Source: Flavobacteriaceae bacterium | GTDB lineage: Bacteria; Bacteroidota; Bacteroidia; Flavobacteriales; Flavobacteriaceae | Length of the DNA stretch: 64,000 nt | Direction of reading: 5' to 3' | Assembly (NCBI GenBank): GCA_009886625.1 | Contig: QXZA01000005.1 | Location: forward strand, 1 to 64,000 | Shown: positions 1-64,000 of the stretch, in pieces | Numbering within the stretch: position 1 is the first letter of the stretch | How the letters are laid out: every line of letters begins with the position of its first letter | Notes under the pieces: model-generated | Told to the model about the DNA's origin: nothing | Databases searched by the model: none | What the model saw: the letters and a program-made list of their open reading frames with translations, nothing else | Made by a program: the position numbers and the translations under genes

Positions 1-151
1 TAATTGACTTATCAAGTATTTTACAAGTAATTAAATACTAAGTAAAAAGGAATTTTATTTTTAAATATTAGAGGGAGTTTTAGTGTCAGATTTTTATGTT
101 TTAACGTCAAAATCTAAATTTAGATCCATGAAATTAAGTTTTTGAAGGTGG

Positions 152-607
152 TTATGAAAACCCAGTCCAAATATTTGTGCTCATTCCAAACCAAAAAAGA
201 TCGAGTTTTCCATCCTTATTAATATCATATGTAATTGCATTAAAATTACTAAGCTCGTTACCAGTTATATTTCTGAGATAAATAGCTTCTTCAAGACTAA
301 TATATCTCTTAAAAGTATTTGTTAAACTAAAGTATCTTATGGTTTCATTTATTTGAGAATACCGTTCAGCTGCAGATACAAAGTCTTTAATTTCAAATAA
401 CGATTGAATTGTTAAATTAGAATTTAGGATTATTGTAATAGTTGATTCATTGTTTGAATTTCCTTCCCATCCAACAAACTCATTCCCATCATCAGGAGTG
501 GCAGTTATAGTTACTTCTGTTCCTTCATCAAACGTTCCTCCCTCTGTAGAAACTGTTCCTCCTTCCCCTGCAGTAACTGTCAGCGTATATTGAGTGGGAG
601 CTGGTGG
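152..607 (-). pseudogene. 3' fragment of an InlB B-repeat-type surface protein
   Basis: On the minus strand an open frame without a start codon runs from an in-frame stop at 608-610 to a TAA at 152-154. It begins with a proline-rich linker (PPAPTQ), followed by YTLTVTAGEGGTVS and a segment ending FVGWEG. That is the pattern of the divergent InlB B-repeat (List-Bact/Flg_new) domain found in large secreted proteins of Bacteroidota. About 80 further residues follow, with an EF-hand-like NKDGKLDLFW near the C-terminus, reminiscent of FG-GAP/VCBS repeats. The 5' part is missing and the frame stops where an AraC fragment begins on the other strand, so this looks like a rearrangement remnant. Domain recognition is from the visible motif only. 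Confidence 0.6.
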
Positions 608-789
608 TTACTGCACAGGACTATATCCAGTCTAAAGTTATTAATGTCGCGAAGGAACGCATTTTTGATGACAGTAAATCCATCGGTGAAATTGCGTATG
701 AACTGGGGTTTAATTATCCACAACACTTTACGCTATTGTTCAAACATAAAGTTGGTGTGAGTCCGAAAGAGTATAGAAGTTTAAACTAA
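604..789 (+). pseudogene. AraC-family regulator, C-terminal HTH fragment
   Basis: About 60 residues match the second helix-turn-helix of AraC/XylS regulators: SIGEIAYELGFNYPQHFTLL followed by FKHKVGVSPKEYR at the end. A complete AraC regulator has a sensor domain and a first HTH upstream (typically 250-300 residues in total), and neither is present here. The frame enters from antisense InlB-repeat sequence at about 600-607, and the nominal GTG at 604 is not preceded by a plausible start region. I read it as a 3' remnant joined to the neighbouring fragment by a deletion or inversion. Confidence 0.7.
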
Positions 790-791
790 GT

Positions 792-827
792 CAGATTGTT
801 TTACATGATGTTGCGGATTTTTTTATT
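792..827. repeat. 36-bp repeated element, copy A
   Basis: The sequence starting CAGATTGTTTTACATGATG recurs at 2031-2066 with two mismatches over 36 positions (T/C at the 18th, G/T at the 25th base). This copy begins two bases after the stop of the AraC fragment. The two copies flank a 1.2-kb block containing two orphan genes and a gene fragment. Function unknown; it may be a recombination boundary or part of a duplicated upstream region. Confidence 0.75.
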
Positions 828-884
828 GAAGCGCATAGGAATAGGGTTTGATATATAATCTATTTTTTTTGTATATATTGATTT

Positions 885-906
885 TATTATTAACCATAAA
901 TCAATT
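885..906 (+). repeat. Shared 5' leader motif, copy 1
   Basis: This 22-bp stretch contains TATTAACCATAAATCAATT and is identical to copies at 2238-2259 and 3039-3060; diverged relatives lie at about 4043 and 4612. In each of the three exact copies an ATG follows within 3-4 bases, so the element sits where the 5' untranslated leader and ribosome-binding region should be. Upstream of copies 1 and 2 a further stretch (about 838-884 and 2186-2237) is also similar, which points to duplication of a whole leader region. Confidence 0.75.
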
Positions 907-910
907 TTGT

Positions 911-1546
911 ATGAAGACTAATTCAATATTAATAAGTGAAAAAAGAAAAGTTTTTAAATTAAACACATCATCTCAAAAAGTAGAATGGGATATTTCTTTT
1001 GAACATAAAATAGCTGGAATCTCAAGAGTCAATGAATATGTGTTTATTTCCACAGTTAATAATTGGGGGAAATACCACACCAGTTTATTAAAGTTTAATA
1101 GTGGAAAACTGCTCTGGACAATAGATAAGATACTTTATTATATCCATGTCCTTGAAGAAACTATTATATATATCGATAGAACCAAAGAGGTAGTTTGTTT
1201 ATTACTAAATAGTGGTGAAGAAAAGTTCAGAGTCAAAATGGATTTCAAATGGTATGAATCTCCAAAAATGGCGCTGATTGAAAATAATATATACCTATTT
1301 TCAATAAAGAGTACTAAAGTTTTAAATCTTAATACTGGAAGCTTATCAGAAGCTAAATTACCGGCAAACATAAATCCTAAGGAATTAACTTTTATATTAG
1401 ATGAGTTTCAAATCGAAATAAACACCTTACCCTCTGGAGATGCAGGTGATGCAATGTTATACGGAATAGGAGCAGGAAATGATGGAGGAGGTTTTAACGC
1501 TGGAGATGCTGGTGGCGGGGGAGATGCTGGTGGCGGGGGAGAATAG
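911..1546 (+). CDS. Hypothetical protein with Gly/Asp-rich C-terminal repeat
   Basis: A protein of 211 residues if started at the ATG at 911. A TTG at 848 would add a hydrophobic N-terminus, but that stretch coincides with the leader motif that is untranslated ahead of two neighbouring genes, so 911 is preferred. No family is recognised. The body is a mixed hydrophilic sequence with NLNTGSLSEAK and VVCLLLNSGEEKFRV; such strand-turn-strand patterns with LNTG/LNSG turns recall PQQ-type beta-propeller blades, but this is weak. The last 35 residues are Gly/Asp/Ala-rich, built partly from a perfect 18-nt tandem repeat. No signal peptide follows the 911 start, unlike the neighbouring shared-leader genes. 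Confidence 0.6.
   Translation: MKTNSILISEKRKVFKLNTSSQKVEWDISFEHKIAGISRVNEYVFISTVNNWGKYHTSLLKFNSGKLLWTIDKILYYIHVLEETIIYIDRTKEVVCLLLNSGEEKFRVKMDFKWYESPKMALIENNIYLFSIKSTKVLNLNTGSLSEAKLPANINPKELTFILDEFQIEINTLPSGDAGDAMLYGIGAGNDGGGFNAGDAGGGGDAGGGGE
1502..1537 (+). repeat. Two perfect 18-bp tandem repeats in coding sequence
   Basis: The unit GGAGATGCTGGTGGCGGG occurs at 1502-1519 and 1520-1537 and a third unit starts (GGAGA) before the stop codon. It encodes GDAGGG units at the C-terminus of the hypothetical protein. The tract is strikingly G-rich against the A+T-rich surroundings and could vary in copy number by slippage. Confidence 0.9.
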
Positions 1547-1571
1547 ATAATACGTGAAATATATCCTTATT

Positions 1572-1832
1572 TCAAACAATTTCAGAATTAAACCCAAAAT
1601 CCAAAGGCACATTAGTATTATGTGAAATACTTTCTACTTTTGGCAATACATAAGGTATCAACTTTATGACAAGTTCTATCCTTTGTTTTGGTTCTAAAGA
1701 GTCTAAGTGTTCTTTAATCTCATCCAGTTCTTTATATATCAAATCTTTTAAAACGGTTCTAATTTCTTTTGTTAGTTTATTTGGTGTTCCTTTCTGTCTT
1801 CCACAGTGTTTTATTCCTGTTGTATTTGCCAT
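1572..1832 (-). CDS. Small protein of the GRxKGTPNK type (DUF5681-like)
   Basis: An 86-residue protein with an N-terminal basic motif CGRQKGTPNKLTKEIR, then a charged helical stretch and RIELVIKLIPYVLPKVES. This arrangement (Gly-Arg-x-Lys-Gly-Thr-Pro-Asn-Lys start, then an ELVIKLIPYVLPK-like helix) is familiar from small orphan proteins of Bacteroidota and from DUF5681-type proteins in phage and mobile contexts; I know of no established function. It ends 22 bases upstream of a fragment read on the same strand, and sits between the two copies of the 36-bp repeat, which fits an accessory or mobile origin. Confidence 0.6.
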   Translation of the reverse strand: MANTTGIKHCGRQKGTPNKLTKEIRTVLKDLIYKELDEIKEHLDSLEPKQRIELVIKLIPYVLPKVESISHNTNVPLDFGFNSEIV

Positions 1833-1853
1833 ACTATTTAATACTATTATAGT

Positions 1854-2030
1854 TTAATGTCCTTGAGGTAATACTAAATCACTATTGCCTTTAGATTTAA
1901 TAAGGGGTAAGCCACGATAATCAGCTATACCCTCATTATAAAGCAATTCCTTAAGATTGTATATATCTGTTAGGTTTTGGTAGAAAGAGTTCGAGATTGG
2001 GAATGTAAGGGGTACTCTAAGAATACGTAA
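1854..2030 (-). pseudogene. 3' fragment of an unrecognised gene
   Basis: On the minus strand a frame of about 57 residues, with stop at 1854-1856, reads like real protein: VPLTFPISNSFYQNL, then LYNEGIADYRGLPLIKSKGN and DLVLPQGH. It has no start codon and, 9 bases beyond 2030, meets an in-frame stop inside the 36-bp repeat, so the coding appearance ends exactly at the repeat boundary. I do not recognise the family. Best read as the tail of a gene cut off by the event that placed the repeat here. Confidence 0.45.
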
Positions 2031-2066
2031 CAGATTGTTTTACATGACGTTGCGTATTTTTTTATT
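2031..2066. repeat. 36-bp repeated element, copy B
   Basis: Second copy of the element at 792-827, starting CAGATTGTTTTACATGACG. Its left edge coincides with the end of the truncated minus-strand gene at 1854-2030. Downstream lies a hairpin (2077-2103) and then a leader region resembling the one after copy A. Confidence 0.75.
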
Positions 2067-2076
2067 TATTGTTGGC

Positions 2077-2103
2077 AACACATTGACAACAAATCAATGT
2101 GTT
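2077..2103. other. Perfect 10-bp inverted repeat, 7-base loop
   Basis: AACACATTGA at 2077-2086 pairs perfectly with TCAATGTGTT at 2094-2103 around the loop CAACAAA. There is no T-tract after the stem, so it does not look like an intrinsic terminator. It stands between the 36-bp repeat and the leader of the next gene, about 160 bases from that gene's ATG; an operator, a transcript-stabilising hairpin or a mobile-element end are all possible. Confidence 0.55.
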
Positions 2104-2237
2104 TCTTGACTATTTAAAAGCTAAAAGTTTCCATCCAGTATTGACCCAAACACATGGACATGGGTTTTAGAAAACGGTTTTCTATTGGAATATGGGATTG
2201 GGATTCGATATGTAATCCATTCTTTCTATCTTAGTGG

Positions 2238-2259
2238 TATTATTAACCATAAATCAATT
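2238..2259 (+). repeat. Shared 5' leader motif, copy 2
   Basis: Identical over 22 bases to the copies at 885 and 3039. The ATG of the next gene (2263) follows after AAA, the same spacing as in copy 3, which supports 2263 rather than an earlier start. Confidence 0.8.
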
Positions 2260-2262
2260 AAA

Positions 2263-2946
2263 ATGAAAAAATTATTTTTTTTAACTTTCCTAATACCTTT
2301 TTTGGGTTTTTCACAACAATTATTCTGGTATGATGTTTTTTTGGAAGTAGAATCAGAAAACGTAAGTGCTGTTGCCACATTAGTTAATGACTTTTACTCA
2401 ACAATTGAAAAACCATCCGACCTTTCCGTTTCCTTTTCAAGAATTCCATTAAAAGGGGAAGACTTTAATGCTACTCATATGATTAGTATGTTTAGCCCCT
2501 CAGCTCAATCACTCGCTGATTTCAGAAACTCTCTTAAAGGAGAAAAATGGGATATATATTCAACCGGTATGAGAGGTAAAGTTGAAAGTATTAGAGCTGA
2601 TGCAGGGAATGTCTTAAGTCATGTTAATCTTGATAAGGTTGGTCCTATAGGTCAAGGATGGACATTCAAGGTTCATTCCAAAGATACAGGTAAGTTTGTG
2701 GCAGCTTTTACTAAATTAATGAAGACATTTAAACCAACAGGGTTTGCTGCTACTGGTCAACTCACTCATGGAACAAGTAACGGTGAAACGATGTTTATTT
2801 ATGCTACATCATCAAATCTAAATGAAGCTTTCACAGGCGGTCCAAAAAACAAAAAGGAAGCTGATGCAATGCAAACTTTTTTCAATGAGATACATTTTGC
2901 AGAGTTTTCTCAAAGCAATACAAGGGTACAGATAACACAGTATTAG
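2263..2946 (+). CDS. Secreted hypothetical protein, possible tandem alpha/beta-barrel (ABM-like) fold
   Basis: Started at 2263 it is 227 residues with a clean Sec signal peptide (MKKLFFLTFLIPFLGFSQ, cleavage near residue 17-18). An upstream in-frame start at 2185 would place the signal peptide internally and translate the shared leader, so it is rejected. The mature part has two similar halves, each with a hydrophobic strand, a helix and a short strand (WYDVFLEVESENVSA... and WTFKVHSKDTGKF...). This is suggestive of duplicated ferredoxin-like domains as in dimeric alpha/beta-barrel proteins, but no known motif is conserved. Followed by a strong terminator, so probably monocistronic. Function unknown. 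Confidence 0.65.
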   Translation: MKKLFFLTFLIPFLGFSQQLFWYDVFLEVESENVSAVATLVNDFYSTIEKPSDLSVSFSRIPLKGEDFNATHMISMFSPSAQSLADFRNSLKGEKWDIYSTGMRGKVESIRADAGNVLSHVNLDKVGPIGQGWTFKVHSKDTGKFVAAFTKLMKTFKPTGFAATGQLTHGTSNGETMFIYATSSNLNEAFTGGPKNKKEADAMQTFFNEIHFAEFSQSNTRVQITQY

Positions 2947-2974
2947 AAAAATGTTTTTTAAAATAATAGAAATT

Positions 2975-2997
2975 CCCTCCCATGCGGAGGGTTTTTT
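2975..2997 (+). terminator. Intrinsic terminator
   Basis: CCCTCC at 2975-2980 pairs with GGAGGG at 2986-2991 around the loop CATGC, followed by six T. It ends the secreted-protein gene at 2263-2946. It is nearly the same hairpin as the terminator at 3992, so the gene unit and its terminator seem to have been duplicated together. Confidence 0.85.
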
Positions 2998-3038
2998 ATG
3001 ATGATTTGGAAATTCTTTCCAAAAACATTAAATTCAAA

Positions 3039-3060
3039 TATTATTAACCATAAATCAATT
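3039..3060 (+). repeat. Shared 5' leader motif, copy 3
   Basis: Third exact copy of the 22-bp leader, again followed by AAA and an ATG (3064). It lies 42 bases after the T-tract of the preceding terminator, so a promoter must lie within or just upstream of it. Confidence 0.8.
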
Positions 3061-3063
3061 AAA

Positions 3064-3984
3064 ATGAAGAAACTATTATTTTTCCTAATCTTATTTCCTG
3101 CAACCATTATTGCCCAAAAGAATAATAATGGAAAAGTTTATGATAAACATCCTGCACTTGATATAGCTGAAAAATTTGGGCAAGCATGGATAAGCGGTGA
3201 CACTGAAACGCTAAAGAGTTTAGTAGGAGAAGATTTCCGTATGGGAAGTGCCATGAATACAAATCCCAATTATGAGGGAGGAGATATAAACAATCTTTTA
3301 GGTCAGTCCTCATGGATGTCCAAAAATTTCATTAATATATCACTTAAAAATAAAGGTCAAGCGTATCCCGATGCTATTGAATATAAAAGATCAGGTCTTT
3401 TTGTTCAGACTTTCCAGGAATTTATTGCTTGGGATAAAAACAATGGTTTTAAAATAAAAACTCCTTTCAATGCTGTTTTTGTTTTTGATAAAAAAGGGGA
3501 AAAAATCATGCGTTTTTGGTGGGCTGATAACAGAGCAATTTGGCAAAAATGGAATTTATCAAGGCAAACTATTAAAAATGGAACTATATACAAGGATCAT
3601 CCGTATATAGGTAAGGTTCGTCAAATTTGGTATAACCTGGCACAAGGTAATCTTGATAAAGTTTGGAAAGATTTTTCACCAAATGCCAGAGTAAATGATT
3701 CGAATTCAATTGATCAAAACTCAAAGAGTCTGAAGGATCACCAAAACTATGTGGGTGAAGTATTTAGCAAATTTGAGTTTGTTTCAATAGATGAAGTTGG
3801 ATATCCAGACTTCATAGACTACGAGGGTGATGGTGGGGTTGTATTATCATGGTATAATATGACTGTAAAAAGCATAAAGACTAAAAAAAATATCATATTA
3901 AAATTTCATTCACAGCATGACTTTGATGAAGAAGGAATGATTGTTTTAGAAACATTATATTACAACGATCGTTTATTAGAATAA
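3064..3984 (+). CDS. Secreted protein with two SnoaL/NTF2-like domains
   Basis: 306 residues from the ATG at 3064, with signal peptide MKKLLFFLILFPATIIAQ. The mature protein has two similar halves: HPALDIAEKFGQAWISGDTE and, about 145 residues later, HPYIGKVRQIWYNLAQGNLD. Each opens with the helix-plus-short-loop pattern of SnoaL/NTF2-like folds (W-x-x-GD or GN, then a strand with F.P.ARV). SnoaL-like proteins are small-molecule isomerases, hydrolases or binding proteins; the substrate cannot be told here. The N-terminal stretch from 2998 is leader and terminator sequence rather than protein. Ends in its own terminator; expected in the periplasm. Confidence 0.7.
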   Translation: MKKLLFFLILFPATIIAQKNNNGKVYDKHPALDIAEKFGQAWISGDTETLKSLVGEDFRMGSAMNTNPNYEGGDINNLLGQSSWMSKNFINISLKNKGQAYPDAIEYKRSGLFVQTFQEFIAWDKNNGFKIKTPFNAVFVFDKKGEKIMRFWWADNRAIWQKWNLSRQTIKNGTIYKDHPYIGKVRQIWYNLAQGNLDKVWKDFSPNARVNDSNSIDQNSKSLKDHQNYVGEVFSKFEFVSIDEVGYPDFIDYEGDGGVVLSWYNMTVKSIKTKKNIILKFHSQHDFDEEGMIVLETLYYNDRLLE

Positions 3985-3991
3985 ATATTTA

Positions 3992-4017
3992 CCCTCCCAT
4001 GTGGGGGGTTTTCTTTT
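3992..4017 (+). terminator. Intrinsic terminator
   Basis: CCCTCC (3992-3997), loop CATGT, GGGGGG (4003-4008; one T-G wobble), then TTTTCTTTT. It is a close relative of the terminator at 2975-2997. Confidence 0.85.
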
Positions 4018-4042
4018 AAACAGATTATCTCCTTTATGGGTG

Positions 4043-4062
4043 TTATTATCATAAATTAATTT
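4043..4062 (+). repeat. Shared 5' leader motif, diverged copy 4
   Basis: TTATTATCATAAATTAATTT resembles the exact leader copies (TTATTAACCATAAATCAATT) with several changes, and again lies just ahead of an ATG (4071) of a small exported protein. Confidence 0.45.
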
Positions 4063-4070
4063 AAAATTCA

Positions 4071-4541
4071 ATGAGACCAGTTAAATCAATATCAATGTTG
4101 TTTGCTCTTTTATTTACAATAATCAGTTGTAAAAATGCAATCCATAAAGACTCGATTGTTATTAAAAATGATGATTCAAACGAGTTAACATTTATTTTAG
4201 AGATGAATACAAAAAACAATCTGAAGGCTGAAGTAGAGGATTTCACTCAGTATCTATCTGATTTCATAGTGGAGAGAGAACCTTCAACTATTTACGGATA
4301 CTACCTTTCAGAAGATGGAAAGAAAGTAACACTAATTGAAAAATACAACAATAGTTTAGACGGGATCAAGCACGGCAAAGAATTTATTAATGGTCCAAAT
4401 TTTGAAAATTTCTTCAAATTTTTTGAGATAGAAACATTTATTGTTTTAGGAAAAGCATCTGATGAGTTCAAGAATTTTTGTGCAGAAAATGGATTTGTAA
4501 TAGATTATAGAGAATCCATTGGAGGGTATATTAGAAAATAA
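4071..4541 (+). CDS. Lipoprotein with ABM-like (antibiotic biosynthesis monooxygenase) domain
   Basis: 156 residues. The N-terminus MRPVKSISMLFALLFTIISC is a lipoprotein signal with the lipidated Cys at residue 20. The body matches the ABM/dimeric alpha-beta barrel pattern: a helix ending FIVEREPSTIYGYYLSEDGK, then KVTLIEKYNN (strand carrying the acidic residue), a second helix and FFEIETFIVLGKAS. ABM proteins are cofactor-free monooxygenases or small-molecule-binding dimers; the substrate is unknown. Third consecutive exported small protein behind a leader of the same type. About 340 bases without a clear gene follow. Confidence 0.7.
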   Translation: MRPVKSISMLFALLFTIISCKNAIHKDSIVIKNDDSNELTFILEMNTKNNLKAEVEDFTQYLSDFIVEREPSTIYGYYLSEDGKKVTLIEKYNNSLDGIKHGKEFINGPNFENFFKFFEIETFIVLGKASDEFKNFCAENGFVIDYRESIGGYIRK

Positions 4542-4882
4542 AAAAACCTCAGGCATATTTTTCTCAGTAAGCTTTTGGACTTTGGATTGTATAGGAAACT
4601 TATTTTAATGCATTATTAAACCATAAATCATTTTAAATTCTAAGTTTTCTTCAAAATTGTAAAACGACTTAACGAGATCGACCCAATTAGAATTTTAGTT
4701 TAACTCTGAAATCAAATTTTCATGTTCCCTCTTCTTTTTTGAGACCAATTTAGAAGAGCCTTTAGCGTTTTCTCAAATGATAAGGTCTTATTCGATGATG
4801 CTAAGCAAAAAATTGCATTTATTTTTTTCAGCTATGTACTGTTAGGATACTAAGATAAACAAAAGGTTTATATCTTTGATAG
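4542..4882. other. Intergenic region with a decayed leader copy
   Basis: No gene is evident. At 4612-4640 the sequence ATTATTAAACCATAAATCAT and following bases is a recognisable but altered copy of the shared leader, yet no open frame follows it. It is probably the remains of a fourth or fifth member of the array whose coding part was lost. The rest, up to the -7 box at 4871, is A+T-rich with no motif I can name. Confidence 0.5.
4871..4878 (+). promoter_or_regulatory. Candidate -7 box TATCTTTG
   Basis: Matches the Bacteroidota -7 consensus TAnnTTTG. It lies only four bases before the ATG at 4883, so a transcript from it would be leaderless or nearly so. No convincing -33 TTG was seen at the expected distance. 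Confidence 0.4.
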
Positions 4883-5167
4883 ATGAATAAAACGACTAAA
4901 CAATTAATTCAGCTTTGTAATCGACTGGATAGGGAAGCCGAACATTTCGATATTTTAATAGATATCCTTAACTCAGACAAGAGTAAAGAGGATATCATAA
5001 AGGATGTAAAAAAAGAGCTAGTGCTTGGACAGCTCAACCGTAATGTGGTTGTCACTCAAGAAATTGCGAACATTACAAAAGAGGATATATTATTAGATGT
5101 TCAGGGATCTAAAGCGTTGGCTTATTTGGAGAATGTTTTGAAAGAAACCTCTCAAGTCAACGATTAG
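4883..5167 (+). CDS. Hypothetical small helical protein
   Basis: 94 residues, hydrophilic and predicted largely helical (QLIQLCNRLDREAEHFDILI, KEDIIKDVKKELVLGQLN), with no signal peptide, membrane segment or metal motif. No family recognised. Alternating charged residues with Leu/Ile spacing suggest a helical bundle or coiled coil. The gene stands alone, just downstream of a -7 box, and ends 40 bases before the stop of the convergent CDP-alcohol phosphotransferase gene. Confidence 0.55.
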   Translation: MNKTTKQLIQLCNRLDREAEHFDILIDILNSDKSKEDIIKDVKKELVLGQLNRNVVVTQEIANITKEDILLDVQGSKALAYLENVLKETSQVND

Positions 5168-5207
5168 GTAGTTCTCATATGACCTACTAGAAATCCTTTT
5201 CGCTTGC

Positions 5208-5978
5208 TTAAGGCTTTAGCAGTAGTTTTCGTATGCAAATAAACACTATCATTAAAATGGTGTAACCGATAAAGAAGGGGATGACGAAACTTTGAAGTTC
5301 AAACACCAACATTAGTGCCATCAGCAATAACTGAAATCCAAGTCCATATAGAGAAATGAGTGTCATAAACCATTTTGGGAATGGCTTGCTATAGCTTGCA
5401 TCTTTATCCATATAGAACATGCACTTATCAAAACAGATATACAAAACATTGTAAATGGTGTAAAATAGGGTGACACTGGCTTGACTTTCCCCCGGGAAAG
5501 ATTTTGGTGTGGAGTTTTCAAAAATCCTACTGGTTGAATCTCCTTGTACAGAGTTACGTAAAATCACATAATAGTAATTATAAAGTGTTCCTTGAAGTTG
5601 GATCCCGAAAAAAGCGATCAACATATAGATAAAGGAAATCTCAGTGATATACCAAAAACTCAATAAGAAACAAAAGTTGAGCACTAGATCGGCTATTGAA
5701 TCATAATAGCGTCCAACGTAAGAAGGTGTTTTTTTTAAACGCGCTAACTCCCCATCTGCAGCATCCAAAATAGATTTTAATAGTATTAGGATGGCGGCGG
5801 TTATAAAGTAACCATTTAATAAAAATCCAATTGCTGTTAATCCGGTAATAATGAACATTGTGGTTACGTGAATAGCAGTAAGCTTGGTGTTCTTGAGTTT
5901 ACTAGCAATCCAATGTCCAGGTGTACGTCCGTAATCGGATAAGTCTAAAAACTGATATTCTTTCGGTAATTTGGCCAT
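5208..5978 (-). CDS. CDP-alcohol phosphatidyltransferase family protein
   Basis: 256 residues, integral membrane. It carries the complete family signature D-x2-D-G-x2-A-R-x8-G-x3-D-x3-D at residues 72-97 (D72, D75, G76, A79, R80, G89, D93, D97), which binds the divalent metals and the CDP-linked donor. Such enzymes transfer a phosphatidyl or polyol-phosphate group from a CDP-alcohol to an acceptor alcohol in phospholipid or inositol-lipid synthesis; which alcohol cannot be read from the sequence. Several hydrophobic segments surround the motif, in keeping with six membrane helices. It is separated from the neighbouring DoxX-like gene by about 95 bases and has no obvious operon partner. Confidence 0.9.
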   Translation of the reverse strand: MAKLPKEYQFLDLSDYGRTPGHWIASKLKNTKLTAIHVTTMFIITGLTAIGFLLNGYFITAAILILLKSILDAADGELARLKKTPSYVGRYYDSIADLVLNFCFLLSFWYITEISFIYMLIAFFGIQLQGTLYNYYYVILRNSVQGDSTSRIFENSTPKSFPGESQASVTLFYTIYNVLYICFDKCMFYMDKDASYSKPFPKWFMTLISLYGLGFQLLLMALMLVFELQSFVIPFFIGYTILMIVFICIRKLLLKP

Positions 5979-6073
5979 TTATAAAACGAATGGAATAAAA
6001 TTATTTGTTAAAAGTACACCGATTTTTAAGCAATTAGGCCCGGAATGCTTTATAAAAACCTTTTAAAGCTCCA

Positions 6074-6460
6074 TTAAGCTAAAACAATACCGATCATTGC
6101 AAGGATAAAATAAATAGCAATGGTTTTAGCACCCTCATAATTTTTAGAAACCCGTTGACCAAACAGAAGAATCAACAGTGCAAGAGATCCTGTTATAAGC
6201 CCGAGTAATCCAATATAACTCGAATCGTTTAAAATAAAATCACCTATACCAATTAAACACAATACGCCAGAAATTACTTCTAAAATAGTTACCGAAATTA
6301 AAGCTAAGGTGATTAATGGTGGTGAGAAAAAGGCTTTGAATAAATCCTTTAAAAAAGCTAAGTTCCCCTTGTAGTCAACAATCTTATCTACTCCACTTTG
6401 AATAAATACAATTAAAAAGAAAGCTAAGATAAAAAGAAAGGCAATGTTTTCTGGAATCAT
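6074..6460 (-). CDS. DoxX-like four-helix membrane protein
   Basis: 128 residues with four hydrophobic segments: FLFILAFFLIVFIQSGVDKI, then helices around residues 48-68, 82-102 and 112-128. The first helix ending FIQSGVDKIVDYKGN and the following helix with PPLITLALISVTILEVISGV resemble the DoxX family, whose members are small inner-membrane proteins linked to redox and thiol stress or to unknown roles. Start ATG at 6460. Transcribed in the same direction as the CDP-alcohol phosphotransferase but separated from it. Confidence 0.6.
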   Translation of the reverse strand: MIPENIAFLFILAFFLIVFIQSGVDKIVDYKGNLAFLKDLFKAFFSPPLITLALISVTILEVISGVLCLIGIGDFILNDSSYIGLLGLITGSLALLILLFGQRVSKNYEGAKTIAIYFILAMIGIVLA

Positions 6461-6752
6461 AGGATAATATGTAATCTATTAGAATTGAATGTAATATAAA
6501 TCAAAATATTCTTTAAGGCGTGATATCTTCATGAAGATTAAGGTTTCATTGTACTGTTTAAAATTTTCACCTTGTAATTGCGTCAATGCTATTTACAAGG
6601 ACATTGTATTTGTCTCCAACAGATAATGCTTATTGAGTTTTGATTAATTGAGTATATGAATTGGTGGGGTAAGAGTCCGGAAACAACCCCTGATTCCATC
6701 TTAAAAATAGGGTTTCATTTTTTAAGAATAAATAAAAGTTGTGTAAATCAAT
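6461..6752. other. Intergenic, nothing clear
   Basis: A+T-rich stretch between the divergent DoxX-like gene and the Nramp-like gene. I saw no coding remnant or convincing hairpin in it; the gene-like remains start only after 6753. Confidence 0.5.
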
Positions 6753-6781
6753 AAAAAAATCCTCCCTGCGAAGGTTTTTTT
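6753..6781. terminator. Possible degenerate terminator hairpin
   Basis: A run of seven A plus CCT (6753-6763) can pair with AGG plus seven T (6772-6781), loop CCCTGCGA. The core stem is only three G-C-rich pairs, extended by A-T pairs, so strength is uncertain. It resembles a worn version of the CCTCC...GGAGG terminators at 2975 and 3992. No intact gene ends just before it. Confidence 0.35.
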
Positions 6782-6886
6782 GGTTTACCAGATTGGTCAA
6801 CCAAAAAGAATAATTATATTGGACTAGGGATAAGCCAAGAGATTTTGAATGCTGACTCTAAACAAAGAATATTAGCTGATGCCTGA
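6782..6886 (+). pseudogene. Remnant resembling an LPP20-type lipoprotein
   Basis: An open frame ending in TGA at 6884 reads GLPDWSTKKNNYIGLGISQE then ILNADSKQRILADA. The order PDW, then Y-x-G-x-G-x-S, then KQ-x-x-LADA is typical of the N-terminal part of LPP20/FlgT-like lipoproteins. There is no start codon and the frame closes after about 34 residues, so at most a fragment remains. The assignment rests on a short pattern. Confidence 0.3.
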
Positions 6887-6934
6887 AATGGATTCAGCGG
6901 AGTAAATTGAATCAACAGTATAAATGACCAAATC

Positions 6935-8212
6935 ATGGACAAAGCGATAAAAAAAGAATCACTTCTAAAAAAAATACTCACCCTCATTTTAGGTTTTGGT
7001 CCTGGGATTTTTGCTATTGGTTATACCATTGGAACAGGGAGTGTTACCTCAATGATTGTTGCGGGGAGTAAATTTGGAATGCAATTGTTATGGGTGCTTC
7101 TACTGAGTTGTTTGTTTTCGGGGATCTTAATGTTTGCTTATGGGAATTACGCACTCATCACAAATGAGACAGCCTTATTTGGTTTTAAAAAACATCTCAA
7201 ATATGGAAAAGCTCTGGCTTTATTGATTATCATAGGAATTACTTTTGGGCAATGGAATTCATTAATGGGGATATTAGGAATTTCATCCAATATAATCTTT
7301 GAAATATTAGCTCTGAATTTTGAAGATTTAATAGGGTATCAATACCAATTAGTCTTGACAATAGCGATTGTCATCATAGTTACTTTTTATCTTTTAATGC
7401 TTGTAGGGAAATACACTTTTTTTGAAAAAATTTTAATAGTATTTGTAAGCCTTATGGGGTTTTCGTTTTTACTCTCGCTATTCTTTGTTCAACCTCTCCC
7501 TGTGGATGTTATCAAAGGACTTATACCCAGTATTCCTGAAGTCCCTGGAGGCAAAATGTTGGTCGCTGCGTTTGTTGGAACTACCATGGCTTCAGCCACG
7601 TTTTTGTCTCGTCCTTTATTTATTAAAGGAAAGGGATGGACTATTGCAAATTTAGATCAGCAAAAAAGAGATTCTATTACAGCTGCTACTTTAATCTTCG
7701 TTATTAGTGGCACCATTATGGCTGTTGCAGCAGGAGCTTTATTTCACCAAGGAAAAGAGGTAACTCATGTACTGGATATGGCTAATACATTGGAGCCTGT
7801 GGCAGGAAAATGGGCAGTTACTATTTTCTTTTTTGGGGCATTAAGTGCAGGATTATCGTCAATATTCCCTTGTTTGCTTATTGCACCGCTGTTGGTGGCA
7901 GATTATCAACACGGTACTTTGGATACTAATTCCAAACAATTTAGATGGATTACGGCGGTGGCTTGTGTAGTAGCTTTAATTGGCCCGATTCTAGGTGCTA
8001 ATCCAATTGAAATTCAAATATTATCTCAAGTTTTTAATGTATTTGTTCTCCCGGCTGTAGTTCTTGGAATCATTTTACTTTTGCGAAAGAAAAGTGTGAT
8101 GAAAGAGTACACTACAAGCTTTAGGGTGTACATAGGGATGTATGGTGCTTTGTTCTTTTCCTTGATAATTTCTTATAACGGGATTTTAGGTTTAATGGAT
8201 TATTTAAATTAG
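6935..8212 (+). CDS. Nramp-family transporter lacking canonical metal ligands
   Basis: 425 residues with about eleven hydrophobic segments. The start GFGPGIFAIGYTIGTGSVTS (residues 20-39) aligns with membrane helix 1 of Nramp/SLC11 metal transporters. In canonical members this helix carries DPGN; here the positions read IGTG. In helix 6, where MPH is expected, the sequence is VGTTMASATF (215-224). The known metal-coordinating Asp, Asn and Met are therefore absent, and manganese or iron transport should not be assumed; divergent Nramp relatives with altered sites move other ions or are uncharacterised. ATG at 6935. The SDR gene follows after 105 bases in the same direction and may share a transcript. 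Confidence 0.75.
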   Translation: MDKAIKKESLLKKILTLILGFGPGIFAIGYTIGTGSVTSMIVAGSKFGMQLLWVLLLSCLFSGILMFAYGNYALITNETALFGFKKHLKYGKALALLIIIGITFGQWNSLMGILGISSNIIFEILALNFEDLIGYQYQLVLTIAIVIIVTFYLLMLVGKYTFFEKILIVFVSLMGFSFLLSLFFVQPLPVDVIKGLIPSIPEVPGGKMLVAAFVGTTMASATFLSRPLFIKGKGWTIANLDQQKRDSITAATLIFVISGTIMAVAAGALFHQGKEVTHVLDMANTLEPVAGKWAVTIFFFGALSAGLSSIFPCLLIAPLLVADYQHGTLDTNSKQFRWITAVACVVALIGPILGANPIEIQILSQVFNVFVLPAVVLGIILLLRKKSVMKEYTTSFRVYIGMYGALFFSLIISYNGILGLMDYLN

Positions 8213-8317
8213 AATAAAAGAGAGACAGTTAACTATACTATTTCAGAAGTTTCAGCATGAAGTTTGTTATAAAAATTAAATCATTTAAAATCAATTTAAT
8301 TACTAGAAAAAAACACT

Positions 8318-9088
8318 ATGGAAAGTGAACAAAAATTAAAAGGAAAGAACGTACTCATTACTGCTGGAGCACAAGGGATTGGAGAAGCGATTACTAAACA
8401 TTTTATCTCAGCAGGTGCCAATGTTGCAATTCACTATTTTTCGAGTGAAACTATAGCGGTTCAATTGGTTAAAGAAGCGCAAGGGGTAGGATTAAAAGCA
8501 GTTGCACTTCAAGCAGATCTAACAAAGGAAACTGAAGCAAAAACATTGGTTGAACAGACGGTTGCCTCTTTAGGGGGATTGGATATTTTAATCAACAATG
8601 CGGGTTCTCTTGTTGCTCGGAAAATGTTACATGAAATGGAAGCTGAATTCTGGCAAAAAGTGATGGATATCAACCTTACTTCAATGATGTATGTAACGCG
8701 TGCTGCAGCTACTCATCTGGAAAGGAATGAAAACAGTAGTATAATAAATTTAGCTTCACTTGCCGGACGCAAAGGAGGACATCCGGGTTCCTTAGTATAT
8801 GCAACAAGTAAAGGTGCTATCCTTACTTATACCAGAGCCCTTTCAACAGAACTAGGTCCTAAAGGAATTCGTGTAAATGCAGTAGCACCTGGACTAATTT
8901 TAGGAACTTCATTTCATAATACACACACCACAAAAGAATCTGCAGCAGCAACAACGGCAAGTATCCCTATTGAACGTGCAGGAAATGCTGATGACGTAGC
9001 TCGAGCAGTTCTTTATCTGGCTTCTGAATACGATGGATTTATCACAGGGGCAACTTTAGATATCAATGGAGGAGTCTATAATATGTAA
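8318..9088 (+). CDS. Short-chain dehydrogenase/reductase (SDR)
   Basis: 256 residues, the classical SDR length. Nucleotide-binding motif TAGAQGIG at 15-22 (variant of TGxxxGIG), NNAG at 93-96, and catalytic Ser147, Tyr161, Lys165 in NLASLAG...YATSK. The C-terminus GFITGATLDINGGVYNM is typical of 3-oxoacyl-ACP reductase-like and sugar-alcohol dehydrogenases. NAD(P)-dependent oxidation or reduction of a hydroxyl/keto group; the substrate cannot be told. Cytosolic. Next to the glycan-degradation region, a role in sugar oxidation is possible but only inferred from position. Confidence 0.85.
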   Translation: MESEQKLKGKNVLITAGAQGIGEAITKHFISAGANVAIHYFSSETIAVQLVKEAQGVGLKAVALQADLTKETEAKTLVEQTVASLGGLDILINNAGSLVARKMLHEMEAEFWQKVMDINLTSMMYVTRAAATHLERNENSSIINLASLAGRKGGHPGSLVYATSKGAILTYTRALSTELGPKGIRVNAVAPGLILGTSFHNTHTTKESAAATTASIPIERAGNADDVARAVLYLASEYDGFITGATLDINGGVYNM

Positions 9089-9134
9089 GGAGAATTCAAG
9101 CTTAAAAAGGAAATCTTTTAAATAAAGTTTTCCA

Positions 9135-11507
9135 TCAATTCTCATCCCGTATTCGCTCTTCTTCTTGAGTAGCATTTCGATCGGTTTTACTTTTATTGAA
9201 TTTTGATCCAAAGCTGTAGACTAGTCGTAGTTGGACATTCTGGCGGGAGCTATTGCTTTCCACTTCTGCATTCACATTTCCGTAATTGATAACTCCAACA
9301 AAACCGCGATTCAATATTTTACTGAGTCCAAAGTTTACTTTGAGTTGATCGTCTAAAAACTTTTTTCCAAAGGATAAATCTAAATCAGCAAACCAACTTA
9401 CCTCTACTCCTTCGTCTAGGGCCCCAGTACCATAATTTCCACTTACTTCAAAATTGATGTCATAGGGTAAGGTATAACTGGCTTGAGTAAACCAGATCAA
9501 ACTCCACTTATTTAAATCAATAGAATAGTTTTGGGATGCAAAATCATTATGGATAACGATAAATCCAGTGAATCCATCCACTCCTTTTATAAAACTTAAG
9601 GGGCCAAACAATCTGAAATTCCAATTTACATTATTTTCTACATTGACTTCCATTTGTCGAATCTGAGCCGTGGTATTGTCCTGCTGTATCAATTCAAAGA
9701 TGGCATCTTCTGTATTACTAAAACCAATGGCAAAAAAGGGCTGACCTTCATAAGTCAAATTGAATTGATATTTATTGGTGTAAGAGGGAGTTAAGTTTGG
9801 GTTTCCTTGGCTGGAAGAGTAGGGGTCTAAAAATTCTGCAAAAGAATTTAAACTACTATAGGAAGGCCTTTGAATTCTATAGCTGTAAGATAAGTTAGCC
9901 CTTAAGACTTCGGAGATTTCTCTGGTAATGGATGCGCTAGGGAATATCTTTTTGATTGGGCGTTTTTTCACCGTCGAGTTTAGAGTTCCGTCTTTCATAA
10001 AGACGGAATTTCCATCCGTATTACTGTCTTCGTAACGGACACCACTAGAAAAAGACCATTTCCCAATGGAGGCATTGGCTTTGGAATAAAGGGCGAAAAT
10101 GGTTTCATCAATTAAAAATTGACTGCTTTGATTTTCATTCAATTCAAAAGAGTTATTCTCATTTTCACCAAACGATTGTAAATTATTGTCAGTATTTACA
10201 TCTGCATATCTTGTTCCCAAACTTAACGAGAGCTTTTCCGAGAAGGTTTTTGTGTAATCTATTCGGTAGGTTTTAATAGTGTAAGTTCCTTCTTGAATGT
10301 ATTTTTGATTAATAAAAGGAATTGTACTTCCTTCAATATCAGAAAGAACATTAGCATTATTGTTTTTGAAATTTATATAATTAAAATCGACTAGTAGTTT
10401 GTCGGTTTTACTTTTGTATTCGTAATAGGGGTTTAAATTAAAATCAAAACGTTCTATGTTAAAATCATTTTCAGAGAATAAGACATTGGTGGTGTTGGAA
10501 GTAGAAATGATTGTTTTACTTGAGGCAATTCTGTCTGATTTTCGTGTATTGTAGCGTCCACCAATTCCAATAACATTTCTAGTATTTAAATAATAATCTA
10601 CGCTTGCACTTAGTCTAAGATTGCTTGGATTGTAGGGCTCTATTGTTGCTTGGTCATAGGTTTCATTTCCTACTTTTCTTACCAAAAACAAATCATCCCT
10701 CCAGGTAGGTCTTGACTGGTTGACACTTCCTTGCCAATTTAATTTATTTTTATAACTGGCAATAGAAATACCTGTTCCGTATTCTACACCTTGATCTTCT
10801 CCTACCCACGAACTGAGCGTACCATGTGTACCTAAGCGAACGTTTTTCTTTATAATAATATTAATAATAGCTCCCGAGCCTGAGGCTTCATATTCGGCTC
10901 CAGGTTGTTCTACCACTTCAATTTTTGCAATATTATCTGCTGGAAAATCACGAAGTAATGTTTGAATGTCAATGTATGCTGTTGTTTTTCCATTAATCAG
11001 AATTCTAACGCCTCTGTTTCCCGCTATAGAAATTCCGTTGTTCGTGACCAAAACACCGGGGACTTTCCTCATTATATCTTGTAAATTAGTATTTATTAAT
11101 TCGGAGTTTTCTAGGTCTACCACTAATTTTTCGGTAGTTTGTCGAATTACAGGACGTTGACTCTTAACGATAACTTCGTCCAAACTTTGGGCTTCTTCTT
11201 CTAGTGTAAAATCAAAAGTAATATTTTCTACTAATTCAAACGTTTCCGTTTTTTTAATCCTAAAACCTAAAACAGAGATTTCAATTTGATAAGTTCCCTC
11301 CGCTATTTCTTCAAAGAAATAAACCCCATTATCATCAGAAACGACTCCTTTAACAAAGGACTTGTTTCCCTTTTGGAGAAGAATGATATTCGCAAAGGGA
11401 ATAGGCACTTTATTCTTGTCCGTAACAATTCCACTGATGCTATTCTGTGCCATTGTAGAAGATACTGCAAGGACAAGAAAAATATTTATTATAAAAGTTT
11501 TAACCAT
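9135..11507 (-). CDS. TonB-dependent receptor-like outer-membrane barrel protein
   Basis: 790 residues. A signal peptide (1-20, ending TMAQ) is followed by a carboxypeptidase-regulatory-like domain (about 22-105, ISGIVTDKNKVPIPFANIIL), a plug domain (about 110-220, with DIMRKVPGVLV and VVEQPGAEYEASGSGAIINI) and an outer-membrane beta-barrel of the OMP_b-brl_3 type. It would sit in the outer membrane and take up or bind an oligomeric substrate with energy from TonB/ExbBD. It is shorter than SusC-type receptors and has no SusD partner next to it. It is the last gene of the minus-strand glycan block, about 50 bases after the HAD gene. Confidence 0.85.
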   Translation of the reverse strand: MVKTFIINIFLVLAVSSTMAQNSISGIVTDKNKVPIPFANIILLQKGNKSFVKGVVSDDNGVYFFEEIAEGTYQIEISVLGFRIKKTETFELVENITFDFTLEEEAQSLDEVIVKSQRPVIRQTTEKLVVDLENSELINTNLQDIMRKVPGVLVTNNGISIAGNRGVRILINGKTTAYIDIQTLLRDFPADNIAKIEVVEQPGAEYEASGSGAIINIIIKKNVRLGTHGTLSSWVGEDQGVEYGTGISIASYKNKLNWQGSVNQSRPTWRDDLFLVRKVGNETYDQATIEPYNPSNLRLSASVDYYLNTRNVIGIGGRYNTRKSDRIASSKTIISTSNTTNVLFSENDFNIERFDFNLNPYYEYKSKTDKLLVDFNYINFKNNNANVLSDIEGSTIPFINQKYIQEGTYTIKTYRIDYTKTFSEKLSLSLGTRYADVNTDNNLQSFGENENNSFELNENQSSQFLIDETIFALYSKANASIGKWSFSSGVRYEDSNTDGNSVFMKDGTLNSTVKKRPIKKIFPSASITREISEVLRANLSYSYRIQRPSYSSLNSFAEFLDPYSSSQGNPNLTPSYTNKYQFNLTYEGQPFFAIGFSNTEDAIFELIQQDNTTAQIRQMEVNVENNVNWNFRLFGPLSFIKGVDGFTGFIVIHNDFASQNYSIDLNKWSLIWFTQASYTLPYDINFEVSGNYGTGALDEGVEVSWFADLDLSFGKKFLDDQLKVNFGLSKILNRGFVGVINYGNVNAEVESNSSRQNVQLRLVYSFGSKFNKSKTDRNATQEEERIRDEN

Positions 11508-11558
11508 GGGTGCTTAGATTATCTTCAAGACGCGACAAAAGATAAATTGTTCCAATAT

Positions 11559-12221
11559 CTAATTTGCAAATTCAGTAATAATACGGGAGTAGCTTATTTC
11601 TCTAAACCCCTCAATAACTATGTCTGCTCGACTGTAGTCTTGATTTTTGGAATGTACACTATCATACCCAACACAATAAATACCGGCAGCTTTTGCGGCA
11701 ATAATTCCATTGGTAGAGTCTTCAATCACCATACATTCTGACTTTGAAAAGCCAGAGGCTTCAGCAGCGTTAATGAATATTTCAGGATGAGGTTTGGAAG
11801 CCTTTAGGTCAGCACCAGAAAGTTTGGCAGTAAAATATTGATCTAAATCAAAGCGTTTAAAAATTCGATTGATATTTTCCATAGATGCTGAGGATGCGAG
11901 CACCAAGATGAGTCCGTTTTCATGGTAGCTCTTAATTAAATCTAAGACACCTTCCAAAAGACTAAAGTCAACATCGTTCTCAAAAAGAGGAACAAAGTGG
12001 TTTCTTTTTGACGCAACTAATACTTCAGGAGAAACCTCCAAGTTGAATTCTTTGCAGATTTGCTCACAAATAGGTAATGTTGCTTTTCCAGTGAAAGTGG
12101 CGTAGAGCTCTTTTGAAACCGTGATGTCAAATTCCTGAAACATTTTTTTATACGCTTTATGATGCAGAGGTTCACTGTCTACAATGACCCCATCCATGTC
12201 AAACAACACTGCTTTTAACAT
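11559..12221 (-). CDS. HAD-superfamily hydrolase (beta-phosphoglucomutase-like)
   Basis: 220 residues. Motif I FDMDGVIVDSEP at 7-18 has the nucleophile Asp8 and acid/base Asp10; motif II LASSAS, motif III Lys in KASKPHPE and motif IV VIEDSTNG are all present. The cap-domain position and the length fit subfamily IA phosphatases or phosphoglucomutases acting on sugar phosphates in the cytosol. Lies between the GH3 and receptor genes with short gaps, so probably in the same transcript and handling a sugar phosphate from the degraded glycan (inference). Confidence 0.85.
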   Translation of the reverse strand: MLKAVLFDMDGVIVDSEPLHHKAYKKMFQEFDITVSKELYATFTGKATLPICEQICKEFNLEVSPEVLVASKRNHFVPLFENDVDFSLLEGVLDLIKSYHENGLILVLASSASMENINRIFKRFDLDQYFTAKLSGADLKASKPHPEIFINAAEASGFSKSECMVIEDSTNGIIAAKAAGIYCVGYDSVHSKNQDYSRADIVIEGFREISYSRIITEFAN

Positions 12222-12250
12222 TGAATTATTTTTGTTGAAGAAGGAAATGT

Positions 12251-14518
12251 TTATTTGAGTTCAAAGGTCAATTTTTGTTTAACCTTTGAATCTGTTCCAA
12301 TAAAGACATGGAAAGTTCCCGGTTCTGCTTCCCATTTTTGCTTGGCATTATAAAAAGCTAAATCCTTTTCTTTGAGATTAAAAGTGACCTTTTGCGATTC
12401 ACCTGCTTCCAATTCTATTACCTTAAAACCTTTGAGTTCTTTTACGGGTCGTGTTGCGCTAGCATAGGGATCTTGAATATATAGCTGTACTACTTCTTTT
12501 CCTTTTACTTTTCCTGTATTTTTCACCACAATTGAGGCTTCTATAGAAGTGTTTTTAGTCATTTCCGTTGCACTTAAATTAAATGCTGAGTATTCAAATG
12601 TGGTATAACTTAACCCAAAACCAAAAGGGTATAGGGGACTATTTTCTTCATCTGTATAATGTGACCAAAATACGCTTCCAGGTTCTTCTCCTTCCGTACC
12701 CGGTCTTCCTGTACTTTTGTGGTTGTAGTATACAGGTACTTGACCTAAGCTTCTTGGAAAACTCATTGGTAATTTACCGCTTGGATTGTAGTCTCCATAT
12801 AAAACTTGAGCAATGGCATTTCCACTTTGTGTTCCTAGCTGCCATGCCTCCACTATGGCTGGAATATGTTCAGCGGCCCAGCTGATGACTAAAGGGCGTC
12901 CATTCATAAGAACTAATACGATGTTGGGATTTACTGCAGCTACTTTTTCGAGTAATTCTTGCTGAAAGCCTGGAAGGTCAATTTTACTTCTACTTCTTCC
13001 TTCCCCAGACTGAAATCCATGTTCACCCAAAACCATCACAACCACTTCAACTTTTTTGGCAAGTGCTATGGCTTCATCAAAACCAGTCTTATCTGTGGTG
13101 TTAATCTGTACTTCTTCATGAAACCCCTCAGGAATTTTATTGATCAACTTTACACCTTGAGTATAGCTCAGGTCATTTCCTTTATAGTTTTTTAGTCCTT
13201 CCAAAACCGATATGGCTGTGTTATTGTCCGCTCTGATTCTCCAATTTCCTAGAGGACTACTTTTATCAGCGGCCAAGGGTCCAATTAATCCAATCTTGAC
13301 TCCTTTCTTTCTCAGAGGAAGGATTTCATTTTCATTTTTTAGTAATACAATTGATTTTTTTGCAACTTCAAGTGTTGCGTCAACGATTTCTTTGGAACCA
13401 ACGATTTTGGCTTCGATCTCCTCGTTGCAATATAGATAGGGATCATCAATAAGGCCCAATTCAAATTTAACTTTTAGAATTCTTTTAACTGCATCGTCAA
13501 TATGCGCTTCTGAAACTTTATTTTCTTGAATAAGTTTTTCGAGTTCATAGATGTAGATAGACGACTCCATGTCCATGTCAGAGCCTCCTAATAGAGCTAA
13601 TTCTCCGGCATGCTTTTGGTTTTCTGCATAGCCATGAGCTATCATCTCTCTGATGGAACCCCAATCAGAAACTACAAATCCATCAAAGTTCCATTCTTTT
13701 TTCAATATGTCTCTTTGAAGATAAGCATCTGCAGTCGCGGGAATTCCATTCAAATCATTGAAGGAATTCATAAAGGTTTTGATACCAGCATCAGCCGCTG
13801 CCTTAAATGGAGGGAGAACAATATTGTGGAGTGTATTTAAACCTATATCAACTGTATTGTATTCTTTTCCAGCCTCAACAAAGCCATAAGCCGCAAAATG
13901 TTTTGCAGTTGCAGCAATGGTAAAGGGGGATCCTAAATCTTTACCTTGAAAACCTTCGACTCTTGCTCTTGCAACTAAACTTCCTAAGTATGGGTCTTCT
14001 CCAGCACCCTCCATTACACGACCCCAGCGTGCATCACGGGTGATATCGACCATAGGGGCAAATGTCCAATTAATTCCAGCTGCAGAGGCTTCTTTTGCGG
14101 CCATGGCAGCGGATAAACGTATGGCCTCTAAATCCCAACTAGCAGCTTCAGCAAGTGGTATAGGAAACACAGTTTTGTACCCATGAATTAAATCAAAACC
14201 GATAATCAAAGGGATGCCTAAGCGAGAATTTTCAACTGCTATTTTTTGAACTTCTCTTACTTCTCTTACGCCAGTTATATTTAGCATAGAGCCAACCCAT
14301 CCATTTGCAAGATGATCGTATTTGACTTTGGAGTCACCTCCTTTAGGAACAGGCCCTGTAAAATTCCAGAATCCATTGTATTGATTCATTTGACCTATTT
14401 TTTCTTTAAGGGTCATTTTGGAGAGTAAGTCGTTGACTTTTTTATCTATGGTTTGCTGTGCAAAAAAAGTAGAGCTTGATAAGACAAAAAAGCTTAAAAA
14501 TAAGAGTTTAAATTTCAT
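12251..14518 (-). CDS. bglX: Glycoside hydrolase family 3 (beta-glucosidase-like)
   Basis: 755 residues, the usual length for three-domain GH3 enzymes. Signal peptide 1-20 (ends STFFAQ). The TIM-barrel domain contains the substrate-binding KHF (206-208) and the nucleophile Asp285 in GFVVSDWGS. The second alpha/beta domain holds the likely acid/base Glu in the HGFQSGEGRSRS region, and a fibronectin-III-like domain closes the protein (about 660-755). It hydrolyses beta-linked glucose or xylose from oligosaccharides in the periplasm or at the surface. Same-strand neighbours lie at 29 and 58 bases. The BglX assignment is by overall similarity; the true substrate is open. Confidence 0.88.
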   Translation of the reverse strand: MKFKLLFLSFFVLSSSTFFAQQTIDKKVNDLLSKMTLKEKIGQMNQYNGFWNFTGPVPKGGDSKVKYDHLANGWVGSMLNITGVREVREVQKIAVENSRLGIPLIIGFDLIHGYKTVFPIPLAEAASWDLEAIRLSAAMAAKEASAAGINWTFAPMVDITRDARWGRVMEGAGEDPYLGSLVARARVEGFQGKDLGSPFTIAATAKHFAAYGFVEAGKEYNTVDIGLNTLHNIVLPPFKAAADAGIKTFMNSFNDLNGIPATADAYLQRDILKKEWNFDGFVVSDWGSIREMIAHGYAENQKHAGELALLGGSDMDMESSIYIYELEKLIQENKVSEAHIDDAVKRILKVKFELGLIDDPYLYCNEEIEAKIVGSKEIVDATLEVAKKSIVLLKNENEILPLRKKGVKIGLIGPLAADKSSPLGNWRIRADNNTAISVLEGLKNYKGNDLSYTQGVKLINKIPEGFHEEVQINTTDKTGFDEAIALAKKVEVVVMVLGEHGFQSGEGRSRSKIDLPGFQQELLEKVAAVNPNIVLVLMNGRPLVISWAAEHIPAIVEAWQLGTQSGNAIAQVLYGDYNPSGKLPMSFPRSLGQVPVYYNHKSTGRPGTEGEEPGSVFWSHYTDEENSPLYPFGFGLSYTTFEYSAFNLSATEMTKNTSIEASIVVKNTGKVKGKEVVQLYIQDPYASATRPVKELKGFKVIELEAGESQKVTFNLKEKDLAFYNAKQKWEAEPGTFHVFIGTDSKVKQKLTFELK

Positions 14519-14576
14519 AAAATTTTGTTTAGATCCATGGTTGGAATATTCTGTAAAGATATCTTATAGAAGCTTT

Positions 14577-15491
14577 TTATAAAACTTTTTCAATTAATCT
14601 TTTTGTTTGAATAGCTCCTTGATTCCTAGAAAGCGCCTCCCCAAAAAACTCTACACCAGCAAATTCAAAGTCAGGTGCTTTCTTTAGAATATCAAACATC
14701 TTTTGGTAATTAGTAGTGACTTCCTCTCCCTCTTGAGTAAAATCAGATGATTTAGCGCTGACAGCACGGATGTAAGGAGCAAGTAATTCTATCCCTTTAT
14801 ATGGATCAGGATAAAAGGTGTCTGGATTTCGTTCCAAAGTCCAATTGGTGAAATCTCCCAACACACCCACATTTTTTTGGTTTACACCCTCCATCAAAGC
14901 GATCATCCATTCTGGATCTGAAGAGTAACCGTTATGATTTTCAATCAATAGGTCTAAATTCTTGCTTGCCGCATAAGTTCCTAATTCACTGACACCTTCT
15001 AGGGCATATTTTAACTTTTCTTCATGAGGGATAGTGATAAATTCACCACAAACATTTCGTATTGCTTTACATCCTAGGGTCGCAGCTACATCCACCCAAT
15101 ATTTGTAGGTTTCGATTGCTTTTTTTCTTTTAACAGGATTTGCATCCCCGATATCACCGACACCTCCAGTAAGCATAACAGCGCTTTTAACCCCAGCAGT
15201 TTTCATGTTATCAAGCATACTTTGAAGTTGTTCTTCTTTTAAGTTTGGTGGAAAATGAAACATTTCATGATCTATATAGTCAAAACCCAAAGACTTGGCT
15301 ACAGCAGGATAATCAAAAACATCAATCCCAAGTGGGTCTTTCTGCCCATAGCCCGTTCGCATCAATGTCCATGGAGTAATTGTTATTTTTATATTTTGTT
15401 GGCCAAACAATGGGATTGAATTAAAGCTTGACAAACCCATTACCCCTAACGTACCCGTTATACTTGAATTAATAAATGTTCTTCTTTTCAT
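14577..15491 (-). CDS. Exported sugar isomerase/epimerase-like TIM-barrel protein
   Basis: 304 residues. The N-terminus MKRRTFINSSITGTLGVMGL has a twin-arginine pattern (RRTFI) followed by a hydrophobic stretch to about residue 31, suggesting Tat export. The rest is a xylose-isomerase-like TIM barrel (AP_endonuc_2 family) with GFDYIDHEMFHFPPN, KNLDLLIENHNGYSSDPEW and GVLGDFTNW, which supply the conserved metal-binding Glu/Asp/His. Such proteins isomerise or epimerise sugars; export makes a hydrolase or 3-keto-sugar role possible. Between the CotH-like and GH3 genes in one block. Confidence 0.75.
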   Translation of the reverse strand: MKRRTFINSSITGTLGVMGLSSFNSIPLFGQQNIKITITPWTLMRTGYGQKDPLGIDVFDYPAVAKSLGFDYIDHEMFHFPPNLKEEQLQSMLDNMKTAGVKSAVMLTGGVGDIGDANPVKRKKAIETYKYWVDVAATLGCKAIRNVCGEFITIPHEEKLKYALEGVSELGTYAASKNLDLLIENHNGYSSDPEWMIALMEGVNQKNVGVLGDFTNWTLERNPDTFYPDPYKGIELLAPYIRAVSAKSSDFTQEGEEVTTNYQKMFDILKKAPDFEFAGVEFFGEALSRNQGAIQTKRLIEKVL

Positions 15492-15532
15492 TGGTAAATA
15501 GTCTTTAATTAATTTTTTATTAGCTATATATT

Positions 15533-16891
15533 TTACAAGCTGTTAATCGCCTGATCCATCCAACTTAATCTTTCACTGATCCAGTCTTTAAGATAATTTA
15601 CTTCACTAGTATAACTATCTCCAACAAAAGCGTTTGGCCAAATGTATTTCCCTAAAATTAGCCATTTTCCAAAATTACGATTAATAGCATTTTTGTTTTC
15701 AAGTTCTGATTTTAGTTCCTCCACACGTGAGAGTATCTTTTCCGTAACGAGTATGTCCGATCGAAGTGAATTCCATCTTAGTTGCAACGCAGATACAAAT
15801 TCGGGATCTTCTAACAAACGATTCCACCAAAAAGGAACTAGCCAAGTGTCATTGGGACAGATATCATTGAAGCGATGAGCCCATCCGTTGCTTGAATTAC
15901 CATTACAGTAATCTACGTTTCCAAAGGCAATATTAAAATCCCATATTGGACCCATTTTTAATTTTTCTCCTTTGTCTTTGTGCATGAAAGTACTAAGCCT
16001 AAAGCCATCAGGATTTTTAGAGATCTCGTTGAGAATGAAGAAATCGATAAAACTATCAACATCAATATATTGACTGTATCCCAATTCGTTGGAAGTAAAA
16101 TCTTCAGAAGTCAGAGCTGTTTCAAAAGAGTGAATGTAATTCTGAATAAATTGCTTCTGTTCTGTATTGATGTCATCAGAGTCTGGATACTCATATAGGA
16201 ATGAGATTTTTGGAGTAGTTGTTGTGATTCCTTCTGTACTGTATTGTGAGCCAAAAGCGATGCTTTCATCGTACCAATCTCCATCTCCAGTTGGTTTATC
16301 AATTTTTAAAATGTATCCACCTGTAATGTCTTCTTCTTTATTCTTACTTATCGCTACTCTGTTTTTGTCACGCTTTATTTTTTCCATTAAAACATAAGTC
16401 CCTAAAAAAACATCATTTATTTCAAGATTGTATAAAGCAGTACGACTGGCATATTGCCCCATTTCATTGGATAATTCATAAATTATAACATTTCTAAGTA
16501 AAGACTTGTCACTATAGGGACCATACAAAATCCAATCTTCCTCTTTAGGAAAACCAGCTAATTCGACATTCAAATCTTCATCATTTTCATCCCAAGTTTC
16601 AAAACCATAGGATTTTTTATCGAACATTTGTGAGCTAGAACCACGAATTTCGATCCCTATTTGATGCGCTTCAACTACTTCATCTTCTTTCAAGATTTCT
16701 AAACGAGCAGAAATTTTTGGTTCATCTACTATAGAAACTCCATAGGTATCGATTCGTATTTTAGAGAGGGTGGGGCCATCAAAAATCTCAATTTCATTTG
16801 TTCCATCATTTGTGGTTTCAAGCATATCGTTTGAGCAACTAAGTAGAACAAGAAGAAGCAAAATGAGACTCTTATCTATAAAGGAAGACAT
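15533..16891 (-). CDS. CotH kinase-family lipoprotein
   Basis: 452 residues. Lipoprotein signal with Cys19 in LLLVLLSCSND. Family motifs are visible: WILYGPYSDKSLLRNVIIYE, LGTYVLMEKIKRDKNRVAI, GGYILKIDKPTGDGDW and GPIWDFNIAFGN (with the Asp-Phe-Asn expected at the metal site). CotH of Bacillus is an atypical protein kinase of the spore coat. Homologous secreted domains are common in Bacteroidota and other bacteria, where their role is mostly unknown. Here it lies 11 bases after the esterase gene in a glycan-degradation block, so a carbohydrate-linked function is a reasonable guess. Confidence 0.85.
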   Translation of the reverse strand: MSSFIDKSLILLLLVLLSCSNDMLETTNDGTNEIEIFDGPTLSKIRIDTYGVSIVDEPKISARLEILKEDEVVEAHQIGIEIRGSSSQMFDKKSYGFETWDENDEDLNVELAGFPKEEDWILYGPYSDKSLLRNVIIYELSNEMGQYASRTALYNLEINDVFLGTYVLMEKIKRDKNRVAISKNKEEDITGGYILKIDKPTGDGDWYDESIAFGSQYSTEGITTTTPKISFLYEYPDSDDINTEQKQFIQNYIHSFETALTSEDFTSNELGYSQYIDVDSFIDFFILNEISKNPDGFRLSTFMHKDKGEKLKMGPIWDFNIAFGNVDYCNGNSSNGWAHRFNDICPNDTWLVPFWWNRLLEDPEFVSALQLRWNSLRSDILVTEKILSRVEELKSELENKNAINRNFGKWLILGKYIWPNAFVGDSYTSEVNYLKDWISERLSWMDQAINSL

Positions 16892-16902
16892 AGAATACTC
16901 AG

Positions 16903-17766
16903 TTATTGATGAAATTCTTTAGAAATAAAACTTAGAACATTAGGAAGCGCAGATCTCCAGTAGTCCCATGTATGCCCTCCATCTCGAATTCTAAATTCAT
17001 GATTTACTTGTTTATCACGCAATTTGATGTGCATCAAACTGTTGGCCTCGTATAGAAAATCGTCGTCTCCACAGTCGATGTACCAACGAACGGAGTTGAG
17101 GGTTTCTTTACTCAATTGATCTACAATTCTCAACTGATTATTTCGATTTGAATAAATTTCAAAATCTTTCTTATTATGATTGGCACTTGTGTATCCTAAA
17201 TAGGCAAACTCATTCATTTCATCCAAACGTTGTGGTCCCAGCGAGGCACTTAAAGGGGCTGCTGAAGAAAAGAGATCGGGCCGATGTAGGGCATACAAAA
17301 AACTTCCTCCCCCACCCATAGACAAACCTGCTATAGCGCGGTAACGTTTATTTTTTTTAATTCTAAAGCGGTCCTCCACATGAGGCATGAGTTCATTAAA
17401 AAAGAAATCTTCGTAATTCCATTTTCCACTGATGGAATTAGTATATCCCGGAAGACCAGTATCTGCATCTGGCATAATAATGATCATAGGAGTTGCACTT
17501 CCTTCATTGATAGCTTTATCTGCAATGTGTTTTACTTCTCCAAATTGAACCCATCCTGTGTGGTCATCTGTGTAGCCATGAAGTAAATATAAAACGGGGT
17601 AACTTCTGCTTGAATGATCATAGTCAGGAGGAAGGTAGATTGCAAAATTTCGATCTCCTTTTAAAATTTTACTTGGGAGCGTGAGATGATCCATGACTTT
17701 CCCTTGTTGGCCTGAAGCAATGGAAAAGGAGAATAGTAAAAACAGAAGGTAATTAAAGTGTTTCAA
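16903..17766 (-). CDS. Secreted esterase (esterase D / feruloyl-esterase-like, PF00756)
   Basis: 287 residues. Signal peptide 1-20 (ending SIASGQ). Alpha/beta-hydrolase fold with LYLLHGYTDDHTGW (oxyanion region), nucleophile Ser149 in AGLSMGGGGSF, and a C-terminal catalytic His in RDGGHTWDYWR. This is the putative-esterase family that includes feruloyl and acetyl-xylan esterases and S-formylglutathione hydrolase; the signal peptide and neighbours favour removal of acyl groups from a polysaccharide. First gene of the minus-strand block, divergent from the M20 hydrolase. Confidence 0.85.
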   Translation of the reverse strand: MKHFNYLLFLLFSFSIASGQQGKVMDHLTLPSKILKGDRNFAIYLPPDYDHSSRSYPVLYLLHGYTDDHTGWVQFGEVKHIADKAINEGSATPMIIIMPDADTGLPGYTNSISGKWNYEDFFFNELMPHVEDRFRIKKNKRYRAIAGLSMGGGGSFLYALHRPDLFSSAAPLSASLGPQRLDEMNEFAYLGYTSANHNKKDFEIYSNRNNQLRIVDQLSKETLNSVRWYIDCGDDDFLYEANSLMHIKLRDKQVNHEFRIRDGGHTWDYWRSALPNVLSFISKEFHQ

Positions 17767-17918
17767 GATTGAATAGTTTTTGTTTAGAGTGAAATTACAA
17801 AAAAATAGAGGAGATAAGAATGCCTTGAGATTTTAATTGAGAATATCTTATAATGTTCAAACACATTGAGTCAATTATTTACTATCTTGATTTTTCAATT
17901 TCTACATTCCAATTAACC

Positions 17919-19244
17919 ATGAGGCTAATTTTTTTTTTAAAAAACACGTTTATACTACATTTTACTTTTTCGCTATTTGTCCTTCCCACAAGTTCATGGT
18001 CCCAACAAACTTCCTTTAAGATAGATGAGGAGCGAATAGAGCTACAACTCAAGCGTCTTTCTCTATTTGGAATGAATGAAAAAGGGGGAAATGATCGTGT
18101 TGCATTTAGTGATTATGATCTTGAAGCAAGGGCTTATCTGACCACTTATTTAACTGAATTAGGGTTGGATGTTACCGTTGATGCAGCAGGAAATTTGCTT
18201 GCAAGGAAAGCTGGAAAAAATCCCGACCTAAAACCGATCGCTTTTGGTTCTCACATCGATGCTGTTCCAAATGGGGGGCATTATGATGGTGATGTAGGTG
18301 TTATTGGTGCCATTGAGGTTTTGGAAACGCTTATTGAAAATAAGATAGAAACTGCTCATCCTCTGGAACTCATTATTTTCTCAAATGAGGAAGGAGCTAT
18401 ATTTGGTTCAAGGGCTATTGCTGGAAAAATAGATGAGGAAACTCTTGAAGGAAAAACAGCATCAGGATATACGAATGGTGAAGGTATTTTGAGGCTTGGA
18501 GGAAATCCTGAAAAAGTAATGGAAGTAAAACGTACTCAAGATGACCTGCATGCTTTTTTGGAATTGCATATAGAGCAAGGTAATATTCTGCATAAAAATA
18601 AAATAGACATTGGAGTAGTGGAAGGAATAGTAGGACTTAATTGGTGGGATGTAGAAATTACTGGAAAAACCAACCATGCTGGGACGACTCCAATGAATGA
18701 TCGGCAAGATGCAATGTTAGCAGCGGCACAGTTTGTTTTAGCTGTAAATGATATTGTAACTGAAATGGAAGGAGCCCAGGTGGGGACAGTGGGTCGTATC
18801 AATGCTTTTCCTGGTGCACCTAATGTGATTCCTGGAAAAGTAGTCGCAAGCTTAGAATTAAGAGATTTGGATGCGGAAAAAATAACGTTACTATTCAATC
18901 AAATCTCAAAAAAGGCTATAGCGATAGGTGAAGAAACAAATACTGAATTTACTTTTATTCCTTTGGATGCAACGGCAGCGCCCGCACTTACTGATACAAG
19001 AATTCAAGAAATTATTAGACAAAATGCAGCCCAACTAGGATATACTCACAAGACCATGCCTAGTGGTGCAGGCCACGATGCTCAGGATATGGCTGTCATT
19101 ACACCCACTGGAATGATTTTTGTGCCCAGCGTTAACGGCATAAGTCATGCACCCGATGAATATTCTTCTCCTGAAGCAATAGCAAAAGGCGTCAATGTTC
19201 TCCTTCTGAGTATTCTCTCACTGGACACTACTGATTTTAAATAA
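17919..19244 (+). CDS. Zn-dependent M20-family amidohydrolase (carbamoylase/allantoate type)
   Basis: 441 residues from the ATG at 17919; an upstream ATG at 17853 would put 22 residues before the signal peptide (MRLIFFLKNTFILHFTFSLF...), so 17919 is preferred. Metal-binding segments are FGSHIDAVPNGGHYDGDVG, FSNEEGAIFGSRAI and LELHIEQG; the dimerisation domain has TGKTNHAGTTPMNDRQDA. This set marks N-carbamoyl-amino-acid hydrolases and allantoate amidohydrolases (hyuC/allC group). The exported form is unusual for these mainly cytosolic enzymes. The EEP gene follows after 6 bases and is probably co-transcribed. Confidence 0.85.
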   Translation: MRLIFFLKNTFILHFTFSLFVLPTSSWSQQTSFKIDEERIELQLKRLSLFGMNEKGGNDRVAFSDYDLEARAYLTTYLTELGLDVTVDAAGNLLARKAGKNPDLKPIAFGSHIDAVPNGGHYDGDVGVIGAIEVLETLIENKIETAHPLELIIFSNEEGAIFGSRAIAGKIDEETLEGKTASGYTNGEGILRLGGNPEKVMEVKRTQDDLHAFLELHIEQGNILHKNKIDIGVVEGIVGLNWWDVEITGKTNHAGTTPMNDRQDAMLAAAQFVLAVNDIVTEMEGAQVGTVGRINAFPGAPNVIPGKVVASLELRDLDAEKITLLFNQISKKAIAIGEETNTEFTFIPLDATAAPALTDTRIQEIIRQNAAQLGYTHKTMPSGAGHDAQDMAVITPTGMIFVPSVNGISHAPDEYSSPEAIAKGVNVLLLSILSLDTTDFK

Positions 19245-19250
19245 TACTTT

Positions 19251-20087
19251 ATGTTCGCTCTTTCTTATCTCCTGTTTTTTATAAGTTCTCTTTTTTCCTC
19301 CGATGTACACGATGAGATTACCGTCATTTCATATAATATCCGATATGATAATCCCGATGATGGAGTCAATCGATGGGATTTAAGAAAAGAGAAAGTAGTA
19401 AGTTATCTAATAGAGTCTGGCTCAGATGTGATTGGTATGCAAGAAGTTTTATATCATCAATTACACTATTTGAATGAGGAACTAAAAGAATTTTCTTACG
19501 CAGGTGTTGGTCGAGAAGACGGAAAAATCAAGGGAGAGTTCAGTCCAATAGTATATAATTTTAAAAAGTTAAAATTAGAAGAAACTAGTACTTTTTGGCT
19601 TTCTGAAACTCCGGATGAAATTTCTATAGGCTGGGATGCAGCTCTGGAAAGGATCTGTACTTATGCTCGTTTTGAACATATTACAACTGGGAAACAGTTT
19701 TGGGTTTTTAATACACACTTTGATCACCGAGGAGATAGCGCACGTGAAGAATCTGTTAAGTTGATTTTAAAAAAAGTAAAAACGCTCAATGATATGGGAT
19801 TGCCTGTTTTAATTACAGGAGACCTCAATTTAACACCAGAAACCCTACCTGTAAAAATTTTACAGAATTCTTTTCAAGATGTATTGGCATCCTTAACCCC
19901 AAATGAAAAAAATTACGGAACATATACGGGTTTCAATAAGGACGAAACAGGGAAAGATCGAATTGATTATATCTTTTATAGAGGATTTGAACTTAAAACC
20001 GCAAATCACATATGGGTAAGAACCGAAAAGGGAACTTGGGCTTCAGATCATCATCCCGTTCAGGCAACTTTTTTGTTGAAAAAATAA
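19251..20087 (+). CDS. Endonuclease/exonuclease/phosphatase-family hydrolase
   Basis: 278 residues. A hydrophobic N-terminus (MFALSYLLFFISSLFSSD) suggests export. Family motifs: ISYNIRYDNP, VIGMQEVLYHQL (metal-binding Glu), WVFNTHFDHRGD, LITGDLN and a final WASDHHPVQATF. The fold covers DNases, sphingomyelinases and inositol-phosphate phosphatases that cleave phosphodiesters or phosphomonoesters with a divalent metal. Secreted members in Bacteroidota are often found near sugar-utilisation genes; the substrate is unknown. Sixty bases before the DUF2911 gene. Confidence 0.85.
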   Translation: MFALSYLLFFISSLFSSDVHDEITVISYNIRYDNPDDGVNRWDLRKEKVVSYLIESGSDVIGMQEVLYHQLHYLNEELKEFSYAGVGREDGKIKGEFSPIVYNFKKLKLEETSTFWLSETPDEISIGWDAALERICTYARFEHITTGKQFWVFNTHFDHRGDSAREESVKLILKKVKTLNDMGLPVLITGDLNLTPETLPVKILQNSFQDVLASLTPNEKNYGTYTGFNKDETGKDRIDYIFYRGFELKTANHIWVRTEKGTWASDHHPVQATFLLKK

Positions 20088-20146
20088 AATTTAACAGAAA
20101 ATAATACTCTTCTTTCCTATATTCGTTTCAACTTAAAAAACATATT

Positions 20147-20683
20147 ATGAAAAACATAATTGTACTTTCTTTAATGTTTCTTTTTTCATTTGGAAGCATT
20201 CAAGCACAAGAATTTAAAGGTCTTGATAAAAGTCCTTTGGATATGATTGAATATCCAACCAGCAATCGTAAACCTGATAAATTGGCTCGCGTTTTATACA
20301 GTCGTCCACAATTAAAAGGACGTGATATTACTACCTTAGTGCCAGATGGAAAAATGTGGCGAATGGGTGCAAATGAAGCAACTGAGCTAACCCTTTATGT
20401 TCCTATGACTATTGGAGGAACTGAGGTTGCTGCTGGAGCATATACGCTCTATGCCATACCTAACGGTGAGCAGATGACAGTAATTGTCAACAAAGCAACT
20501 CATGTTTGGGGTGCGTACTCCTATAATGATGATTTGGATGTTGTTCGTGTTAATGTTCCCCTTACTGAAAGTGGAGATTCTATTGAGGCATTTTCTATGG
20601 CATTTGAAGGTGTCAAAGATGGGCTACATTTACACATGGGATGGGATACCTTTCGTGTAAAAGTTCTCTTTACTAAATCTTAA
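20147..20683 (+). CDS. DUF2911 domain protein, secreted
   Basis: 178 residues with signal peptide 1-20 (SFGSIQAQ). The rest matches DUF2911: SRPQLKGRDITTLVPDGKMW then RMGANEATELTLYVPMTIGG, AGAYTLYAIPNGEQMTVIVN and a C-terminal WDTFRVKVLF. Function not established; the family is common and often highly expressed in Bacteroidota, and appears to be a periplasmic beta-sandwich. Followed directly by a strong terminator, so it ends the transcript that starts with the M20 gene. Confidence 0.85.
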   Translation: MKNIIVLSLMFLFSFGSIQAQEFKGLDKSPLDMIEYPTSNRKPDKLARVLYSRPQLKGRDITTLVPDGKMWRMGANEATELTLYVPMTIGGTEVAAGAYTLYAIPNGEQMTVIVNKATHVWGAYSYNDDLDVVRVNVPLTESGDSIEAFSMAFEGVKDGLHLHMGWDTFRVKVLFTKS

Positions 20684-20701
20684 GACAATCCAATTACTAT
20701 T

Positions 20702-20727
20702 AAACCCACCTTAAGGTGGGTTTTTTT
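20702..20727 (+). terminator. Intrinsic terminator
   Basis: Perfect palindrome CCCACCTTAAGGTGGG at 20705-20720, flanked by AAA and a run of seven T. Ends the M20 / EEP / DUF2911 transcript. Confidence 0.92.
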
Positions 20728-20844
20728 ATGTTTTTTGCTGGCTTCGAATAAGATGTCACCCCTATATTCCATTTTGATATGGTCTTGTGAATTTCTAGAA
20801 TGTCAATGATGCAAAAACAAAAGTAGCTATGTAGATTTTTTCAC

Positions 20845-21531
20845 CTAATTATTTAAAACACTTTTTAATGCTTTTTCTACCATTGGTTCCATTACTCGAT
20901 ATCCTTTTGAAGTTAAATGAACTCCATCATAAGTGTAGTCAGCGATGATTCCGTTTTTTCCATCGTCTAGAGCATTGAAATAATCCAAATAGTGCACTTG
21001 GCTAGCTTCTGCATACCGTTTGATCATTGCATTCAGTTTGGGAATTTTAATATTTGGTTCAAGGCCGGGTCTCCAAGGATAATCATAAGCGGGTAAAACG
21101 GAACATAAAATCACCTTTACACCGTTGGCTTGAGCTATTTCAGTCATGGATTTAATATTGTCTAAAATCATCTCTAGAGTTGAGGGACCAGTGTTTCCTG
21201 CAATGTCATTGGTTCCTGCTAGAATGACAACAGCAGCGGCCTGAATATCGATAACATCAGCACGAAAGCGAACTAGCATTTGGGGTGTGGTTTGTCCGCT
21301 AATACCTCTATTTACATAGGGCTTTCCCTCAAAAAAGCTCGGATTGGTTTGTAACCAACCAATGGTAATCGAGTTTCCCATAAAAACGACACGATTGTTA
21401 TCATTTTTAAGAGAAGAAAGCTCAATATTTGCTTCTTTAAATTCCTTAAAATTTGGCCAATCTTGTGCAAAAGAAGAGGTGGTTATTAGAAAGAATAGTA
21501 TTAAAGATGGGAGTGATGCATAGGGTTTCAT
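20845..21531 (-). CDS. SGNH/GDSL-family secreted esterase
   Basis: 228 residues, signal peptide to about residue 22 (ITTSSFAQ). The four SGNH blocks are present: VVFMGNSITIGW (Ser nucleophile), VNRGISGQTTPQ (Gly), ILAGTNDIAG (Asn) and YDGVHLTSKGY (catalytic Asp and His). Such enzymes remove acetyl or other acyl groups from glycans, or are lysophospholipases. The setting between fucosidase and esterase genes favours carbohydrate deacylation. Divergent from the fucosidase operon with a 92-base shared upstream region. Confidence 0.85.
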   Translation of the reverse strand: MKPYASLPSLILFFLITTSSFAQDWPNFKEFKEANIELSSLKNDNNRVVFMGNSITIGWLQTNPSFFEGKPYVNRGISGQTTPQMLVRFRADVIDIQAAAVVILAGTNDIAGNTGPSTLEMILDNIKSMTEIAQANGVKVILCSVLPAYDYPWRPGLEPNIKIPKLNAMIKRYAEASQVHYLDYFNALDDGKNGIIADYTYDGVHLTSKGYRVMEPMVEKALKSVLNN

Positions 21532-21623
21532 AAATAGTAAATTTTATTAAAATTACTATTTTTTCTTATCTTTAAGAGAATAAATTATATTTCTAGTACT
21601 TAACTGAATTTAACAATCTACCT

Positions 21624-22958
21624 ATGTGTTATTTAAAAAGATCAATGCAAACTTTTGCATTGTTTTGTGTTGCTACCCTAACCGCTCAGAAATATTCTCC
21701 AAGTGAAGAAAATCTTGCTGCAAGGGTTTCTTTTCAAGAAGATAAATTTGGAATGTTTGTGCATTGGGGAGTGTATAGCCTTTTGGGTGACGGGGAATGG
21801 GTGATGCACAATCAAAACATTGCCATTGATGAATATGAAAAATTACCTACTTTTTTCAATCCTATTGATTTTGATCCCAAAGAATGGGTCGCGTTGGTGA
21901 AGGAAGCTGGGATGAATTATATAACCATAACAAGTCGACATCATGATGGTTTTTCATTGTTTGACAGCAAGGTTACCGAGTATGATATTGTAGATGCAAC
22001 CCCCTATGGAAAAGACGTCTTGAAGGAATTGGCAGATGAATGTCGAAAACAAGGAGTAAAATTGTTTTTTTATTATTCATTGTTGGATTGGAATCGAGAT
22101 GATTATTTCCCTAGGGGAAGAACAGGCAATGGAATCCCAGGAAGAGGTGAGGGAGAATGGGAAAATTATATCGTGTTTATGAAAGCACAACTCAAGGAAT
22201 TGTTGACCAATTATGGAGATATTGGTGGTATTTGGTTTGACGGTCACTGGGATCAAAAAGAATGGGATGGTAAAGCCTTTGGTGCTTTAAAAGTAGATTG
22301 GCATTATGATGAAATTTACAAAATGATACATGATTTACAGCCACAAGCCCTTATTGGAAACAACCATCATATTGGTGTAATTGACGGAGAAGATTTTCAG
22401 ATGTTTGAAAAAGACCTGCCTGGAAAAAACACCACAGGCTGGGGAACAGCTGCAGATCAAATTGGAAGTGTGCCCCTTGAAGTATGTGAAACCATTAACG
22501 GATCTTGGGGATTTAATTTACAAGATCGCAAACATAAATCAAATAAAGAATTGATCCACTATCTAATAAAAGCAGCAGGTTATGGAAGTAATATGTTGTT
22601 GAATGTTGGTCCTATGCCTAATGGAAAAATTCAGCCGGAACATCAAGCGTCTCTTCGTGCGATGGGAGCTTGGCTAAAACAAAATGGAACTACCATATAT
22701 GAAACACACAAAGGACCCATAGCTCCAAATGATGACTTTGTTTCAACCCAAAAAGGAAAAACGGTTTACCTACATCTTTTAAATCCTGAGCTCAACGTGA
22801 TTCATATTGATAAGGTGCCTGTTAAAATTAAAAGCATAAGCGACTTAAAATCAAAGAAAAACCTTTCATTTAGGAATGATAAATTTGGATTGGTAATTGA
22901 TGTTTCCAATCTTTCAAAAGACCCAATCGATACAGTAATTCAAATAGAATTAAAATGA
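21624..22958 (+). CDS. Alpha-L-fucosidase, GH29
   Basis: 444 residues, exported (hydrophobic N-terminus ending ATLTAQ; the start could also be the ATG 21 bases later). GH29 hallmarks: KFGMFVHWGVYSLLGDGEW, TSRHHDGFSLFDS, and nucleophile Asp206 in GGIWFDGHWD. Hydrolyses alpha-L-fucosyl linkages with retention. First gene of a tightly spaced operon; its stop overlaps the start of the next gene by 4 bases (ATGA). A second, distinct GH29 lies 2.1 kb downstream, suggesting different linkage specificity. Confidence 0.92.
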   Translation: MCYLKRSMQTFALFCVATLTAQKYSPSEENLAARVSFQEDKFGMFVHWGVYSLLGDGEWVMHNQNIAIDEYEKLPTFFNPIDFDPKEWVALVKEAGMNYITITSRHHDGFSLFDSKVTEYDIVDATPYGKDVLKELADECRKQGVKLFFYYSLLDWNRDDYFPRGRTGNGIPGRGEGEWENYIVFMKAQLKELLTNYGDIGGIWFDGHWDQKEWDGKAFGALKVDWHYDEIYKMIHDLQPQALIGNNHHIGVIDGEDFQMFEKDLPGKNTTGWGTAADQIGSVPLEVCETINGSWGFNLQDRKHKSNKELIHYLIKAAGYGSNMLLNVGPMPNGKIQPEHQASLRAMGAWLKQNGTTIYETHKGPIAPNDDFVSTQKGKTVYLHLLNPELNVIHIDKVPVKIKSISDLKSKKNLSFRNDKFGLVIDVSNLSKDPIDTVIQIELK

Positions 22959-23614
22959 ACCCAACTGCCCCAATAAATCTACGTTTACATTCCTTGGATT
23001 TTTTCAGAGGAGTGGTTATGTTTTTGTTAATAGCGGAATTTTTCCATCTTTTTGGGACACTTATGAACACTGGAAATCCAGTGATTACCGCGATTTCAGA
23101 TTTTCATTTCCACCATACCAATTGGGAAGGATTACATTTTTGGGATCTAATTCAACCTTTTTTTATGTTCATTGTGGGAGTATCAATTCCTTTTTCTTAT
23201 GCCAATAGATTAAAAAGGGGAGATTCAGAAAAACAAATTAGAAATCATGCTTTTCGTCGTTCTTTTCTTTTGTTGCTCATGGGTTGGGCTCTTTATTGTA
23301 TTGGTCCTGAGAAGATTATTTTTCAATTTGACAATGTTTTAGCGCAACTTTCTTTGACCTATTTAGTTGCTTTTTTGTTAATTAAAAAAACTTTAGTGTT
23401 TACTGTAGTTGGTGTAACCCCTTTGTTTATTTATCTCTTTGCCACTGAAGGTGGAGCAGAGTTGTTTATGAAAATAATTAAGCCTTTTACCAATTCACTC
23501 ATCGGAGGTTTTTCTCCTTGGTTAGCAAGTTATATTTTGGGATTCATCGTATTATTTTGTCTTTGGTATGTTTGTCATTGGTTATTTCAGAAACGAATTT
23601 TTATAAAAATTTAA
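22955..23614 (+). CDS. DUF5009/HGSNAT-like membrane acyltransferase, internally shortened
   Basis: 219 residues. The N-terminal part (LRLHSLDFFRGVVMFLLIAE, FFMFIVGVSIPFSYANRL, RRSFLLLLMGWALYCIGP, FDNVLAQLSLTYLVAFLL) matches DUF5009, related to heparan-alpha-glucosaminide N-acetyltransferase and NagX. The C-terminal part (VVGVTPLFIYLFATEGG ... WLFQKRIFIKI) matches the end of the same family. Relatives are, from memory, roughly 350-400 residues, so about 140 residues from the middle appear missing in frame near residues 140-150. The full protein would acetylate sugars at the membrane; whether this one works is doubtful. Starts with a 4-base overlap, ends one base before the sulfatase. Confidence 0.7.
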   Translation: MNPTAPINLRLHSLDFFRGVVMFLLIAEFFHLFGTLMNTGNPVITAISDFHFHHTNWEGLHFWDLIQPFFMFIVGVSIPFSYANRLKRGDSEKQIRNHAFRRSFLLLLMGWALYCIGPEKIIFQFDNVLAQLSLTYLVAFLLIKKTLVFTVVGVTPLFIYLFATEGGAELFMKIIKPFTNSLIGGFSPWLASYILGFIVLFCLWYVCHWLFQKRIFIKI

Positions 23615-23615
23615 A

Positions 23616-25100
23616 ATGAGAATAGTTGTCATTTTTTTTTGGGGAATTTTTCTATTAGGCTGTTCAAATGTTGATATTAACACCCCACAACATCCCAATA
23701 TTATTTACATTTTAGCAGATGATTTAGGTTATGGTGAATTAGGTTCATATGGACAAGAAAAAATTAAAACTCCAAATTTAGATCGTCTTGCAGCCCAAGG
23801 AATACGTTTTACCCAGCATTACACGGGAGCGCCAGTTTGTGCACCTTCTCGCTATATGTTTTTGACTGGAAATCACGCAGGTCATGCTTATATTAGGGGA
23901 AATTATGAGTTAGGTCAGTTTTCTGATGCCACGGAAGGTGGGCAAATGCCTATTCCAGAAAGTACTCCCACTTTGGCTAAAATGCTAAAAAAGGCAGGTT
24001 ATCAGACTGCAATGATTGGAAAATGGGGATTAGGAATGCAGGGTACTACAGGAAGCCCCTTACTTCAGGGTTTTGACTATTATTATGGATACCTAGATCA
24101 AAAACAAGCACATAATTATTATCCAACACACTTATGGGAAAATAATGAAAAAGTATATTTGAACAATGAGTATTTTTTGGTTCACAACCCAATTAAATCG
24201 GGAAATAATCAAAGGGCCTTTGACCAGTTTAAGGGGAAAGATTATGCACCAGATCGAATGCTGGATAAAGCCGTTGAATTTCTTGACACAACGGCTCTAG
24301 ACAAACCTTTTTTTCTTTATTATCCTTCCCCAATTCCACATGTTTCACTTCAAATTCCTGATTCTTTAGTAGATGAATATCGAACTGAATTTAAAGAGGA
24401 ACCCTATTTAGGAAAAAAGGGATATACTGCTCATCAATATCCTAAAGCAGCTTATGCTGCCATGATCACTCATTTGGATAGTGAAGTAGGTAAAATATGG
24501 GAAACTGTAAAAGCACGTGGGCAGGAGGAGAATACGTTGATTCTATTTTCAAGTGATAATGGTCCCACCTTTGCAGGAGGTGTTGATGCTGAATTTTTTG
24601 ATAGTGCTGCAGGACTCAGGGGTTTGAAAATGGATGTGTATGAAGGAGGAATTCGAATTCCCTTTATTGCTTATTGGAAAAATAAAATTAAGTCAGGATC
24701 TAGGTCCGATTTGATTTCAGGGCATTGGGATATGTTTAATACTTTCGCTGAACTTTGCGAGCAAGAACAGTCATCTCCAGATGGGATTTCGATACTACCA
24801 GAGCTTTTGGGAAAACTGCAGAAAAAAACTCATGAGTATATCTATTTTGAATATCCAGAAAAGAGAGGTCAAATCGCATTACGGATCGAGGAATGGAAAG
24901 GAGTGAAAATAGATGTAAAAACAAATCCTGATGCAAAATGGGAATTATACAACTTAGAAACAGATCCAAAAGAAAGATTAGATGTGGCATCACAACATCC
25001 TAAAATAGTTAGTAGAATGGATTCGTTGCATAAAATTGCCCATAGACATCCCCATATAAGAGAATGGGAGTTTGTGGATCCAAAATTTAAAACAAAATAA
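23616..25100 (+). CDS. Sulfatase (S1 family), lipoprotein
   Basis: 494 residues. Lipoprotein signal with Cys16 (IFLLGCSN). The sulfatase signature C-A-P-S-R has Cys75 as the residue converted to formylglycine; metal-binding DDLGYGELGSYG is at 35-46, and LFSSDNGPTFAGG and YEGGIRIPFIAYW follow. Removes sulfate esters from a carbohydrate, acting at the outer or periplasmic face. Maturation needs an anaerobic sulfatase-maturating enzyme or FGE encoded elsewhere. Sits between the two GH29 genes, which argues for a sulfated fucan-type substrate. Confidence 0.92.
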   Translation: MRIVVIFFWGIFLLGCSNVDINTPQHPNIIYILADDLGYGELGSYGQEKIKTPNLDRLAAQGIRFTQHYTGAPVCAPSRYMFLTGNHAGHAYIRGNYELGQFSDATEGGQMPIPESTPTLAKMLKKAGYQTAMIGKWGLGMQGTTGSPLLQGFDYYYGYLDQKQAHNYYPTHLWENNEKVYLNNEYFLVHNPIKSGNNQRAFDQFKGKDYAPDRMLDKAVEFLDTTALDKPFFLYYPSPIPHVSLQIPDSLVDEYRTEFKEEPYLGKKGYTAHQYPKAAYAAMITHLDSEVGKIWETVKARGQEENTLILFSSDNGPTFAGGVDAEFFDSAAGLRGLKMDVYEGGIRIPFIAYWKNKIKSGSRSDLISGHWDMFNTFAELCEQEQSSPDGISILPELLGKLQKKTHEYIYFEYPEKRGQIALRIEEWKGVKIDVKTNPDAKWELYNLETDPKERLDVASQHPKIVSRMDSLHKIAHRHPHIREWEFVDPKFKTK

Positions 25101-25104
25101 AAAT

Positions 25105-26568
25105 ATGAAACATCTTAATTTAGTTAAGATTAGCATAGTAATGCTACTTCTGGTCACTTCTTGTACTAAGGAAATTAAACCGATAGTTCCAGTGGGACCG
25201 CTGCCAAATGAACATCAATTAGCTTGGCAAGAATTAGAATACTATGGTTTTATTCATTTTAACATGAATACGTTCACTAATAAAGAATGGGGCTTTGGAG
25301 ATGAAAAACCCTCACAGTTTAATCCTTCTGCATTGGACGCTCGTCAATGGGCAAGAGTTGCCAAAGAATCGGGGATGAAAGGTTTGATTATTACAGCAAA
25401 ACATCATGATGGATTTGCTTTATGGCCCAGTGCTTTAACAGAGCATTCTGTAAAAAATTCCCCTTGGAAAGATGGAAAAGGCGATTTAATTAAAGATTTA
25501 TCAGAAGCATGTAAAGAATTTGGGTTAAAATTTGGAGTCTATCTTTCCCCTTGGGATCGAAATCATCCAGATTATGGAAAGCCAGAATATGTAGATTATT
25601 ATCGAAATCAGTTAAGAGAATTGTTAACGAACTACGGATCAATATTTGAAGTTTGGTTTGATGGTGCAAACGGAGGAGATGGATATTATGGAGGGGCCAA
25701 TGAAGAACGGAGAGTAGACAAAAGAAGTTATTATGGATGGCCTACTACGATCAATCTTGTTCGTGAATTACAACCACAAGCAGTTATTTTCAGTGATGCT
25801 GGCCCAGACATCCGTTGGGTAGGAAATGAGAGAGGCTATGCTTATGATACCACTTGGTCACCACTTTTAAGAGACAGTGTTTATGCTGGGATGCCTGGAT
25901 TTGATAAGTATGCAAAAGGACAGGAAAACGGAACACATTGGGTTCCAACTGAGTCTGATGTATCCATTCGCCCAGGTTGGTATTATCATCCCGAAGAAGA
26001 CGATAAGGTCAAAACCTTAGCACATTTAGTCGGTATTTATTTTAATTCTGTTGGAAGAAATAGTTCCTTCCTACTAAATCTTCCAGTAGATACTAGAGGA
26101 TTAGTTCATGAGAACGATGAAGCACAATTAAAAAAACTTGCAGCTTATTTAAGTGCCATGTATGAAAAAGATTTTGCTGACTTTGCAACTTTAAAAGCCA
26201 CTGTAAGCCGTGAGGGGTATGGCGTGGAATTGATTCACGATGATGATAAAAAGTCTTTTTGGGCAGCTCCAGAGGGAGTACACACGGCACAACTTGAATT
26301 GAAGTGGCCGAGTCCTCAGCTAGTAAATGCTTTTATGATTCAGGAGTATATCCCTTTAGGGCAACGAATTAAATCGTTTTCTTTTGAGATTAAAACTGAA
26401 AAAGGTTGGCAATCAATTGAAAAGGACGCTACAATTGGGAATAAACGGTTAATTCGTTTTGAAACGAGTTCCATTACCGCAATGCGTTTTTCAATTACTG
26501 ATGCAAAATCAAGTCCGCTAATATCAAATCTAGGAGTGTACAAAGCACCTGACTTAAAAGTTGAGTAG
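25105..26568 (+). CDS. Alpha-L-fucosidase, GH29, lipoprotein
   Basis: 487 residues from the ATG at 25105; the earlier start at 25072 lies inside the sulfatase gene and would bury the lipobox. Lipidated Cys20 (MLLLVTSC). GH29 features: YGFIHFNMNTFTNKEWGFGD, ITAKHHDGFALW, and nucleophile Asp186 in FEVWFDGANG. After the barrel (to about 350) there is a C-terminal beta-sandwich of about 120 residues. The alternative HF-x-MNTF sequence in place of HWG marks it as a different GH29 branch from the enzyme at 21624. Its last base is the first base of the next start codon. Confidence 0.9.
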   Translation: MKHLNLVKISIVMLLLVTSCTKEIKPIVPVGPLPNEHQLAWQELEYYGFIHFNMNTFTNKEWGFGDEKPSQFNPSALDARQWARVAKESGMKGLIITAKHHDGFALWPSALTEHSVKNSPWKDGKGDLIKDLSEACKEFGLKFGVYLSPWDRNHPDYGKPEYVDYYRNQLRELLTNYGSIFEVWFDGANGGDGYYGGANEERRVDKRSYYGWPTTINLVRELQPQAVIFSDAGPDIRWVGNERGYAYDTTWSPLLRDSVYAGMPGFDKYAKGQENGTHWVPTESDVSIRPGWYYHPEEDDKVKTLAHLVGIYFNSVGRNSSFLLNLPVDTRGLVHENDEAQLKKLAAYLSAMYEKDFADFATLKATVSREGYGVELIHDDDKKSFWAAPEGVHTAQLELKWPSPQLVNAFMIQEYIPLGQRIKSFSFEIKTEKGWQSIEKDATIGNKRLIRFETSSITAMRFSITDAKSSPLISNLGVYKAPDLKVE

Positions 26569-28100
26569 TGGCTAGAAAGTTGTTTTCCGTGATTTTTATT
26601 TTGGGATGTATTTCATGTCAATTTAATAGGACAAATAAGCAACCTAATATTATTTTGTTTTTTGTGGATGATTTGGGATGGCAAGATACCTCTGTTCCTT
26701 TTTGGGATAAAGTAACCCCCTTAAATGAAAAGTATAAGACCCCCAATATGGAACGTCTTCAGGTAAAAGGAGTAAAATTTACAAATTCATACAGCACACC
26801 CGTTTGCTCTCCTACTAGGGTGAGTTTAATTACAGGAATGAATGCAGCTCGACATCGCGTAACCAACTGGACGCTTTATCCTGATAAAAAGCAACCTATG
26901 GAATTGAACCATCCTACACTAGATTTCCCTGAATGGAATTATAATGGAGTAACAACTGAAAAGAAAGTTGAGCAGGCTGCTTACGCAACTCCTCTAGCGC
27001 AACTATTAAAAGATAACGGTTATTATACTATTCATGCTGGAAAAGCACATTTTGGAGCTCTAGGGTATTCTTCAGAGAATCCCCTTAATTTGGGCTTTAA
27101 TGTAAATATAGCAGGTCATGCTGCAGGTGCTCCTGGAAGCTATCTTGGGATGGAAAATTATGGAAACGCTGACAGTCGTAGAGGTGTTTGGGCGATTCCT
27201 GGGTTAGAAAAATACCATGGGACACCTACTTTTTTGACACAGGCATTGACTCATGAAGCTCTTTCGGCAGTGAAAAAATCTTTAGATTCCAATCAATCTT
27301 TCTTTTTGTATTTGTCTTTGTATGCTGTACATACTCCTCTTATGGGGAATGAAAAATATTTTGAAGCTTATCTTAGAAATGGCCTCTCTTATAGTGAAGC
27401 AAAATATGCCTCAATGATTGAAAGTATGGACGCTGCTTTAGGTTCGGTGCTCGATTTTGTAGAAGAGAACGAAATTGATAATGAGACCATTATCTTATTC
27501 ATGTCAGACAATGGTGGATTGAGTGCAGTTGCTAGGGATGGAGCAAAACATACGCATAATGCTCCTTTGAAAAGTGGAAAAGGTTCAATTTACGAAGGGG
27601 GAATTAGAGTACCAATGTTGGCTTATTGGCCTGGGGTAACAAAATCAAAAACTACAGTACATACTCCCGTGATTATTGAAGATTTTTTCCCTACAATTTT
27701 ATCTATTGCAGGAATAAAAAATTATGAAACAGTTCAAGTTGTGGATGGTAAAAATATTTCATCTCTTTTGAACGGATCAAACAATGATCTGAGTGATAGG
27801 GCTCTTTACTGGCATTATCCAAATGAATGGGGCCCTGAAGGTCCAGGAATTGGAAGTTTTAGTGCGATTCGAAAGGGAGAATGGAAGTTGATTTACTTTC
27901 ATGAAGATCAACGTTATGAATTATATGATTTATCATGTGATATCGGTGAGCAGAATAATTTGGCTTCGAAAGAAGCCTCAAAACTCAGTGAATTGATAGT
28001 ATTATTGAGTGAGTATCTGATTTCAGTTGAGGCTCAGATGCCTAGAGATAAAAAAACTCAAATTCAAATTCCTTATCCCACTACAAAAGAATTATTTTAA
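26568..28100 (+). CDS. Sulfatase (S1 family), lipoprotein
   Basis: 510 residues, GTG start overlapping the preceding stop (TAGTG at 26566-26570), a coupling arrangement. Lipobox FILGCISC (Cys14 or Cys17). The active-site motif is C-S-P-T-R with Cys80 as the formylglycine precursor, a Thr replacing the Ser of the upstream sulfatase; VDDLGWQD (33-40), FMSDNGGLSAV and YEGGIRVPMLAYW are further conserved blocks. The two sulfatases differ enough in motif and length to suggest attack at different sulfate positions. Confidence 0.92.
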   Translation: MARKLFSVIFILGCISCQFNRTNKQPNIILFFVDDLGWQDTSVPFWDKVTPLNEKYKTPNMERLQVKGVKFTNSYSTPVCSPTRVSLITGMNAARHRVTNWTLYPDKKQPMELNHPTLDFPEWNYNGVTTEKKVEQAAYATPLAQLLKDNGYYTIHAGKAHFGALGYSSENPLNLGFNVNIAGHAAGAPGSYLGMENYGNADSRRGVWAIPGLEKYHGTPTFLTQALTHEALSAVKKSLDSNQSFFLYLSLYAVHTPLMGNEKYFEAYLRNGLSYSEAKYASMIESMDAALGSVLDFVEENEIDNETIILFMSDNGGLSAVARDGAKHTHNAPLKSGKGSIYEGGIRVPMLAYWPGVTKSKTTVHTPVIIEDFFPTILSIAGIKNYETVQVVDGKNISSLLNGSNNDLSDRALYWHYPNEWGPEGPGIGSFSAIRKGEWKLIYFHEDQRYELYDLSCDIGEQNNLASKEASKLSELIVLLSEYLISVEAQMPRDKKTQIQIPYPTTKELF

Positions 28101-28324
28101 TGAAAGAACAATATATTTATTTTTCTCTTATTTTTTCACTTAGCTTAGGTTTAGCTCCTTTTACTCCTGAGCCTCATCTTGTAGGAAAGTTTCGTTGGAT
28201 TTTGGGAGGAGGTATTAGAATGGAAGTAATGGACTATTTTGATCTTATTCTCCATTCAACTCCTTGGGTTTGGTTATTATTTTCTTTGTTGAAATGGAGT
28301 GGGATTTTTAAAATAAAAACGTAA
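28100..28324 (+). CDS. Small two-helix membrane protein
   Basis: 74 residues starting at an ATG that overlaps the sulfatase stop (TAATG). Hydrophobic segments are at about 6-20 and 50-66; between them is HLVGKFRWILGGGIRMEVMD, a conserved-looking loop followed by YFDLILHSTPWVW. I have seen proteins of this kind annotated only as hypothetical in Bacteroidota and cannot give a function. Translational overlap ties it to the sulfatase operon. Confidence 0.65.
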   Translation: MKEQYIYFSLIFSLSLGLAPFTPEPHLVGKFRWILGGGIRMEVMDYFDLILHSTPWVWLLFSLLKWSGIFKIKT

Positions 28325-28352
28325 ATTGAATTTTAGTAAAATCAAATAGATT

Positions 28353-28544
28353 ATGGCAACTTACGAATGTAATTCTTGCGGTATGGCAGTAAATGCCAGC
28401 TGTGCAAAATGTGACAAAGCTCTTGAAAATGATCATTTAACTTTAGACGAGGGAACCGTAGTACAGATTTCGATTTGCAGAAGTTGTGAGGGAAAGATTA
28501 AATCACCTCAATGCTGTGGAAGCGACATGAGTTGTTCAATATAG
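28353..28544 (+). CDS. Small cysteine-rich zinc-ribbon-like protein
   Basis: 63 residues with nine Cys: CNSCGM (6-11), ASCAKCDKA, CRSCEGK, then CCGSDMSC near the C-terminus. The paired CxxC knuckles are typical of zinc ribbons. No signal peptide. Nearly the same layout is seen in small conserved proteins of marine Flavobacteria of unknown role. 28 bases after the small membrane protein and 10 before the 43-residue protein, so probably the same transcript. Confidence 0.7.
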   Translation: MATYECNSCGMAVNASCAKCDKALENDHLTLDEGTVVQISICRSCEGKIKSPQCCGSDMSCSI

Positions 28545-28554
28545 AATAAATTAT

Positions 28555-28686
28555 ATGAACCTTTTAAAATGGCATAAAGCTCTAGCTGAGAAAATGGTTG
28601 CAAAAGTGGGCGTTTACAACGCACTTTGGGCCGCATTTATAAAAGGATTTATCGCAGCATATATCCTAATACGCTACGTATTATAG
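28555..28686 (+). CDS. 43-residue membrane miniprotein
   Basis: ATG at 28555, stop TAG at 28684. An amphipathic N-terminus (MNLLKWHKALAEKMVAKVGV) leads into a hydrophobic helix (AAFIKGFIAAYILIRYVL). It is coherent enough to be a real gene: it starts 10 bases after the zinc-ribbon stop and ends at a convergent hairpin. No family known to me; a single-span membrane miniprotein is the plain reading. Confidence 0.55.
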   Translation: MNLLKWHKALAEKMVAKVGVYNALWAAFIKGFIAAYILIRYVL

Positions 28687-28687
28687 T

Positions 28688-28707
28688 TTACCAAAAAGTT
28701 TTGGTAA
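28688..28707. terminator. Palindromic hairpin between convergent genes
   Basis: TTACCAAAAAGTTTTGGTAA fills the gap between the stop of the 43-residue gene and the stop of the SCP2 gene. Nine-base arms pair perfectly. With A and T runs in each direction it may act as a weak bidirectional terminator. Confidence 0.5.
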
Positions 28708-29004
28708 TTAACCCATCAAGGATTGTACTTTCATTGCTAATCCCATATCTCCATTTATTTTAATTTGACCTCCCATGACTGCCATCATTGGGTTAATTTC
28801 TCCATCTTTAAGTTTCTGAAGTACTTCTGCTGTTAAACTAATGGTACAATCTGCTGCATCTTCTGATGCCTTTACTGTATTTGTTTCACCAGAACCATCA
28901 ATTAAGATGCCCATTCCATCTACTTCAAATTTTAAAGTACCGCCAATTGGTGCTGCCGTTGCTGCTCTTTTTTCAAATTGAGAAATCATATTTTCAAGAC
29001 TCAT
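28708..29004 (-). CDS. SCP2 sterol-binding-domain protein
   Basis: 98 residues. The SCP-2 fold is seen in GGTLKFEVDGMGILIDGSG, ADCTISLTAEVLQKLKDGEI and NPMMAVMGGQIKINGDMGLA, a run conserved in SCP2 domains that bind fatty acyl-CoAs or sterols. In this operon context it probably carries or buffers acyl-CoA in the cytosol. It diverges from the fadN-type gene, and a -7 box lies 15 bases upstream with a palindrome just beyond it. Confidence 0.88.
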   Translation of the reverse strand: MSLENMISQFEKRAATAAPIGGTLKFEVDGMGILIDGSGETNTVKASEDAADCTISLTAEVLQKLKDGEINPMMAVMGGQIKINGDMGLAMKVQSLMG

Positions 29005-29018
29005 AGGTTTGTTTTTTT

Positions 29019-29026
29019 CAAAAATA
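29019..29026 (-). promoter_or_regulatory. Candidate -7 box for the SCP2 gene
   Basis: Reads TATTTTTG on the minus strand (TAnnTTTG), 15 bases before the SCP2 ATG. The palindrome at 29034-29052 covers the place of its -33 region. Confidence 0.5.
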
Positions 29027-29033
29027 TAAAAAT

Positions 29034-29052
29034 AAATGACACGATGTCATTT
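29034..29052. promoter_or_regulatory. Perfect palindrome, likely TetR-family operator
   Basis: AAATGACACGATGTCATTT has 8-base arms around CGA, centred between the divergent SCP2 and fadN-type genes. Size and symmetry fit a TetR-dimer operator, and the TetR gene lies at the end of the same fad operon. The ATGA...TCAT core recalls the FadR operators of Bacillus. Binding would overlap the SCP2 promoter and lie 35 bases before the fadN ATG. Confidence 0.6.
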
Positions 29053-29086
29053 TTTTTATTAGTTTAGACATTCAAAAAATAAATTC

Positions 29087-31489
29087 ATGAAGTACCGACT
29101 TAAAAAAGTAGCAGTTCTTGGTTCTGGCGTAATGGGATCAGGCATTGCATGTCATTTAGCTAATATTGGGATGGAAGTTTTAATGTTGGATATTATCCCT
29201 TCAACTCTTGAAGGAGCTCAACGAAACGATCCAAAACTTCGCAATAGCATTGTAAACGGTGCTTTGCAAAATGCAGTTAAATCAAAGCCTACATCTTTAT
29301 ATAAGAAATCGTTTGTTTCAAGAATTTCAACCGGAAATTTTGAAGATGATTTTGAAAAAATAAAGGATGCCGACTGGATTATTGAAGTGGTAGTTGAGCG
29401 TTTGGATATTAAACAACAGATTCTTCAAAAAGTTGATTCTATAAGAAAGGTCAACAGTTTAGTGAGTTCAAATACTTCAAGTATCCCAATTCACTTGTTG
29501 GCAGAAAAATGTTCAGATGATTTTAAGGCTCATTTTTGTGGAACACACTTTTTTAATCCTCCAAGATATTTACGTTTATTGGAGGTTATTCCGACACCAA
29601 ATACTCTTATGGATGTAACGAACTTCTTTATGGAGTTTGGTAGTGTAGGATTAGGAAAGCAGACTGTTTTGTGTAAAGATACCCCTGCTTTTATTGGAAA
29701 TAGAATTGGGGTGATGTCAGGTTCAGAAATGACTATTCTTTCAGAGAAATACAATTTTAGAGTAGAGGAGGTAGATGCTCTAACAGGAACCTTAATCGGT
29801 AGACCGAATACTGCTACTTTTAGATTACAAGATTTAGTAGGTTTGGATACCAGTGATAAAGTGAGTCGTTTTGTGATTCAAAATGTCAAAGGAGACCGCT
29901 ATGTGGATAAATTAAAAGAGCGTCCAATGCCAAAGTTTATGAACTTTCTTTTGGAGCATAATTTTTTGGGCAATAAAACGGGTAAAGGATTTTATGAAAA
30001 GACTTCAAAGAAAGATGAAAAGGGAAAGTCAATCATTAATGTTTTAAACCTTGAGAGCCTGGAGTACGAGCCTTCAATTCGCCCCAAAATGGAGATCATA
30101 AAAATGGCGAAAGGAATGGAGTTGATGAATAAGAGGCTCCAATATTTAGTTGAAGGTGATGCTAAAGAACATCATTTTTTTAAGGATTATTTTGGAGCAT
30201 TATTCGCCTACAGTGCACAACGGGTTCCAGAAATATCAGACCAATATTTTCCTGTAGATGACGCCATGCGTACAGGTTATGTTTGGGATTATGGTCCTTT
30301 TGAATATTGGGATTTAATCGGTTTAGACAAAGGAATTGAATTGGTTCAAGCAGTTGGTGAAACTGTACCTCAATGGATACTGGATTTAAAATCTACAGGA
30401 GAAAGTACGTTTTACAAATACGAAAAAGGACAAAAGAAATATTTTAATATTGAGTCCAAGAAATTTGAGGCGGTCCCTGGTTCTGAGGCCTTTATCATTT
30501 TAGATAGTTATCGTGAGAACACTCCTGTGATTAAAAATAGTGAATGTACTGTTCATGATATTGGAGATGGAGTATTATGCCTTGAATTTACCAGTAAAAG
30601 TAATGCGATTGGGGAAGGAATTGGAAAGGCCATGGATGAGGTGATTCGTATTGCAGAAGAGGGCAGCTGGAAAGGTATAGTTATTGGAAATAATGGGAAA
30701 CAATTTTCTGTTGGAGCTAATTTGATGAATGTTGGAATGTTAGCCATGCAGAAACAATTTGATCCACTAAATCAAATGATAAATGACTTTCAGCAAATTA
30801 ATATGAGAATCCGTACCTCAAAAATTCCAGTAGTAGTGGCTACCCAAGGATATGTCTTTGGTGGTGGTTGTGAGATAGCTATGCACTGTGATGCGGGAGT
30901 TTATGCTGCAGAATCATACATAGGACTGGTAGAAGTAGGTGTTGGGTTATTGCCTGGTGGAGGGGGGACCAAAGAGTTTGCCGTTCGTGCAAGTGATGAC
31001 TTTTTTGAAGGTGATGTTCAATCGCCAACACTAATAAATTACTTCAAGACAATTGCTACAGCTACAGTTTCCACTTCAGCATACGAGGCTTATGATCTAA
31101 ATTATTTGAAAAAAGATCGAGATTTTGTTAGTGTCAATACTCCAATGAATATTGGATTGGCAAAAGACAAGGTTTTGCAATTATCAGAAAACTACATGCC
31201 TCCTTCGGTTCGTGAAGATATTGAAGTCCTAGGAAGAGGAGGAATGAGTGTTTTATACTCAGCGATCAATGAATTCCGACTAGGGGAGTATATGTCAGAT
31301 TATGATGTAGAGATTGCACGTAAAATTGCTTATGTCATTTGCGGAGGAGATTTAACCAGTGCTCAAAAAGTAAGCGAACAATATTTGTTGGATATAGAAA
31401 GAGAAGGATTTTTAAGTCTTTTAGGAAATCAAAAAACCCTAGACCGTATTCAATACCTGCTAATGAATAATAAACCTTTAAGAAACTAA
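29087..31489 (+). CDS. fadN: 3-hydroxyacyl-CoA dehydrogenase/enoyl-CoA hydratase
   Basis: 800 residues. The NAD-binding fold starts at once (VAVLGSGVMGSGIA at 8-21), the HCDH domain follows with THFFNPPRYLRLLEVIPTP and IGNRIGVMSG, and an enoyl-CoA hydratase domain lies at the C-terminal side with KGIVIGNNGKQFSVGANL and GYVFGGGCEIAMHCD. This order (dehydrogenase first, hydratase last) is that of Bacillus FadN, not E. coli FadB. It performs the hydration and oxidation steps of beta-oxidation. Thiolase gene starts 4 bases after its stop. Confidence 0.9.
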   Translation: MKYRLKKVAVLGSGVMGSGIACHLANIGMEVLMLDIIPSTLEGAQRNDPKLRNSIVNGALQNAVKSKPTSLYKKSFVSRISTGNFEDDFEKIKDADWIIEVVVERLDIKQQILQKVDSIRKVNSLVSSNTSSIPIHLLAEKCSDDFKAHFCGTHFFNPPRYLRLLEVIPTPNTLMDVTNFFMEFGSVGLGKQTVLCKDTPAFIGNRIGVMSGSEMTILSEKYNFRVEEVDALTGTLIGRPNTATFRLQDLVGLDTSDKVSRFVIQNVKGDRYVDKLKERPMPKFMNFLLEHNFLGNKTGKGFYEKTSKKDEKGKSIINVLNLESLEYEPSIRPKMEIIKMAKGMELMNKRLQYLVEGDAKEHHFFKDYFGALFAYSAQRVPEISDQYFPVDDAMRTGYVWDYGPFEYWDLIGLDKGIELVQAVGETVPQWILDLKSTGESTFYKYEKGQKKYFNIESKKFEAVPGSEAFIILDSYRENTPVIKNSECTVHDIGDGVLCLEFTSKSNAIGEGIGKAMDEVIRIAEEGSWKGIVIGNNGKQFSVGANLMNVGMLAMQKQFDPLNQMINDFQQINMRIRTSKIPVVVATQGYVFGGGCEIAMHCDAGVYAAESYIGLVEVGVGLLPGGGGTKEFAVRASDDFFEGDVQSPTLINYFKTIATATVSTSAYEAYDLNYLKKDRDFVSVNTPMNIGLAKDKVLQLSENYMPPSVREDIEVLGRGGMSVLYSAINEFRLGEYMSDYDVEIARKIAYVICGGDLTSAQKVSEQYLLDIEREGFLSLLGNQKTLDRIQYLLMNNKPLRN

Positions 31490-31492
31490 ATC

Positions 31493-32662
31493 ATGGAAGC
31501 ATATATAATCAAAGGCTACAGGTCTGCTGTAGGGAAAGCAAAAAGAGGAGGATTCAAAAACTATCGCTCAGATGATTTAGCAGTAGATGTCATTAAACAT
31601 TTAATGAATGCAATTCCTGAGGTGGATCCAAAAACTGTAGATGATGTTATTGTGGGTTGTGCAAATCCAGAAGGAGAACAAGGACTTCAAGTAGGTCGTT
31701 TGATTGCAGCTAGAGCTTTAGGTAAAGAAGTGCCCGGCATCACAATTAACCGTTACTGTGCTTCAGGACTAGAAGCCATAGCTCAAGCAGTAGGAAAAAT
31801 AAAGGCTGGTTTTGGGCACATTTATATTGCAGGAGGAGCAGAGAGCATGAGTATGTTGCCTATGACGGGATATAAACTTGCACCAAGTTATAAAGCGAAT
31901 CTTGAAAACTTAAATTATCACGTGGGCATGGGAGCCACTGCAGAGGCGGTTGCAGAAAAATATGGGATTACACGAGAGGCAGCTGATCTCTTTTCTTTTG
32001 AGTCACACAAGAAAGCGGCAGAAGCCATAGACTCCGATAAATTTAAAGATCAAATTGTACCCATTGATGTAGAAGAGGTTTTTGTAGCCGACGGAAAACG
32101 TGTAGCTAAAACACATACGGTTGCTATGGATGAGGGAGTCAGAAGAGATACTAGTTTAGAAGGCTTGGCAAAACTCAGACCAGCATTTAAAGTAAAAGGA
32201 ATTGTAACTGCAGGGAATGCTTCACAAACTTCCGACGGAGCCGCATTTACTTTAGTAGTGAGTGAAGAGATGGTGAAACAATTAAACTTACAACCCATTG
32301 CTCGTTTGGCAGCTTGTGCTGTAGGGGGGGTAGATCCACTGTATATGGGAATCGGTCCTTGTGTTGCCATTCCAAAAGCATTAAAACAAGCAGGTTTAAG
32401 TTTAAATGCTATTGAGCAAACCGAATTGAATGAAGCCTTCGGTGCTCAAGCATTAGCAGTTATTCAAGAAGCAGGATTAGATCCAGAAACCGTAAATGTA
32501 AACGGAGGTGCTATAGCATTGGGTCACCCATTAGGCTGTACAGGTGCAAAACTAAGTATACAATTGATGGACGAAATGCAACGACGTAAACAACGATATG
32601 GCATGGTTACAGCATGTGTAGGGGGTGGGCAAGGTATCGCAGGTGTTTTCGAACGTTTGTAA
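31493..32662 (+). CDS. fadA: Acetyl-CoA acyltransferase (3-ketoacyl-CoA thiolase)
   Basis: 389 residues, usual thiolase length. Nucleophile Cys89 in INRYCASGLEAIA, then NASQTSDGAAF, GGAIALGHPLGCTGAK (catalytic His) and ACVGGGQG (second Cys). Cleaves 3-ketoacyl-CoA with CoA to acetyl-CoA, the last step of beta-oxidation. Three bases separate it from fadN and four from the TetR gene, so the three are one operon. Confidence 0.92.
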   Translation: MEAYIIKGYRSAVGKAKRGGFKNYRSDDLAVDVIKHLMNAIPEVDPKTVDDVIVGCANPEGEQGLQVGRLIAARALGKEVPGITINRYCASGLEAIAQAVGKIKAGFGHIYIAGGAESMSMLPMTGYKLAPSYKANLENLNYHVGMGATAEAVAEKYGITREAADLFSFESHKKAAEAIDSDKFKDQIVPIDVEEVFVADGKRVAKTHTVAMDEGVRRDTSLEGLAKLRPAFKVKGIVTAGNASQTSDGAAFTLVVSEEMVKQLNLQPIARLAACAVGGVDPLYMGIGPCVAIPKALKQAGLSLNAIEQTELNEAFGAQALAVIQEAGLDPETVNVNGGAIALGHPLGCTGAKLSIQLMDEMQRRKQRYGMVTACVGGGQGIAGVFERL

Positions 32663-32666
32663 TGAT

Positions 32667-33272
32667 ATGAAATCAGAAACAGAGCTTATTGGTAAACGCG
32701 AATCACTAAAAATTCAGGTTCGTGAACGCTTATTTGAGGAAGCACTAAAGTTGTTTTCCATTCAAGGGTTAGAAAAAACTACCGTATCTGATATTGTTGA
32801 ACAAAGTGGGATAGCTCGCGGAACTTTTTATAATTATTTTCCAGATGTAAGTTCTCTTTTTGATGCTATAATTTCTCAAATGAATGAGAATATTCAAATC
32901 GCGATTAAAGCCAACAGAGAGAAATCAACTTCAGTTTATGATTATCTCTATTCCACTTTCAAAAGTTATTTTGACTTCATAGGTTCTTCTCAAATGATCA
33001 ATTTTCATGTGATTAATCAGGCGCACATTCGCCAAAGTTCTTATCAAAGTGAAATCATTAAAACCATAGTAAAAGATTTAATCAGAGATTTAAAATCTTC
33101 TAAACGAATTAAGGATTTTAACGAAAAATATGAATTTCTCCTTTTAAGTTTTATGTTGGTAGGCGCTCCTCCCGAACTTTTTTTAGCTACCCATACTTCC
33201 GATATTAATTTAACTAGTGAACAGCTGGCTACTTTCTTGGCCAAGGTCTTTCACAAAGTATTGATGGAGTAA
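32667..33272 (+). CDS. TetR-family regulator of the fad operon
   Basis: 201 residues from ATG 32667; an earlier in-frame start lies in the thiolase gene. The N-terminal HTH is clear (GLEKTTVSDIVEQSGIARGT then FYNYFPD, residues 35-60). The C-terminal domain is the ligand-binding helical part. Likely senses acyl-CoA and represses fad genes through the palindrome at 29034; this is inferred from operon membership. Its stop is 9 bases from that of the convergent symporter gene. Confidence 0.88.
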   Translation: MKSETELIGKRESLKIQVRERLFEEALKLFSIQGLEKTTVSDIVEQSGIARGTFYNYFPDVSSLFDAIISQMNENIQIAIKANREKSTSVYDYLYSTFKSYFDFIGSSQMINFHVINQAHIRQSSYQSEIIKTIVKDLIRDLKSSKRIKDFNEKYEFLLLSFMLVGAPPELFLATHTSDINLTSEQLATFLAKVFHKVLME

Positions 33273-33280
33273 GAGTTAGT

Positions 33281-34855
33281 TCAACTTCCCAACAGCACAT
33301 ATATCAAAACGGTAATTACACAAAGGCTGATTGAAAAGGGTGTAGTGTATTTCCAAGTTTTTAAGTCTAATAAAGGAGGTTGTGCTTCCCATTCTTTTTG
33401 GGATTGTGGATACCAGTAAGAAATTCCAAACATCACCGCTACATTTAACACAAATTCAATCCCCCAAATATGCACAAAATGAATGTCTATTTGGAAGATA
33501 AAAGTAGTGAGTATATAGAAGTTTAGACCGGTGATCAAAGCGGCTTTAGCTGCAGTAGCAGAAATACTTTTAGTGAAAAATCCCGCCAACATAATGGAAG
33601 CAATAGGGATAAAGAAAATACCATTCAACTGCTGTAGAAGTTGATAAAGCCCATCCGGAGCATTAGCAACAAAAGGAGCGACTAGAATCGCAAAAAAAGC
33701 CAGTACTGTTGAGGTAATTTTTCCCACTTGAACTAACTTTTTATCAGTGCAGTTTTTTTCAAAAATACCTTTATAAATGTCAATACTAAAGATAGTAGCA
33801 GCACTATTTAGAACACTATTGAAGGTGCTTAAAACGGCTCCCATCACTGTGGCTGCGAAAAGACCGATCAATCCAACCGGGAACACTTTTTTGATGAGCT
33901 CTGGATAAATCATGTCCTGATTTTCATAAAGCGAATCACCATAATAATAAAATCCAATGACACCAGGGAGGATGATAATTAAGGGAACTAAAATTTTTAA
34001 TACCCCCGTGTACAGAAGTCCTTTTTGGGCTTCTACTAAACTTTTAGCACCTAAGGCACGCTGGATAATGGTTTGGTTCATACTCCAAAAATAAAGTTGA
34101 TTGATAATCAAGCCTGTAAAAAGCACCCCAAAAGGAAGGATAGAATCAGAAGCCCCCACTACATTAAATTTTTCTGGCGCATGATTATAAACTGTTTTTA
34201 AACCCGTCCAAAGATTTCCTTCGCCAATGCTTGCTAAAGCAATACAAGGCACTGCCAAGCCTCCAATCAATAAACCATATCCATTGATTGTATCTGAAAC
34301 AGCAACAGCTTTTAATCCTCCCACAATTGCATATAGCGAACCCAATAAACCAATGCCAACAACGGTAATCGTGATTCCTTGTTGTTGAGAAACACCTAGG
34401 ACTTCTGAAATATTAAAAATACTTTCTAAATTAATAGCCCCAGTATATAATACAATAGGTAACAAGGTAACCACAAAAGAGATCATCAAGAAAAACGCCA
34501 CCAGGGTTCGGGTGGTTTTATCAAAACGCTGCTCCAAATATTGTGGTATGGTCGTCAATCCCATTTTTAAATATTTGGGTACAAAATATACTGCAGCAAC
34601 GATGAGTGCTAGTGCTGAGGTTACTTCCCAAGCGATAATGATAAATCCATTTTTATAAGAAGAACCATTCATCCCAATCAAATGCTCGGTAGAGATATTG
34701 GTCAATAACATGGAACCTGCAATCACAACTCCCGTGAGACTTCTCCCACCTAAAAAATAACCATCTTGGGAACTGAGGTTTTCTTTCCTTAATTTATACC
34801 AAGAGTAAAAAGCAACAAAAGCCGTGTAAGCAATAAAGGTTATTAAGGTTGTCAT
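33281..34855 (-). CDS. Sodium/solute symporter (SSS family)
   Basis: 524 residues with about fourteen membrane helices. Typical SSS/SGLT stretches: SSQDGYFLGGRSLTGVVIAG, LLTNISTEHLIGMNG, IVGGLKAVAVSDTINGYGLL and SMNQTIIQRALGAKS. Closest in style to bacterial sodium-sugar cotransporters of the SGLT branch, so uptake of a monosaccharide with sodium in the inner membrane is likely. It faces a truncated Gfo/Idh/MocA gene in the same direction, as in sugar catabolic loci. Confidence 0.85.
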   Translation of the reverse strand: MTTLITFIAYTAFVAFYSWYKLRKENLSSQDGYFLGGRSLTGVVIAGSMLLTNISTEHLIGMNGSSYKNGFIIIAWEVTSALALIVAAVYFVPKYLKMGLTTIPQYLEQRFDKTTRTLVAFFLMISFVVTLLPIVLYTGAINLESIFNISEVLGVSQQQGITITVVGIGLLGSLYAIVGGLKAVAVSDTINGYGLLIGGLAVPCIALASIGEGNLWTGLKTVYNHAPEKFNVVGASDSILPFGVLFTGLIINQLYFWSMNQTIIQRALGAKSLVEAQKGLLYTGVLKILVPLIIILPGVIGFYYYGDSLYENQDMIYPELIKKVFPVGLIGLFAATVMGAVLSTFNSVLNSAATIFSIDIYKGIFEKNCTDKKLVQVGKITSTVLAFFAILVAPFVANAPDGLYQLLQQLNGIFFIPIASIMLAGFFTKSISATAAKAALITGLNFYILTTFIFQIDIHFVHIWGIEFVLNVAVMFGISYWYPQSQKEWEAQPPLLDLKTWKYTTPFSISLCVITVLIYVLLGS

Positions 34856-34902
34856 AATCTGTTTTTAATTCATCATTTCTATTAAGTTAACTACCCTTTT
34901 TT

Positions 34903-35256
34903 CTAGAATAGATTTTTTGCGACTATTTTCTCAACTTCTTTACAGGCGTCTGTAGTGATAGCTAATGGTTTTTCACAAAAAACATGTAGCCCCTTTTGTA
35001 GGCAATAGATGCTTTGTTCTGAATGAAAATTTGAAGGAGAAACCAAGATCACTCCATCTAGGTCTATTTTTTCCACCATTTTTATAATATCGGTAAAGCA
35101 GTTGGTGACACCCAACTTTTCTTTTGCTTTTTTTAGCTCCTCTTCCGAATGGCTACATACGGCAATTAGGCTAGCGTTTTTTGTGGTAGTAATATTTTCT
35201 GCGTGTGTAAATCCCAAGCGACCCAAACCCACAACTCCAACTCGAATTTTATTCAT
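34903..35256 (-). pseudogene. Gfo/Idh/MocA-family dehydrogenase, 3'-truncated
   Basis: 117 residues hold only the NAD(P)-binding Rossmann half: IRVGVVGLGRLGFTHAENI at 4-22, VILVSPSNFHSEQ and the signature GLHVFCEKPLAI. Members of this family are about 330-380 residues; the whole C-terminal substrate domain is missing and the frame closes shortly after the EKP motif. Likely a gene cut by a deletion between it and the symporter gene. The retained part has no internal stop, so the loss may be recent. Confidence 0.85.
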
Positions 35257-35382
35257 TTATAGCTATTCTGATTAAATCAAATATAATGATAAAAGAATTT
35301 TGGTAAGATTTTTAAGTTGTGAAGCTCCAGGAGATTACTTTTTATAAAAGAAGAAGGCCCTGATAATTTGTTTGAGGAAAAA

Positions 35383-35814
35383 TCATAATTTTTTCACCAC
35401 ATAGGTCACCACTCCCCAGATAATTAATTCATTTTCCTCGGTGATTTTTATGGGTTGGTATTTGGGGTTTTCAGGAATGAGAAGTACTTCGTTTTTGGTT
35501 ACTTTAAGACGTTTTACGGTAAACTCACCATCAATAAAACAGATGGCAATTTTATTGTCTGTAGGTTCAAGGCTACGGTCAATGACTAATAAGTCCCCAT
35601 CGTCTAAGCCGGCTCCTTGCATGGATTCACCTGAAACACGGGCGTAAAAAGTAGCTTCCTCGTTGCGCACTACTTCTTGGTCAATGCTGATGCGTAACTC
35701 TTTAAAATCGTCGGCAGGAGAGGGAAAGCCTGCTGAAATCCCTTCTTGTGCCCAGTGCATTTTTTTTATGTGCTCTTGATCAGGGTGAAAGAAAACTAAT
35801 TTTTGTTTCTTCAT
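35383..35814 (-). CDS. umuD: UmuD-like S24 autopeptidase
   Basis: 143 residues. Auto-cleavage site Ala28-Gly29 (GISAGFPSPADD), nucleophile Ser64 in SGESMQGAG and catalytic Lys101 in FTVKRLK. UmuD is cut after DNA damage under RecA and then joins UmuC to form the translesion polymerase Pol V. It starts just two bases after the umuC stop, so the order is umuC then umuD, opposite to E. coli. Confidence 0.9.
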   Translation of the reverse strand: MKKQKLVFFHPDQEHIKKMHWAQEGISAGFPSPADDFKELRISIDQEVVRNEEATFYARVSGESMQGAGLDDGDLLVIDRSLEPTDNKIAICFIDGEFTVKRLKVTKNEVLLIPENPKYQPIKITEENELIIWGVVTYVVKKL

Positions 35815-35816
35815 AA

Positions 35817-37076
35817 TTATTTTACAATAATGACTTCATTGAGTTCTGTGGTGAATCGGTGTGATAAATATTCTTGTTTCATTTTCCAAGTACGCTTTAA
35901 ATCTTGATTCCCTAATTTTATGCGATGCGGTCCAAAGCGTTTGTGAATTTTGTCCAAGCTCTGCATGACAGTCAAATGTTTTTCGTTATTACTTTGAAAA
36001 AGCGTTAGCTGGCGTTTTTCTGTGGGAACCAGTCCCATGATCATTACTCCTGCCTTTTTGTAGTGAACGTCCTCTTTGAATATTTTCTTCAAGCCCATGA
36101 CTGCGTATTTGCTCAGGGTAATACTTGAATTGGTTGCATAGGGTAGAGGTAGTACGCAGCTATTTCGATAAGGGATGCTTCCTTTTTTGTGGGGATCACT
36201 CCTCACAAAAACTAAAAGAGCATTGCAACTGCTTTGTTGTTTCCGCATTTTTTCTGCACAGCTTGTAGCAAAAGTGGAGATACGCTCTTCTAAATCTGAA
36301 AAATGTGTCAAGGTTTTTTCAAAACTTCGCGTAGTGGCAATTCCCTTTTTTCGGGGAATAATTTCTTCCAATTGTATGGAAGGAATGCCCAATAAGTCTT
36401 TCTTTAAGCGTAAGCCTAAGACGCTCATATGTTTCCGCACCCAGTCGTCAGGGAGTAGTGTAAACTCTAAAGCGTTGGTAATTCCCATGGCTTCCAGACG
36501 TTTTCGATGCTGTCTTCCAACACCCCACACATCTCCAATTTCAGTCCACTTTAACGCCTTGATTCTTTTTTCTTCGGTGTCAATGCAATAAACTCCTCGA
36601 GTACGAGCCGCAAATTTTTTTGCAATTTTATTTGCAATTTTGGCTAAGGCTTTTGTGTGTGCCATCCCTACAGAAACAGGAATTCCGGTCCATTGGCGTA
36701 CTTGCTTTCGCATTCGGTGTCCTTCTTGTTCTAGATCAAATAAATCAAAACCTTTGAACTGTAAAAAAGCTTCATCAATACTGTAAACCTCTAAGTTGGG
36801 ACTGTATTTTTCTAGTATAGTCATCACTCGATTACTCATGTCTCCATATAGTGGGTAGTTGGATGAAAACACTTTAATTCCTTGTTGTTTAAATTGCTGC
36901 TTGTATTGAAAGGCAGGAGCACCCATGGGAATTCCTAAGGCTTTGGCCTCATTGCTTCGCGCAATGACACAACCGTCATTATTGGAAAGAATGACAACAG
37001 GTTTTCCTTCCCACTGGGGTTGAAATACCCGCTCACAGGAGGCGTAAAAATTATTACAATCAATGAGTGCAAACAT
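35817..37076 (-). CDS. umuC: Y-family DNA polymerase UmuC
   Basis: 419 residues from the ATG at 37076, which gives the normal N-terminus [20 protein letters not shown] with the metal-binding Asp6; a start at 37145 would add 23 residues unlike the family. The second metal site is YSIDEAFL. The little-finger region and a C-terminal UmuC-specific part follow ([12 protein letters not shown], then [15 protein letters not shown]). Error-prone lesion bypass polymerase. Divergent from sucA; a perfect palindrome lies about 70 bases upstream. Confidence 0.92.
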
Positions 37077-37147
37077 GTCGAAAAAGGTATTAAAATGTTC
37101 CTTAATAAAATCAGCTTTTAATAAAAGTTTTTTCCTTTTTAGCAATC

Positions 37148-37165
37148 TTTTTCATTAATGAAAAA
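37148..37165. promoter_or_regulatory. 18-bp perfect palindrome upstream of umuC
   Basis: TTTTTCATTAATGAAAAA lies in the 184-base gap between the divergent umuC and sucA genes, 71 bases from the umuC ATG. As SOS polymerase genes are usually damage-controlled, a repressor site is plausible. It does not resemble the E. coli LexA box, and A+T-rich palindromes arise easily by chance. Confidence 0.35.
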
Positions 37166-37223
37166 TTTAAAGTTAAGGGGATGTATTTTTTAAGAAATAA
37201 AGACCCATTTTAGGCAAAAGTTG

Positions 37224-37231
37224 TAATTTTG
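37224..37231 (+). promoter_or_regulatory. Candidate -7 box for sucA
   Basis: TAATTTTG matches TAnnTTTG and lies 29 bases before the sucA ATG, a usual distance. No clear TTG at -33. Confidence 0.45.
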
Positions 37232-37260
37232 ACCTTAGGATTTTAGTATCAAACCATTGC

Positions 37261-40035
37261 ATGGATAAATATTCGTTTTTAAACGCTGCACACACTGCAT
37301 ATTTCGCAGAACTATATGATCAATATCTACAGCAGCCAGATAGTGTAGAGACTAGTTGGAGAGCTTTTTTTCAAGGGTTTGATTTCGGAATGGAAAACAG
37401 TGCTACTGAAACTCAAATTATCGAGACACAAATTGAAGTACCCGAAAAGGTGCAAAAAGAATTTCGTGTCGTAAAGTTGATAGATGGATACCGAACTCAA
37501 GGGCATTTGTTTACAAAGACAAACCCGGTTCGTGACCGAAGAAAATACACTCCTTCTTTAGACATAGAAAATTTCGGATTGTCTCAAGGCGATTTGTCAA
37601 CAGTGTTTAACGCAGGAGAAATTATGGGGATAGGCCCAAGTTCTCTACAGACCATCATTAAGCATTTACAAAACATCTACTGTGATTCTATTGGAATTGA
37701 ATATATGTATATTCGAAATCCAGAAAAAGTAAATTGGATTCAGCAACGTTTGAATGTTAATGATAACCACCCTAATTTTTCAGAGGAACAAAAGAAACAC
37801 ATTTTTAAAAAACTTAATCAGGCAGTAAATTTCGAGAACTTTTTACACACCAAATATGTTGGACAGAAACGTTTCTCCCTAGAAGGTGGAGAGTCTTTAA
37901 TTCCGGCTTTGGACGCTATTGTAGAGGCAGCAGCTAATCAAGGTGTAGAAGAATTTGTGATGGGAATGGCGCACAGGGGAAGGTTAAATACTTTGACCAA
38001 TATTTTCGGAAAGTCAAGTAAAGATATTTTTAGTGAGTTTGACGGAAAAGATTACGAAGAAGTTGTTTTTGATGGAGATGTAAAATACCATTTGGGATGG
38101 ACCTCAAAGCGAATTACCGATACTGGCAAGCAAATTAATATGAATATTGCACCTAACCCTTCACATCTTGAAACGGTAGGGGCAGTAGTGGAAGGGATTA
38201 CACGTGCAAAATTGGAAAATAGATTTAATGGAAATACCGATAAAGTCTTACCTATTATTGTGCACGGAGATGCCGCAATTGCTGGTCAAGGTTTACCTTA
38301 TGAAATTGTACAGATGGCTGGACTCAAAGGATATGGGACAGGAGGTACAATTCATATTGTGGTGAATAACCAAATTGGGTTTACTACTAACTATTTAGAC
38401 GCAAGAACGAGTACCTATTGTACTGATGTTGCTAAAGTGACGCTTTCCCCTGTAATGCATGTGAACTCTGATGATGCTGAAGCAGTAGTACATGCTACTT
38501 TATTTGCCTTGGATTATAGAATGCGTTTCGGTAGAGATGTTTTTATTGATCTTTTAGGTTATAGAAAATATGGCCATAACGAAGGAGACGAACCTCGTTT
38601 TACTCAACCAAAACTCTACAAAGCAATTTCAAAACATCAGAATCCAAGAGATCTTTATGCTACATTATTAAAGTCAGCTGGGATCATTGATGATCAGTAT
38701 GTAAAGGCTTTAGAAAAAGAGTACAAGGATTCCTTGGAGTTAGATTTGGAGGATTCCCGCAAAATAAAAAAGACGGTCATCACTCCTTTTATGGAAGACG
38801 AATGGAAAACATTTGAACGAGTTGATGAAACCGAAATGAGTAAAGCTGTTGCTACAGGCGTCTCAAAAGAACTTTTAGACACTGCAGCCCAAACGATTAC
38901 CTCTTTACCTAGTGAGTTCAATTTTTTACGTAAGACTGAACGCCTAGTAAAGGATCGTAAAAGCATGTATTACGACAAAGATCAGCTAGATTGGGCGATG
39001 GGTGAATTGCTTGCCTATGGAACTTTATTGCAAGAAGGGTATAACGTTCGATTGTCAGGCCAAGATGTAGAGCGCGGGACATTTTCACACCGTCATGCTG
39101 TAATAAAGTCAGAAAATGCCGAAGAGGAAATTGTTTTACTAAATAGAATCAATCCAGGAAATCAAGGAGATTTTAGTGTTTATAATTCTTTACTGTCTGA
39201 ATATGGCGTCATGGGATTTGATTATGGCTATGCTATGGCAAGTCCAAATACGTTGACTTTATGGGAAGCACAATTTGGAGACTTCTCAAATGGAGCTCAA
39301 ATCATGTTAGATCAATATATATCTTCAGCAGAAGATAAATGGAAACTACAAAATGGAATTGTTTTGTTATTACCACACGGATATGAAGGTCAAGGTGCAG
39401 AACATTCTTCAGCGCGTATGGAACGCTATCTTCAACTTTGTGCTAAAGACAATATGTTTGTAGCCAACTGTACTTCACCTGCAAATATGTTTCATATTTT
39501 AAGGCGGCAAATGAAGACCAATTACAGAAAACCTTTGATTGTATTTACTCCTAAAAGTTTATTGCGTCATCCTCAAGCTGTTTCTTCTAAACAAGATCTA
39601 ATTAGCGGTGCTTTCCAACCCTTGATCTCTGACGATACGATAACTTCAAAAGAGGCTAAGTCGGTTGTTTTTTGTTCAGGTAAGTTTTACTACGATCTGT
39701 ATAAAGCTAGAGAAGAAAAAGGCAGAAAGGATGTTGCTTTAATTCGTGTGGAACAACTTTTTCCTTTACCAGTAGCAGAAATTGAAGCGACGATTGCACA
39801 ATTTGAGAATGCAGAAGACATTGTATGGGCACAAGAAGAGCCACGCAACATGGGGGCTTGGAGCTTTTTGTTACTGCACTTGCCCAATGCGCAGCGATTT
39901 AGACCTGCTACAAGACGCTATTATGGAGCTCCTGCTGCAGGAAGCGCGATACGATTCCAAAGACGTCATCAACAAATCATTGATTACGTTTTTGATCCAA
40001 CACAAGATAATTTTATAAGAACATCTAAGAAATAG
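37261..40035 (+). CDS. sucA: 2-oxoglutarate dehydrogenase E1 component
   Basis: 924 residues. N-terminal FLNAAHTAYFAELYDQYLQQ (the E1o-specific helix binding E2), GMAHRGRLNTL, the thiamine-diphosphate motif GDAAIAGQG ... NNQIGFTT, and the C-terminal transketolase-type domain (AEHSSARMERYLQL). Decarboxylates 2-oxoglutarate and passes succinyl to lipoyl-E2 in the TCA cycle. Three bases separate it from sucB; E3 is not in the window. Confidence 0.95.
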   Translation: MDKYSFLNAAHTAYFAELYDQYLQQPDSVETSWRAFFQGFDFGMENSATETQIIETQIEVPEKVQKEFRVVKLIDGYRTQGHLFTKTNPVRDRRKYTPSLDIENFGLSQGDLSTVFNAGEIMGIGPSSLQTIIKHLQNIYCDSIGIEYMYIRNPEKVNWIQQRLNVNDNHPNFSEEQKKHIFKKLNQAVNFENFLHTKYVGQKRFSLEGGESLIPALDAIVEAAANQGVEEFVMGMAHRGRLNTLTNIFGKSSKDIFSEFDGKDYEEVVFDGDVKYHLGWTSKRITDTGKQINMNIAPNPSHLETVGAVVEGITRAKLENRFNGNTDKVLPIIVHGDAAIAGQGLPYEIVQMAGLKGYGTGGTIHIVVNNQIGFTTNYLDARTSTYCTDVAKVTLSPVMHVNSDDAEAVVHATLFALDYRMRFGRDVFIDLLGYRKYGHNEGDEPRFTQPKLYKAISKHQNPRDLYATLLKSAGIIDDQYVKALEKEYKDSLELDLEDSRKIKKTVITPFMEDEWKTFERVDETEMSKAVATGVSKELLDTAAQTITSLPSEFNFLRKTERLVKDRKSMYYDKDQLDWAMGELLAYGTLLQEGYNVRLSGQDVERGTFSHRHAVIKSENAEEEIVLLNRINPGNQGDFSVYNSLLSEYGVMGFDYGYAMASPNTLTLWEAQFGDFSNGAQIMLDQYISSAEDKWKLQNGIVLLLPHGYEGQGAEHSSARMERYLQLCAKDNMFVANCTSPANMFHILRRQMKTNYRKPLIVFTPKSLLRHPQAVSSKQDLISGAFQPLISDDTITSKEAKSVVFCSGKFYYDLYKAREEKGRKDVALIRVEQLFPLPVAEIEATIAQFENAEDIVWAQEEPRNMGAWSFLLLHLPNAQRFRPATRRYYGAPAAGSAIRFQRRHQQIIDYVFDPTQDNFIRTSKK

Positions 40036-40038
40036 ATC

Positions 40039-41250
40039 ATGATTTTAGAAATGAAAGTTCCTTCTCCAGGAGAATCTATAACCGAAGTAGAAATTGCACA
40101 ATGGCTAGTTTCCGATGGAGATTATGTAGAAAAAGATCAAGCAATAGCCGAGGTAGATTCGGATAAGGCAACTTTAGAGCTTCCTGCTGAGGAGAGTGGA
40201 ACCATTACCCTCAAAGCCGAAGAAGGAGATGCAGTAGCCGTTGGTGCTATTGTTTGTTTAATCGATACCGAAGGAAAAGCACCCGAAGGACAAGCTGTGT
40301 CAAATGACGCTAAGCCCGTTGCTGTAGCTTCTGAAATTCCAAAGGTTGCTCCTGTTCAAGAAACTACTTACGCCTCTCACACTCCCTCTCCAGCAGCAAA
40401 AAAGATTATTGCTGAAAAAGGAGTAGATCCAAAATCAATTCAAGGTACAGGAAGAGCAGGAAGAATTACAAAACAAGATGCTGTTAAAGCCGTTCCTGCG
40501 ATGGGAACTCAACCTGAATGGGGAGATCGTTCTCAAAATAGAACTAAACTTTCTATGTTGCGACGTAAGGTCGCAGAACGTCTAGTAGACGCAAAGAATG
40601 AAACAGCCATGTTAACTACCTTTAATGAGGCAGATATGGCTCCTATTTTTGCAATTCGAAATGCGCACAAGGATGCCTTTTTTGAAAAGCATGGTGTAAA
40701 ACTTGGATTTATGAGTTTTTTCACCAGAGCTGTAGTTCGTGCTCTAGGTCTTTTTCCTGATGTGAACTCTATGATGGATGGAGATTATAAAATTGCCTAT
40801 GACTATTGTGACATCAGTGTGGCAGTGTCAGGCCCAAAAGGATTGATGGTTCCCGTTGTTCGTAACGCAGAAACATTAAGCTTTAGTGGTATTGAAAAAG
40901 AAATAGGACGTTTAGCAGTGCGTGCTCGTGATGGAAAAATCACAGTTGATGATATGACAGGTGGAACGTTTACAATCTCTAATGGTGGTGTTTTTGGATC
41001 CATGTTATCTACTCCGATTATAAATCCCCCTCAATCTGGAATTTTAGGCATGCACAACATTATTGAACGACCTGTAGCCATTAATGGTAAGGTTGAAGTT
41101 CGTCCGATGATGTATTTAGCACTGTCTTATGATCACCGAATTATTGATGGAAGAGAATCTGTAGGCTTTTTGGTTGCTGTAAAAGAAGCTTTAGAAGATC
41201 CTTTGACACATCTTATGGATGGAGATGCAAAAAAGGCATTTGAGTTATAG
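40039..41250 (+). CDS. sucB: Dihydrolipoamide succinyltransferase (E2o)
   Basis: 403 residues. Lipoyl domain 1-75 with lipoylated Lys43 in [13 protein letters not shown], an E3/E1-binding domain at about 115-155 ([20 protein letters not shown] then [11 protein letters not shown]), and the catalytic domain to the end with [15 protein letters not shown] (His, Asp). Transfers succinyl from E1 to CoA. Its stop overlaps the stop of the convergent protease-like gene. Confidence 0.95.
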
Positions 41251-41670
41251 CCAAAGTTTTTTGTTTCTATAATCGATCATAGCTTTATTTTTTTTTAAAA
41301 AGTCAGCACCAATAATACCTTCTATGGGTGAAGCTCCTTGAGAAGATAGAGTGAGATTAATGTGGGTTAAGTCGAGTAATACAAAGCCTAGTTTTCCTAC
41401 TTCATGTCTTCCCAATTGTAATTTACTCTTTGCGGTCATGATAGCTTCCATTTTTCCTTTGCTTGCTCCTGCAGCATCAAATGGATCTCCTTTGCTACGA
41501 AGCTTAAAGTGTTCTTGTAGTTTTGAATGAATACAGCTGCTTGATGCGCCAGTGTCTATGAGTAATTGACAGGCCACACCATTGATATGTGCTTTGCATA
41601 CGATATGACGTGTTTTAGTGAGTTGTAAAGAAACAGAAGGTCTAGCTTTCATTTTGCCTTGATTATGCAA
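41245..41670 (-). CDS. Retropepsin-like aspartic protease (clan AA)
   Basis: 141 residues (a start at the second Met, 41652, gives 135). The single active-site motif [14 protein letters not shown] is at about 37-50, and a later Gly-rich hydrophobic block [19 protein letters not shown] is the flap-to-C-terminal part of the retropepsin fold. As with retroviral proteases, two copies would make one active site. No signal peptide. Physiological substrate unknown. It overlaps the sucB stop by six bases. Confidence 0.8.
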
Positions 41671-41730
41671 TCATTTATGATTACAAAAGTAATTGTTCCA
41701 TTTTAACGTAAGTGTATTTTTAGAGTTAAG

Positions 41731-41738
41731 TACCTTTG
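41731..41738 (+). promoter_or_regulatory. Candidate -7 box for tatD
   Basis: TACCTTTG fits TAnnTTTG and ends 33 bases before the ATG at 41772. A GTG inside the box (41736) is therefore unlikely to be the start codon. Confidence 0.5.
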
Positions 41739-41771
41739 TGGCTTCAAATGAATTTAAAGAATACTATTAAG

Positions 41772-42554
41772 ATGCAATTGATTGATACCCATACTCATTT
41801 ATATGTTGAAGCTTTTGATGAAGATCTGAGTTTGGTCATGGAACGCGCCTTTGCATCAGGAATAAAACATTTTTTTATTCCAGCAATAGATAGTACCTAT
41901 ATGGAGAGAATGTATGCTTTGGAAGCCTCATATCCAGATCAAATTCATTTGATGGCTGGACTTCATCCTACACACGTAAAAGAAAATTATGAAGTAGAAT
42001 TAGATCTGGTAGAAGCTCAATTAAAAGAGCGAAAATTTTGTGCCATTGGTGAGATCGGAATGGACCTATATTGGGAAAAAGATTTTATTAAGGAGCAGCA
42101 AATTGCTTTTTCAAGACAAATTACTTTGGCAAAACAATATGGACTCCCAATTGTAATTCACTGTAGAGAAGCTTTTGATGAAGTGTTTGAGGTTTTAGAA
42201 CAGCATAGAGGAGTTGATTTGTTTGGTATTTTTCATTGTTTTACAGGAACTCTAGAACAAGCCAAAAGAGCGATAGCTTTAAATTTCAAACTAGGTATAG
42301 GAGGTGTAGTGACATTTAAGAACGGCAAAATCGATCAATTTTTAAAAGAGATTCCAATAGAATTTATTTTATTGGAGACAGATGCTCCCTATTTGGCACC
42401 AGTACCCCACAGAGGAAAGAGAAACGAAAGTAGTTATCTCACATTGATAGCAGAAAAAGTAGCTTCTTGCTACGCTGTTTCTTTAGATGTGATCGCACAA
42501 AGAACCTCAGAAAATGCAGTGTCAATTTTTAAAAATCAAAAAATTAATTTTTAA
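41772..42554 (+). CDS. tatD: TatD-family metal-dependent hydrolase/DNase
   Basis: 260 residues when started at 41772, where the family N-terminus MQLIDTHTHLYVEAFDEDL begins (metal ligands His7 and His9). Further ligands are in GEIGMDLYWEKD, VIHCREAF, FHCFTGTLEQAK and LLETDAPYLAP. Upstream starts at 41736 or 41748 would overlap or crowd the promoter box. TatD proteins have 3'-5' DNase activity in DNA repair or degradation. Followed by tRNA-Ser on the same strand. Confidence 0.9.
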   Translation: MQLIDTHTHLYVEAFDEDLSLVMERAFASGIKHFFIPAIDSTYMERMYALEASYPDQIHLMAGLHPTHVKENYEVELDLVEAQLKERKFCAIGEIGMDLYWEKDFIKEQQIAFSRQITLAKQYGLPIVIHCREAFDEVFEVLEQHRGVDLFGIFHCFTGTLEQAKRAIALNFKLGIGGVVTFKNGKIDQFLKEIPIEFILLETDAPYLAPVPHRGKRNESSYLTLIAEKVASCYAVSLDVIAQRTSENAVSIFKNQKINF

Positions 42555-42608
42555 AAAGTAAAATATTTTTTTAAAAAGATATTTTTCCCTTTATTTGATA
42601 ATAGATTA

Positions 42609-42696
42609 AGAGAGGTGGCCGAGTGGTCGAAGGCGCACGCCTGGAAAGTGTGTATACGCCAAAAGCGTATCGAGGGTTCGAATCCCTTCCTCTCTG
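42609..42696 (+). tRNA. tRNA-Ser (GGA)
   Basis: Acceptor arm AGAGAGG / CCTCTCT, D-arm with GCCGAGTGGTCGAAGGC, anticodon loop CTGGAAA with GGA at 42643-42645, a long variable arm (TATACGC...GCGTATC) typical of serine tRNA and T-loop GGTTCGAATCC. The 3' CCA is not encoded. Reads UCC/UCU codons. Confidence 0.97.
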
Positions 42697-42769
42697 CGAA
42701 AATGAATATCGTGTATATTTTTTTTTATCTTTAGACGCATTTAATTAAAAGAACAAACAATTATTTAAA

Positions 42770-43528
42770 ATGAAAAAATTATTTTTTGCCCTTACACTGC
42801 TAGGTTTTATGGCTATTGCCAACGCTACAATCGTTACAACTAGCACAATCGCTACAACAATTTCTCAAGATGCTGATGAACAAGCTCCGGCTGAAGCAGC
42901 AACTTTTACTCAGGAATTAAAAAAGCGTTTTATTGAAGGTGGACCTGGATTCATGGGGATCGTATTGATCTGTTTGATCCTTGGTTTAGCCATTGCTATT
43001 GAGCGTATTATATTCTTAAATTTAGCCACAACAAATTCAAAGAAATTAACCGAAGGTGTTGAAGAAGCATTGTCTTCTGGAGGAGTTGATTCTGCTAAGG
43101 AATATTGTAGAAATACAAAAGGGCCTGTTGCTTCAATTTTCTATCAAGGCTTAGATCGTATGGATGAAGGAGTTGAAAGCGCTGAAAAAGCAGTAGTAGC
43201 TTACGGTGGAGTTCAAATGGGTCAGTTAGAGAAAAATGTATCTTGGATTTCTTTATTTATCGCACTAGCTCCCATGCTTGGATTCATGGGAACGGTAATT
43301 GGGATGATTCAGGCATTCGATAAAATTGAAGCAGCTGGAGATATGCAGCCTTCGCTTGTTGCGGGAGGTATTAAAGTAGCCCTTCTTACAACTGTATTTG
43401 GACTTATTGTTGCAATTATCCTGCAAGTTTTCTACAATTACATTGTTGCAAAAATTGATAGTATCGTAAACGATATGGAAGATGCTTCAATCACATTGAT
43501 TGACATTCTTGTTGCACAAAAAAAATAA
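42770..43528 (+). CDS. exbB: MotA/TolQ/ExbB proton channel protein
   Basis: 252 residues. N-terminal hydrophobic signal or helix (1-22), a second helix at about 62-85 (GIVLICLILGLAIAIERIIF) and two more around 155-180 and 205-230, the latter after the family motif APMLGFMGTVIGMIQAF. Forms the proton channel that energises TonB-dependent uptake with ExbD. First of a four-gene run. Confidence 0.9.
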   Translation: MKKLFFALTLLGFMAIANATIVTTSTIATTISQDADEQAPAEAATFTQELKKRFIEGGPGFMGIVLICLILGLAIAIERIIFLNLATTNSKKLTEGVEEALSSGGVDSAKEYCRNTKGPVASIFYQGLDRMDEGVESAEKAVVAYGGVQMGQLEKNVSWISLFIALAPMLGFMGTVIGMIQAFDKIEAAGDMQPSLVAGGIKVALLTTVFGLIVAIILQVFYNYIVAKIDSIVNDMEDASITLIDILVAQKK

Positions 43529-43551
43529 TTAACCCCTAACAGCAATTCATT

Positions 43552-44001
43552 ATGAATATTCAAACAATTGTAAAAGTTATTAGTGCTGTTTTTGGTTTGC
43601 TAGGCGTTGTATTCTTATTTAGAATTATTGGCGTAGGAGATGAAGAAATAAAAATGGCAGCCAGTATGGGCGACTTTGGAGCAGTATCTCCTTTAGTTTC
43701 CTTATCTATAGCGATTCTTGTAATCACTGTTATTGTAACTGTTTTATTTTCTCTTCTAAACCTAGCTTCTAGTGGACAGAAATTGAAAAAATCCCTTCTT
43801 TTTATAGGATGTTTCGTTGTAGTTATGGGAATCGCTTATGCGACTTCAACAGGTGTTGAAACTCCGATGAAAGATGGCGAAATACTTTCTGCTAGCGGTT
43901 CACGTTGGGTAGAAACTGGATTAAGAATGTTTTACCTTTTAGCAGCATTGGCCATTGGTTCTATGGTGTTCTTTGGAGGTAAAAAAATATTCAACAGATA
44001 G
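43552..44001 (+). CDS. Membrane protein of the exbB-exbD cluster, unknown role
   Basis: 149 residues with four hydrophobic segments (about 5-27, 48-70, 80-98, 127-145) and no motif I can name. It lies 23 bases after exbB and three bases before the first exbD, which makes an accessory role in the TonB energy complex likely. This extra gene is a usual guest in flavobacterial exb clusters. Confidence 0.75.
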   Translation: MNIQTIVKVISAVFGLLGVVFLFRIIGVGDEEIKMAASMGDFGAVSPLVSLSIAILVITVIVTVLFSLLNLASSGQKLKKSLLFIGCFVVVMGIAYATSTGVETPMKDGEILSASGSRWVETGLRMFYLLAALAIGSMVFFGGKKIFNR

Positions 44002-44004
44002 ATT

Positions 44005-44631
44005 ATGGCAAAGAGATCAGCACCCGAAGTAAATGCAGGCTCTATGGCCGATATTGCGTTTCTACTTCTTATCTTTTTCTTGGTGACTACAACCATTGAG
44101 ACAGATAGTGGATTGAATCGTAAGCTGCCACCGATGGAGGATCAAGTTGACCCTCCTATTATCAGACAGAAAAATATCTTTACTGTTTTGGTAAGTAAAA
44201 ATGACCAACTTCTTGTTGAAGAGGAATTAGCAGAAATTAAAGACTTACGTTCTTTAGCTGCTGAGTTTTTGGATAACGGTGGTGGAGTAGGTGATGAGGC
44301 ATGTGATTATTGCCAAGGGAAACGTGACGAGACCTCCTCTGATAATCCTGACAAAGCGATTATTTCTTTAAAGAGTGATCGTGAAACATCCTACAAGGTT
44401 TATATCGCGGTTCAAAACGAATTGGTAGCGGCCTATAATGAATTACGTAACCGTGAGTTTTTACGTCTAAACCCTAATTTGGGAGTCAACTATGTTGAGG
44501 CTCAGAAGAAGTATGATGACCCTAGAACCTCTGAAGATGATCGTGAAGAATTGAAGCCCAAGTTAGATGTGGTGAAGAAAATGTATCCACAAAAACTTTC
44601 TGAGGCAGAATCTACTAGTAAATCAAGTTAA
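44005..44631 (+). CDS. exbD: ExbD-type transport protein with a CxxC insert
   Basis: 208 residues. One N-terminal membrane helix with the proton-site Asp: GSMADIAFLLLIFFLVTT (about 12-29). The periplasmic part is longer than classical ExbD (about 140 residues) and holds CDYCQGKRD, a CxxC that could bind metal or form a disulfide. It works with ExbB and the next ExbD in coupling proton flow to TonB. Confidence 0.88.
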   Translation: MAKRSAPEVNAGSMADIAFLLLIFFLVTTTIETDSGLNRKLPPMEDQVDPPIIRQKNIFTVLVSKNDQLLVEEELAEIKDLRSLAAEFLDNGGGVGDEACDYCQGKRDETSSDNPDKAIISLKSDRETSYKVYIAVQNELVAAYNELRNREFLRLNPNLGVNYVEAQKKYDDPRTSEDDREELKPKLDVVKKMYPQKLSEAESTSKSS

Positions 44632-44641
44632 TACATAAACT

Positions 44642-45124
44642 ATGTCAAAATTTAAAAAGAAAAAAGGAGGAGAGTTACCTGCAATTTCTACTGCATCTTT
44701 ACCCGATATCGTTTTTATGTTATTGTTCTTTTTCATGGTTGCAACCGTGATGCGTGACAGTACTTTGATGATTGTAAACAAGCTTCCGGCTGCAGACCAA
44801 ATTGAGAAGCTAGATAAAAAAGATCGTGTGATGTATATCTATGCGGGCAAACCATCTAGTCGCTATGTGGATAAGTACGGATCTTCTGCAAGAATACAAT
44901 TGAATGATAAATTTGCTTCCGTAAGTGAAGTAGGAGCTTTTATTTTAGCCGAGCGTGCATCCAAGCGTCAAGAACTTCAAAACGTTCTTACTACCGCTTT
45001 AAAGGTGGATAGCGAAACTAAAATGGGTTTAATCCAAGATATAAAACAAGAATTGAGAAAAGTGAGTGCGTTAAAAATCAACTACACTACACGAGTTGGT
45101 GACTACACACAAAACATTAATTAA
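44642..45124 (+). CDS. exbD: ExbD/TolR-family protein
   Basis: 160 residues. Basic N-terminus MSKFKKKKGGELP, then the Asp-containing helix TASLPDIVFMLLFFFMVATV (about 19-38). Periplasmic domain without CxxC. A second ExbD next to the first is common in Bacteroidota. Ten bases separate the two genes and a terminator follows. Confidence 0.88.
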   Translation: MSKFKKKKGGELPAISTASLPDIVFMLLFFFMVATVMRDSTLMIVNKLPAADQIEKLDKKDRVMYIYAGKPSSRYVDKYGSSARIQLNDKFASVSEVGAFILAERASKRQELQNVLTTALKVDSETKMGLIQDIKQELRKVSALKINYTTRVGDYTQNIN

Positions 45125-45149
45125 TATTGTTGTAATTTACTTTAATTAA

Positions 45150-45177
45150 AAGTGTCTTTTTAAGGCACTTTTTTTTT
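45150..45177 (+). terminator. Intrinsic terminator
   Basis: AAGTGTC pairs with GGCACTT (one G-T pair) around TTTTTAA, followed by seven more T. Ends the exb cluster. Confidence 0.85.
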
Positions 45178-45190
45178 ACATTAAGTTGTC

Positions 45191-45904
45191 GTGAGTTTAC
45201 ACTATAAATACGGTCTTTTTTTAATTTTCTTCCTTTTGGAATTTATCTCCTTTGGGCAAGAACCTACTTTTGTCATTGAGGAAAATCCAAATGAGGTAAT
45301 AGATTCTTCTTTCTACAGAGAAGATCAAATTTATTTGGGCGTTTCTTTTGTTGGCTTAGTGAGTGATCAAGAGAATTTTATTGCTAAAGGTCTTTCCAGC
45401 CACTTTCAGTGGGGTGTGGTTCGGGATTTTCCAATTGTTACTTCGGGTCAATTAGCAGTAGGTCTTGGTTTGGGTATGGGATTCGATCGTTATACTACCA
45501 ATTTGAATCGAATCGAAGATACTCAAGGAAAAGGAATTTACTCACTTAATACAGATGTAACAGCCTCTTCTTTATTTTTTTCCATGCAATCTATAGAACT
45601 TCCCATTAGTTTTCGGTGGAGGAGTTCTTCTCCATCAGATTATGCTTTTTGGAGAGTATATGGTGGAGTCGCCTTTCAATGGAATTATCGAATGCGCGCT
45701 GAAATAGAAAACGTTTCTCTGCCTGTTAAGAGGGAGCTTAATCAGCTAGCTTCAACTGCTCACTTGAGTTTTGGATATAATACATGGAATTTTTATTTGG
45801 CGTATCGTTTGACTCCTTTTTTCAAAACGGAATCGATTTCATCTCAAACACTTCCCATAAATATTACTCCCATCAAAGTAGGATTGATTTTTTATCTACT
45901 TTAA
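45191..45904 (+). CDS. Outer-membrane beta-barrel protein (PorT-like)
   Basis: 237 residues from a GTG start; there is no ATG nearby that keeps the signal peptide (FLIFFLLEFISFGQ). The mature part alternates as in small beta-barrels (YLGVSFVGLVSDQENF, VGLGLGMGFDRYTTN, FRVYGGVAFQWNYRMR-like strands) and ends in a hydrophobic strand with terminal Leu. Resembles porin-family/PorT proteins next to exbD in Flavobacteria; a type IX secretion role would be by analogy. Confidence 0.65.
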   Translation: MSLHYKYGLFLIFFLLEFISFGQEPTFVIEENPNEVIDSSFYREDQIYLGVSFVGLVSDQENFIAKGLSSHFQWGVVRDFPIVTSGQLAVGLGLGMGFDRYTTNLNRIEDTQGKGIYSLNTDVTASSLFFSMQSIELPISFRWRSSSPSDYAFWRVYGGVAFQWNYRMRAEIENVSLPVKRELNQLASTAHLSFGYNTWNFYLAYRLTPFFKTESISSQTLPINITPIKVGLIFYLL

Positions 45905-45921
45905 GTACTAATGAATTTTTG

Positions 45922-47364
45922 TTATAATTCTTTGCGCATTCTAGCTACTGGAATTTCGAGTTGCTCACGATATTTTGCAACTGTACGTCTCGCAACGATA
46001 TACCCCTTTTCTTTTAATGTTTTTGAAAGAATTTCATCTGTCAGGGGTTTTTTCTTATTCTCCTCAGAAATTAACTGTTCCAACATGTTTTTAATTTCTA
46101 TGGAGGATACATCTTCCCCTTCATCATTTTTTAATCCCTCAGAAAAGAATGTTTTAAGTAGCTTGACACCATAGGGAGTCTCTATATATTTACTGTTGGC
46201 CACTCTAGAAACGGTAGAAATATCCATTTGAATTTTATCCGCAATATCTTTTAAGATCATGGGTTTGAGTTTACGTTCATCACCTGTGAGAAAATATTCT
46301 CTTTGATGATCAATAATGGCTCGAATGGTTAGATATAAAGTTTGATGACGTTGTTGAATAGCTTCAATAAACCATTTTGCAGCATCAAGCTTCTGTTTTA
46401 TAAAAAGGACAGCATCTTGTTGTGATTTTGATTTATTGGTGCTTTCTTGATAGCCAGTAAGCATTTCTTTATAGGCATTTGATACTTTTAATTGAGGTGC
46501 ATTTCTACGGTTTAATACTACTTCAATTTTTCCTTCCTCAATAGTCATGATAAAATCAGGAACCACGTGGGTGTTTTGTACAGTATTAGAGAGTGCACCT
46601 CCTGGTTTTGGATTCAAATTGCTTATAAGGTCCAAAGCAATTTTCAATTCCTCTTTGGTTATGCCTATACGTTCTTGAAGTTTGTTGTAATGTTTATGTG
46701 AAAAGTGATCAAACTCATCTTTAATAATTCTACATGCGTGTTCCACTTCAGGGCGATCTTTTTTCTTTTTTTCCAATTGAATACGGAGACATTCTTGCAA
46801 TGATCTCGCACCCACTCCAGGTGGGTCTAATGTTTGAACAGATCTTAAAATTTTTTCTAAATCACTTTTTTCGACTATGATGTTTTGGGTAAACGCCAAG
46901 TCATCAATTAGTTCGTTTGTAGTTCTTCTTATGTAGCCGCTTTCGTCTATGCTTCCAATAAGAAATTCTGCGATTTGCATTTCTTCTTCATTGAGAATTA
47001 GATTGCCCATTTGTTGATGTAAATGCTGATGAAAACTGATTCCTCCGCTAAGGGGAATGGTTCTGTCTTCGTCATCGCTACTGTAGTTGTTGGTATGCAG
47101 ACGGTAAGCAGGAATCTCATCATCACTCAAATATTGATCCACATCAATTTCATCTGCTTCAATGGAAGTATTTCCTTCATAATCCTCTTCAGGATTATTG
47201 GCAATAGTTTCTTCTTTTCCAGTTTCTAATGCTGGATTTTCTCCGATTTCTGCCTCAATTTTTTGTTCAAGGTCAAGTGTAGATAGTTGAATCAACTTCA
47301 TCAACTTGATTTGTTGAGGAGAGAGTTTTTGAGAAAGCTTTATTTGGAGCTGTTGCTTTAGCAT
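45922..47364 (-). CDS. rpoN: RNA polymerase sigma-54 factor
   Basis: 480 residues. Gln-rich activator-contact region at 1-48 (QLQIKLSQKLSPQQIKLMKL), an acidic linker (about 55-115), core-binding domain with RSVQTLDPPGVGARSLQECL and the C-terminal RpoN box ARRTVAKYREQLEI. Directs polymerase to -24/-12 promoters under enhancer-binding proteins. Ends 17 bases from the convergent barrel gene. Confidence 0.95.
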   Translation of the reverse strand: MLKQQLQIKLSQKLSPQQIKLMKLIQLSTLDLEQKIEAEIGENPALETGKEETIANNPEEDYEGNTSIEADEIDVDQYLSDDEIPAYRLHTNNYSSDDEDRTIPLSGGISFHQHLHQQMGNLILNEEEMQIAEFLIGSIDESGYIRRTTNELIDDLAFTQNIIVEKSDLEKILRSVQTLDPPGVGARSLQECLRIQLEKKKKDRPEVEHACRIIKDEFDHFSHKHYNKLQERIGITKEELKIALDLISNLNPKPGGALSNTVQNTHVVPDFIMTIEEGKIEVVLNRRNAPQLKVSNAYKEMLTGYQESTNKSKSQQDAVLFIKQKLDAAKWFIEAIQQRHQTLYLTIRAIIDHQREYFLTGDERKLKPMILKDIADKIQMDISTVSRVANSKYIETPYGVKLLKTFFSEGLKNDEGEDVSSIEIKNMLEQLISEENKKKPLTDEILSKTLKEKGYIVARRTVAKYREQLEIPVARMRKEL

Positions 47365-47409
47365 ATTTATTGATTCAATACGTAAAGATAAAACTTTACA
47401 GCATACGAA

Positions 47410-48843
47410 TTAAAAAGAAGCATTTTGAGGAGTTCTAGGGAAGGGTATTACATCTCGGATATTATTCATTCCAGTTGTAAACTGAACCAAACGCTCAAAA
47501 CCAAGTCCAAAACCACTATGTGGTACGCTTCCAAAACGTCTTAAATCTAAATACCACCAGAGTTCTTCTTTGTCAATTTCCATTTCTTCAATTCTTTTTT
47601 CCAGTACATCCAAACGTTCTTCTCTTTGGGAACCACCTACAATCTCTCCAATCCCTGGAAACAATATATCCATTGCTCTTACTGTTTTTTCGTCATCATT
47701 TCTTCGCATATAAAACGCTTTGATGTTGGCGGGATAATCAAATAAAATGACAGGACAGTTAAAATGTTTTTCAACTAAAAAACGCTCGTGTTCACTTTGA
47801 AGGTCTACTCCCCATTCCGTGATAGGAAATTGAAACTTCTTCTTTTTGTTGGGCTTAGAGTTTCTTAAAATTTCATACGCTTCTGAATAACTCACTCGTT
47901 TGAAATCATTTTCAACTACAAATTTTATTTTCTCTAAAAGACCCATTGGACTTCTCTCCAGCTGGGGTTTGCTTTTTTCTTCTTTGTCAAAGCGTTCGTC
48001 AAGAAAGTGTAAATCTTTCTCACAACGACTCAATACTTTTTTGAGCACTGAGGTAATAAACTTTTCAGCCAAGTTCATATTATCATTCAAATCGTAAAAT
48101 GCCATTTCTGGTTCGATCATCCAAAACTCTGCTAAGTGTCTTGTGGTATTCGAGTTTTCTGCTCGAAATGTTGGACCAAAAGTATATACATCTCCCAATC
48201 CAAGAGCGTAAGATTCAGCTTCTAGTTGACCCGATACCGTAAGATTTGTTTCTTTTCCAAAGAAGTCGTTCTTATAGTTTATTTCTCCCGACTCATTTAA
48301 GGCTGGTTTTTTTGGATCTAAAGTTGAAACACGGAACATTTCTCCAGCTCCTTCTGCGTCACTTCCAGTAATGATGGGAGTGTTTACGTAAAAAAAACCT
48401 TCTTCTTGGAAGAATTCATGAACAGCAAAGGCTAAAGCAGAACGTACACGCATTACCGAAGAAAAAGTTGCAGTCCGAACTCTTAAATGTGCTTTTTCTC
48501 TTAAAAATTCAAGACTGTGCTTTTTGGGCTGAATGGGATATTTTTCTGGATCTGAAGCACCTAAAACAGTTGTTTTTTCAACTTGTAATTCTACTTTTTG
48601 ACCACTCCCTTGACTTTCAACTAATGTTCCTTCAAGCTCAAGGGCAGCACTGGTTGTAATTTGTTTTAATAGCGATTCTTCTAAAGCTTCAAAATCTACA
48701 ACACATTGAAGGTTGTCAATAGTGGAGCCATCATTTAATGCGATAAAACGATTAGCCCTAAAGGTTCTTACCCAACCCTGAACTACACAGGATGAGTTTG
48801 TTGCACCATTTTGTAAAACGTCTTTAATTTTTACTGCTTTCAT
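47410..48843 (-). CDS. asnS: Asparagine-tRNA ligase
   Basis: 477 residues. N-terminal OB-fold anticodon domain (VQGWVRTFRANRFIALNDGS), then the class II core with motif 2 FRAENSNTTRHLAEFWMIEP and motif 3 GFGLGFERLVQFTTG. Charges tRNA-Asn with asparagine. A -7 box lies 20 bases upstream at 48863. Followed 45 bases later by rpoN on the same strand. Confidence 0.95.
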   Translation of the reverse strand: MKAVKIKDVLQNGATNSSCVVQGWVRTFRANRFIALNDGSTIDNLQCVVDFEALEESLLKQITTSAALELEGTLVESQGSGQKVELQVEKTTVLGASDPEKYPIQPKKHSLEFLREKAHLRVRTATFSSVMRVRSALAFAVHEFFQEEGFFYVNTPIITGSDAEGAGEMFRVSTLDPKKPALNESGEINYKNDFFGKETNLTVSGQLEAESYALGLGDVYTFGPTFRAENSNTTRHLAEFWMIEPEMAFYDLNDNMNLAEKFITSVLKKVLSRCEKDLHFLDERFDKEEKSKPQLERSPMGLLEKIKFVVENDFKRVSYSEAYEILRNSKPNKKKKFQFPITEWGVDLQSEHERFLVEKHFNCPVILFDYPANIKAFYMRRNDDEKTVRAMDILFPGIGEIVGGSQREERLDVLEKRIEEMEIDKEELWWYLDLRRFGSVPHSGFGLGFERLVQFTTGMNNIRDVIPFPRTPQNASF

Positions 48844-48862
48844 GAATTTGCTTTTAGCGAGG

Positions 48863-48870
48863 CAAAGATA
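48863..48870 (-). promoter_or_regulatory. Candidate -7 box for asnS
   Basis: TATCTTTG on the minus strand, 20 bases upstream of the asnS ATG. No -33 TTG was recognised. Confidence 0.45.
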
Positions 48871-48911
48871 AGTTTATTTGAGAAAAATTGCAGAATGTAA
48901 GAGGAGTTCCC

Positions 48912-51284
48912 TTACTGATCTAGAATTTCAATTTTTGGTTCCTTCAATACTTTATCATTACTAATTGTATCTTCTAATGAAATGAGTAGAGAGGGGAGTA
49001 AGATTAAATTTGCCAACATTGCCATAAGGAGGGTTACCGCGACCAATCCGCCCAAAGCTTGTGTCCCTCCAAAATTGGAAGATAAGAAGACAGAAAAACC
49101 AAAAAATAAGACAACTGAAGTATAAAACATACTGATGCCAGTTTCTCTGAGGGCAGCAAAAATAGCTTGTTTGATTTTCCATTTATTTGAAATCAGTTCC
49201 TGCCTGTATTTGGCAAGAAAGTGAATGGTGTCATCCACTGATATTCCAAAAGCTATACTAAAAACTAAAATGGTTGAAGGTTTTAGGGGAATACCCGCAA
49301 AACCCATTACACCAGCCGTTATAATAAGTGGGAGTATGTTTGGAATCAATGAAATTAAGATCATTTTGAAGGATCGGAACAAATACGCCATAAAAAAAGC
49401 AATCAATAAAATGGCAAGCGATAATGAAAGGATCAGATTGTTGATAAGGTATTTAGTTCCCTTTAAAAAGAGAAGTGATTTTCCAGTTATGTTTACTCCA
49501 TAACGGTCTTCTGGAAAGATTTTAGCAATAGCTTTTTTCAATTCAGCTTCTATGGTCTCCATGCGTTCAGTGTCAATATCTTGCATAAAGGTGGTGATAC
49601 GACCAAATTGTCCAGTACCATCCACATATCCATTCAAGAGTTGACTGTCTCCATTGGCCTTACTTAAATAGGGATAAATAAAGCTGTTTTCTTGAGTAGT
49701 GGGCAGACTGTAGTAATTTGGATTCCCATTATAATAAGCTTGCTTAGCAAATTTTACAGCATTTACAACAGATATTGGTGGGGCTAATTCTGGATATTCA
49801 CCAATTACGTCCTGAAGTTGGTTCATTCGCTTCAAGGTTGCTGGTTTTATAATTCCATTTTCACGCTTACTATCAAGCCAAATTTCTACAGGGACAATTC
49901 CATTAAAGCTTTCATCAAAGAATTGAATGTCTTTAAAAAAGGGTGCGCTTTTAGGCATATCTTCAATAATGCTCCCTGAAATTTTAATTTGGTAAATTCC
50001 TATTATCCCTATAATTAATCCCAAGATCGAAACGATGTAAACATTAATACGCTTTTCTCGAACTTTACTCTCCATCCAGCTTACAAAATAATCTATAGAT
50101 TTATTTTTTAAGTGCTTTAGGTGCTTCTTTTTAGGAAGGTTCATAAAGCTATAAACAATTGGGATGATTAAAAGTGAAAGTAGAAATATGGCAACAATGT
50201 TGATCGAGGCAACCACTCCAAATTCCTTTAAGATTTTACTGTTGGTTAAGATAAAAGTTGCAAATCCTGACGCGGTGGTAAGATTGGTCATTAAAGTAGC
50301 ATTTCCAATTTTGACAATTACCCGTTGTAAGGATTTTGCTTGATTGTTGTGTTTGGCTACTTCCTGTTGATATTTATTTATTAGAAAAATACAATTGGGT
50401 ATTCCAATCACGATAATCAAGGGAGGTATTAATGCCGTTAACACAGTGATTTCATATCCTAACCATCCTAGTATTCCAAATGCCCACATTACCCCTACAG
50501 CCACAACGATAAGTGAAATAAAGGTGGCTCTAAATGACCTAAAAAATAGAAAGAAAATCAAGGAGGTTATAAGGGTAGCTCCCAGAATAAAAAGTCCGAT
50601 CTCATCTACTATATTCTGGGCATTAAGTGTTCTGATATAAGGCATACCCGAAATACGGATATCCATTTTTGTTTCGTTCTCAAACTTCTCTATCAATGGG
50701 ATAAATATTTTGAAAATAAAATCTTTACGAGCTGCAGTATTTACAATGTCAGGATCCATATAGATCAGTGAACGAATTGTATTACTTTCTGAGTTGAATA
50801 CTAGGTTATTGTAGAAGGGTAATTCTAAAAATAATTTTTGTTTGAATGCAACAAGAGCTGTAGAGTCTTTTGCAGCACTAAGCTTGACGGGCTCTAGTGT
50901 GAAGCTTTCTGATTTTGAGTCTTTGGTGAGTTCTTGAAGGTTGTCTATAGAAAGTACAAAGTTGATTTCTTGGAATGCAGTAATACTATCATTGAGTTGA
51001 CGCCAGGCATTGCGCTTTTGGGGTGTAAAAAAGTCTGAATCTTCTAAAGCTACTACTATAACATTTCCTTCTTCGCCAAAAGTGTTTACAAAGGATTGAT
51101 ATAATATGTTTTCAGGATGATCATCGGGTAATAAATTGGCTTCTGTAAAAGTAAACTGCATGTGCTTCCATTGGGAAGCCCAAAAACCAGTGAGTGCGAT
51201 AAGTACGGCAAGAATTACTATTCTATTTCGAAGAATAAGTCGTGCCACTAGGCCCCATATATTTGATTGTTTTTTCTTTTTCAT
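48912..51284 (-). CDS. RND/MMPL-family transporter
   Basis: 790 residues with twelve membrane helices in two halves, each with a large periplasmic loop after helix 1 and a sterol-sensing-like five-helix core. Visible blocks: LTALIPPLIIVIGIPNCIFL, TTASGFATFILTNSKILKEF and, in the second half, VFSIAFGISVDDTIHFLAKY (the GxSxDDTIH typical of MMPL/HpnN-like exporters). Likely moves lipids or other hydrophobic cargo; the cargo is unknown. Downstream of frr by 37 bases. Confidence 0.85.
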   Translation of the reverse strand: MKKKKQSNIWGLVARLILRNRIVILAVLIALTGFWASQWKHMQFTFTEANLLPDDHPENILYQSFVNTFGEEGNVIVVALEDSDFFTPQKRNAWRQLNDSITAFQEINFVLSIDNLQELTKDSKSESFTLEPVKLSAAKDSTALVAFKQKLFLELPFYNNLVFNSESNTIRSLIYMDPDIVNTAARKDFIFKIFIPLIEKFENETKMDIRISGMPYIRTLNAQNIVDEIGLFILGATLITSLIFFLFFRSFRATFISLIVVAVGVMWAFGILGWLGYEITVLTALIPPLIIVIGIPNCIFLINKYQQEVAKHNNQAKSLQRVIVKIGNATLMTNLTTASGFATFILTNSKILKEFGVVASINIVAIFLLSLLIIPIVYSFMNLPKKKHLKHLKNKSIDYFVSWMESKVREKRINVYIVSILGLIIGIIGIYQIKISGSIIEDMPKSAPFFKDIQFFDESFNGIVPVEIWLDSKRENGIIKPATLKRMNQLQDVIGEYPELAPPISVVNAVKFAKQAYYNGNPNYYSLPTTQENSFIYPYLSKANGDSQLLNGYVDGTGQFGRITTFMQDIDTERMETIEAELKKAIAKIFPEDRYGVNITGKSLLFLKGTKYLINNLILSLSLAILLIAFFMAYLFRSFKMILISLIPNILPLIITAGVMGFAGIPLKPSTILVFSIAFGISVDDTIHFLAKYRQELISNKWKIKQAIFAALRETGISMFYTSVVLFFGFSVFLSSNFGGTQALGGLVAVTLLMAMLANLILLPSLLISLEDTISNDKVLKEPKIEILDQ

Positions 51285-51321
51285 GAAGCTCTGTTGGCTG
51301 CCAATTTTGTGTAGAATGCGA

Positions 51322-51873
51322 TTACACTGTTAAAATTTCCTTCTCTTTAATTCTGAAAATTTCATCTGCTTTTGCATTGTATTGATCTGTTAACTCTTGA
51401 ACATCGATCTCATAATTTTTTTGAATATCCTCAGAAGCATCAGATTTTTTGATTTCATCATTTGCATCTTTTCGTGCCGCGCGGATACCGATTTTAGCAT
51501 TTTCAGTTTCAGATTTTGCTAGTTTAGCGAGATCCCGACGACGCTCCTCTGTCAAGGGAGGGATATTGATGATTATTGATTCTCCATTGTTCATTGGATT
51601 GAATCCTAAGTTTGCAATAAGAATCGCTTTTTCTAATTCTTGAAGCATTCCTTTTTCCCATGGTTGAACGGTTAATGTTCTTCCGTCTGGGGTATTGATG
51701 TTAGCAACTTGAGTGATAGGAGTCATGGTCCCATAGTAATCTACTTTTACACTGGCTAGCATAATAGGGTTGGCCTTTCCAGCTCTTAAGTTGAGCATTT
51801 CTTTTTCCAAATGCGCCAAAGCATGCTCCATGCTCTCTTTTGCTGTATCAACGATAAAATCCATTTCTTCCAT
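51322..51873 (-). CDS. frr: Ribosome recycling factor
   Basis: 183 residues, the usual size. Family blocks: HLEKEMLNLRAGKANPIMLA, VQPWEKGMLQELEKAI and PPLTEERRRDLAKLAK. Splits the post-termination ribosome with EF-G. Transcribed with pyrH, whose stop is 11 bases upstream, the common bacterial arrangement. Confidence 0.95.
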   Translation of the reverse strand: MEEMDFIVDTAKESMEHALAHLEKEMLNLRAGKANPIMLASVKVDYYGTMTPITQVANINTPDGRTLTVQPWEKGMLQELEKAILIANLGFNPMNNGESIIINIPPLTEERRRDLAKLAKSETENAKIGIRAARKDANDEIKKSDASEDIQKNYEIDVQELTDQYNAKADEIFRIKEKEILTV

Positions 51874-51884
51874 AGCTGCGTTTT

Positions 51885-52592
51885 TTATAAATCAACTCGA
51901 GTTCCTATATTTTCTCCTTTGACTACACTCATCAAATTTCCTGGAGTATTCATGTCAAAAACAATAATTGGTAGTTTGTTTTCTTGACTGAGAGTAAAAG
52001 CTGTAGTGTCCATCACTTTCAATCCTTTTTTTAGAACATCATCAAATGAAATAGAGTCAAATTTTACGGCTTCTTTATTCTTTTCTGGGTCTTCATTGTA
52101 AATACCGTCTACGCGAGTTCCCTTTAAAATAACATCAGCATTGATTTCTATTGCTCTGAGTACAGCTGCAGAATCTGTTGTAAAGTAAGGATTTCCTGTT
52201 CCTGAGCCAAAGATGACTACCCTTCCTTTTTCAAGGTGACGAGTAGCTTTTCTTTTGATAAAAGGTTCTGCAATGGCTTCAATTTTTATTGCTGTCTGAA
52301 GACGTGTTGGAACATCGTTATTTTCAAGGGCACTCTGAAGTGCTAGCCCATTTATCACGGTAGCAAGCATTCCCATATAATCCGCTTGAACCCTATCCAT
52401 TCCTTTACTTGCTCCAGATACTCCACGGAAAATATTTCCTCCTCCAATAACTATTGCGATTTCTAAGCCCAAGTCAAAAACTTTCTTGATTTCTTTGGCA
52501 TAGCTGTCTATTCTAACAGGATCAATTCCATGGGTAAGATCTCCCATTAAGGCTTCTCCGCTTAATTTTAAAAGTATTCTTTGGTATTTCAT
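51885..52592 (-). CDS. pyrH: UMP kinase
   Basis: 235 residues. N-terminal [28 protein letters not shown], the [17 protein letters not shown] block and [14 protein letters not shown]. Phosphorylates UMP to UDP in pyrimidine synthesis. A -7 box lies at 52610 upstream. Confidence 0.95.
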
Positions 52593-52609
52593 GTAGATGA
52601 ATGTGTGAA

Positions 52610-52617
52610 CAAATATA
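52610..52617 (-). promoter_or_regulatory. Candidate -7 box for pyrH-frr
   Basis: TATATTTG on the minus strand, 18 bases before the pyrH ATG. Confidence 0.45.
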
Positions 52618-52687
52618 AAAATTAAAGAAGAATTTATTTAAGTTAATTAAGAACAATCTGCCTAATGAGTCACTTGAAAAAGTTTAT

Positions 52688-53557
52688 TTAAGATAAATCC
52701 GCTTTTAAGCTCAAATCAATCGGTTTTGCGGCATAAGTCAAGGCACCCATTGAAATGTAATCTACCCCTGTTTCAGCCATTTCTATTAAATTACTTTCAG
52801 TAATATTTCCTGAAGCCTCAGTGGGTAACTTTTTATTAATTAACTGAATTGCAGTGACAAGTTCTTTGGGAGTAAAATTATCCAGTAAAATTCTACTAAC
52901 CCAGTTAAAAGGTAAAATTGCATTGATTTCAGAGAGGTTTCTTGCCTCTACAACCACTTCCAATGGTTTAGGAAGTGAATTTAAGTACTGCTCTGTTTTT
53001 TGAAGTGCTTCTGTCATGCCACCACAAAAATCCACATGGTTGTCTTTGATCATTAAGGCATCAAACAGCCCCATTCTATGGTTCGTTCCTCCACCAATTA
53101 GAACGGCCCATTTTTCAGGATATCTAAAGTTGGGTGTTGTTTTTCTTGTGTCTAAAAGTTGACAACTCGTATGTTTTATTTTTTGATACAATCTATTGGT
53201 GAGGGAAGCAATTCCACTCATTCTTTGCATAGAATTTAAAACCAAACGCTCTGTTGCAAGGATAGATTGTGTATTTCCTTGAATAGTAAATGCTATAGTT
53301 CCTTTTTTCACCTTACTGCCTTCCGTTGCAAGGGGCTTGAAGATTAAACGAGAATCATAGCGTTTAAAAAGGATTTCAGCAAGTTCTATTCCCGCCAGAA
53401 TTCCTTCTTCTTTTACTAATAACTTAGCTGTACTTTCTGCCTCTTTAGATATACAAGATTGACCACTGTGATCTCCTAGACCAATATCCTCCTTTAGGGC
53501 TTCATCGATAAAATGATTGATATTGTTTTTGTACTGCTTTAAAAAATAACTAGGCAT
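52688..53557 (-). CDS. nadC: Quinolinate phosphoribosyltransferase
   Basis: 289 residues. N-terminal ALKEDIGLGDHSGQ, substrate-binding MSGIASLTNRL, LLDTRKTTPNFRYPEKWAVL and HRMGLFDALMIKDNH, then EVVVEARNL. Converts quinolinate and PRPP to nicotinate mononucleotide. Overlaps the nadB stop by eight bases; last of the nadA-nadB-nadC transcript. Confidence 0.95.
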   Translation of the reverse strand: MPSYFLKQYKNNINHFIDEALKEDIGLGDHSGQSCISKEAESTAKLLVKEEGILAGIELAEILFKRYDSRLIFKPLATEGSKVKKGTIAFTIQGNTQSILATERLVLNSMQRMSGIASLTNRLYQKIKHTSCQLLDTRKTTPNFRYPEKWAVLIGGGTNHRMGLFDALMIKDNHVDFCGGMTEALQKTEQYLNSLPKPLEVVVEARNLSEINAILPFNWVSRILLDNFTPKELVTAIQLINKKLPTEASGNITESNLIEMAETGVDYISMGALTYAAKPIDLSLKADLS

Positions 53558-55103
53558 AATCTTGATTGTAAAAAACTCCTTTATTCTCAGTTATGGATTG
53601 GGCTTGCTGGATAATTAAATGAGCAATACTTACCATATTTCTTAGTTCACACAAGCCATTTGTCAGCTTATGTTGATTATAGATTTTTTGTACTTTTTTA
53701 TAGATTTCGTACATTTCGATATCCGCTTCTTTAAGTCCATTTGTGGTTTTAAAGATGCCAACCTGATTGGTCATAACTTCCTGTAATCTTAGTCTTAATT
53801 GACGAATTTCTTTAATTTCAACAGAATTAGAATAGGTGTCTCCTTTCCATTCAGGTAGGGCTTTGTAAAAAGATGAGTCGGGAAGTTTCTCTTGTAAAGC
53901 GTTGATGACATTTAATGCGGCGCGGTGAGAGAAAACTAAAGCTTCAAGCAGCGAGTTGGATGCAAGACGATTAGCCCCATGAAGTCCAGTTGAACTACAT
54001 TCTCCAATGGCATAAAGGCCTTTTAATTTGGATTCACTATTTGAATTGACTTGAATGCCTCCGCAGAAATAATGTGCAGCGGGTACTACAGGAATTGGAT
54101 CTTGAGGTAAATGAATATCCAATGTAGCGCAAGTGTCGTAGATATTTGGAAAATGTTTCTTCCAGTTTTCAACACTAATTTCCGAACAGTCTAGCGCAAC
54201 ATATTTTTCAGGTTGTTTTTGAATTTCTTTTTGAATAGCACGCGCAACAATATCCCTTGGGGCAAGCTCTTTTCTTGAATCATACTCATTCATAAAAAGA
54301 GCTCCAGAACTGTTTTTAAGTTTCGCTCCAGCCCCACGGACTGCTTCGGTGATTAGGAAAGTATTTCCATTCACTTTGTGATAAAGTGCTGTGGGATGAA
54401 ATTGAACATAGGGCAATTTATCCATATGAACCTTAGCGCGATAAGCCGCTCCAAGACCATCTCCTGTTGCGATAGAGGGATTTGTACTGTGTGCATAAAG
54501 ACTTCCTGCACCTCCAGTACAAAGCGCAGTTATCTTAGCACTTATTTTAAGAATACTTTCTTCTTTTTTGGAAATCACATAAGCTCCATAGCAACGGTTT
54601 TGTTTTTCTTTGCTATGGTGGTCCGTGATAAGATCCACTAAGGTGTGATTCTCAAGAATTTGAATGTTTTTAAAAGACTTAATTTTGTTCATTAAGGCTT
54701 CTTGGATATGAAGTCCTGTGTGGTCTTTATAATGAACCACTCTCTTTTCGGAATGGCCTCCTTCTTTGACTAAATGAAGGTTTTCTTTTTGAGTATCAAA
54801 TTGGGTTCCCCAGGTTATCAGTTCTTTCAATCGATCTTTTCCTTCTTCTACTACAAACTTCACCACTTTTGGGTTACATGTACCAGCTCCAGCAGTTTGC
54901 GTATCTTGTATATGCTTTTCATAAGAATCCTTTTCGAAATCAGAAACTACAGCGATTCCGCCTTGTGCGTATTTTGTATTGCCTTCACTGACTTGATCTT
55001 TAGAAATCAAAACCAAAGAAATTTCAGGATTACATTGTGCTAATTTAATTGCAAATGAAAGTCCAGAAATTCCGGTGCCAATAATTAATACATCTGCAAA
55101 CAT
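53550..55103 (-). CDS. nadB: L-aspartate oxidase
   Basis: 517 residues. FAD-binding start ADVLIIGTGISGLSFAIKLA, YAQGGIAVV, the active-site region VQFHPTALY, LITEAVRGAGAKL, and GECSSTGLHGANRLASNSLL. Oxidises aspartate to iminoaspartate for NadA. Two bases after the nadA stop. Confidence 0.95.
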   Translation of the reverse strand: MFADVLIIGTGISGLSFAIKLAQCNPEISLVLISKDQVSEGNTKYAQGGIAVVSDFEKDSYEKHIQDTQTAGAGTCNPKVVKFVVEEGKDRLKELITWGTQFDTQKENLHLVKEGGHSEKRVVHYKDHTGLHIQEALMNKIKSFKNIQILENHTLVDLITDHHSKEKQNRCYGAYVISKKEESILKISAKITALCTGGAGSLYAHSTNPSIATGDGLGAAYRAKVHMDKLPYVQFHPTALYHKVNGNTFLITEAVRGAGAKLKNSSGALFMNEYDSRKELAPRDIVARAIQKEIQKQPEKYVALDCSEISVENWKKHFPNIYDTCATLDIHLPQDPIPVVPAAHYFCGGIQVNSNSESKLKGLYAIGECSSTGLHGANRLASNSLLEALVFSHRAALNVINALQEKLPDSSFYKALPEWKGDTYSNSVEIKEIRQLRLRLQEVMTNQVGIFKTTNGLKEADIEMYEIYKKVQKIYNQHKLTNGLCELRNMVSIAHLIIQQAQSITENKGVFYNQDYA

Positions 55104-55105
55104 GA

Positions 55106-56095
55106 TTATTTCAGTGCTAGCATTTTAAGAATTGGTATTTTTGCTTTTTCAATGAGATCGGGGGCTAATTCAATTTCTGGTTGTTCAAAACGCAAACAAT
55201 TATATAATTTCTCCAAAGTGTTTAACTTCATAAAGGCACATTCACTACAGGCGCATGTATCATCATCTACAGGAGCTGGAATGAAAGTTTTATGAGGACA
55301 TTTTTTTTGCATCTCATGCAATATTCCCGCTTCAGTTGCAACAATGTATGTGTCTGCAGCATCTGTTTGAACAAATTCTAGCAAACCAGATGTGCTACCT
55401 ACATAACGTGCAATTTCAAGAATTGGTGACTCGCTTTCAGGATGTGCAATAAATTTAGCTTTTGGATATTGTTGAGATAAAGAAACGATCTTATCAAATG
55501 AAAAGGCTTCATGTACAATGCAGGCTCCATCCCAAAGAATCATGTCTCTACCTGTTTCTTTAATTAGAAAACGACCCAAGTTCTTGTCCGGTGCAAAAAT
55601 AATTTCTTGATCAATTGGAATACTTTCAATCACTTTTTTCGCATTACTTGATGTACAAACAATATCACTTAAGGCTTTGATTTCTGCAGAACAATTAATG
55701 TATGATACTACTATGGCTTGCGGATGCAAAGCTTTAAAGGATGCGAAATCTGAAGGAGGACAAGAATCAGCTAATGAACAGCCAGCTTTTAAATCGGGAA
55801 GTAGAACTTTCTTTGAAGGATTTATAATTTTTGCTGTTTCAGCCATAAAATGGACTCCTGCAAAAACAATAATATCTGTTTCAACTTTTGCTGCTTGCTT
55901 GGCTAAGTAAAGACTATCTCCTAAATAATCTGCTAAATCTTGAATAGCAGGTTCTTGATAATAATGCGCAAGAATGACTGCATTTTTTTCCTTTTTAAGT
56001 TTTAAAATCGCTTGGTTTAAGTCTATGTCTTTTTCAACAGGAGCTTGAATATAGCCTAAACGGTCTAGTTGGTTCGAGATTGTTTGTTGCGTCAT
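55106..56095 (-). CDS. nadA: Quinolinate synthase
   Basis: 329 residues. [20 protein letters not shown] at the start, and the three iron-sulfur cysteine regions [33 protein letters not shown] and [16 protein letters not shown]. Condenses iminoaspartate with dihydroxyacetone phosphate. Heads the nad operon. Confidence 0.95.
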
Positions 56096-56133
56096 TTTGA
56101 TTTAATTAATAAATCTAAAAGCAAGTTATTACA

Positions 56134-56862
56134 TTATTTGCTTTTTATATTTATATCTGAGTTATAATTTAGTGCACTTTCAATTGTATAGGCGTCTTTC
56201 AATTCAAAACTTCCACTCTGAGTTCTTTGTAAGGCAGAAAGATGTGCGCCACTTGCAATTGATTTGCCAAAATCATGTGCAATACTTCTTATATAAGTTC
56301 CTTTGCTACAGCGAATTAAAAAATCCAAATCTGGTAATTCAATTCGTGTTATTTCGAATTTAGATATTGTGATATTTCGTTTTGCAATTGCAGTAGTTTC
56401 TCCTGCTCTAGCATATTCATAGAGTCTTTTTCCGTCTTTTTTTAAGGCTGAAAAAAGAGGTGGTTGTTGTTGTATGTTTCCTATAAATAAGCCCTTCGTT
56501 TTTTCTATTAATTGGGGTGTAATATGATCTGTAGTATAGGTTTGATTGATTTCTGTTTCCATGTCATAGGAGGGGGTGGTTGTTCCAAGAGTAAAAGTTC
56601 CTCGATATTCTTTTTCAGTATCCTGTAAGCTGCTGATTATTTTTGTTTTCTTTCCTGTACAAATAATCAAGAGCCCTGTAGCTAGTGGATCTAGAGTGCC
56701 AGCATGTCCTACCTTAAGTTTTTTAAGACCCGTTGTGTTTTTAAGATGCCAACGAATTTTGTTTACCACTTGAAAAGATGTCCATCCCAAGGGTTTGTCA
56801 ATTAGAAAAATTTTCCCTTCCAATAGCGCTTCGGCATTAAAATTTTCTTTAAAAAAGTCCAT
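56134..56862 (-). CDS. truB: tRNA pseudouridine-55 synthase
   Basis: 242 residues. DKPLGWTSFQVVNKIR, KVGHAGTLDPLATGLLIICT (catalytic Asp in GTLDPLATG) and RCSKGTYIRSIAHDFG. Makes pseudouridine in the T-loop of tRNAs. Shares 14 bases with the end of uppP, so it is translated from the same message. Confidence 0.95.
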   Translation of the reverse strand: MDFFKENFNAEALLEGKIFLIDKPLGWTSFQVVNKIRWHLKNTTGLKKLKVGHAGTLDPLATGLLIICTGKKTKIISSLQDTEKEYRGTFTLGTTTPSYDMETEINQTYTTDHITPQLIEKTKGLFIGNIQQQPPLFSALKKDGKRLYEYARAGETTAIAKRNITISKFEITRIELPDLDFLIRCSKGTYIRSIAHDFGKSIASGAHLSALQRTQSGSFELKDAYTIESALNYNSDINIKSK

Positions 56863-57640
56863 AAATCAAAACAATCCCTCCAACAATAATACAGTAAAAA
56901 CTAAAAAACTTAAGTTGGCTTTTCTTAACCAATGCAATCATCCATTTACACGCTAAAATCCCAGTGAAAAAAGCGGCTAGAAATCCTAAAAGAAGAGGGA
57001 ATAAATCCATTTTATTATCTAATTCATTAGCATCTAAAAGTGTTTTGGCCATACTTCCGAATATGAGAGGAAGCACCATTAGGAATGAAAAACGCGCAGC
57101 TTTTTCACGATCTATACCTAACAATACCGCAGTTGCAATTGTAGAACCACTCCTTGAGATTCCTGGTAAAATAGCAATGGCTTGAACGATCCCTAAAACA
57201 ATTGCATTTTGTGGGGAAACGATTTTGTTTGTTTTTTTGGCTTTGTCAGCCCAGAATAGAATCACTGCCGTCAAACAAAGCATAGCACCTACTAGAACCA
57301 AATTTTGTGCAAATAGTAATTCAATTTGATCTTGAAGAAAAAGACCTACAAAAGCAGCTGGTATCATGGAAAGTAAAATTTTAAAACTGAATTCAGCACT
57401 TTCATTCCATTTAAAACTAAGAAGCCCCTTAAGAATTTCAAGAATATCTTTTCTAAAGACTACTATGGTGCTTAAGGCAGTTGCAACATGAAGTGCAATA
57501 GTCAAGAATAAGCTTTCTTGGGCCTCCGCCTGATTGCCAAATAGCGCCTTTATAATTTCTAAATGACCACTAGAGGAAATTGGTAAAAATTCAGTCAATC
57601 CTTGGATAATTCCCAAGACAATTGCTTCTATATAATTCAT
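56849..57640 (-). CDS. uppP: Undecaprenyl-diphosphatase
   Basis: 263 residues, eight membrane helices. Family motifs ALVLGIIQGLTEFLPISSSG-like start (IVLGIIQGLTEFLPISSSGH at 8-27) and GISRSGSTIATAVLLG. Recycles undecaprenyl diphosphate for cell-wall synthesis. Overlaps the DUF3098 gene by 4 bases and truB by 14. Confidence 0.95.
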   Translation of the reverse strand: MNYIEAIVLGIIQGLTEFLPISSSGHLEIIKALFGNQAEAQESLFLTIALHVATALSTIVVFRKDILEILKGLLSFKWNESAEFSFKILLSMIPAAFVGLFLQDQIELLFAQNLVLVGAMLCLTAVILFWADKAKKTNKIVSPQNAIVLGIVQAIAILPGISRSGSTIATAVLLGIDREKAARFSFLMVLPLIFGSMAKTLLDANELDNKMDLFPLLLGFLAAFFTGILACKWMIALVKKSQLKFFSFYCIIVGGIVLIYGLF

Positions 57641-57882
57641 TTTTTAGCTGCTTGTTGGGTCAGTATAGAGTACATAGCGATTCCAAAACCTATAAGAACC
57701 AGAGTAGGAGCTAGACGAATACGTCTAAAGCTAAAAATAGCTTCGTTAAAATAATTTGGATCCTCACTCCCACCTCCCGACATTAGGATAAATCCAGAAG
57801 CAATTAAAGCAATAGCTAGAAAAAGGAAACGGTAGTTTCGTTTACCAAACAATAATTTTTTAGAAGTGTTATACTGTTTCAT
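57637..57882 (-). CDS. DUF3098 small membrane protein
   Basis: 81 residues, with helices at about 19-36 and 57-72 and the family-like stretch GSEDPNYFNEAIFSFRRIRL between them. Function unknown; conserved between ftsX and uppP in Bacteroidota, which hints at cell envelope work. Confidence 0.85.
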   Translation of the reverse strand: MKQYNTSKKLLFGKRNYRFLFLAIALIASGFILMSGGGSEDPNYFNEAIFSFRRIRLAPTLVLIGFGIAMYSILTQQAAKK

Positions 57883-57895
57883 AATGCGAGTTAGT

Positions 57896-58774
57896 TTAAT
57901 AGACAGCGTCTGTTTTTAGGTTTAAATAGCGTTGGGTTGCAAAAAAAGTACTGATTCCAGTAATTCCTATTCCTAAAAGCAATACACCTCCAAATACGAT
58001 TCCCAATTCATAAGGATGATTGGTCATGTTTAATTCTGGAAATCGTTTATTGAGTTCAAAAAATAATAGAGCAAGACCTCCTGCAGCAATTAAGGAACTG
58101 ATGATACCCAAACGTAAATGAATCCATATAAAGGGTCTACGGATAAAGGATTTAGTAGCTCCTACCAATTGCATGGTTTTTATGATAAAACGTTTAGAAT
58201 AAATTGATAATCTAATGGAACTATTGATAAGCAACAAAGCAATTATGACAAATAATACGGTTGTGATAAGTAATACAAAGGTGATTTTACTAATGTTTTC
58301 ATCAAGAAGAGTGATAAGTGGCTGGTCATACACCACCTCATTTACAAATTCAGCTGTTTCAAGATCTCTTTTAGTTTGAACCAAAGAAAGTGTGTTGACG
58401 TAAGCCGCATTGAAATACACATCAATTGAATTCAATAAAGGATTGTATCCTAAAAATTCTACAAAATCTTCACCTATATCTCTAGAATACATTTCTGCTG
58501 CTTCTTCTTTGGGGGTAAAACGAACATTTTTGGTAGCAGGATTGAGTTGAATCTTCTTTTGTAATTGAGTGATTTCTATGTCTTTGGCACTATCTTCTAA
58601 ATAGACCGTCATCACAATTTGTTCCTTAAAGTGGGAAGCAATATTTTTTGTATTCAATAAAAATAAACCGAGCACTCCAACAAAAAATAAAACAAGCGTA
58701 ATGCTCACCACTACAGAAAAGTATCCTGTAAGAAGTCTTCTTTTTTGGTATGTTTCTTGAAAGCTTTTGGCCAC
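57896..58774 (-). CDS. ftsX: Cell-division protein FtsX
   Basis: 292 residues from the GTG at 58774, which gives the usual flavobacterial N-terminus (AKSFQETYQKRRLLTGYFSV). A frame extends upstream to 58843 but adds 23 residues unlike the family. Four helices, a periplasmic loop with VMTVYLEDSAKDIE, and the C-terminal permease part GATKSFIRRPFIWIHLRLG. With FtsE it controls septal peptidoglycan hydrolases; ftsE is not adjacent. First gene of the ftsX-DUF3098-uppP-truB set. Confidence 0.92.
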   Translation of the reverse strand: MAKSFQETYQKRRLLTGYFSVVVSITLVLFFVGVLGLFLLNTKNIASHFKEQIVMTVYLEDSAKDIEITQLQKKIQLNPATKNVRFTPKEEAAEMYSRDIGEDFVEFLGYNPLLNSIDVYFNAAYVNTLSLVQTKRDLETAEFVNEVVYDQPLITLLDENISKITFVLLITTVLFVIIALLLINSSIRLSIYSKRFIIKTMQLVGATKSFIRRPFIWIHLRLGIISSLIAAGGLALLFFELNKRFPELNMTNHPYELGIVFGGVLLLGIGITGISTFFATQRYLNLKTDAVY

Positions 58775-58865
58775 AATAAATGTTTTTGTAAAAATATAAA
58801 AGAAATACAAGACCGTAGGCGCTATAAAATATTCTTTTAGCATTTTATCATTCCAGCAATAAGCG

Positions 58866-58873
58866 TATTTTTG
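58866..58873 (+). promoter_or_regulatory. Candidate -7 box for leuS
   Basis: TATTTTTG, 30 bases before the leuS GTG. No clear -33 TTG. Confidence 0.45.
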
Positions 58874-58903
58874 TGCCTATCATAGCAATTAATACCAAGA
58901 CAA

Positions 58904-61720
58904 GTGGGATACGACTTTAAAGAGATTGAAGATAAATGGCAGGCATATTGGGCAAAACACCAAACGTTTAAAGTCTCAAATCATTCTGAAAAACCCAAAT
59001 TTTATATTTTAGATATGTTTCCTTATCCTTCTGGAGCAGGGCTGCATGTTGGACATCCTCTAGGGTATATCGCAAGTGATATTTATGCTCGTTTTAAACG
59101 TCACAAAGGGTTTAATGTATTGCATCCTCAAGGCTATGATTCTTTTGGTTTGCCTGCCGAACAATATGCAATTCAAACAGGACAGCATCCAGCAAAAACG
59201 ACTCAAGACAATATTACTCGTTACAGAACGCAGTTGGATCAAATGGGATTTTCGTTTGATTGGAGTCGCGAGGTGAGAACATCAAGCCCCGATTTTTATA
59301 AATGGACCCAATGGATTTTCTTGCTTTTATTTGATCATTACTATTGTAATGAATCCAATAGGGCTTTATCTATTTCAAGCTTGATTGACCGTTTTGATAA
59401 AGAAGGAAATCAAAAGGTTAATGCGGTTTCTGATGGAAAAATCCCCTTGTTTTCAGCTAGTGAGTGGAGTACATTTAATATGTCCCAACAACAAGAAATT
59501 CTTTTAGGCTACCGCCTGACCTATCTTTCAGATACTGAAGTCAATTGGTGTGCTGATTTAGGAACTGTTTTGGCAAATGACGAAATAATCAATGGAGTTT
59601 CAGAACGTGGAGGTTTTCCGGTTACTAAAAAGAAAATGAAGCAATGGAGTATGCGAATTAGTGCCTATGCAGAACGTTTACTTCAGGGATTGGAGCGGAT
59701 TGATTGGCCAGAATCATTGAAAGAAATGCAACGGAATTGGATAGGAAAATCCATAGGTGCTAAAGTGTTTTTTGAGATCAAGGGAAGTGACAAGAAGATT
59801 GAAGTATTTACTACCCGACCTGACACAATTTTTGGGGTAACCTTTATGACCTTAGCTCCCGAGTTGGATTTGGTTCAAGAGATAGTGCAGCCAGATCAAA
59901 AAGAGGCCGTTGATGCCTATATAAATGAAACCAAACAACGAACCCAAAGAGAGCGGATGGCCGATGTGAAAAACATTACAGGTGTTTTTACTGGAGCTTA
60001 TGTTTTACATCCTTTTACTGGTGATCGAATTCCAATTTGGATAGGAGATTATGTATTAGCAGATTACGGTACAGGAGCCGTTATGGCGGTTCCTTGTGGA
60101 GATCAACGTGATTATGATTTCGCAAATCAATTTGATATTCCAATAAAGAATATTTTTAAAGATGTTTCCATCGAGAAAGAAGCCTACACAGATAAGGCTA
60201 ATACAATTATAGCACATTCAGATTTCTTGAATGGACTTACTTACAAGGAAGCGATGAATAAAGTAATTAAGGTGCTGGAAGAGAAAGGATCGGGTGCAGG
60301 AACAATAAATTACAAGCTTCGTGATGCTGTTTTTAGTCGACAACGATATTGGGGAGAACCAATTCCTGTTTATTATAAAAATGGAATGCCACAACCATTG
60401 AGTTTGCAAGATTTACCACTCAATTTACCTGAGGTTGAGCATTATCTACCAACCCCGGAAGGCGCCCCTCCATTAGGGAATGCACAAGATTGGGCATGGG
60501 ATGAAAAAGCAAGAAAAGTGGTGGCTAACTCAGCAATTGATCACAAAACTGTTTTTCCTTTAGAGTTAAATACTATGCCAGGTTGGGCGGGAAGCTCATG
60601 GTATTTTTACCGTTATATGGATGCTCAAAATTCTGATACTTTTGTTAGCGATGAAGCAAAAAATTATTGGCAAGATGTTGATCTTTATTTAGGAGGGAGT
60701 GAACATGCTACTGGGCATTTACTTTATTCTCGATTTTGGCAAAAATTTCTTTTTGACCTCAATCTTTTACCTGTTGATGAGTATGCAAAAAAACTTATAA
60801 ATCAGGGAATGATTCTTGGTACTTCTGCCTTTATCTATAGAAAGCCCGGAACTCAGATCTATGTATCTAAAGATTTACTAAAATCAGATATAAATTATGA
60901 GCCTATTCGTGTTGATGTTAATTTGATTAATGCCTCTGATGAATTAAACGTTGAAGGTTTGAAAAAATGGCAGCCTCAATTTGAAAACGCCGAGTTTGAA
61001 TTTAGTGACGGAATTATAAAAGTGGGACGTGAGGTTGAAAAGATGTCAAAGTCAAAATATAATGTTGTAAATCCCGATGAAATCTGTGAGCAATATGGTG
61101 CAGACACCCTCCGCATGTATGAGATGTTTCTGGGACCATTAGAGCAAGCAAAGCCTTGGAATACCGCAGGAATGTCTGGGGTTCACAATTTCCTTAGAAA
61201 GTTCTGGAAGTTGTTTTATCAAAACGATAGCTTAATAGTGACCGATGCTGTCCCGGACAAAAAGGCGCTAAAAGTATTACATGAAACAATTAAGAAAATA
61301 ACAGTGGATATTGAATCTTTTTCGTTCAATACTTGTGTGAGTTCTTTTATGATTTGTGTCAATGAACTTACAAGTTTAAACTGTCATAGTATTGAGATTT
61401 TAAAGCCTTTAACGGTTTTGCTATCTCCTTTTGCACCACATTTATCAGAAGAGTTGTGGGAGAAACTGGGGTATACTGAAAGTATAGTTGAAGCTTCATT
61501 TCCAGTGTTTAACGAAGCGTTTTTGGTAGAGGATGAAAAAAATTATCCTGTTTCTTTCAATGGTAAGATGCGTTTTACCCTTTCGCTTTCCTTGGCATTA
61601 GATAATGAAGCGATTCAGCAAGCTGTATTGGATGACCCAAGGACCATGGAGTATCTTGATGGTAAGGCTCCAAAGAAATGGATTGTTGTGCCTAATAAAA
61701 TAATTAATATTGTTTTTTGA
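58904..61720 (+). CDS. leuS: Leucine-tRNA ligase
   Basis: 938 residues from a GTG. HIGH motif HVGHPLGY (48-55), editing domain with FTTRPDTIFGVTFM and a conserved GTGAVMAVPCGDQRDYDFA, and KMSKS in EKMSKSKYNVVNP. The catalytic and editing parts have large insertions usual for Bacteroidota LeuRS. Charges tRNA-Leu. Its last base is the first base of the SemiSWEET ATG. Confidence 0.96.
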   Translation: MGYDFKEIEDKWQAYWAKHQTFKVSNHSEKPKFYILDMFPYPSGAGLHVGHPLGYIASDIYARFKRHKGFNVLHPQGYDSFGLPAEQYAIQTGQHPAKTTQDNITRYRTQLDQMGFSFDWSREVRTSSPDFYKWTQWIFLLLFDHYYCNESNRALSISSLIDRFDKEGNQKVNAVSDGKIPLFSASEWSTFNMSQQQEILLGYRLTYLSDTEVNWCADLGTVLANDEIINGVSERGGFPVTKKKMKQWSMRISAYAERLLQGLERIDWPESLKEMQRNWIGKSIGAKVFFEIKGSDKKIEVFTTRPDTIFGVTFMTLAPELDLVQEIVQPDQKEAVDAYINETKQRTQRERMADVKNITGVFTGAYVLHPFTGDRIPIWIGDYVLADYGTGAVMAVPCGDQRDYDFANQFDIPIKNIFKDVSIEKEAYTDKANTIIAHSDFLNGLTYKEAMNKVIKVLEEKGSGAGTINYKLRDAVFSRQRYWGEPIPVYYKNGMPQPLSLQDLPLNLPEVEHYLPTPEGAPPLGNAQDWAWDEKARKVVANSAIDHKTVFPLELNTMPGWAGSSWYFYRYMDAQNSDTFVSDEAKNYWQDVDLYLGGSEHATGHLLYSRFWQKFLFDLNLLPVDEYAKKLINQGMILGTSAFIYRKPGTQIYVSKDLLKSDINYEPIRVDVNLINASDELNVEGLKKWQPQFENAEFEFSDGIIKVGREVEKMSKSKYNVVNPDEICEQYGADTLRMYEMFLGPLEQAKPWNTAGMSGVHNFLRKFWKLFYQNDSLIVTDAVPDKKALKVLHETIKKITVDIESFSFNTCVSSFMICVNELTSLNCHSIEILKPLTVLLSPFAPHLSEELWEKLGYTESIVEASFPVFNEAFLVEDEKNYPVSFNGKMRFTLSLSLALDNEAIQQAVLDDPRTMEYLDGKAPKKWIVVPNKIINIVF

Positions 61721-61980
61721 TGACACAATTTGAAATTGAATTAGTAGGAATGTTTGCTGCCGTTTTGACCACCGCTGCTTTTGTGCCTCAAGTTTACAAG
61801 ATTTGGAAATCAAAAGTTTCTGATGGAATTTCGTTGAGCATGTACTTATCCATGTTTATAGGAGTGGTCACATGGTGTGTTTACGGGTATTTAATTGGGA
61901 GCCCTTCTGTTATGATTGCCAATATTGTTGCAGGTTTATTACAATTAACAATTATTTATTTTAAGTTAAAATTTAGATAA
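61720..61980 (+). CDS. SemiSWEET-type sugar transporter
   Basis: 86 residues, three membrane helices. The PQ-loop motif AFVPQVYKIWKSKVSDGISL is at about 20-40 and is typical of SemiSWEETs, which dimerise to carry sugars such as sucrose or glucose across the inner membrane. ATG overlaps the leuS stop (TGATG), so the start at the preceding TTG is not needed. Confidence 0.85.
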   Translation: MTQFEIELVGMFAAVLTTAAFVPQVYKIWKSKVSDGISLSMYLSMFIGVVTWCVYGYLIGSPSVMIANIVAGLLQLTIIYFKLKFR

Positions 61981-62025
61981 ATAGATACAGCTTAGTCAGA
62001 TTCAATTATTTTTATACAAAAAAAC

Positions 62026-62718
62026 ATGGGAAGTTATTATCTAATCATTATTGTTATTTCTCTTGCCAGTATGTGGGTGAGTAATACTTTGAAGAGAAAG
62101 TTTAAAAAATACTCTGCATTGTCCTTACGCAATGGAATGTCAGGCAAAGAAATTGCAGAGAAAATGCTTGCTGATCATGGAATCCGAGATGTGAAAGTGA
62201 TTTCAGTTCGTGGTTTTTTAACAGACCATTATAATCCAAAAAATAAAACAGTTAACCTTAGCGAATCGGTATATAATCAGCGAAACGCTGCTGCAGCTGC
62301 TGTAGCTGCTCATGAGTGTGGTCATGCGGTTCAACATGCAAAAGGCTATGAGTGGCTAACTTTGAGGTCACAACTTGTTCCTGTGGTAGGGGTTGCTTCA
62401 AATTTATCTATCATTGTGATTATAGGCGGTTTGGTTTTAATGCAGATTGTTCCTTTTGGTTTTGAAATTGCGGTACTGGGTGTAGGCCTTTTTGGTTTAG
62501 GAACGCTTTTTAGTTTTATAACGCTCCCCGTTGAATATGACGCCAGTAATCGAGCCTTAGCTTGGTTAGACCGAAAAAATATTGTTTCTAGGGAAGAACT
62601 CGCAGGCTCTAAAGATGCATTAAAATGGGCGGCAAGAACCTATGTGGTAGCTGCCTTAGGATCTTTGGCTACGCTTGCTTATTTTGCTTTTCAAGTATTT
62701 GGAGGGAGAAGAGACTAA
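62026..62718 (+). CDS. Zinc metallopeptidase, YugP family
   Basis: 230 residues. Membrane anchor 1-18, zinc site HECGH (His96, Glu97, His100) in AAAVAAHECGHAVQHAKGYE, two hydrophobic segments at about 127-168, and a C-terminal helix. Membrane-embedded neutral zinc protease; targets unknown. Stop abuts that of the convergent lrp gene with no spacer. Confidence 0.9.
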   Translation: MGSYYLIIIVISLASMWVSNTLKRKFKKYSALSLRNGMSGKEIAEKMLADHGIRDVKVISVRGFLTDHYNPKNKTVNLSESVYNQRNAAAAAVAAHECGHAVQHAKGYEWLTLRSQLVPVVGVASNLSIIVIIGGLVLMQIVPFGFEIAVLGVGLFGLGTLFSFITLPVEYDASNRALAWLDRKNIVSREELAGSKDALKWAARTYVVAALGSLATLAYFAFQVFGGRRD

Positions 62719-63189
62719 TTAAAGCGTTATTTGACGATTTAATTGCTGTTGAAGTGAAATAAAGGTTTCTGTTCTTGAAACTCCTTTTACCGATTGGATT
62801 TTTTTATTCAGTAATTCCATAAGGTGTTCATTGTCTTTACATAATAGTTTAGCAAAAATACTCCAGTTTCCTGTGGTATAATGACATTCAATTACCTCAG
62901 GAATGTTTTTTAGTTGTTGAACCGCTTCAGGATTACGCATCGCTTTATCTAAATAGATACCGATAAATGCTACTGTCTTAAAACCTAATATTTTAGGATT
63001 AAGAATGACTTGAGATCCAGAAATCACACCTACTTTCTCTAATTTTTTTAACCGCTGATGAACAGCTGCGCCTGAAATTCCAGCCATTTTTGATATAGCT
63101 AAAATGGGGGTTCTAGCATCTTCCATCAGGGTTTTTAAAATGATTTTATCAATTCCGTCAATAGCGATTGTTTGCTCTGAGATTTTCAT
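62719..63189 (-). CDS. Lrp/AsnC-family regulator
   Basis: 156 residues. Helix-turn-helix ILAISKMAGISGAAVHQRLK at about 29-48, then the RAM effector domain with HYTTGNWSIFAKLLCKDNE and GVSRTETFISL. Regulates amino-acid metabolism in response to amino acids. A 12-bp palindrome at 63218 may be its own operator. Confidence 0.92.
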   Translation of the reverse strand: MKISEQTIAIDGIDKIILKTLMEDARTPILAISKMAGISGAAVHQRLKKLEKVGVISGSQVILNPKILGFKTVAFIGIYLDKAMRNPEAVQQLKNIPEVIECHYTTGNWSIFAKLLCKDNEHLMELLNKKIQSVKGVSRTETFISLQQQLNRQITL

Positions 63190-63217
63190 AAAGATGAAAT
63201 TTACTAAAGAATAATTA

Positions 63218-63229
63218 ATAGATATCTAT
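63218..63229. promoter_or_regulatory. Palindrome ATAGATATCTAT upstream of the Lrp gene
   Basis: Perfect 12-bp palindrome 29 bases before the Lrp start on the minus strand, adjoining a plus-strand -7 box at 63229. Lrp/AsnC proteins usually bind short A+T-rich palindromes in their own promoters. Chance occurrence is possible. Confidence 0.35.
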
Positions 63230-63236
63230 ATATTTG
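63229..63236 (+). promoter_or_regulatory. Candidate -7 box for the DUF423 gene
   Basis: TATATTTG (TAnnTTTG), 112 bases before the DUF423 ATG. Confidence 0.35.
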
Positions 63237-63348
63237 GCAATATACTATACAATTAAAACTAAAACCGACTTTTTGATTAAAAAATTATAACAAGACTTTA
63301 AAAATCATAAGTTAATTTTACAGTTTAAGATTGAGAAAATAAATTATT

Positions 63349-63738
63349 ATGCAAAATACGATGCGTGTTTATGGGAGCTTGTTTATGGCTATTGCAATTG
63401 TCTTGGGGGCTTTTGCGAGTCATTATTTAAAATCAATTTTAATACCAGAATCAATCGTAAGTTTTGAAGTGGGTGTGCGGTATTTGGTGTACCATGGTTT
63501 GGCTTTATTGACTTTATCCACCATACCTTTGGACTCTCTCAAAAAGCAACAGCAGATTGTAAGACTATTTATATTTGGGAGTTGCCTTTTTTCTGGAAGT
63601 ATTTTTATACTAAGTTTTAAAGCATTGATTCCATTTTCTATAAGTCTACTAGGACCTATTACTCCGGTAGGAGGAGGTTTTTTGATAGCTGCTTGGGTGC
63701 TTTTATTCTTTCATTTTTTAAAAGTTAAAAAAGAATAA
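63349..63738 (+). CDS. DUF423 membrane protein
   Basis: 129 residues with four helices. Starts MRVYGSLFMAIAIVLGAFAS after a short lead and has SFEVGVRYLVYHGLALLTLS and LLGPITPVGGGFLIAAWVLL, which are DUF423 (YgdD-like) blocks. Function unknown. Faces hemD. Confidence 0.88.
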   Translation: MQNTMRVYGSLFMAIAIVLGAFASHYLKSILIPESIVSFEVGVRYLVYHGLALLTLSTIPLDSLKKQQQIVRLFIFGSCLFSGSIFILSFKALIPFSISLLGPITPVGGGFLIAAWVLLFFHFLKVKKE

Positions 63739-63742
63739 GAAA

Positions 63743-64000
63743 CTAGTTTACTGACTCAATATACTTTTCTATTGCCATGGTCATAGAGGGGGTTTCAGGC
63801 ATAGGTGCTTTAATGTCAATTCTCAAATTCGCCAATTTAGCTGCTTCAATGGTGGAGTTTCCGTAAACGGCAATTCGAGTGTCATTTTGTTTAAAGTCTG
63901 GAAAGTTTTTGAATAAGGATTCAATTCCAGAGGGACTAAAAAAGACTAGAATATCATAGTAGACATCTCTTAAGTCAGAAAGATCACTAACCACAGTTCG
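63743..64000 (-). CDS. hemD: Uroporphyrinogen-III synthase, C-terminal part
   Basis: The window cuts this gene; about 85 C-terminal residues are visible. DILVFFSPSGIESLFKNF, then RIAVYGNSTIEAAKLANLRI and TPSMTMAIEKYI are the typical end of HemD, which closes hydroxymethylbilane to uroporphyrinogen III in haem synthesis. The GTG at 63994 is inside the protein, not a start. Confidence 0.8.
   Translation of the reverse strand, partial: RTVVSDLSDLRDVYYDILVFFSPSGIESLFKNFPDFKQNDTRIAVYGNSTIEAAKLANLRIDIKAPMPETPSMTMAIEKYIESVN

Follow-up and report, generated by a model that had tools for sequence, protein, structure and literature searches.

Why do several genes with different coding parts share one short sequence directly ahead of their start codons? 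The question is raised by a locus in the window, i.e. the whole 64,000-nucleotide stretch of a Flavobacteriaceae genome analysed here. A first-pass annotation had placed exact copies of a 22-mer at 885, 2238 and 3039, each just ahead of an ATG, and this was borne out: TATTAACCATAAATCAATT is exact at 888, 2241 and 3042, and the copies directly precede ATGs at 911, 2263 and 3064 (Table 1). Allowing up to three mismatches, TATTAACCATAAATCAATT has no further match in the window (shuffle mean 0.20). A leader HMM trained on 120 leaders from other loci and then run on the window recovered the three copies. The two altered copies claimed at 4043 and 4612 are both weak: the second scored only E 0.11, and the first, in which a one-base deletion is seen by eye, was missed at E<=1. 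The TTCG and TATCTTAG elements ahead of copy 2 are likened here to the Bacteroidetes -33/-7 consensus, and we take them to be a putative promoter.

Table 1. Features of the locus, in window positions.
Feature	Position	Strand	Evidence
AraC-family regulator, C-terminal fragment (PF12833), at upstream edge	604..789	+	E 3e-13
36-bp block after stop codon, direct repeat of 2031-2066	792..827	+	94% identity
Leader copy 1	885..906	+	leader HMM E 8e-5
Cargo gene 1, 211 aa, weak beta-propeller similarity, without exported-type N-terminus	911..1546	+	sequence
Small ORF, part weakly like type D block of other arrays	1572..1832	-	blastp-short E 0.005, 20 residues
36-bp block, second copy	2031..2066	+	94% identity to 792-827
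3' end of HUH Rep element (type A block): last rep codons, hairpin stretch, promoter-like part	2111..2240	+	
Promoter-like TTCG-19 bp-TATCTTAG	2204..2234	+	sequence, inference
Leader copy 2	2238..2259	+	leader HMM E 6e-10
Cargo gene 2, exported tandem ABM-like (alpha+beta barrel) protein, 227 aa	2263..2946	+	
Terminator CCCTCCCATGCGGAGGGTTTT	2975..2995	+	
Leader copy 3	3039..3060	+	leader HMM E 2.5e-7
Cargo gene 3, exported tandem SnoaL-like protein, 306 aa	3064..3984	+	Pfam sub-threshold
Terminator CCCTCCCATGTGGGGGGTTTT, 1 mismatch	3992..4012	+	
Altered leader, one base deleted (weak)	4043..4062	+	sequence; missed by leader HMM at E<=1
Cargo gene 4, lipoprotein, 156 aa	4071..4541	+	
Degenerate recombinase-3'-end (att) site directly 3' of gene 4 stop codon	4544..4579	+	E 0.029, 10.3 bits
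Decayed leader without gene	4604..4638	+	leader HMM E 0.11; 3 mismatches at 4616-4633

The products behind copies 2-4 were described as exported, and their sequences agree, with signal-peptide-like N-termini in cargo genes 2 and 3 and a lipobox-like one in gene 4. The tandem ABM-like fold proposed for gene 2 is upheld by a structure model (pLDDT 89.5) with 2pgc as best Foldseek match (E 6e-9), followed by anthrone-oxidase-like and then monooxygenase entries; a Pfam search of this gene gave nothing at E<=1. For gene 3, the SnoaL-like identity stands on a PF12680 match that lies below the threshold (E 0.016). The near-identical terminators behind genes 2 and 3 were confirmed, and this terminator type has 23 matches at 17 places genome-wide (reversed control 0). 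Leader, terminator and cargo type do recur jointly while the coding parts differ, and the leader marks a limited gene set. Own genome included, matches to cargo genes 2, 3 and 4 were found in 22, 24 and 15 of 38 genomes of the genus, respectively.

The source genome holds 49 matches to the leader, compared with 8 in the reversed control; 30 of the 46 examined are followed by an ORF of 50 aa or more, and the N-terminus is hydrophobic in 25 of these 30. A common leader before hundreds of unrelated flavobacterial genes, the case named beforehand as refuting a special role, is absent from the genomes searched: the leader is present in 24/25 genomes of the genus and in 0/15 from other families, and is therefore no general flavobacterial leader. 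Like the flavobacterial translation starts without a Shine-Dalgarno sequence described in PMC6847099, it is an SD-less stretch ahead of ATG; unlike them, it is a conserved sequence of 18-24 nt found in this genus only among the 40 genomes searched.

Many leader genes of the genus sit in tandem arrays of one-gene units. The arrays contain a directly repeated, conserved site with a consensus of about 35 bp and no clear palindrome by eye. It is typically found at a gene's stop codon and precedes the following ATG by about 70 or 92 bp; on the opposite strand, it reads as the 3' end of a gene for a tyrosine recombinase. This anatomy was read directly from 124 strong sites in 47 loci selected for carrying leaders or sites. 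A same-strand ORF ends within 60 bp upstream of 70 sites (random mean 7.6, maximum 13), exactly 6 bp before the core in 28 of them, and no such end occurs at the other 54. An ORF starts within 170 bp at 78/124 sites (random mean 33.8, maximum 42), including 27 starts at 69-71 bp and 14 at 90-96 bp, and 46/124 have both an ORF end and an ORF start (random mean 2.75, maximum 6). Neighbouring sites within 4 kb are co-oriented in 83/86 pairs, with a median spacing of 891 bp, and the longest ORF runs in sense in 74/83 site-to-site units; this is the integron-type arrangement of tandem single-gene cassettes in one orientation with one site each.

All 46 members of the recombinase family possess a Phage_integrase domain (PF00589). 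The recombinase model (pLDDT 90.5) has Z scores of 16.0-16.4 to XerA, Tn1549 Int and IntI4, and the fold comparison puts XerA, Tn1549 Int, IntI4, HP1, Cre and lambda Int in a single band, within which no closer subfamily is assignable. The self-repeat test covered 47 recombinase loci from marine Bacteroidota with an intact 3' end and at least 400 bp downstream. The gene's own 3' end is repeated downstream in 19 loci and not in 28; among the 19, the own end is the best match among 43-54 other ends in 12 (3 tied), and another lineage's end fits better in 7. A relative in Flavobacterium ammonificans GENT11 has no downstream repeat. The last 13 recombinase codons are constrained at the DNA level: the same codon is kept in 133/146 comparisons there, in 123/185 for the preceding 13 codons and in 1255/2483 for all earlier ones. 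In the first interval next to each of the 19, the longest ORF is directed at the recombinase in 10 cases and co-directional with it in 7; 2 intervals lack one. In the arrays read out, the cassettes point towards the recombinase and the site lies within the 3' end of its gene. Carriage of the recombinase by plasmids or phages was rejected, with 1 weak plasmid record, 2 weak phage records from one phage, and 0/72 stretches confirmed in a viral-contig scan.

Exchange of cassette-sized, recombinase-free stretches that end at sites was observed between species. In total, arrays of different genomes have 44 stretches in common (at least 300 bp, at least 80% identity), which are not mutually independent. 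A locus edge truncates some of their ends; of the 84 intact ones, 42 are within 60 bp of a site and a further 17 are at a leader alone. Randomly placed ends hit a site in 10.8/88 (maximum 20, 500 draws), so that shared stretches terminate at sites at about four times the random rate. Both ends are at sites in 13 of the 44, and of the four best cassette pairs just one has both clean. The 17 ends at a leader alone make it probable that homologous exchange also occurs. Of five candidate gaps for a clean presence or absence of a single cassette at one place, G018/G010 was read out and is not a clean insertion.

We propose, at a probability of roughly 0.7, that this uncultured marine Flavobacteriaceae genus possesses a separate integron-like system of one-gene cassettes, distinct in both recombinase and site. 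On this reading, the motif makes up the greater part of a short 5' untranslated leader, and many of the genes with this leader are one-gene cassettes that would move between, and accumulate in, islands of the genus. The best-preserved islands show the cassette order: ~35-bp site, promoter and leader, one gene (usually for an exported protein), stop codon, next site. Since the recombinase gene ends with this site, its last codons probably double as a docking (attI-like) site, at which, as at the other sites, the recombinase would insert and excise circular cassettes. Because the genus arrays read towards the recombinase, a promoter within its gene could not serve the cassettes; each cassette would carry its own promoter, which would keep the leader common. 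From the sequence patterns we infer the agency of this particular recombinase, the circular intermediates and the expression of the cassettes. The first-pass reading of the locus as an expanded expression cassette is unsupported in the sense of local duplication; the evidence favours one-gene cassettes being exchanged between sites, each with the leader at its 5' end. A wider version is only slightly favoured: marine Bacteroidota would hold a capture platform independent of integrons, in which a tyrosine recombinase docks circular, promoter-bearing one-gene cassettes at the 3' end of its own gene, with exported-protein arrays across the genus and a site sequence specific to each lineage.

The leader could instead be a genus-specific regulatory or translation leader of an exported accessory-protein regulon, spread by duplication and leader-to-leader homologous recombination, with the sites incidental. 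The prevalence of hydrophobic N-termini and the shared ends at leaders alone agree with this, as does the finding that the leader is broader than the site and not exclusive to site-bounded cassettes: in 28 leader loci sampled from relatives, a site lies within 200 bp upstream in 7 and is missing there in 21, and any site at all is present in 10. SnoaL homologues with 38-40% identity still carry the leader in the site-free loci L219-L226. We nevertheless regard a regulon as unlikely, given the fixed distances between sites and leader-gene starts and the excess of shared-stretch ends at sites over random. Leaders without a site also have another repeated block upstream (Rep end, palindrome or type D) in 12/21 cases in the own genome and 5/21 in relatives.

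Equally doubtful is the view of the arrays as graveyards, in which each site is the relic of its own integrated element, of a satellite or prophage-like kind, that has lost its recombinase, with no capture now. It would account for the sites that flank some recombinases on both sides, and for the state of the genes: of the genus's 18 matches to the recombinase end, just 5 are within frames of 348-365 aa, the others being short or with stops, and the window's own genome has no match to the recombinase query, only 3'-end remnants. Against it stand the single site consensus with its fixed spacing to genes, the recombinase-free stretches bounded by sites in different species, and two intact recombinases of the genus with arrays of 5 and 6 repeats, a third recombinase end having 7.

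Ordinary integrons, with IntI and attC cassettes, are reported in Bacteroidota (PMC8618304) and would share the tandem one-gene cassettes, the tyrosine recombinase and a site at its gene, but they are very improbable here, since three recombinases score 24-28 bits against the TIGR02249 cut-off of 265, the site cores fold no better than chance, and the cassettes, in the arrays read out, point towards a recombinase gene whose 3' end contains the site. Descent from an integron was likewise rejected, given that score and the site folding. Where the IntI-specific insertion in the catalytic domain was looked for, the TIGR02249-matched stretches stop at about model position 175-179, and another protein's begins at 245, with about 24 residues between (pieced together); a scan of the own genome with this model gave nothing above the cut-off. 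Imperfect hairpins of the attC type are not seen in the 123 site cores folded, which have a mean z of -0.11 (4% below -2), and 59 extended sites show no special folding (mean z 0.19). Type B and D blocks were examined as possible further att families: folding is strong in 3/10 copies of type B (z -2.7 to -4.8), all in locus L086, the other 7 being not below -1.3, and in 1/16 copies of type D (z -2.8).

Modular gene capture in bacteria is usually exemplified by integrons. The proposed system resembles chromosomal integrons (IntI, attI, attC) in having a tyrosine recombinase by a tandem, mostly single-gene, co-oriented array with one site per cassette and turnover between species. It differs in that the curated model does not class the recombinase as IntI, the site core, short and unstructured, equals the recombinase gene's 3' end, and the genus cassettes face the recombinase and bear their own promoter-like part and leader. 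If it is real, a second system with a different recombinase and kind of site would mean that cassette capture arose more than once, and would help to account for the turnover of accessory exported proteins in small-genome marine flavobacteria. A recombinase 3' end repeated downstream would be a searchable mark for cassettes that attC-based programs may miss. The dif modules of Acinetobacter, described in PMC6449649, are likewise genes bounded by short recombination sites and carried between replicons, but their 28-bp XerC/XerD pdif sites have inner inverted repeats and lie in inverse orientation; the sites here are direct repeats of about 35 bp that would belong to a dedicated recombinase, and the co-orientation of neighbouring pairs is the opposite of what dif modules require. 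A literature search found nothing describing such a system; its coverage, without preprints and most subscription journals, makes this weak evidence of novelty.

The window itself is a decayed or mixed island: it retains a single degenerate site and a single Rep-element end, and its leaders have outlasted their sites. Its best-scoring site match is the weak one behind gene 4. Homologues of the SnoaL-like gene lie between two att sites in 3/20 loci, and a site is found just upstream in 4/20 loci of the ABM-like gene and 1/15 of the lipoprotein gene. No PADLOC match to defence cargo was obtained among 8 proteins. Elsewhere, G007 and G022 have in common a flank and a recombinase 3' end at an rseP-like gene. 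The type A block ahead of leader copy 2 corresponds to the stretch at and downstream of a Rep gene 3' end and matches 20/30 rep loci, the 14 strongest at 76-85% identity and most starting at about 2111. A small Rep gene end with a hairpin stretch is reminiscent of one-ended HUH Rep or IS91-ISCR-like elements; this Rep differs in having just ~122-139 aa and a weak PF23343 match (E 3e-4, below the cut-off). In about half of the rep copies read, the hairpin stretch is followed by the same promoter-like block.

Three exact copies of a 19-mer leader, TATTAACCATAAATCAATT, directly precede ATGs in the window, as the first-pass annotation had noted, against 0.2 expected from shuffled sequence with up to three mismatches. 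The altered copies proposed alongside them are weak (see table), and of the claims about the cargo some parts stood. Judged by sequence, export-type N-termini are present in the genes at 2263, 3064 and 4071 and absent from the gene at 911; the tandem ABM-like fold is backed by a structural model, and the SnoaL match falls below threshold. The terminators were borne out, with 23 matches of their type spread over 17 genomic locations (control 0).

Features of the window bearing on its interpretation
Feature	Position	E-value	Remark
Truncated AraC-type regulator	604-789		at island edge
Leader 1, exact	888		directly precedes ATG
ORF weakly resembled by the type D ORF	1572-1832
Region matching Rep-element ends	2111-2240		upstream of leader 2
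Leader 2, exact	2241		directly precedes ATG
Leader 3, exact	3042		directly precedes ATG
Altered leader	4043		missed by leader HMM at E<=1
Degenerate site, best in the window	4544-4579	0.029	directly behind lipoprotein stop codon, ahead of gene-less leader
Altered leader	4604-4638	0.11

In the genome of the window (1.91 Mb, 30 contigs, 91.65% complete), an 18-mer of the leader has 49 matches with up to three mismatches, versus 8 for the reversed pattern, and these are clustered and frequently close to contig ends. Of the 46 matches included in the downstream check, 30 are followed by an ORF of 50 aa or more; a hydrophobic N-terminus was found in 25 of these 30 genes and a recurrent upstream block or terminator at 24. 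Across relatives, a 24-mer including the ATG (up to two mismatches) occurs in 24 of 25 genus genomes, the window's own included, and in none of 15 genomes from other families of the order.

A second repeat, the site, lies between genes (consensus TTAAATCATCGGCATATCCTCTTCATTAAGTTCAGG); its 23-bp core, with up to three mismatches, was detected in 21/25 genus genomes and in 0/15 others. A profile built from 112 copies gave 158 matches (E<=1) across 47 loci, every one of which was picked because it carries leaders or sites, and the 124 matches at E<=1e-4 were treated as strong sites. A same-strand ORF (at least 50 aa) ends within 60 bp upstream of 70 strong sites (random mean 7.6, maximum 13), in 28 cases exactly 6 bp ahead of the core. 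An ORF start lies within 170 bp of 78 (random mean 33.8, maximum 42), at a distance of 69-71 bp in 27 and 90-96 bp in 14, and 46 of the 124 have both (random mean 2.75, maximum 6). Neighbouring sites up to 4 kb apart share their orientation in 83 of 86 pairs, with a median spacing of 891 bp, and the longest ORF of the 83 site-to-site units is sense in 74, antisense in 8 and absent in one. The clearest array of such one-gene cassettes is on contig C45 of genome G049 (AG-325-O11). In another genome a run of N adjoins a site (G000:C11, ~48065); since assembly breaks at the repeats, array size may be underestimated. The leader is distinct from the site, which lies within 200 bp upstream in 7 of 28 leader loci from relatives and anywhere within the locus in 10; among the 21 without an upstream site, pattern searches found a Rep-end or palindrome block in 5 and a terminator in 2, and several more carry decayed Rep-end sequence by eye.

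Read on the other strand, the site is the C-terminus of a tyrosine recombinase (ending LTYLRGLEIPELNEEDMPMI before the stop). A C-terminal query matched 18 places in 15 of 38 genus genomes, with frames of 348-365 aa in five (G049, G045, G022, G018, G016); it was unmatched in the window's own genome, where 3'-end remnants alone are seen. PF00589 matches all 46 aligned members, and the modelled fold resembles XerA, Tn1549 Int and IntI4 (Z 16.0-16.4; pLDDT 90.5). Five genus copies, at 50-58% identity to the first, have a near-invariant C-terminus. Among six recombinases sharing this end, identical residues use identical codons in 133/146 comparisons over the last 13 codons, 123/185 over the preceding 13 and 1255/2483 over all codons before the last 13, the pairs not being independent. 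At the level of sequence, the recombinase 3' end is the site and not a protein tail alone, with constraint acting on the DNA.

A scan with one genome per species gave at least 80 loci of recombinase relatives; among these matches, most are MAGs and SAGs of marine Bacteroidota, and a few entries come from Pedobacter, Mucilaginibacter and fresh water. Of 70 loci used, 55 have an intact end, 47 of them with at least 400 bp downstream. The recombinase's own 3' end is repeated downstream in 19 of the 47 (threshold 10 of 39 mismatches; shuffles never below 11); no such repeat was found in 28, which may be empty. Compared with 43-54 other ends, the own end fits best in 12 of the 19 (three tied) and another recombinase's end fits better in 7; sites differ with recombinase family (e.g. 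loci L165, L141, L177). Within the first interval of these 19 loci, 10 have their longest ORF facing the recombinase, 7 have it running in the same direction and 2 have none, so the facing arrangement belongs to the arrays of this genus and is not general. In other families (L141, L177 and L186) the recombinase-to-repeat stretch holds larger ORFs (up to 726 aa) on the recombinase's strand; these could be integrative elements of greater size that follow the same docking rule.

Arrays of different genomes have 44 stretches in common (at least 300 bp, at least 80% identity), which are not independent. Among the 84 ends free of locus-edge cuts, 42 have a site no more than 60 bp away in at least one of the two genomes, and a further 17 coincide with a leader alone; 13 of the 44 stretches are bounded by sites on either side. 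For random ends, the mean number at a site was 10.8 of 88 (maximum 20, 500 draws). Among the four best pairs compared base by base, a single cassette with 89-90% identity (G018 C2:187163-188185 versus G022 C4:14019-15041) is alone clean at both ends, with homology from ~30 bp before one core to just past the next and unrelated flanks. The stretch shared by G018 and G010 is longer, and G018/G049 and G049/G010 break at the leader on one side, from which homologous exchange within the leader is probable as well. Beside a gene we take to be rseP-like, G007:C33 and G022:C12 occupy a common chromosomal place with apparently different cassettes; the flank is 72% and the recombinase 3' end 83% identical, and the stretch lying between the two has no long DNA match.

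Fixed anatomy and orientation, self-matching sites, DNA-level constraint and cassette-sized shared stretches ending at sites are thereby documented in the sequences. The recombinase would take in circular cassettes, with the 3' end of its own gene as the insertion point, and would excise them from the array. Every cassette would supply its own promoter and leader, since no promoter from the recombinase can serve cassettes that point towards it; the promoter part would fit the Bacteroidetes -33/-7 consensus. The system resembles integrons in its array, one site per gene and a site at a tyrosine-recombinase gene, but differs in two tested defining features, IntI and attC folding: three recombinases reach 24-28 bits with the integron-integrase model (cut-off 265), and site cores fold no more than chance. 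With dif modules it shares short sites, whereas those modules use XerC/D and inverse site pairs (PMC6449649). No description of this cassette system was found in the literature searched, a scope without preprints and most subscription papers.

The window genes are homologues of cassette cargo. The SnoaL gene has matches in 24/38 genus genomes, its own included, and lies between two sites in 3/20 loci (G004, G051, G010); the ABM gene (22/38) has a site just upstream in 4/20 and the lipoprotein gene (15/38) in 1/15. The window occupies the first part of its contig. In 20 of 30 rep loci, the region 3' of the small HUH Rep gene matches the stretch ahead of leader 2; identity reaches 76-85% in the 14 strongest matches, and most begin at the last rep codons. 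With this Rep-element end and a degenerate site, we read the window as an island that is decayed or mixed rather than as a clean array.

The HUH Rep-like family (L263-L292) occurs in 17/38 genus genomes, with up to 8 matches per genome and full-length copies of 122-139 aa. The rep ends may be comparable to those of ISCR elements. Among 22 of them, the type A hairpin pattern was seen at 10 and the exact leader pattern at 3 within 230 bp. Two further blocks recur upstream of leaders. Type B is a ~115-bp imperfect palindrome (ACACCAATGCCCCCAATCC..TGGTTTTAGGGGGGAGTTGTTTGGGG; G000:C6, C20, C29 and C4, and G003:C9, locus L086). Of its 10 copies, 3 fold into a strong hairpin (z -2.7 to -4.8, all in L086), and the block may represent a third type of mobile end. 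Type D (L032, L089, L126, L127 and others) is the end of a small ORF (terminating in LPRMKQATNEVSEDLPLFIE) and perhaps another mobile-gene 3' end serving as boundary.
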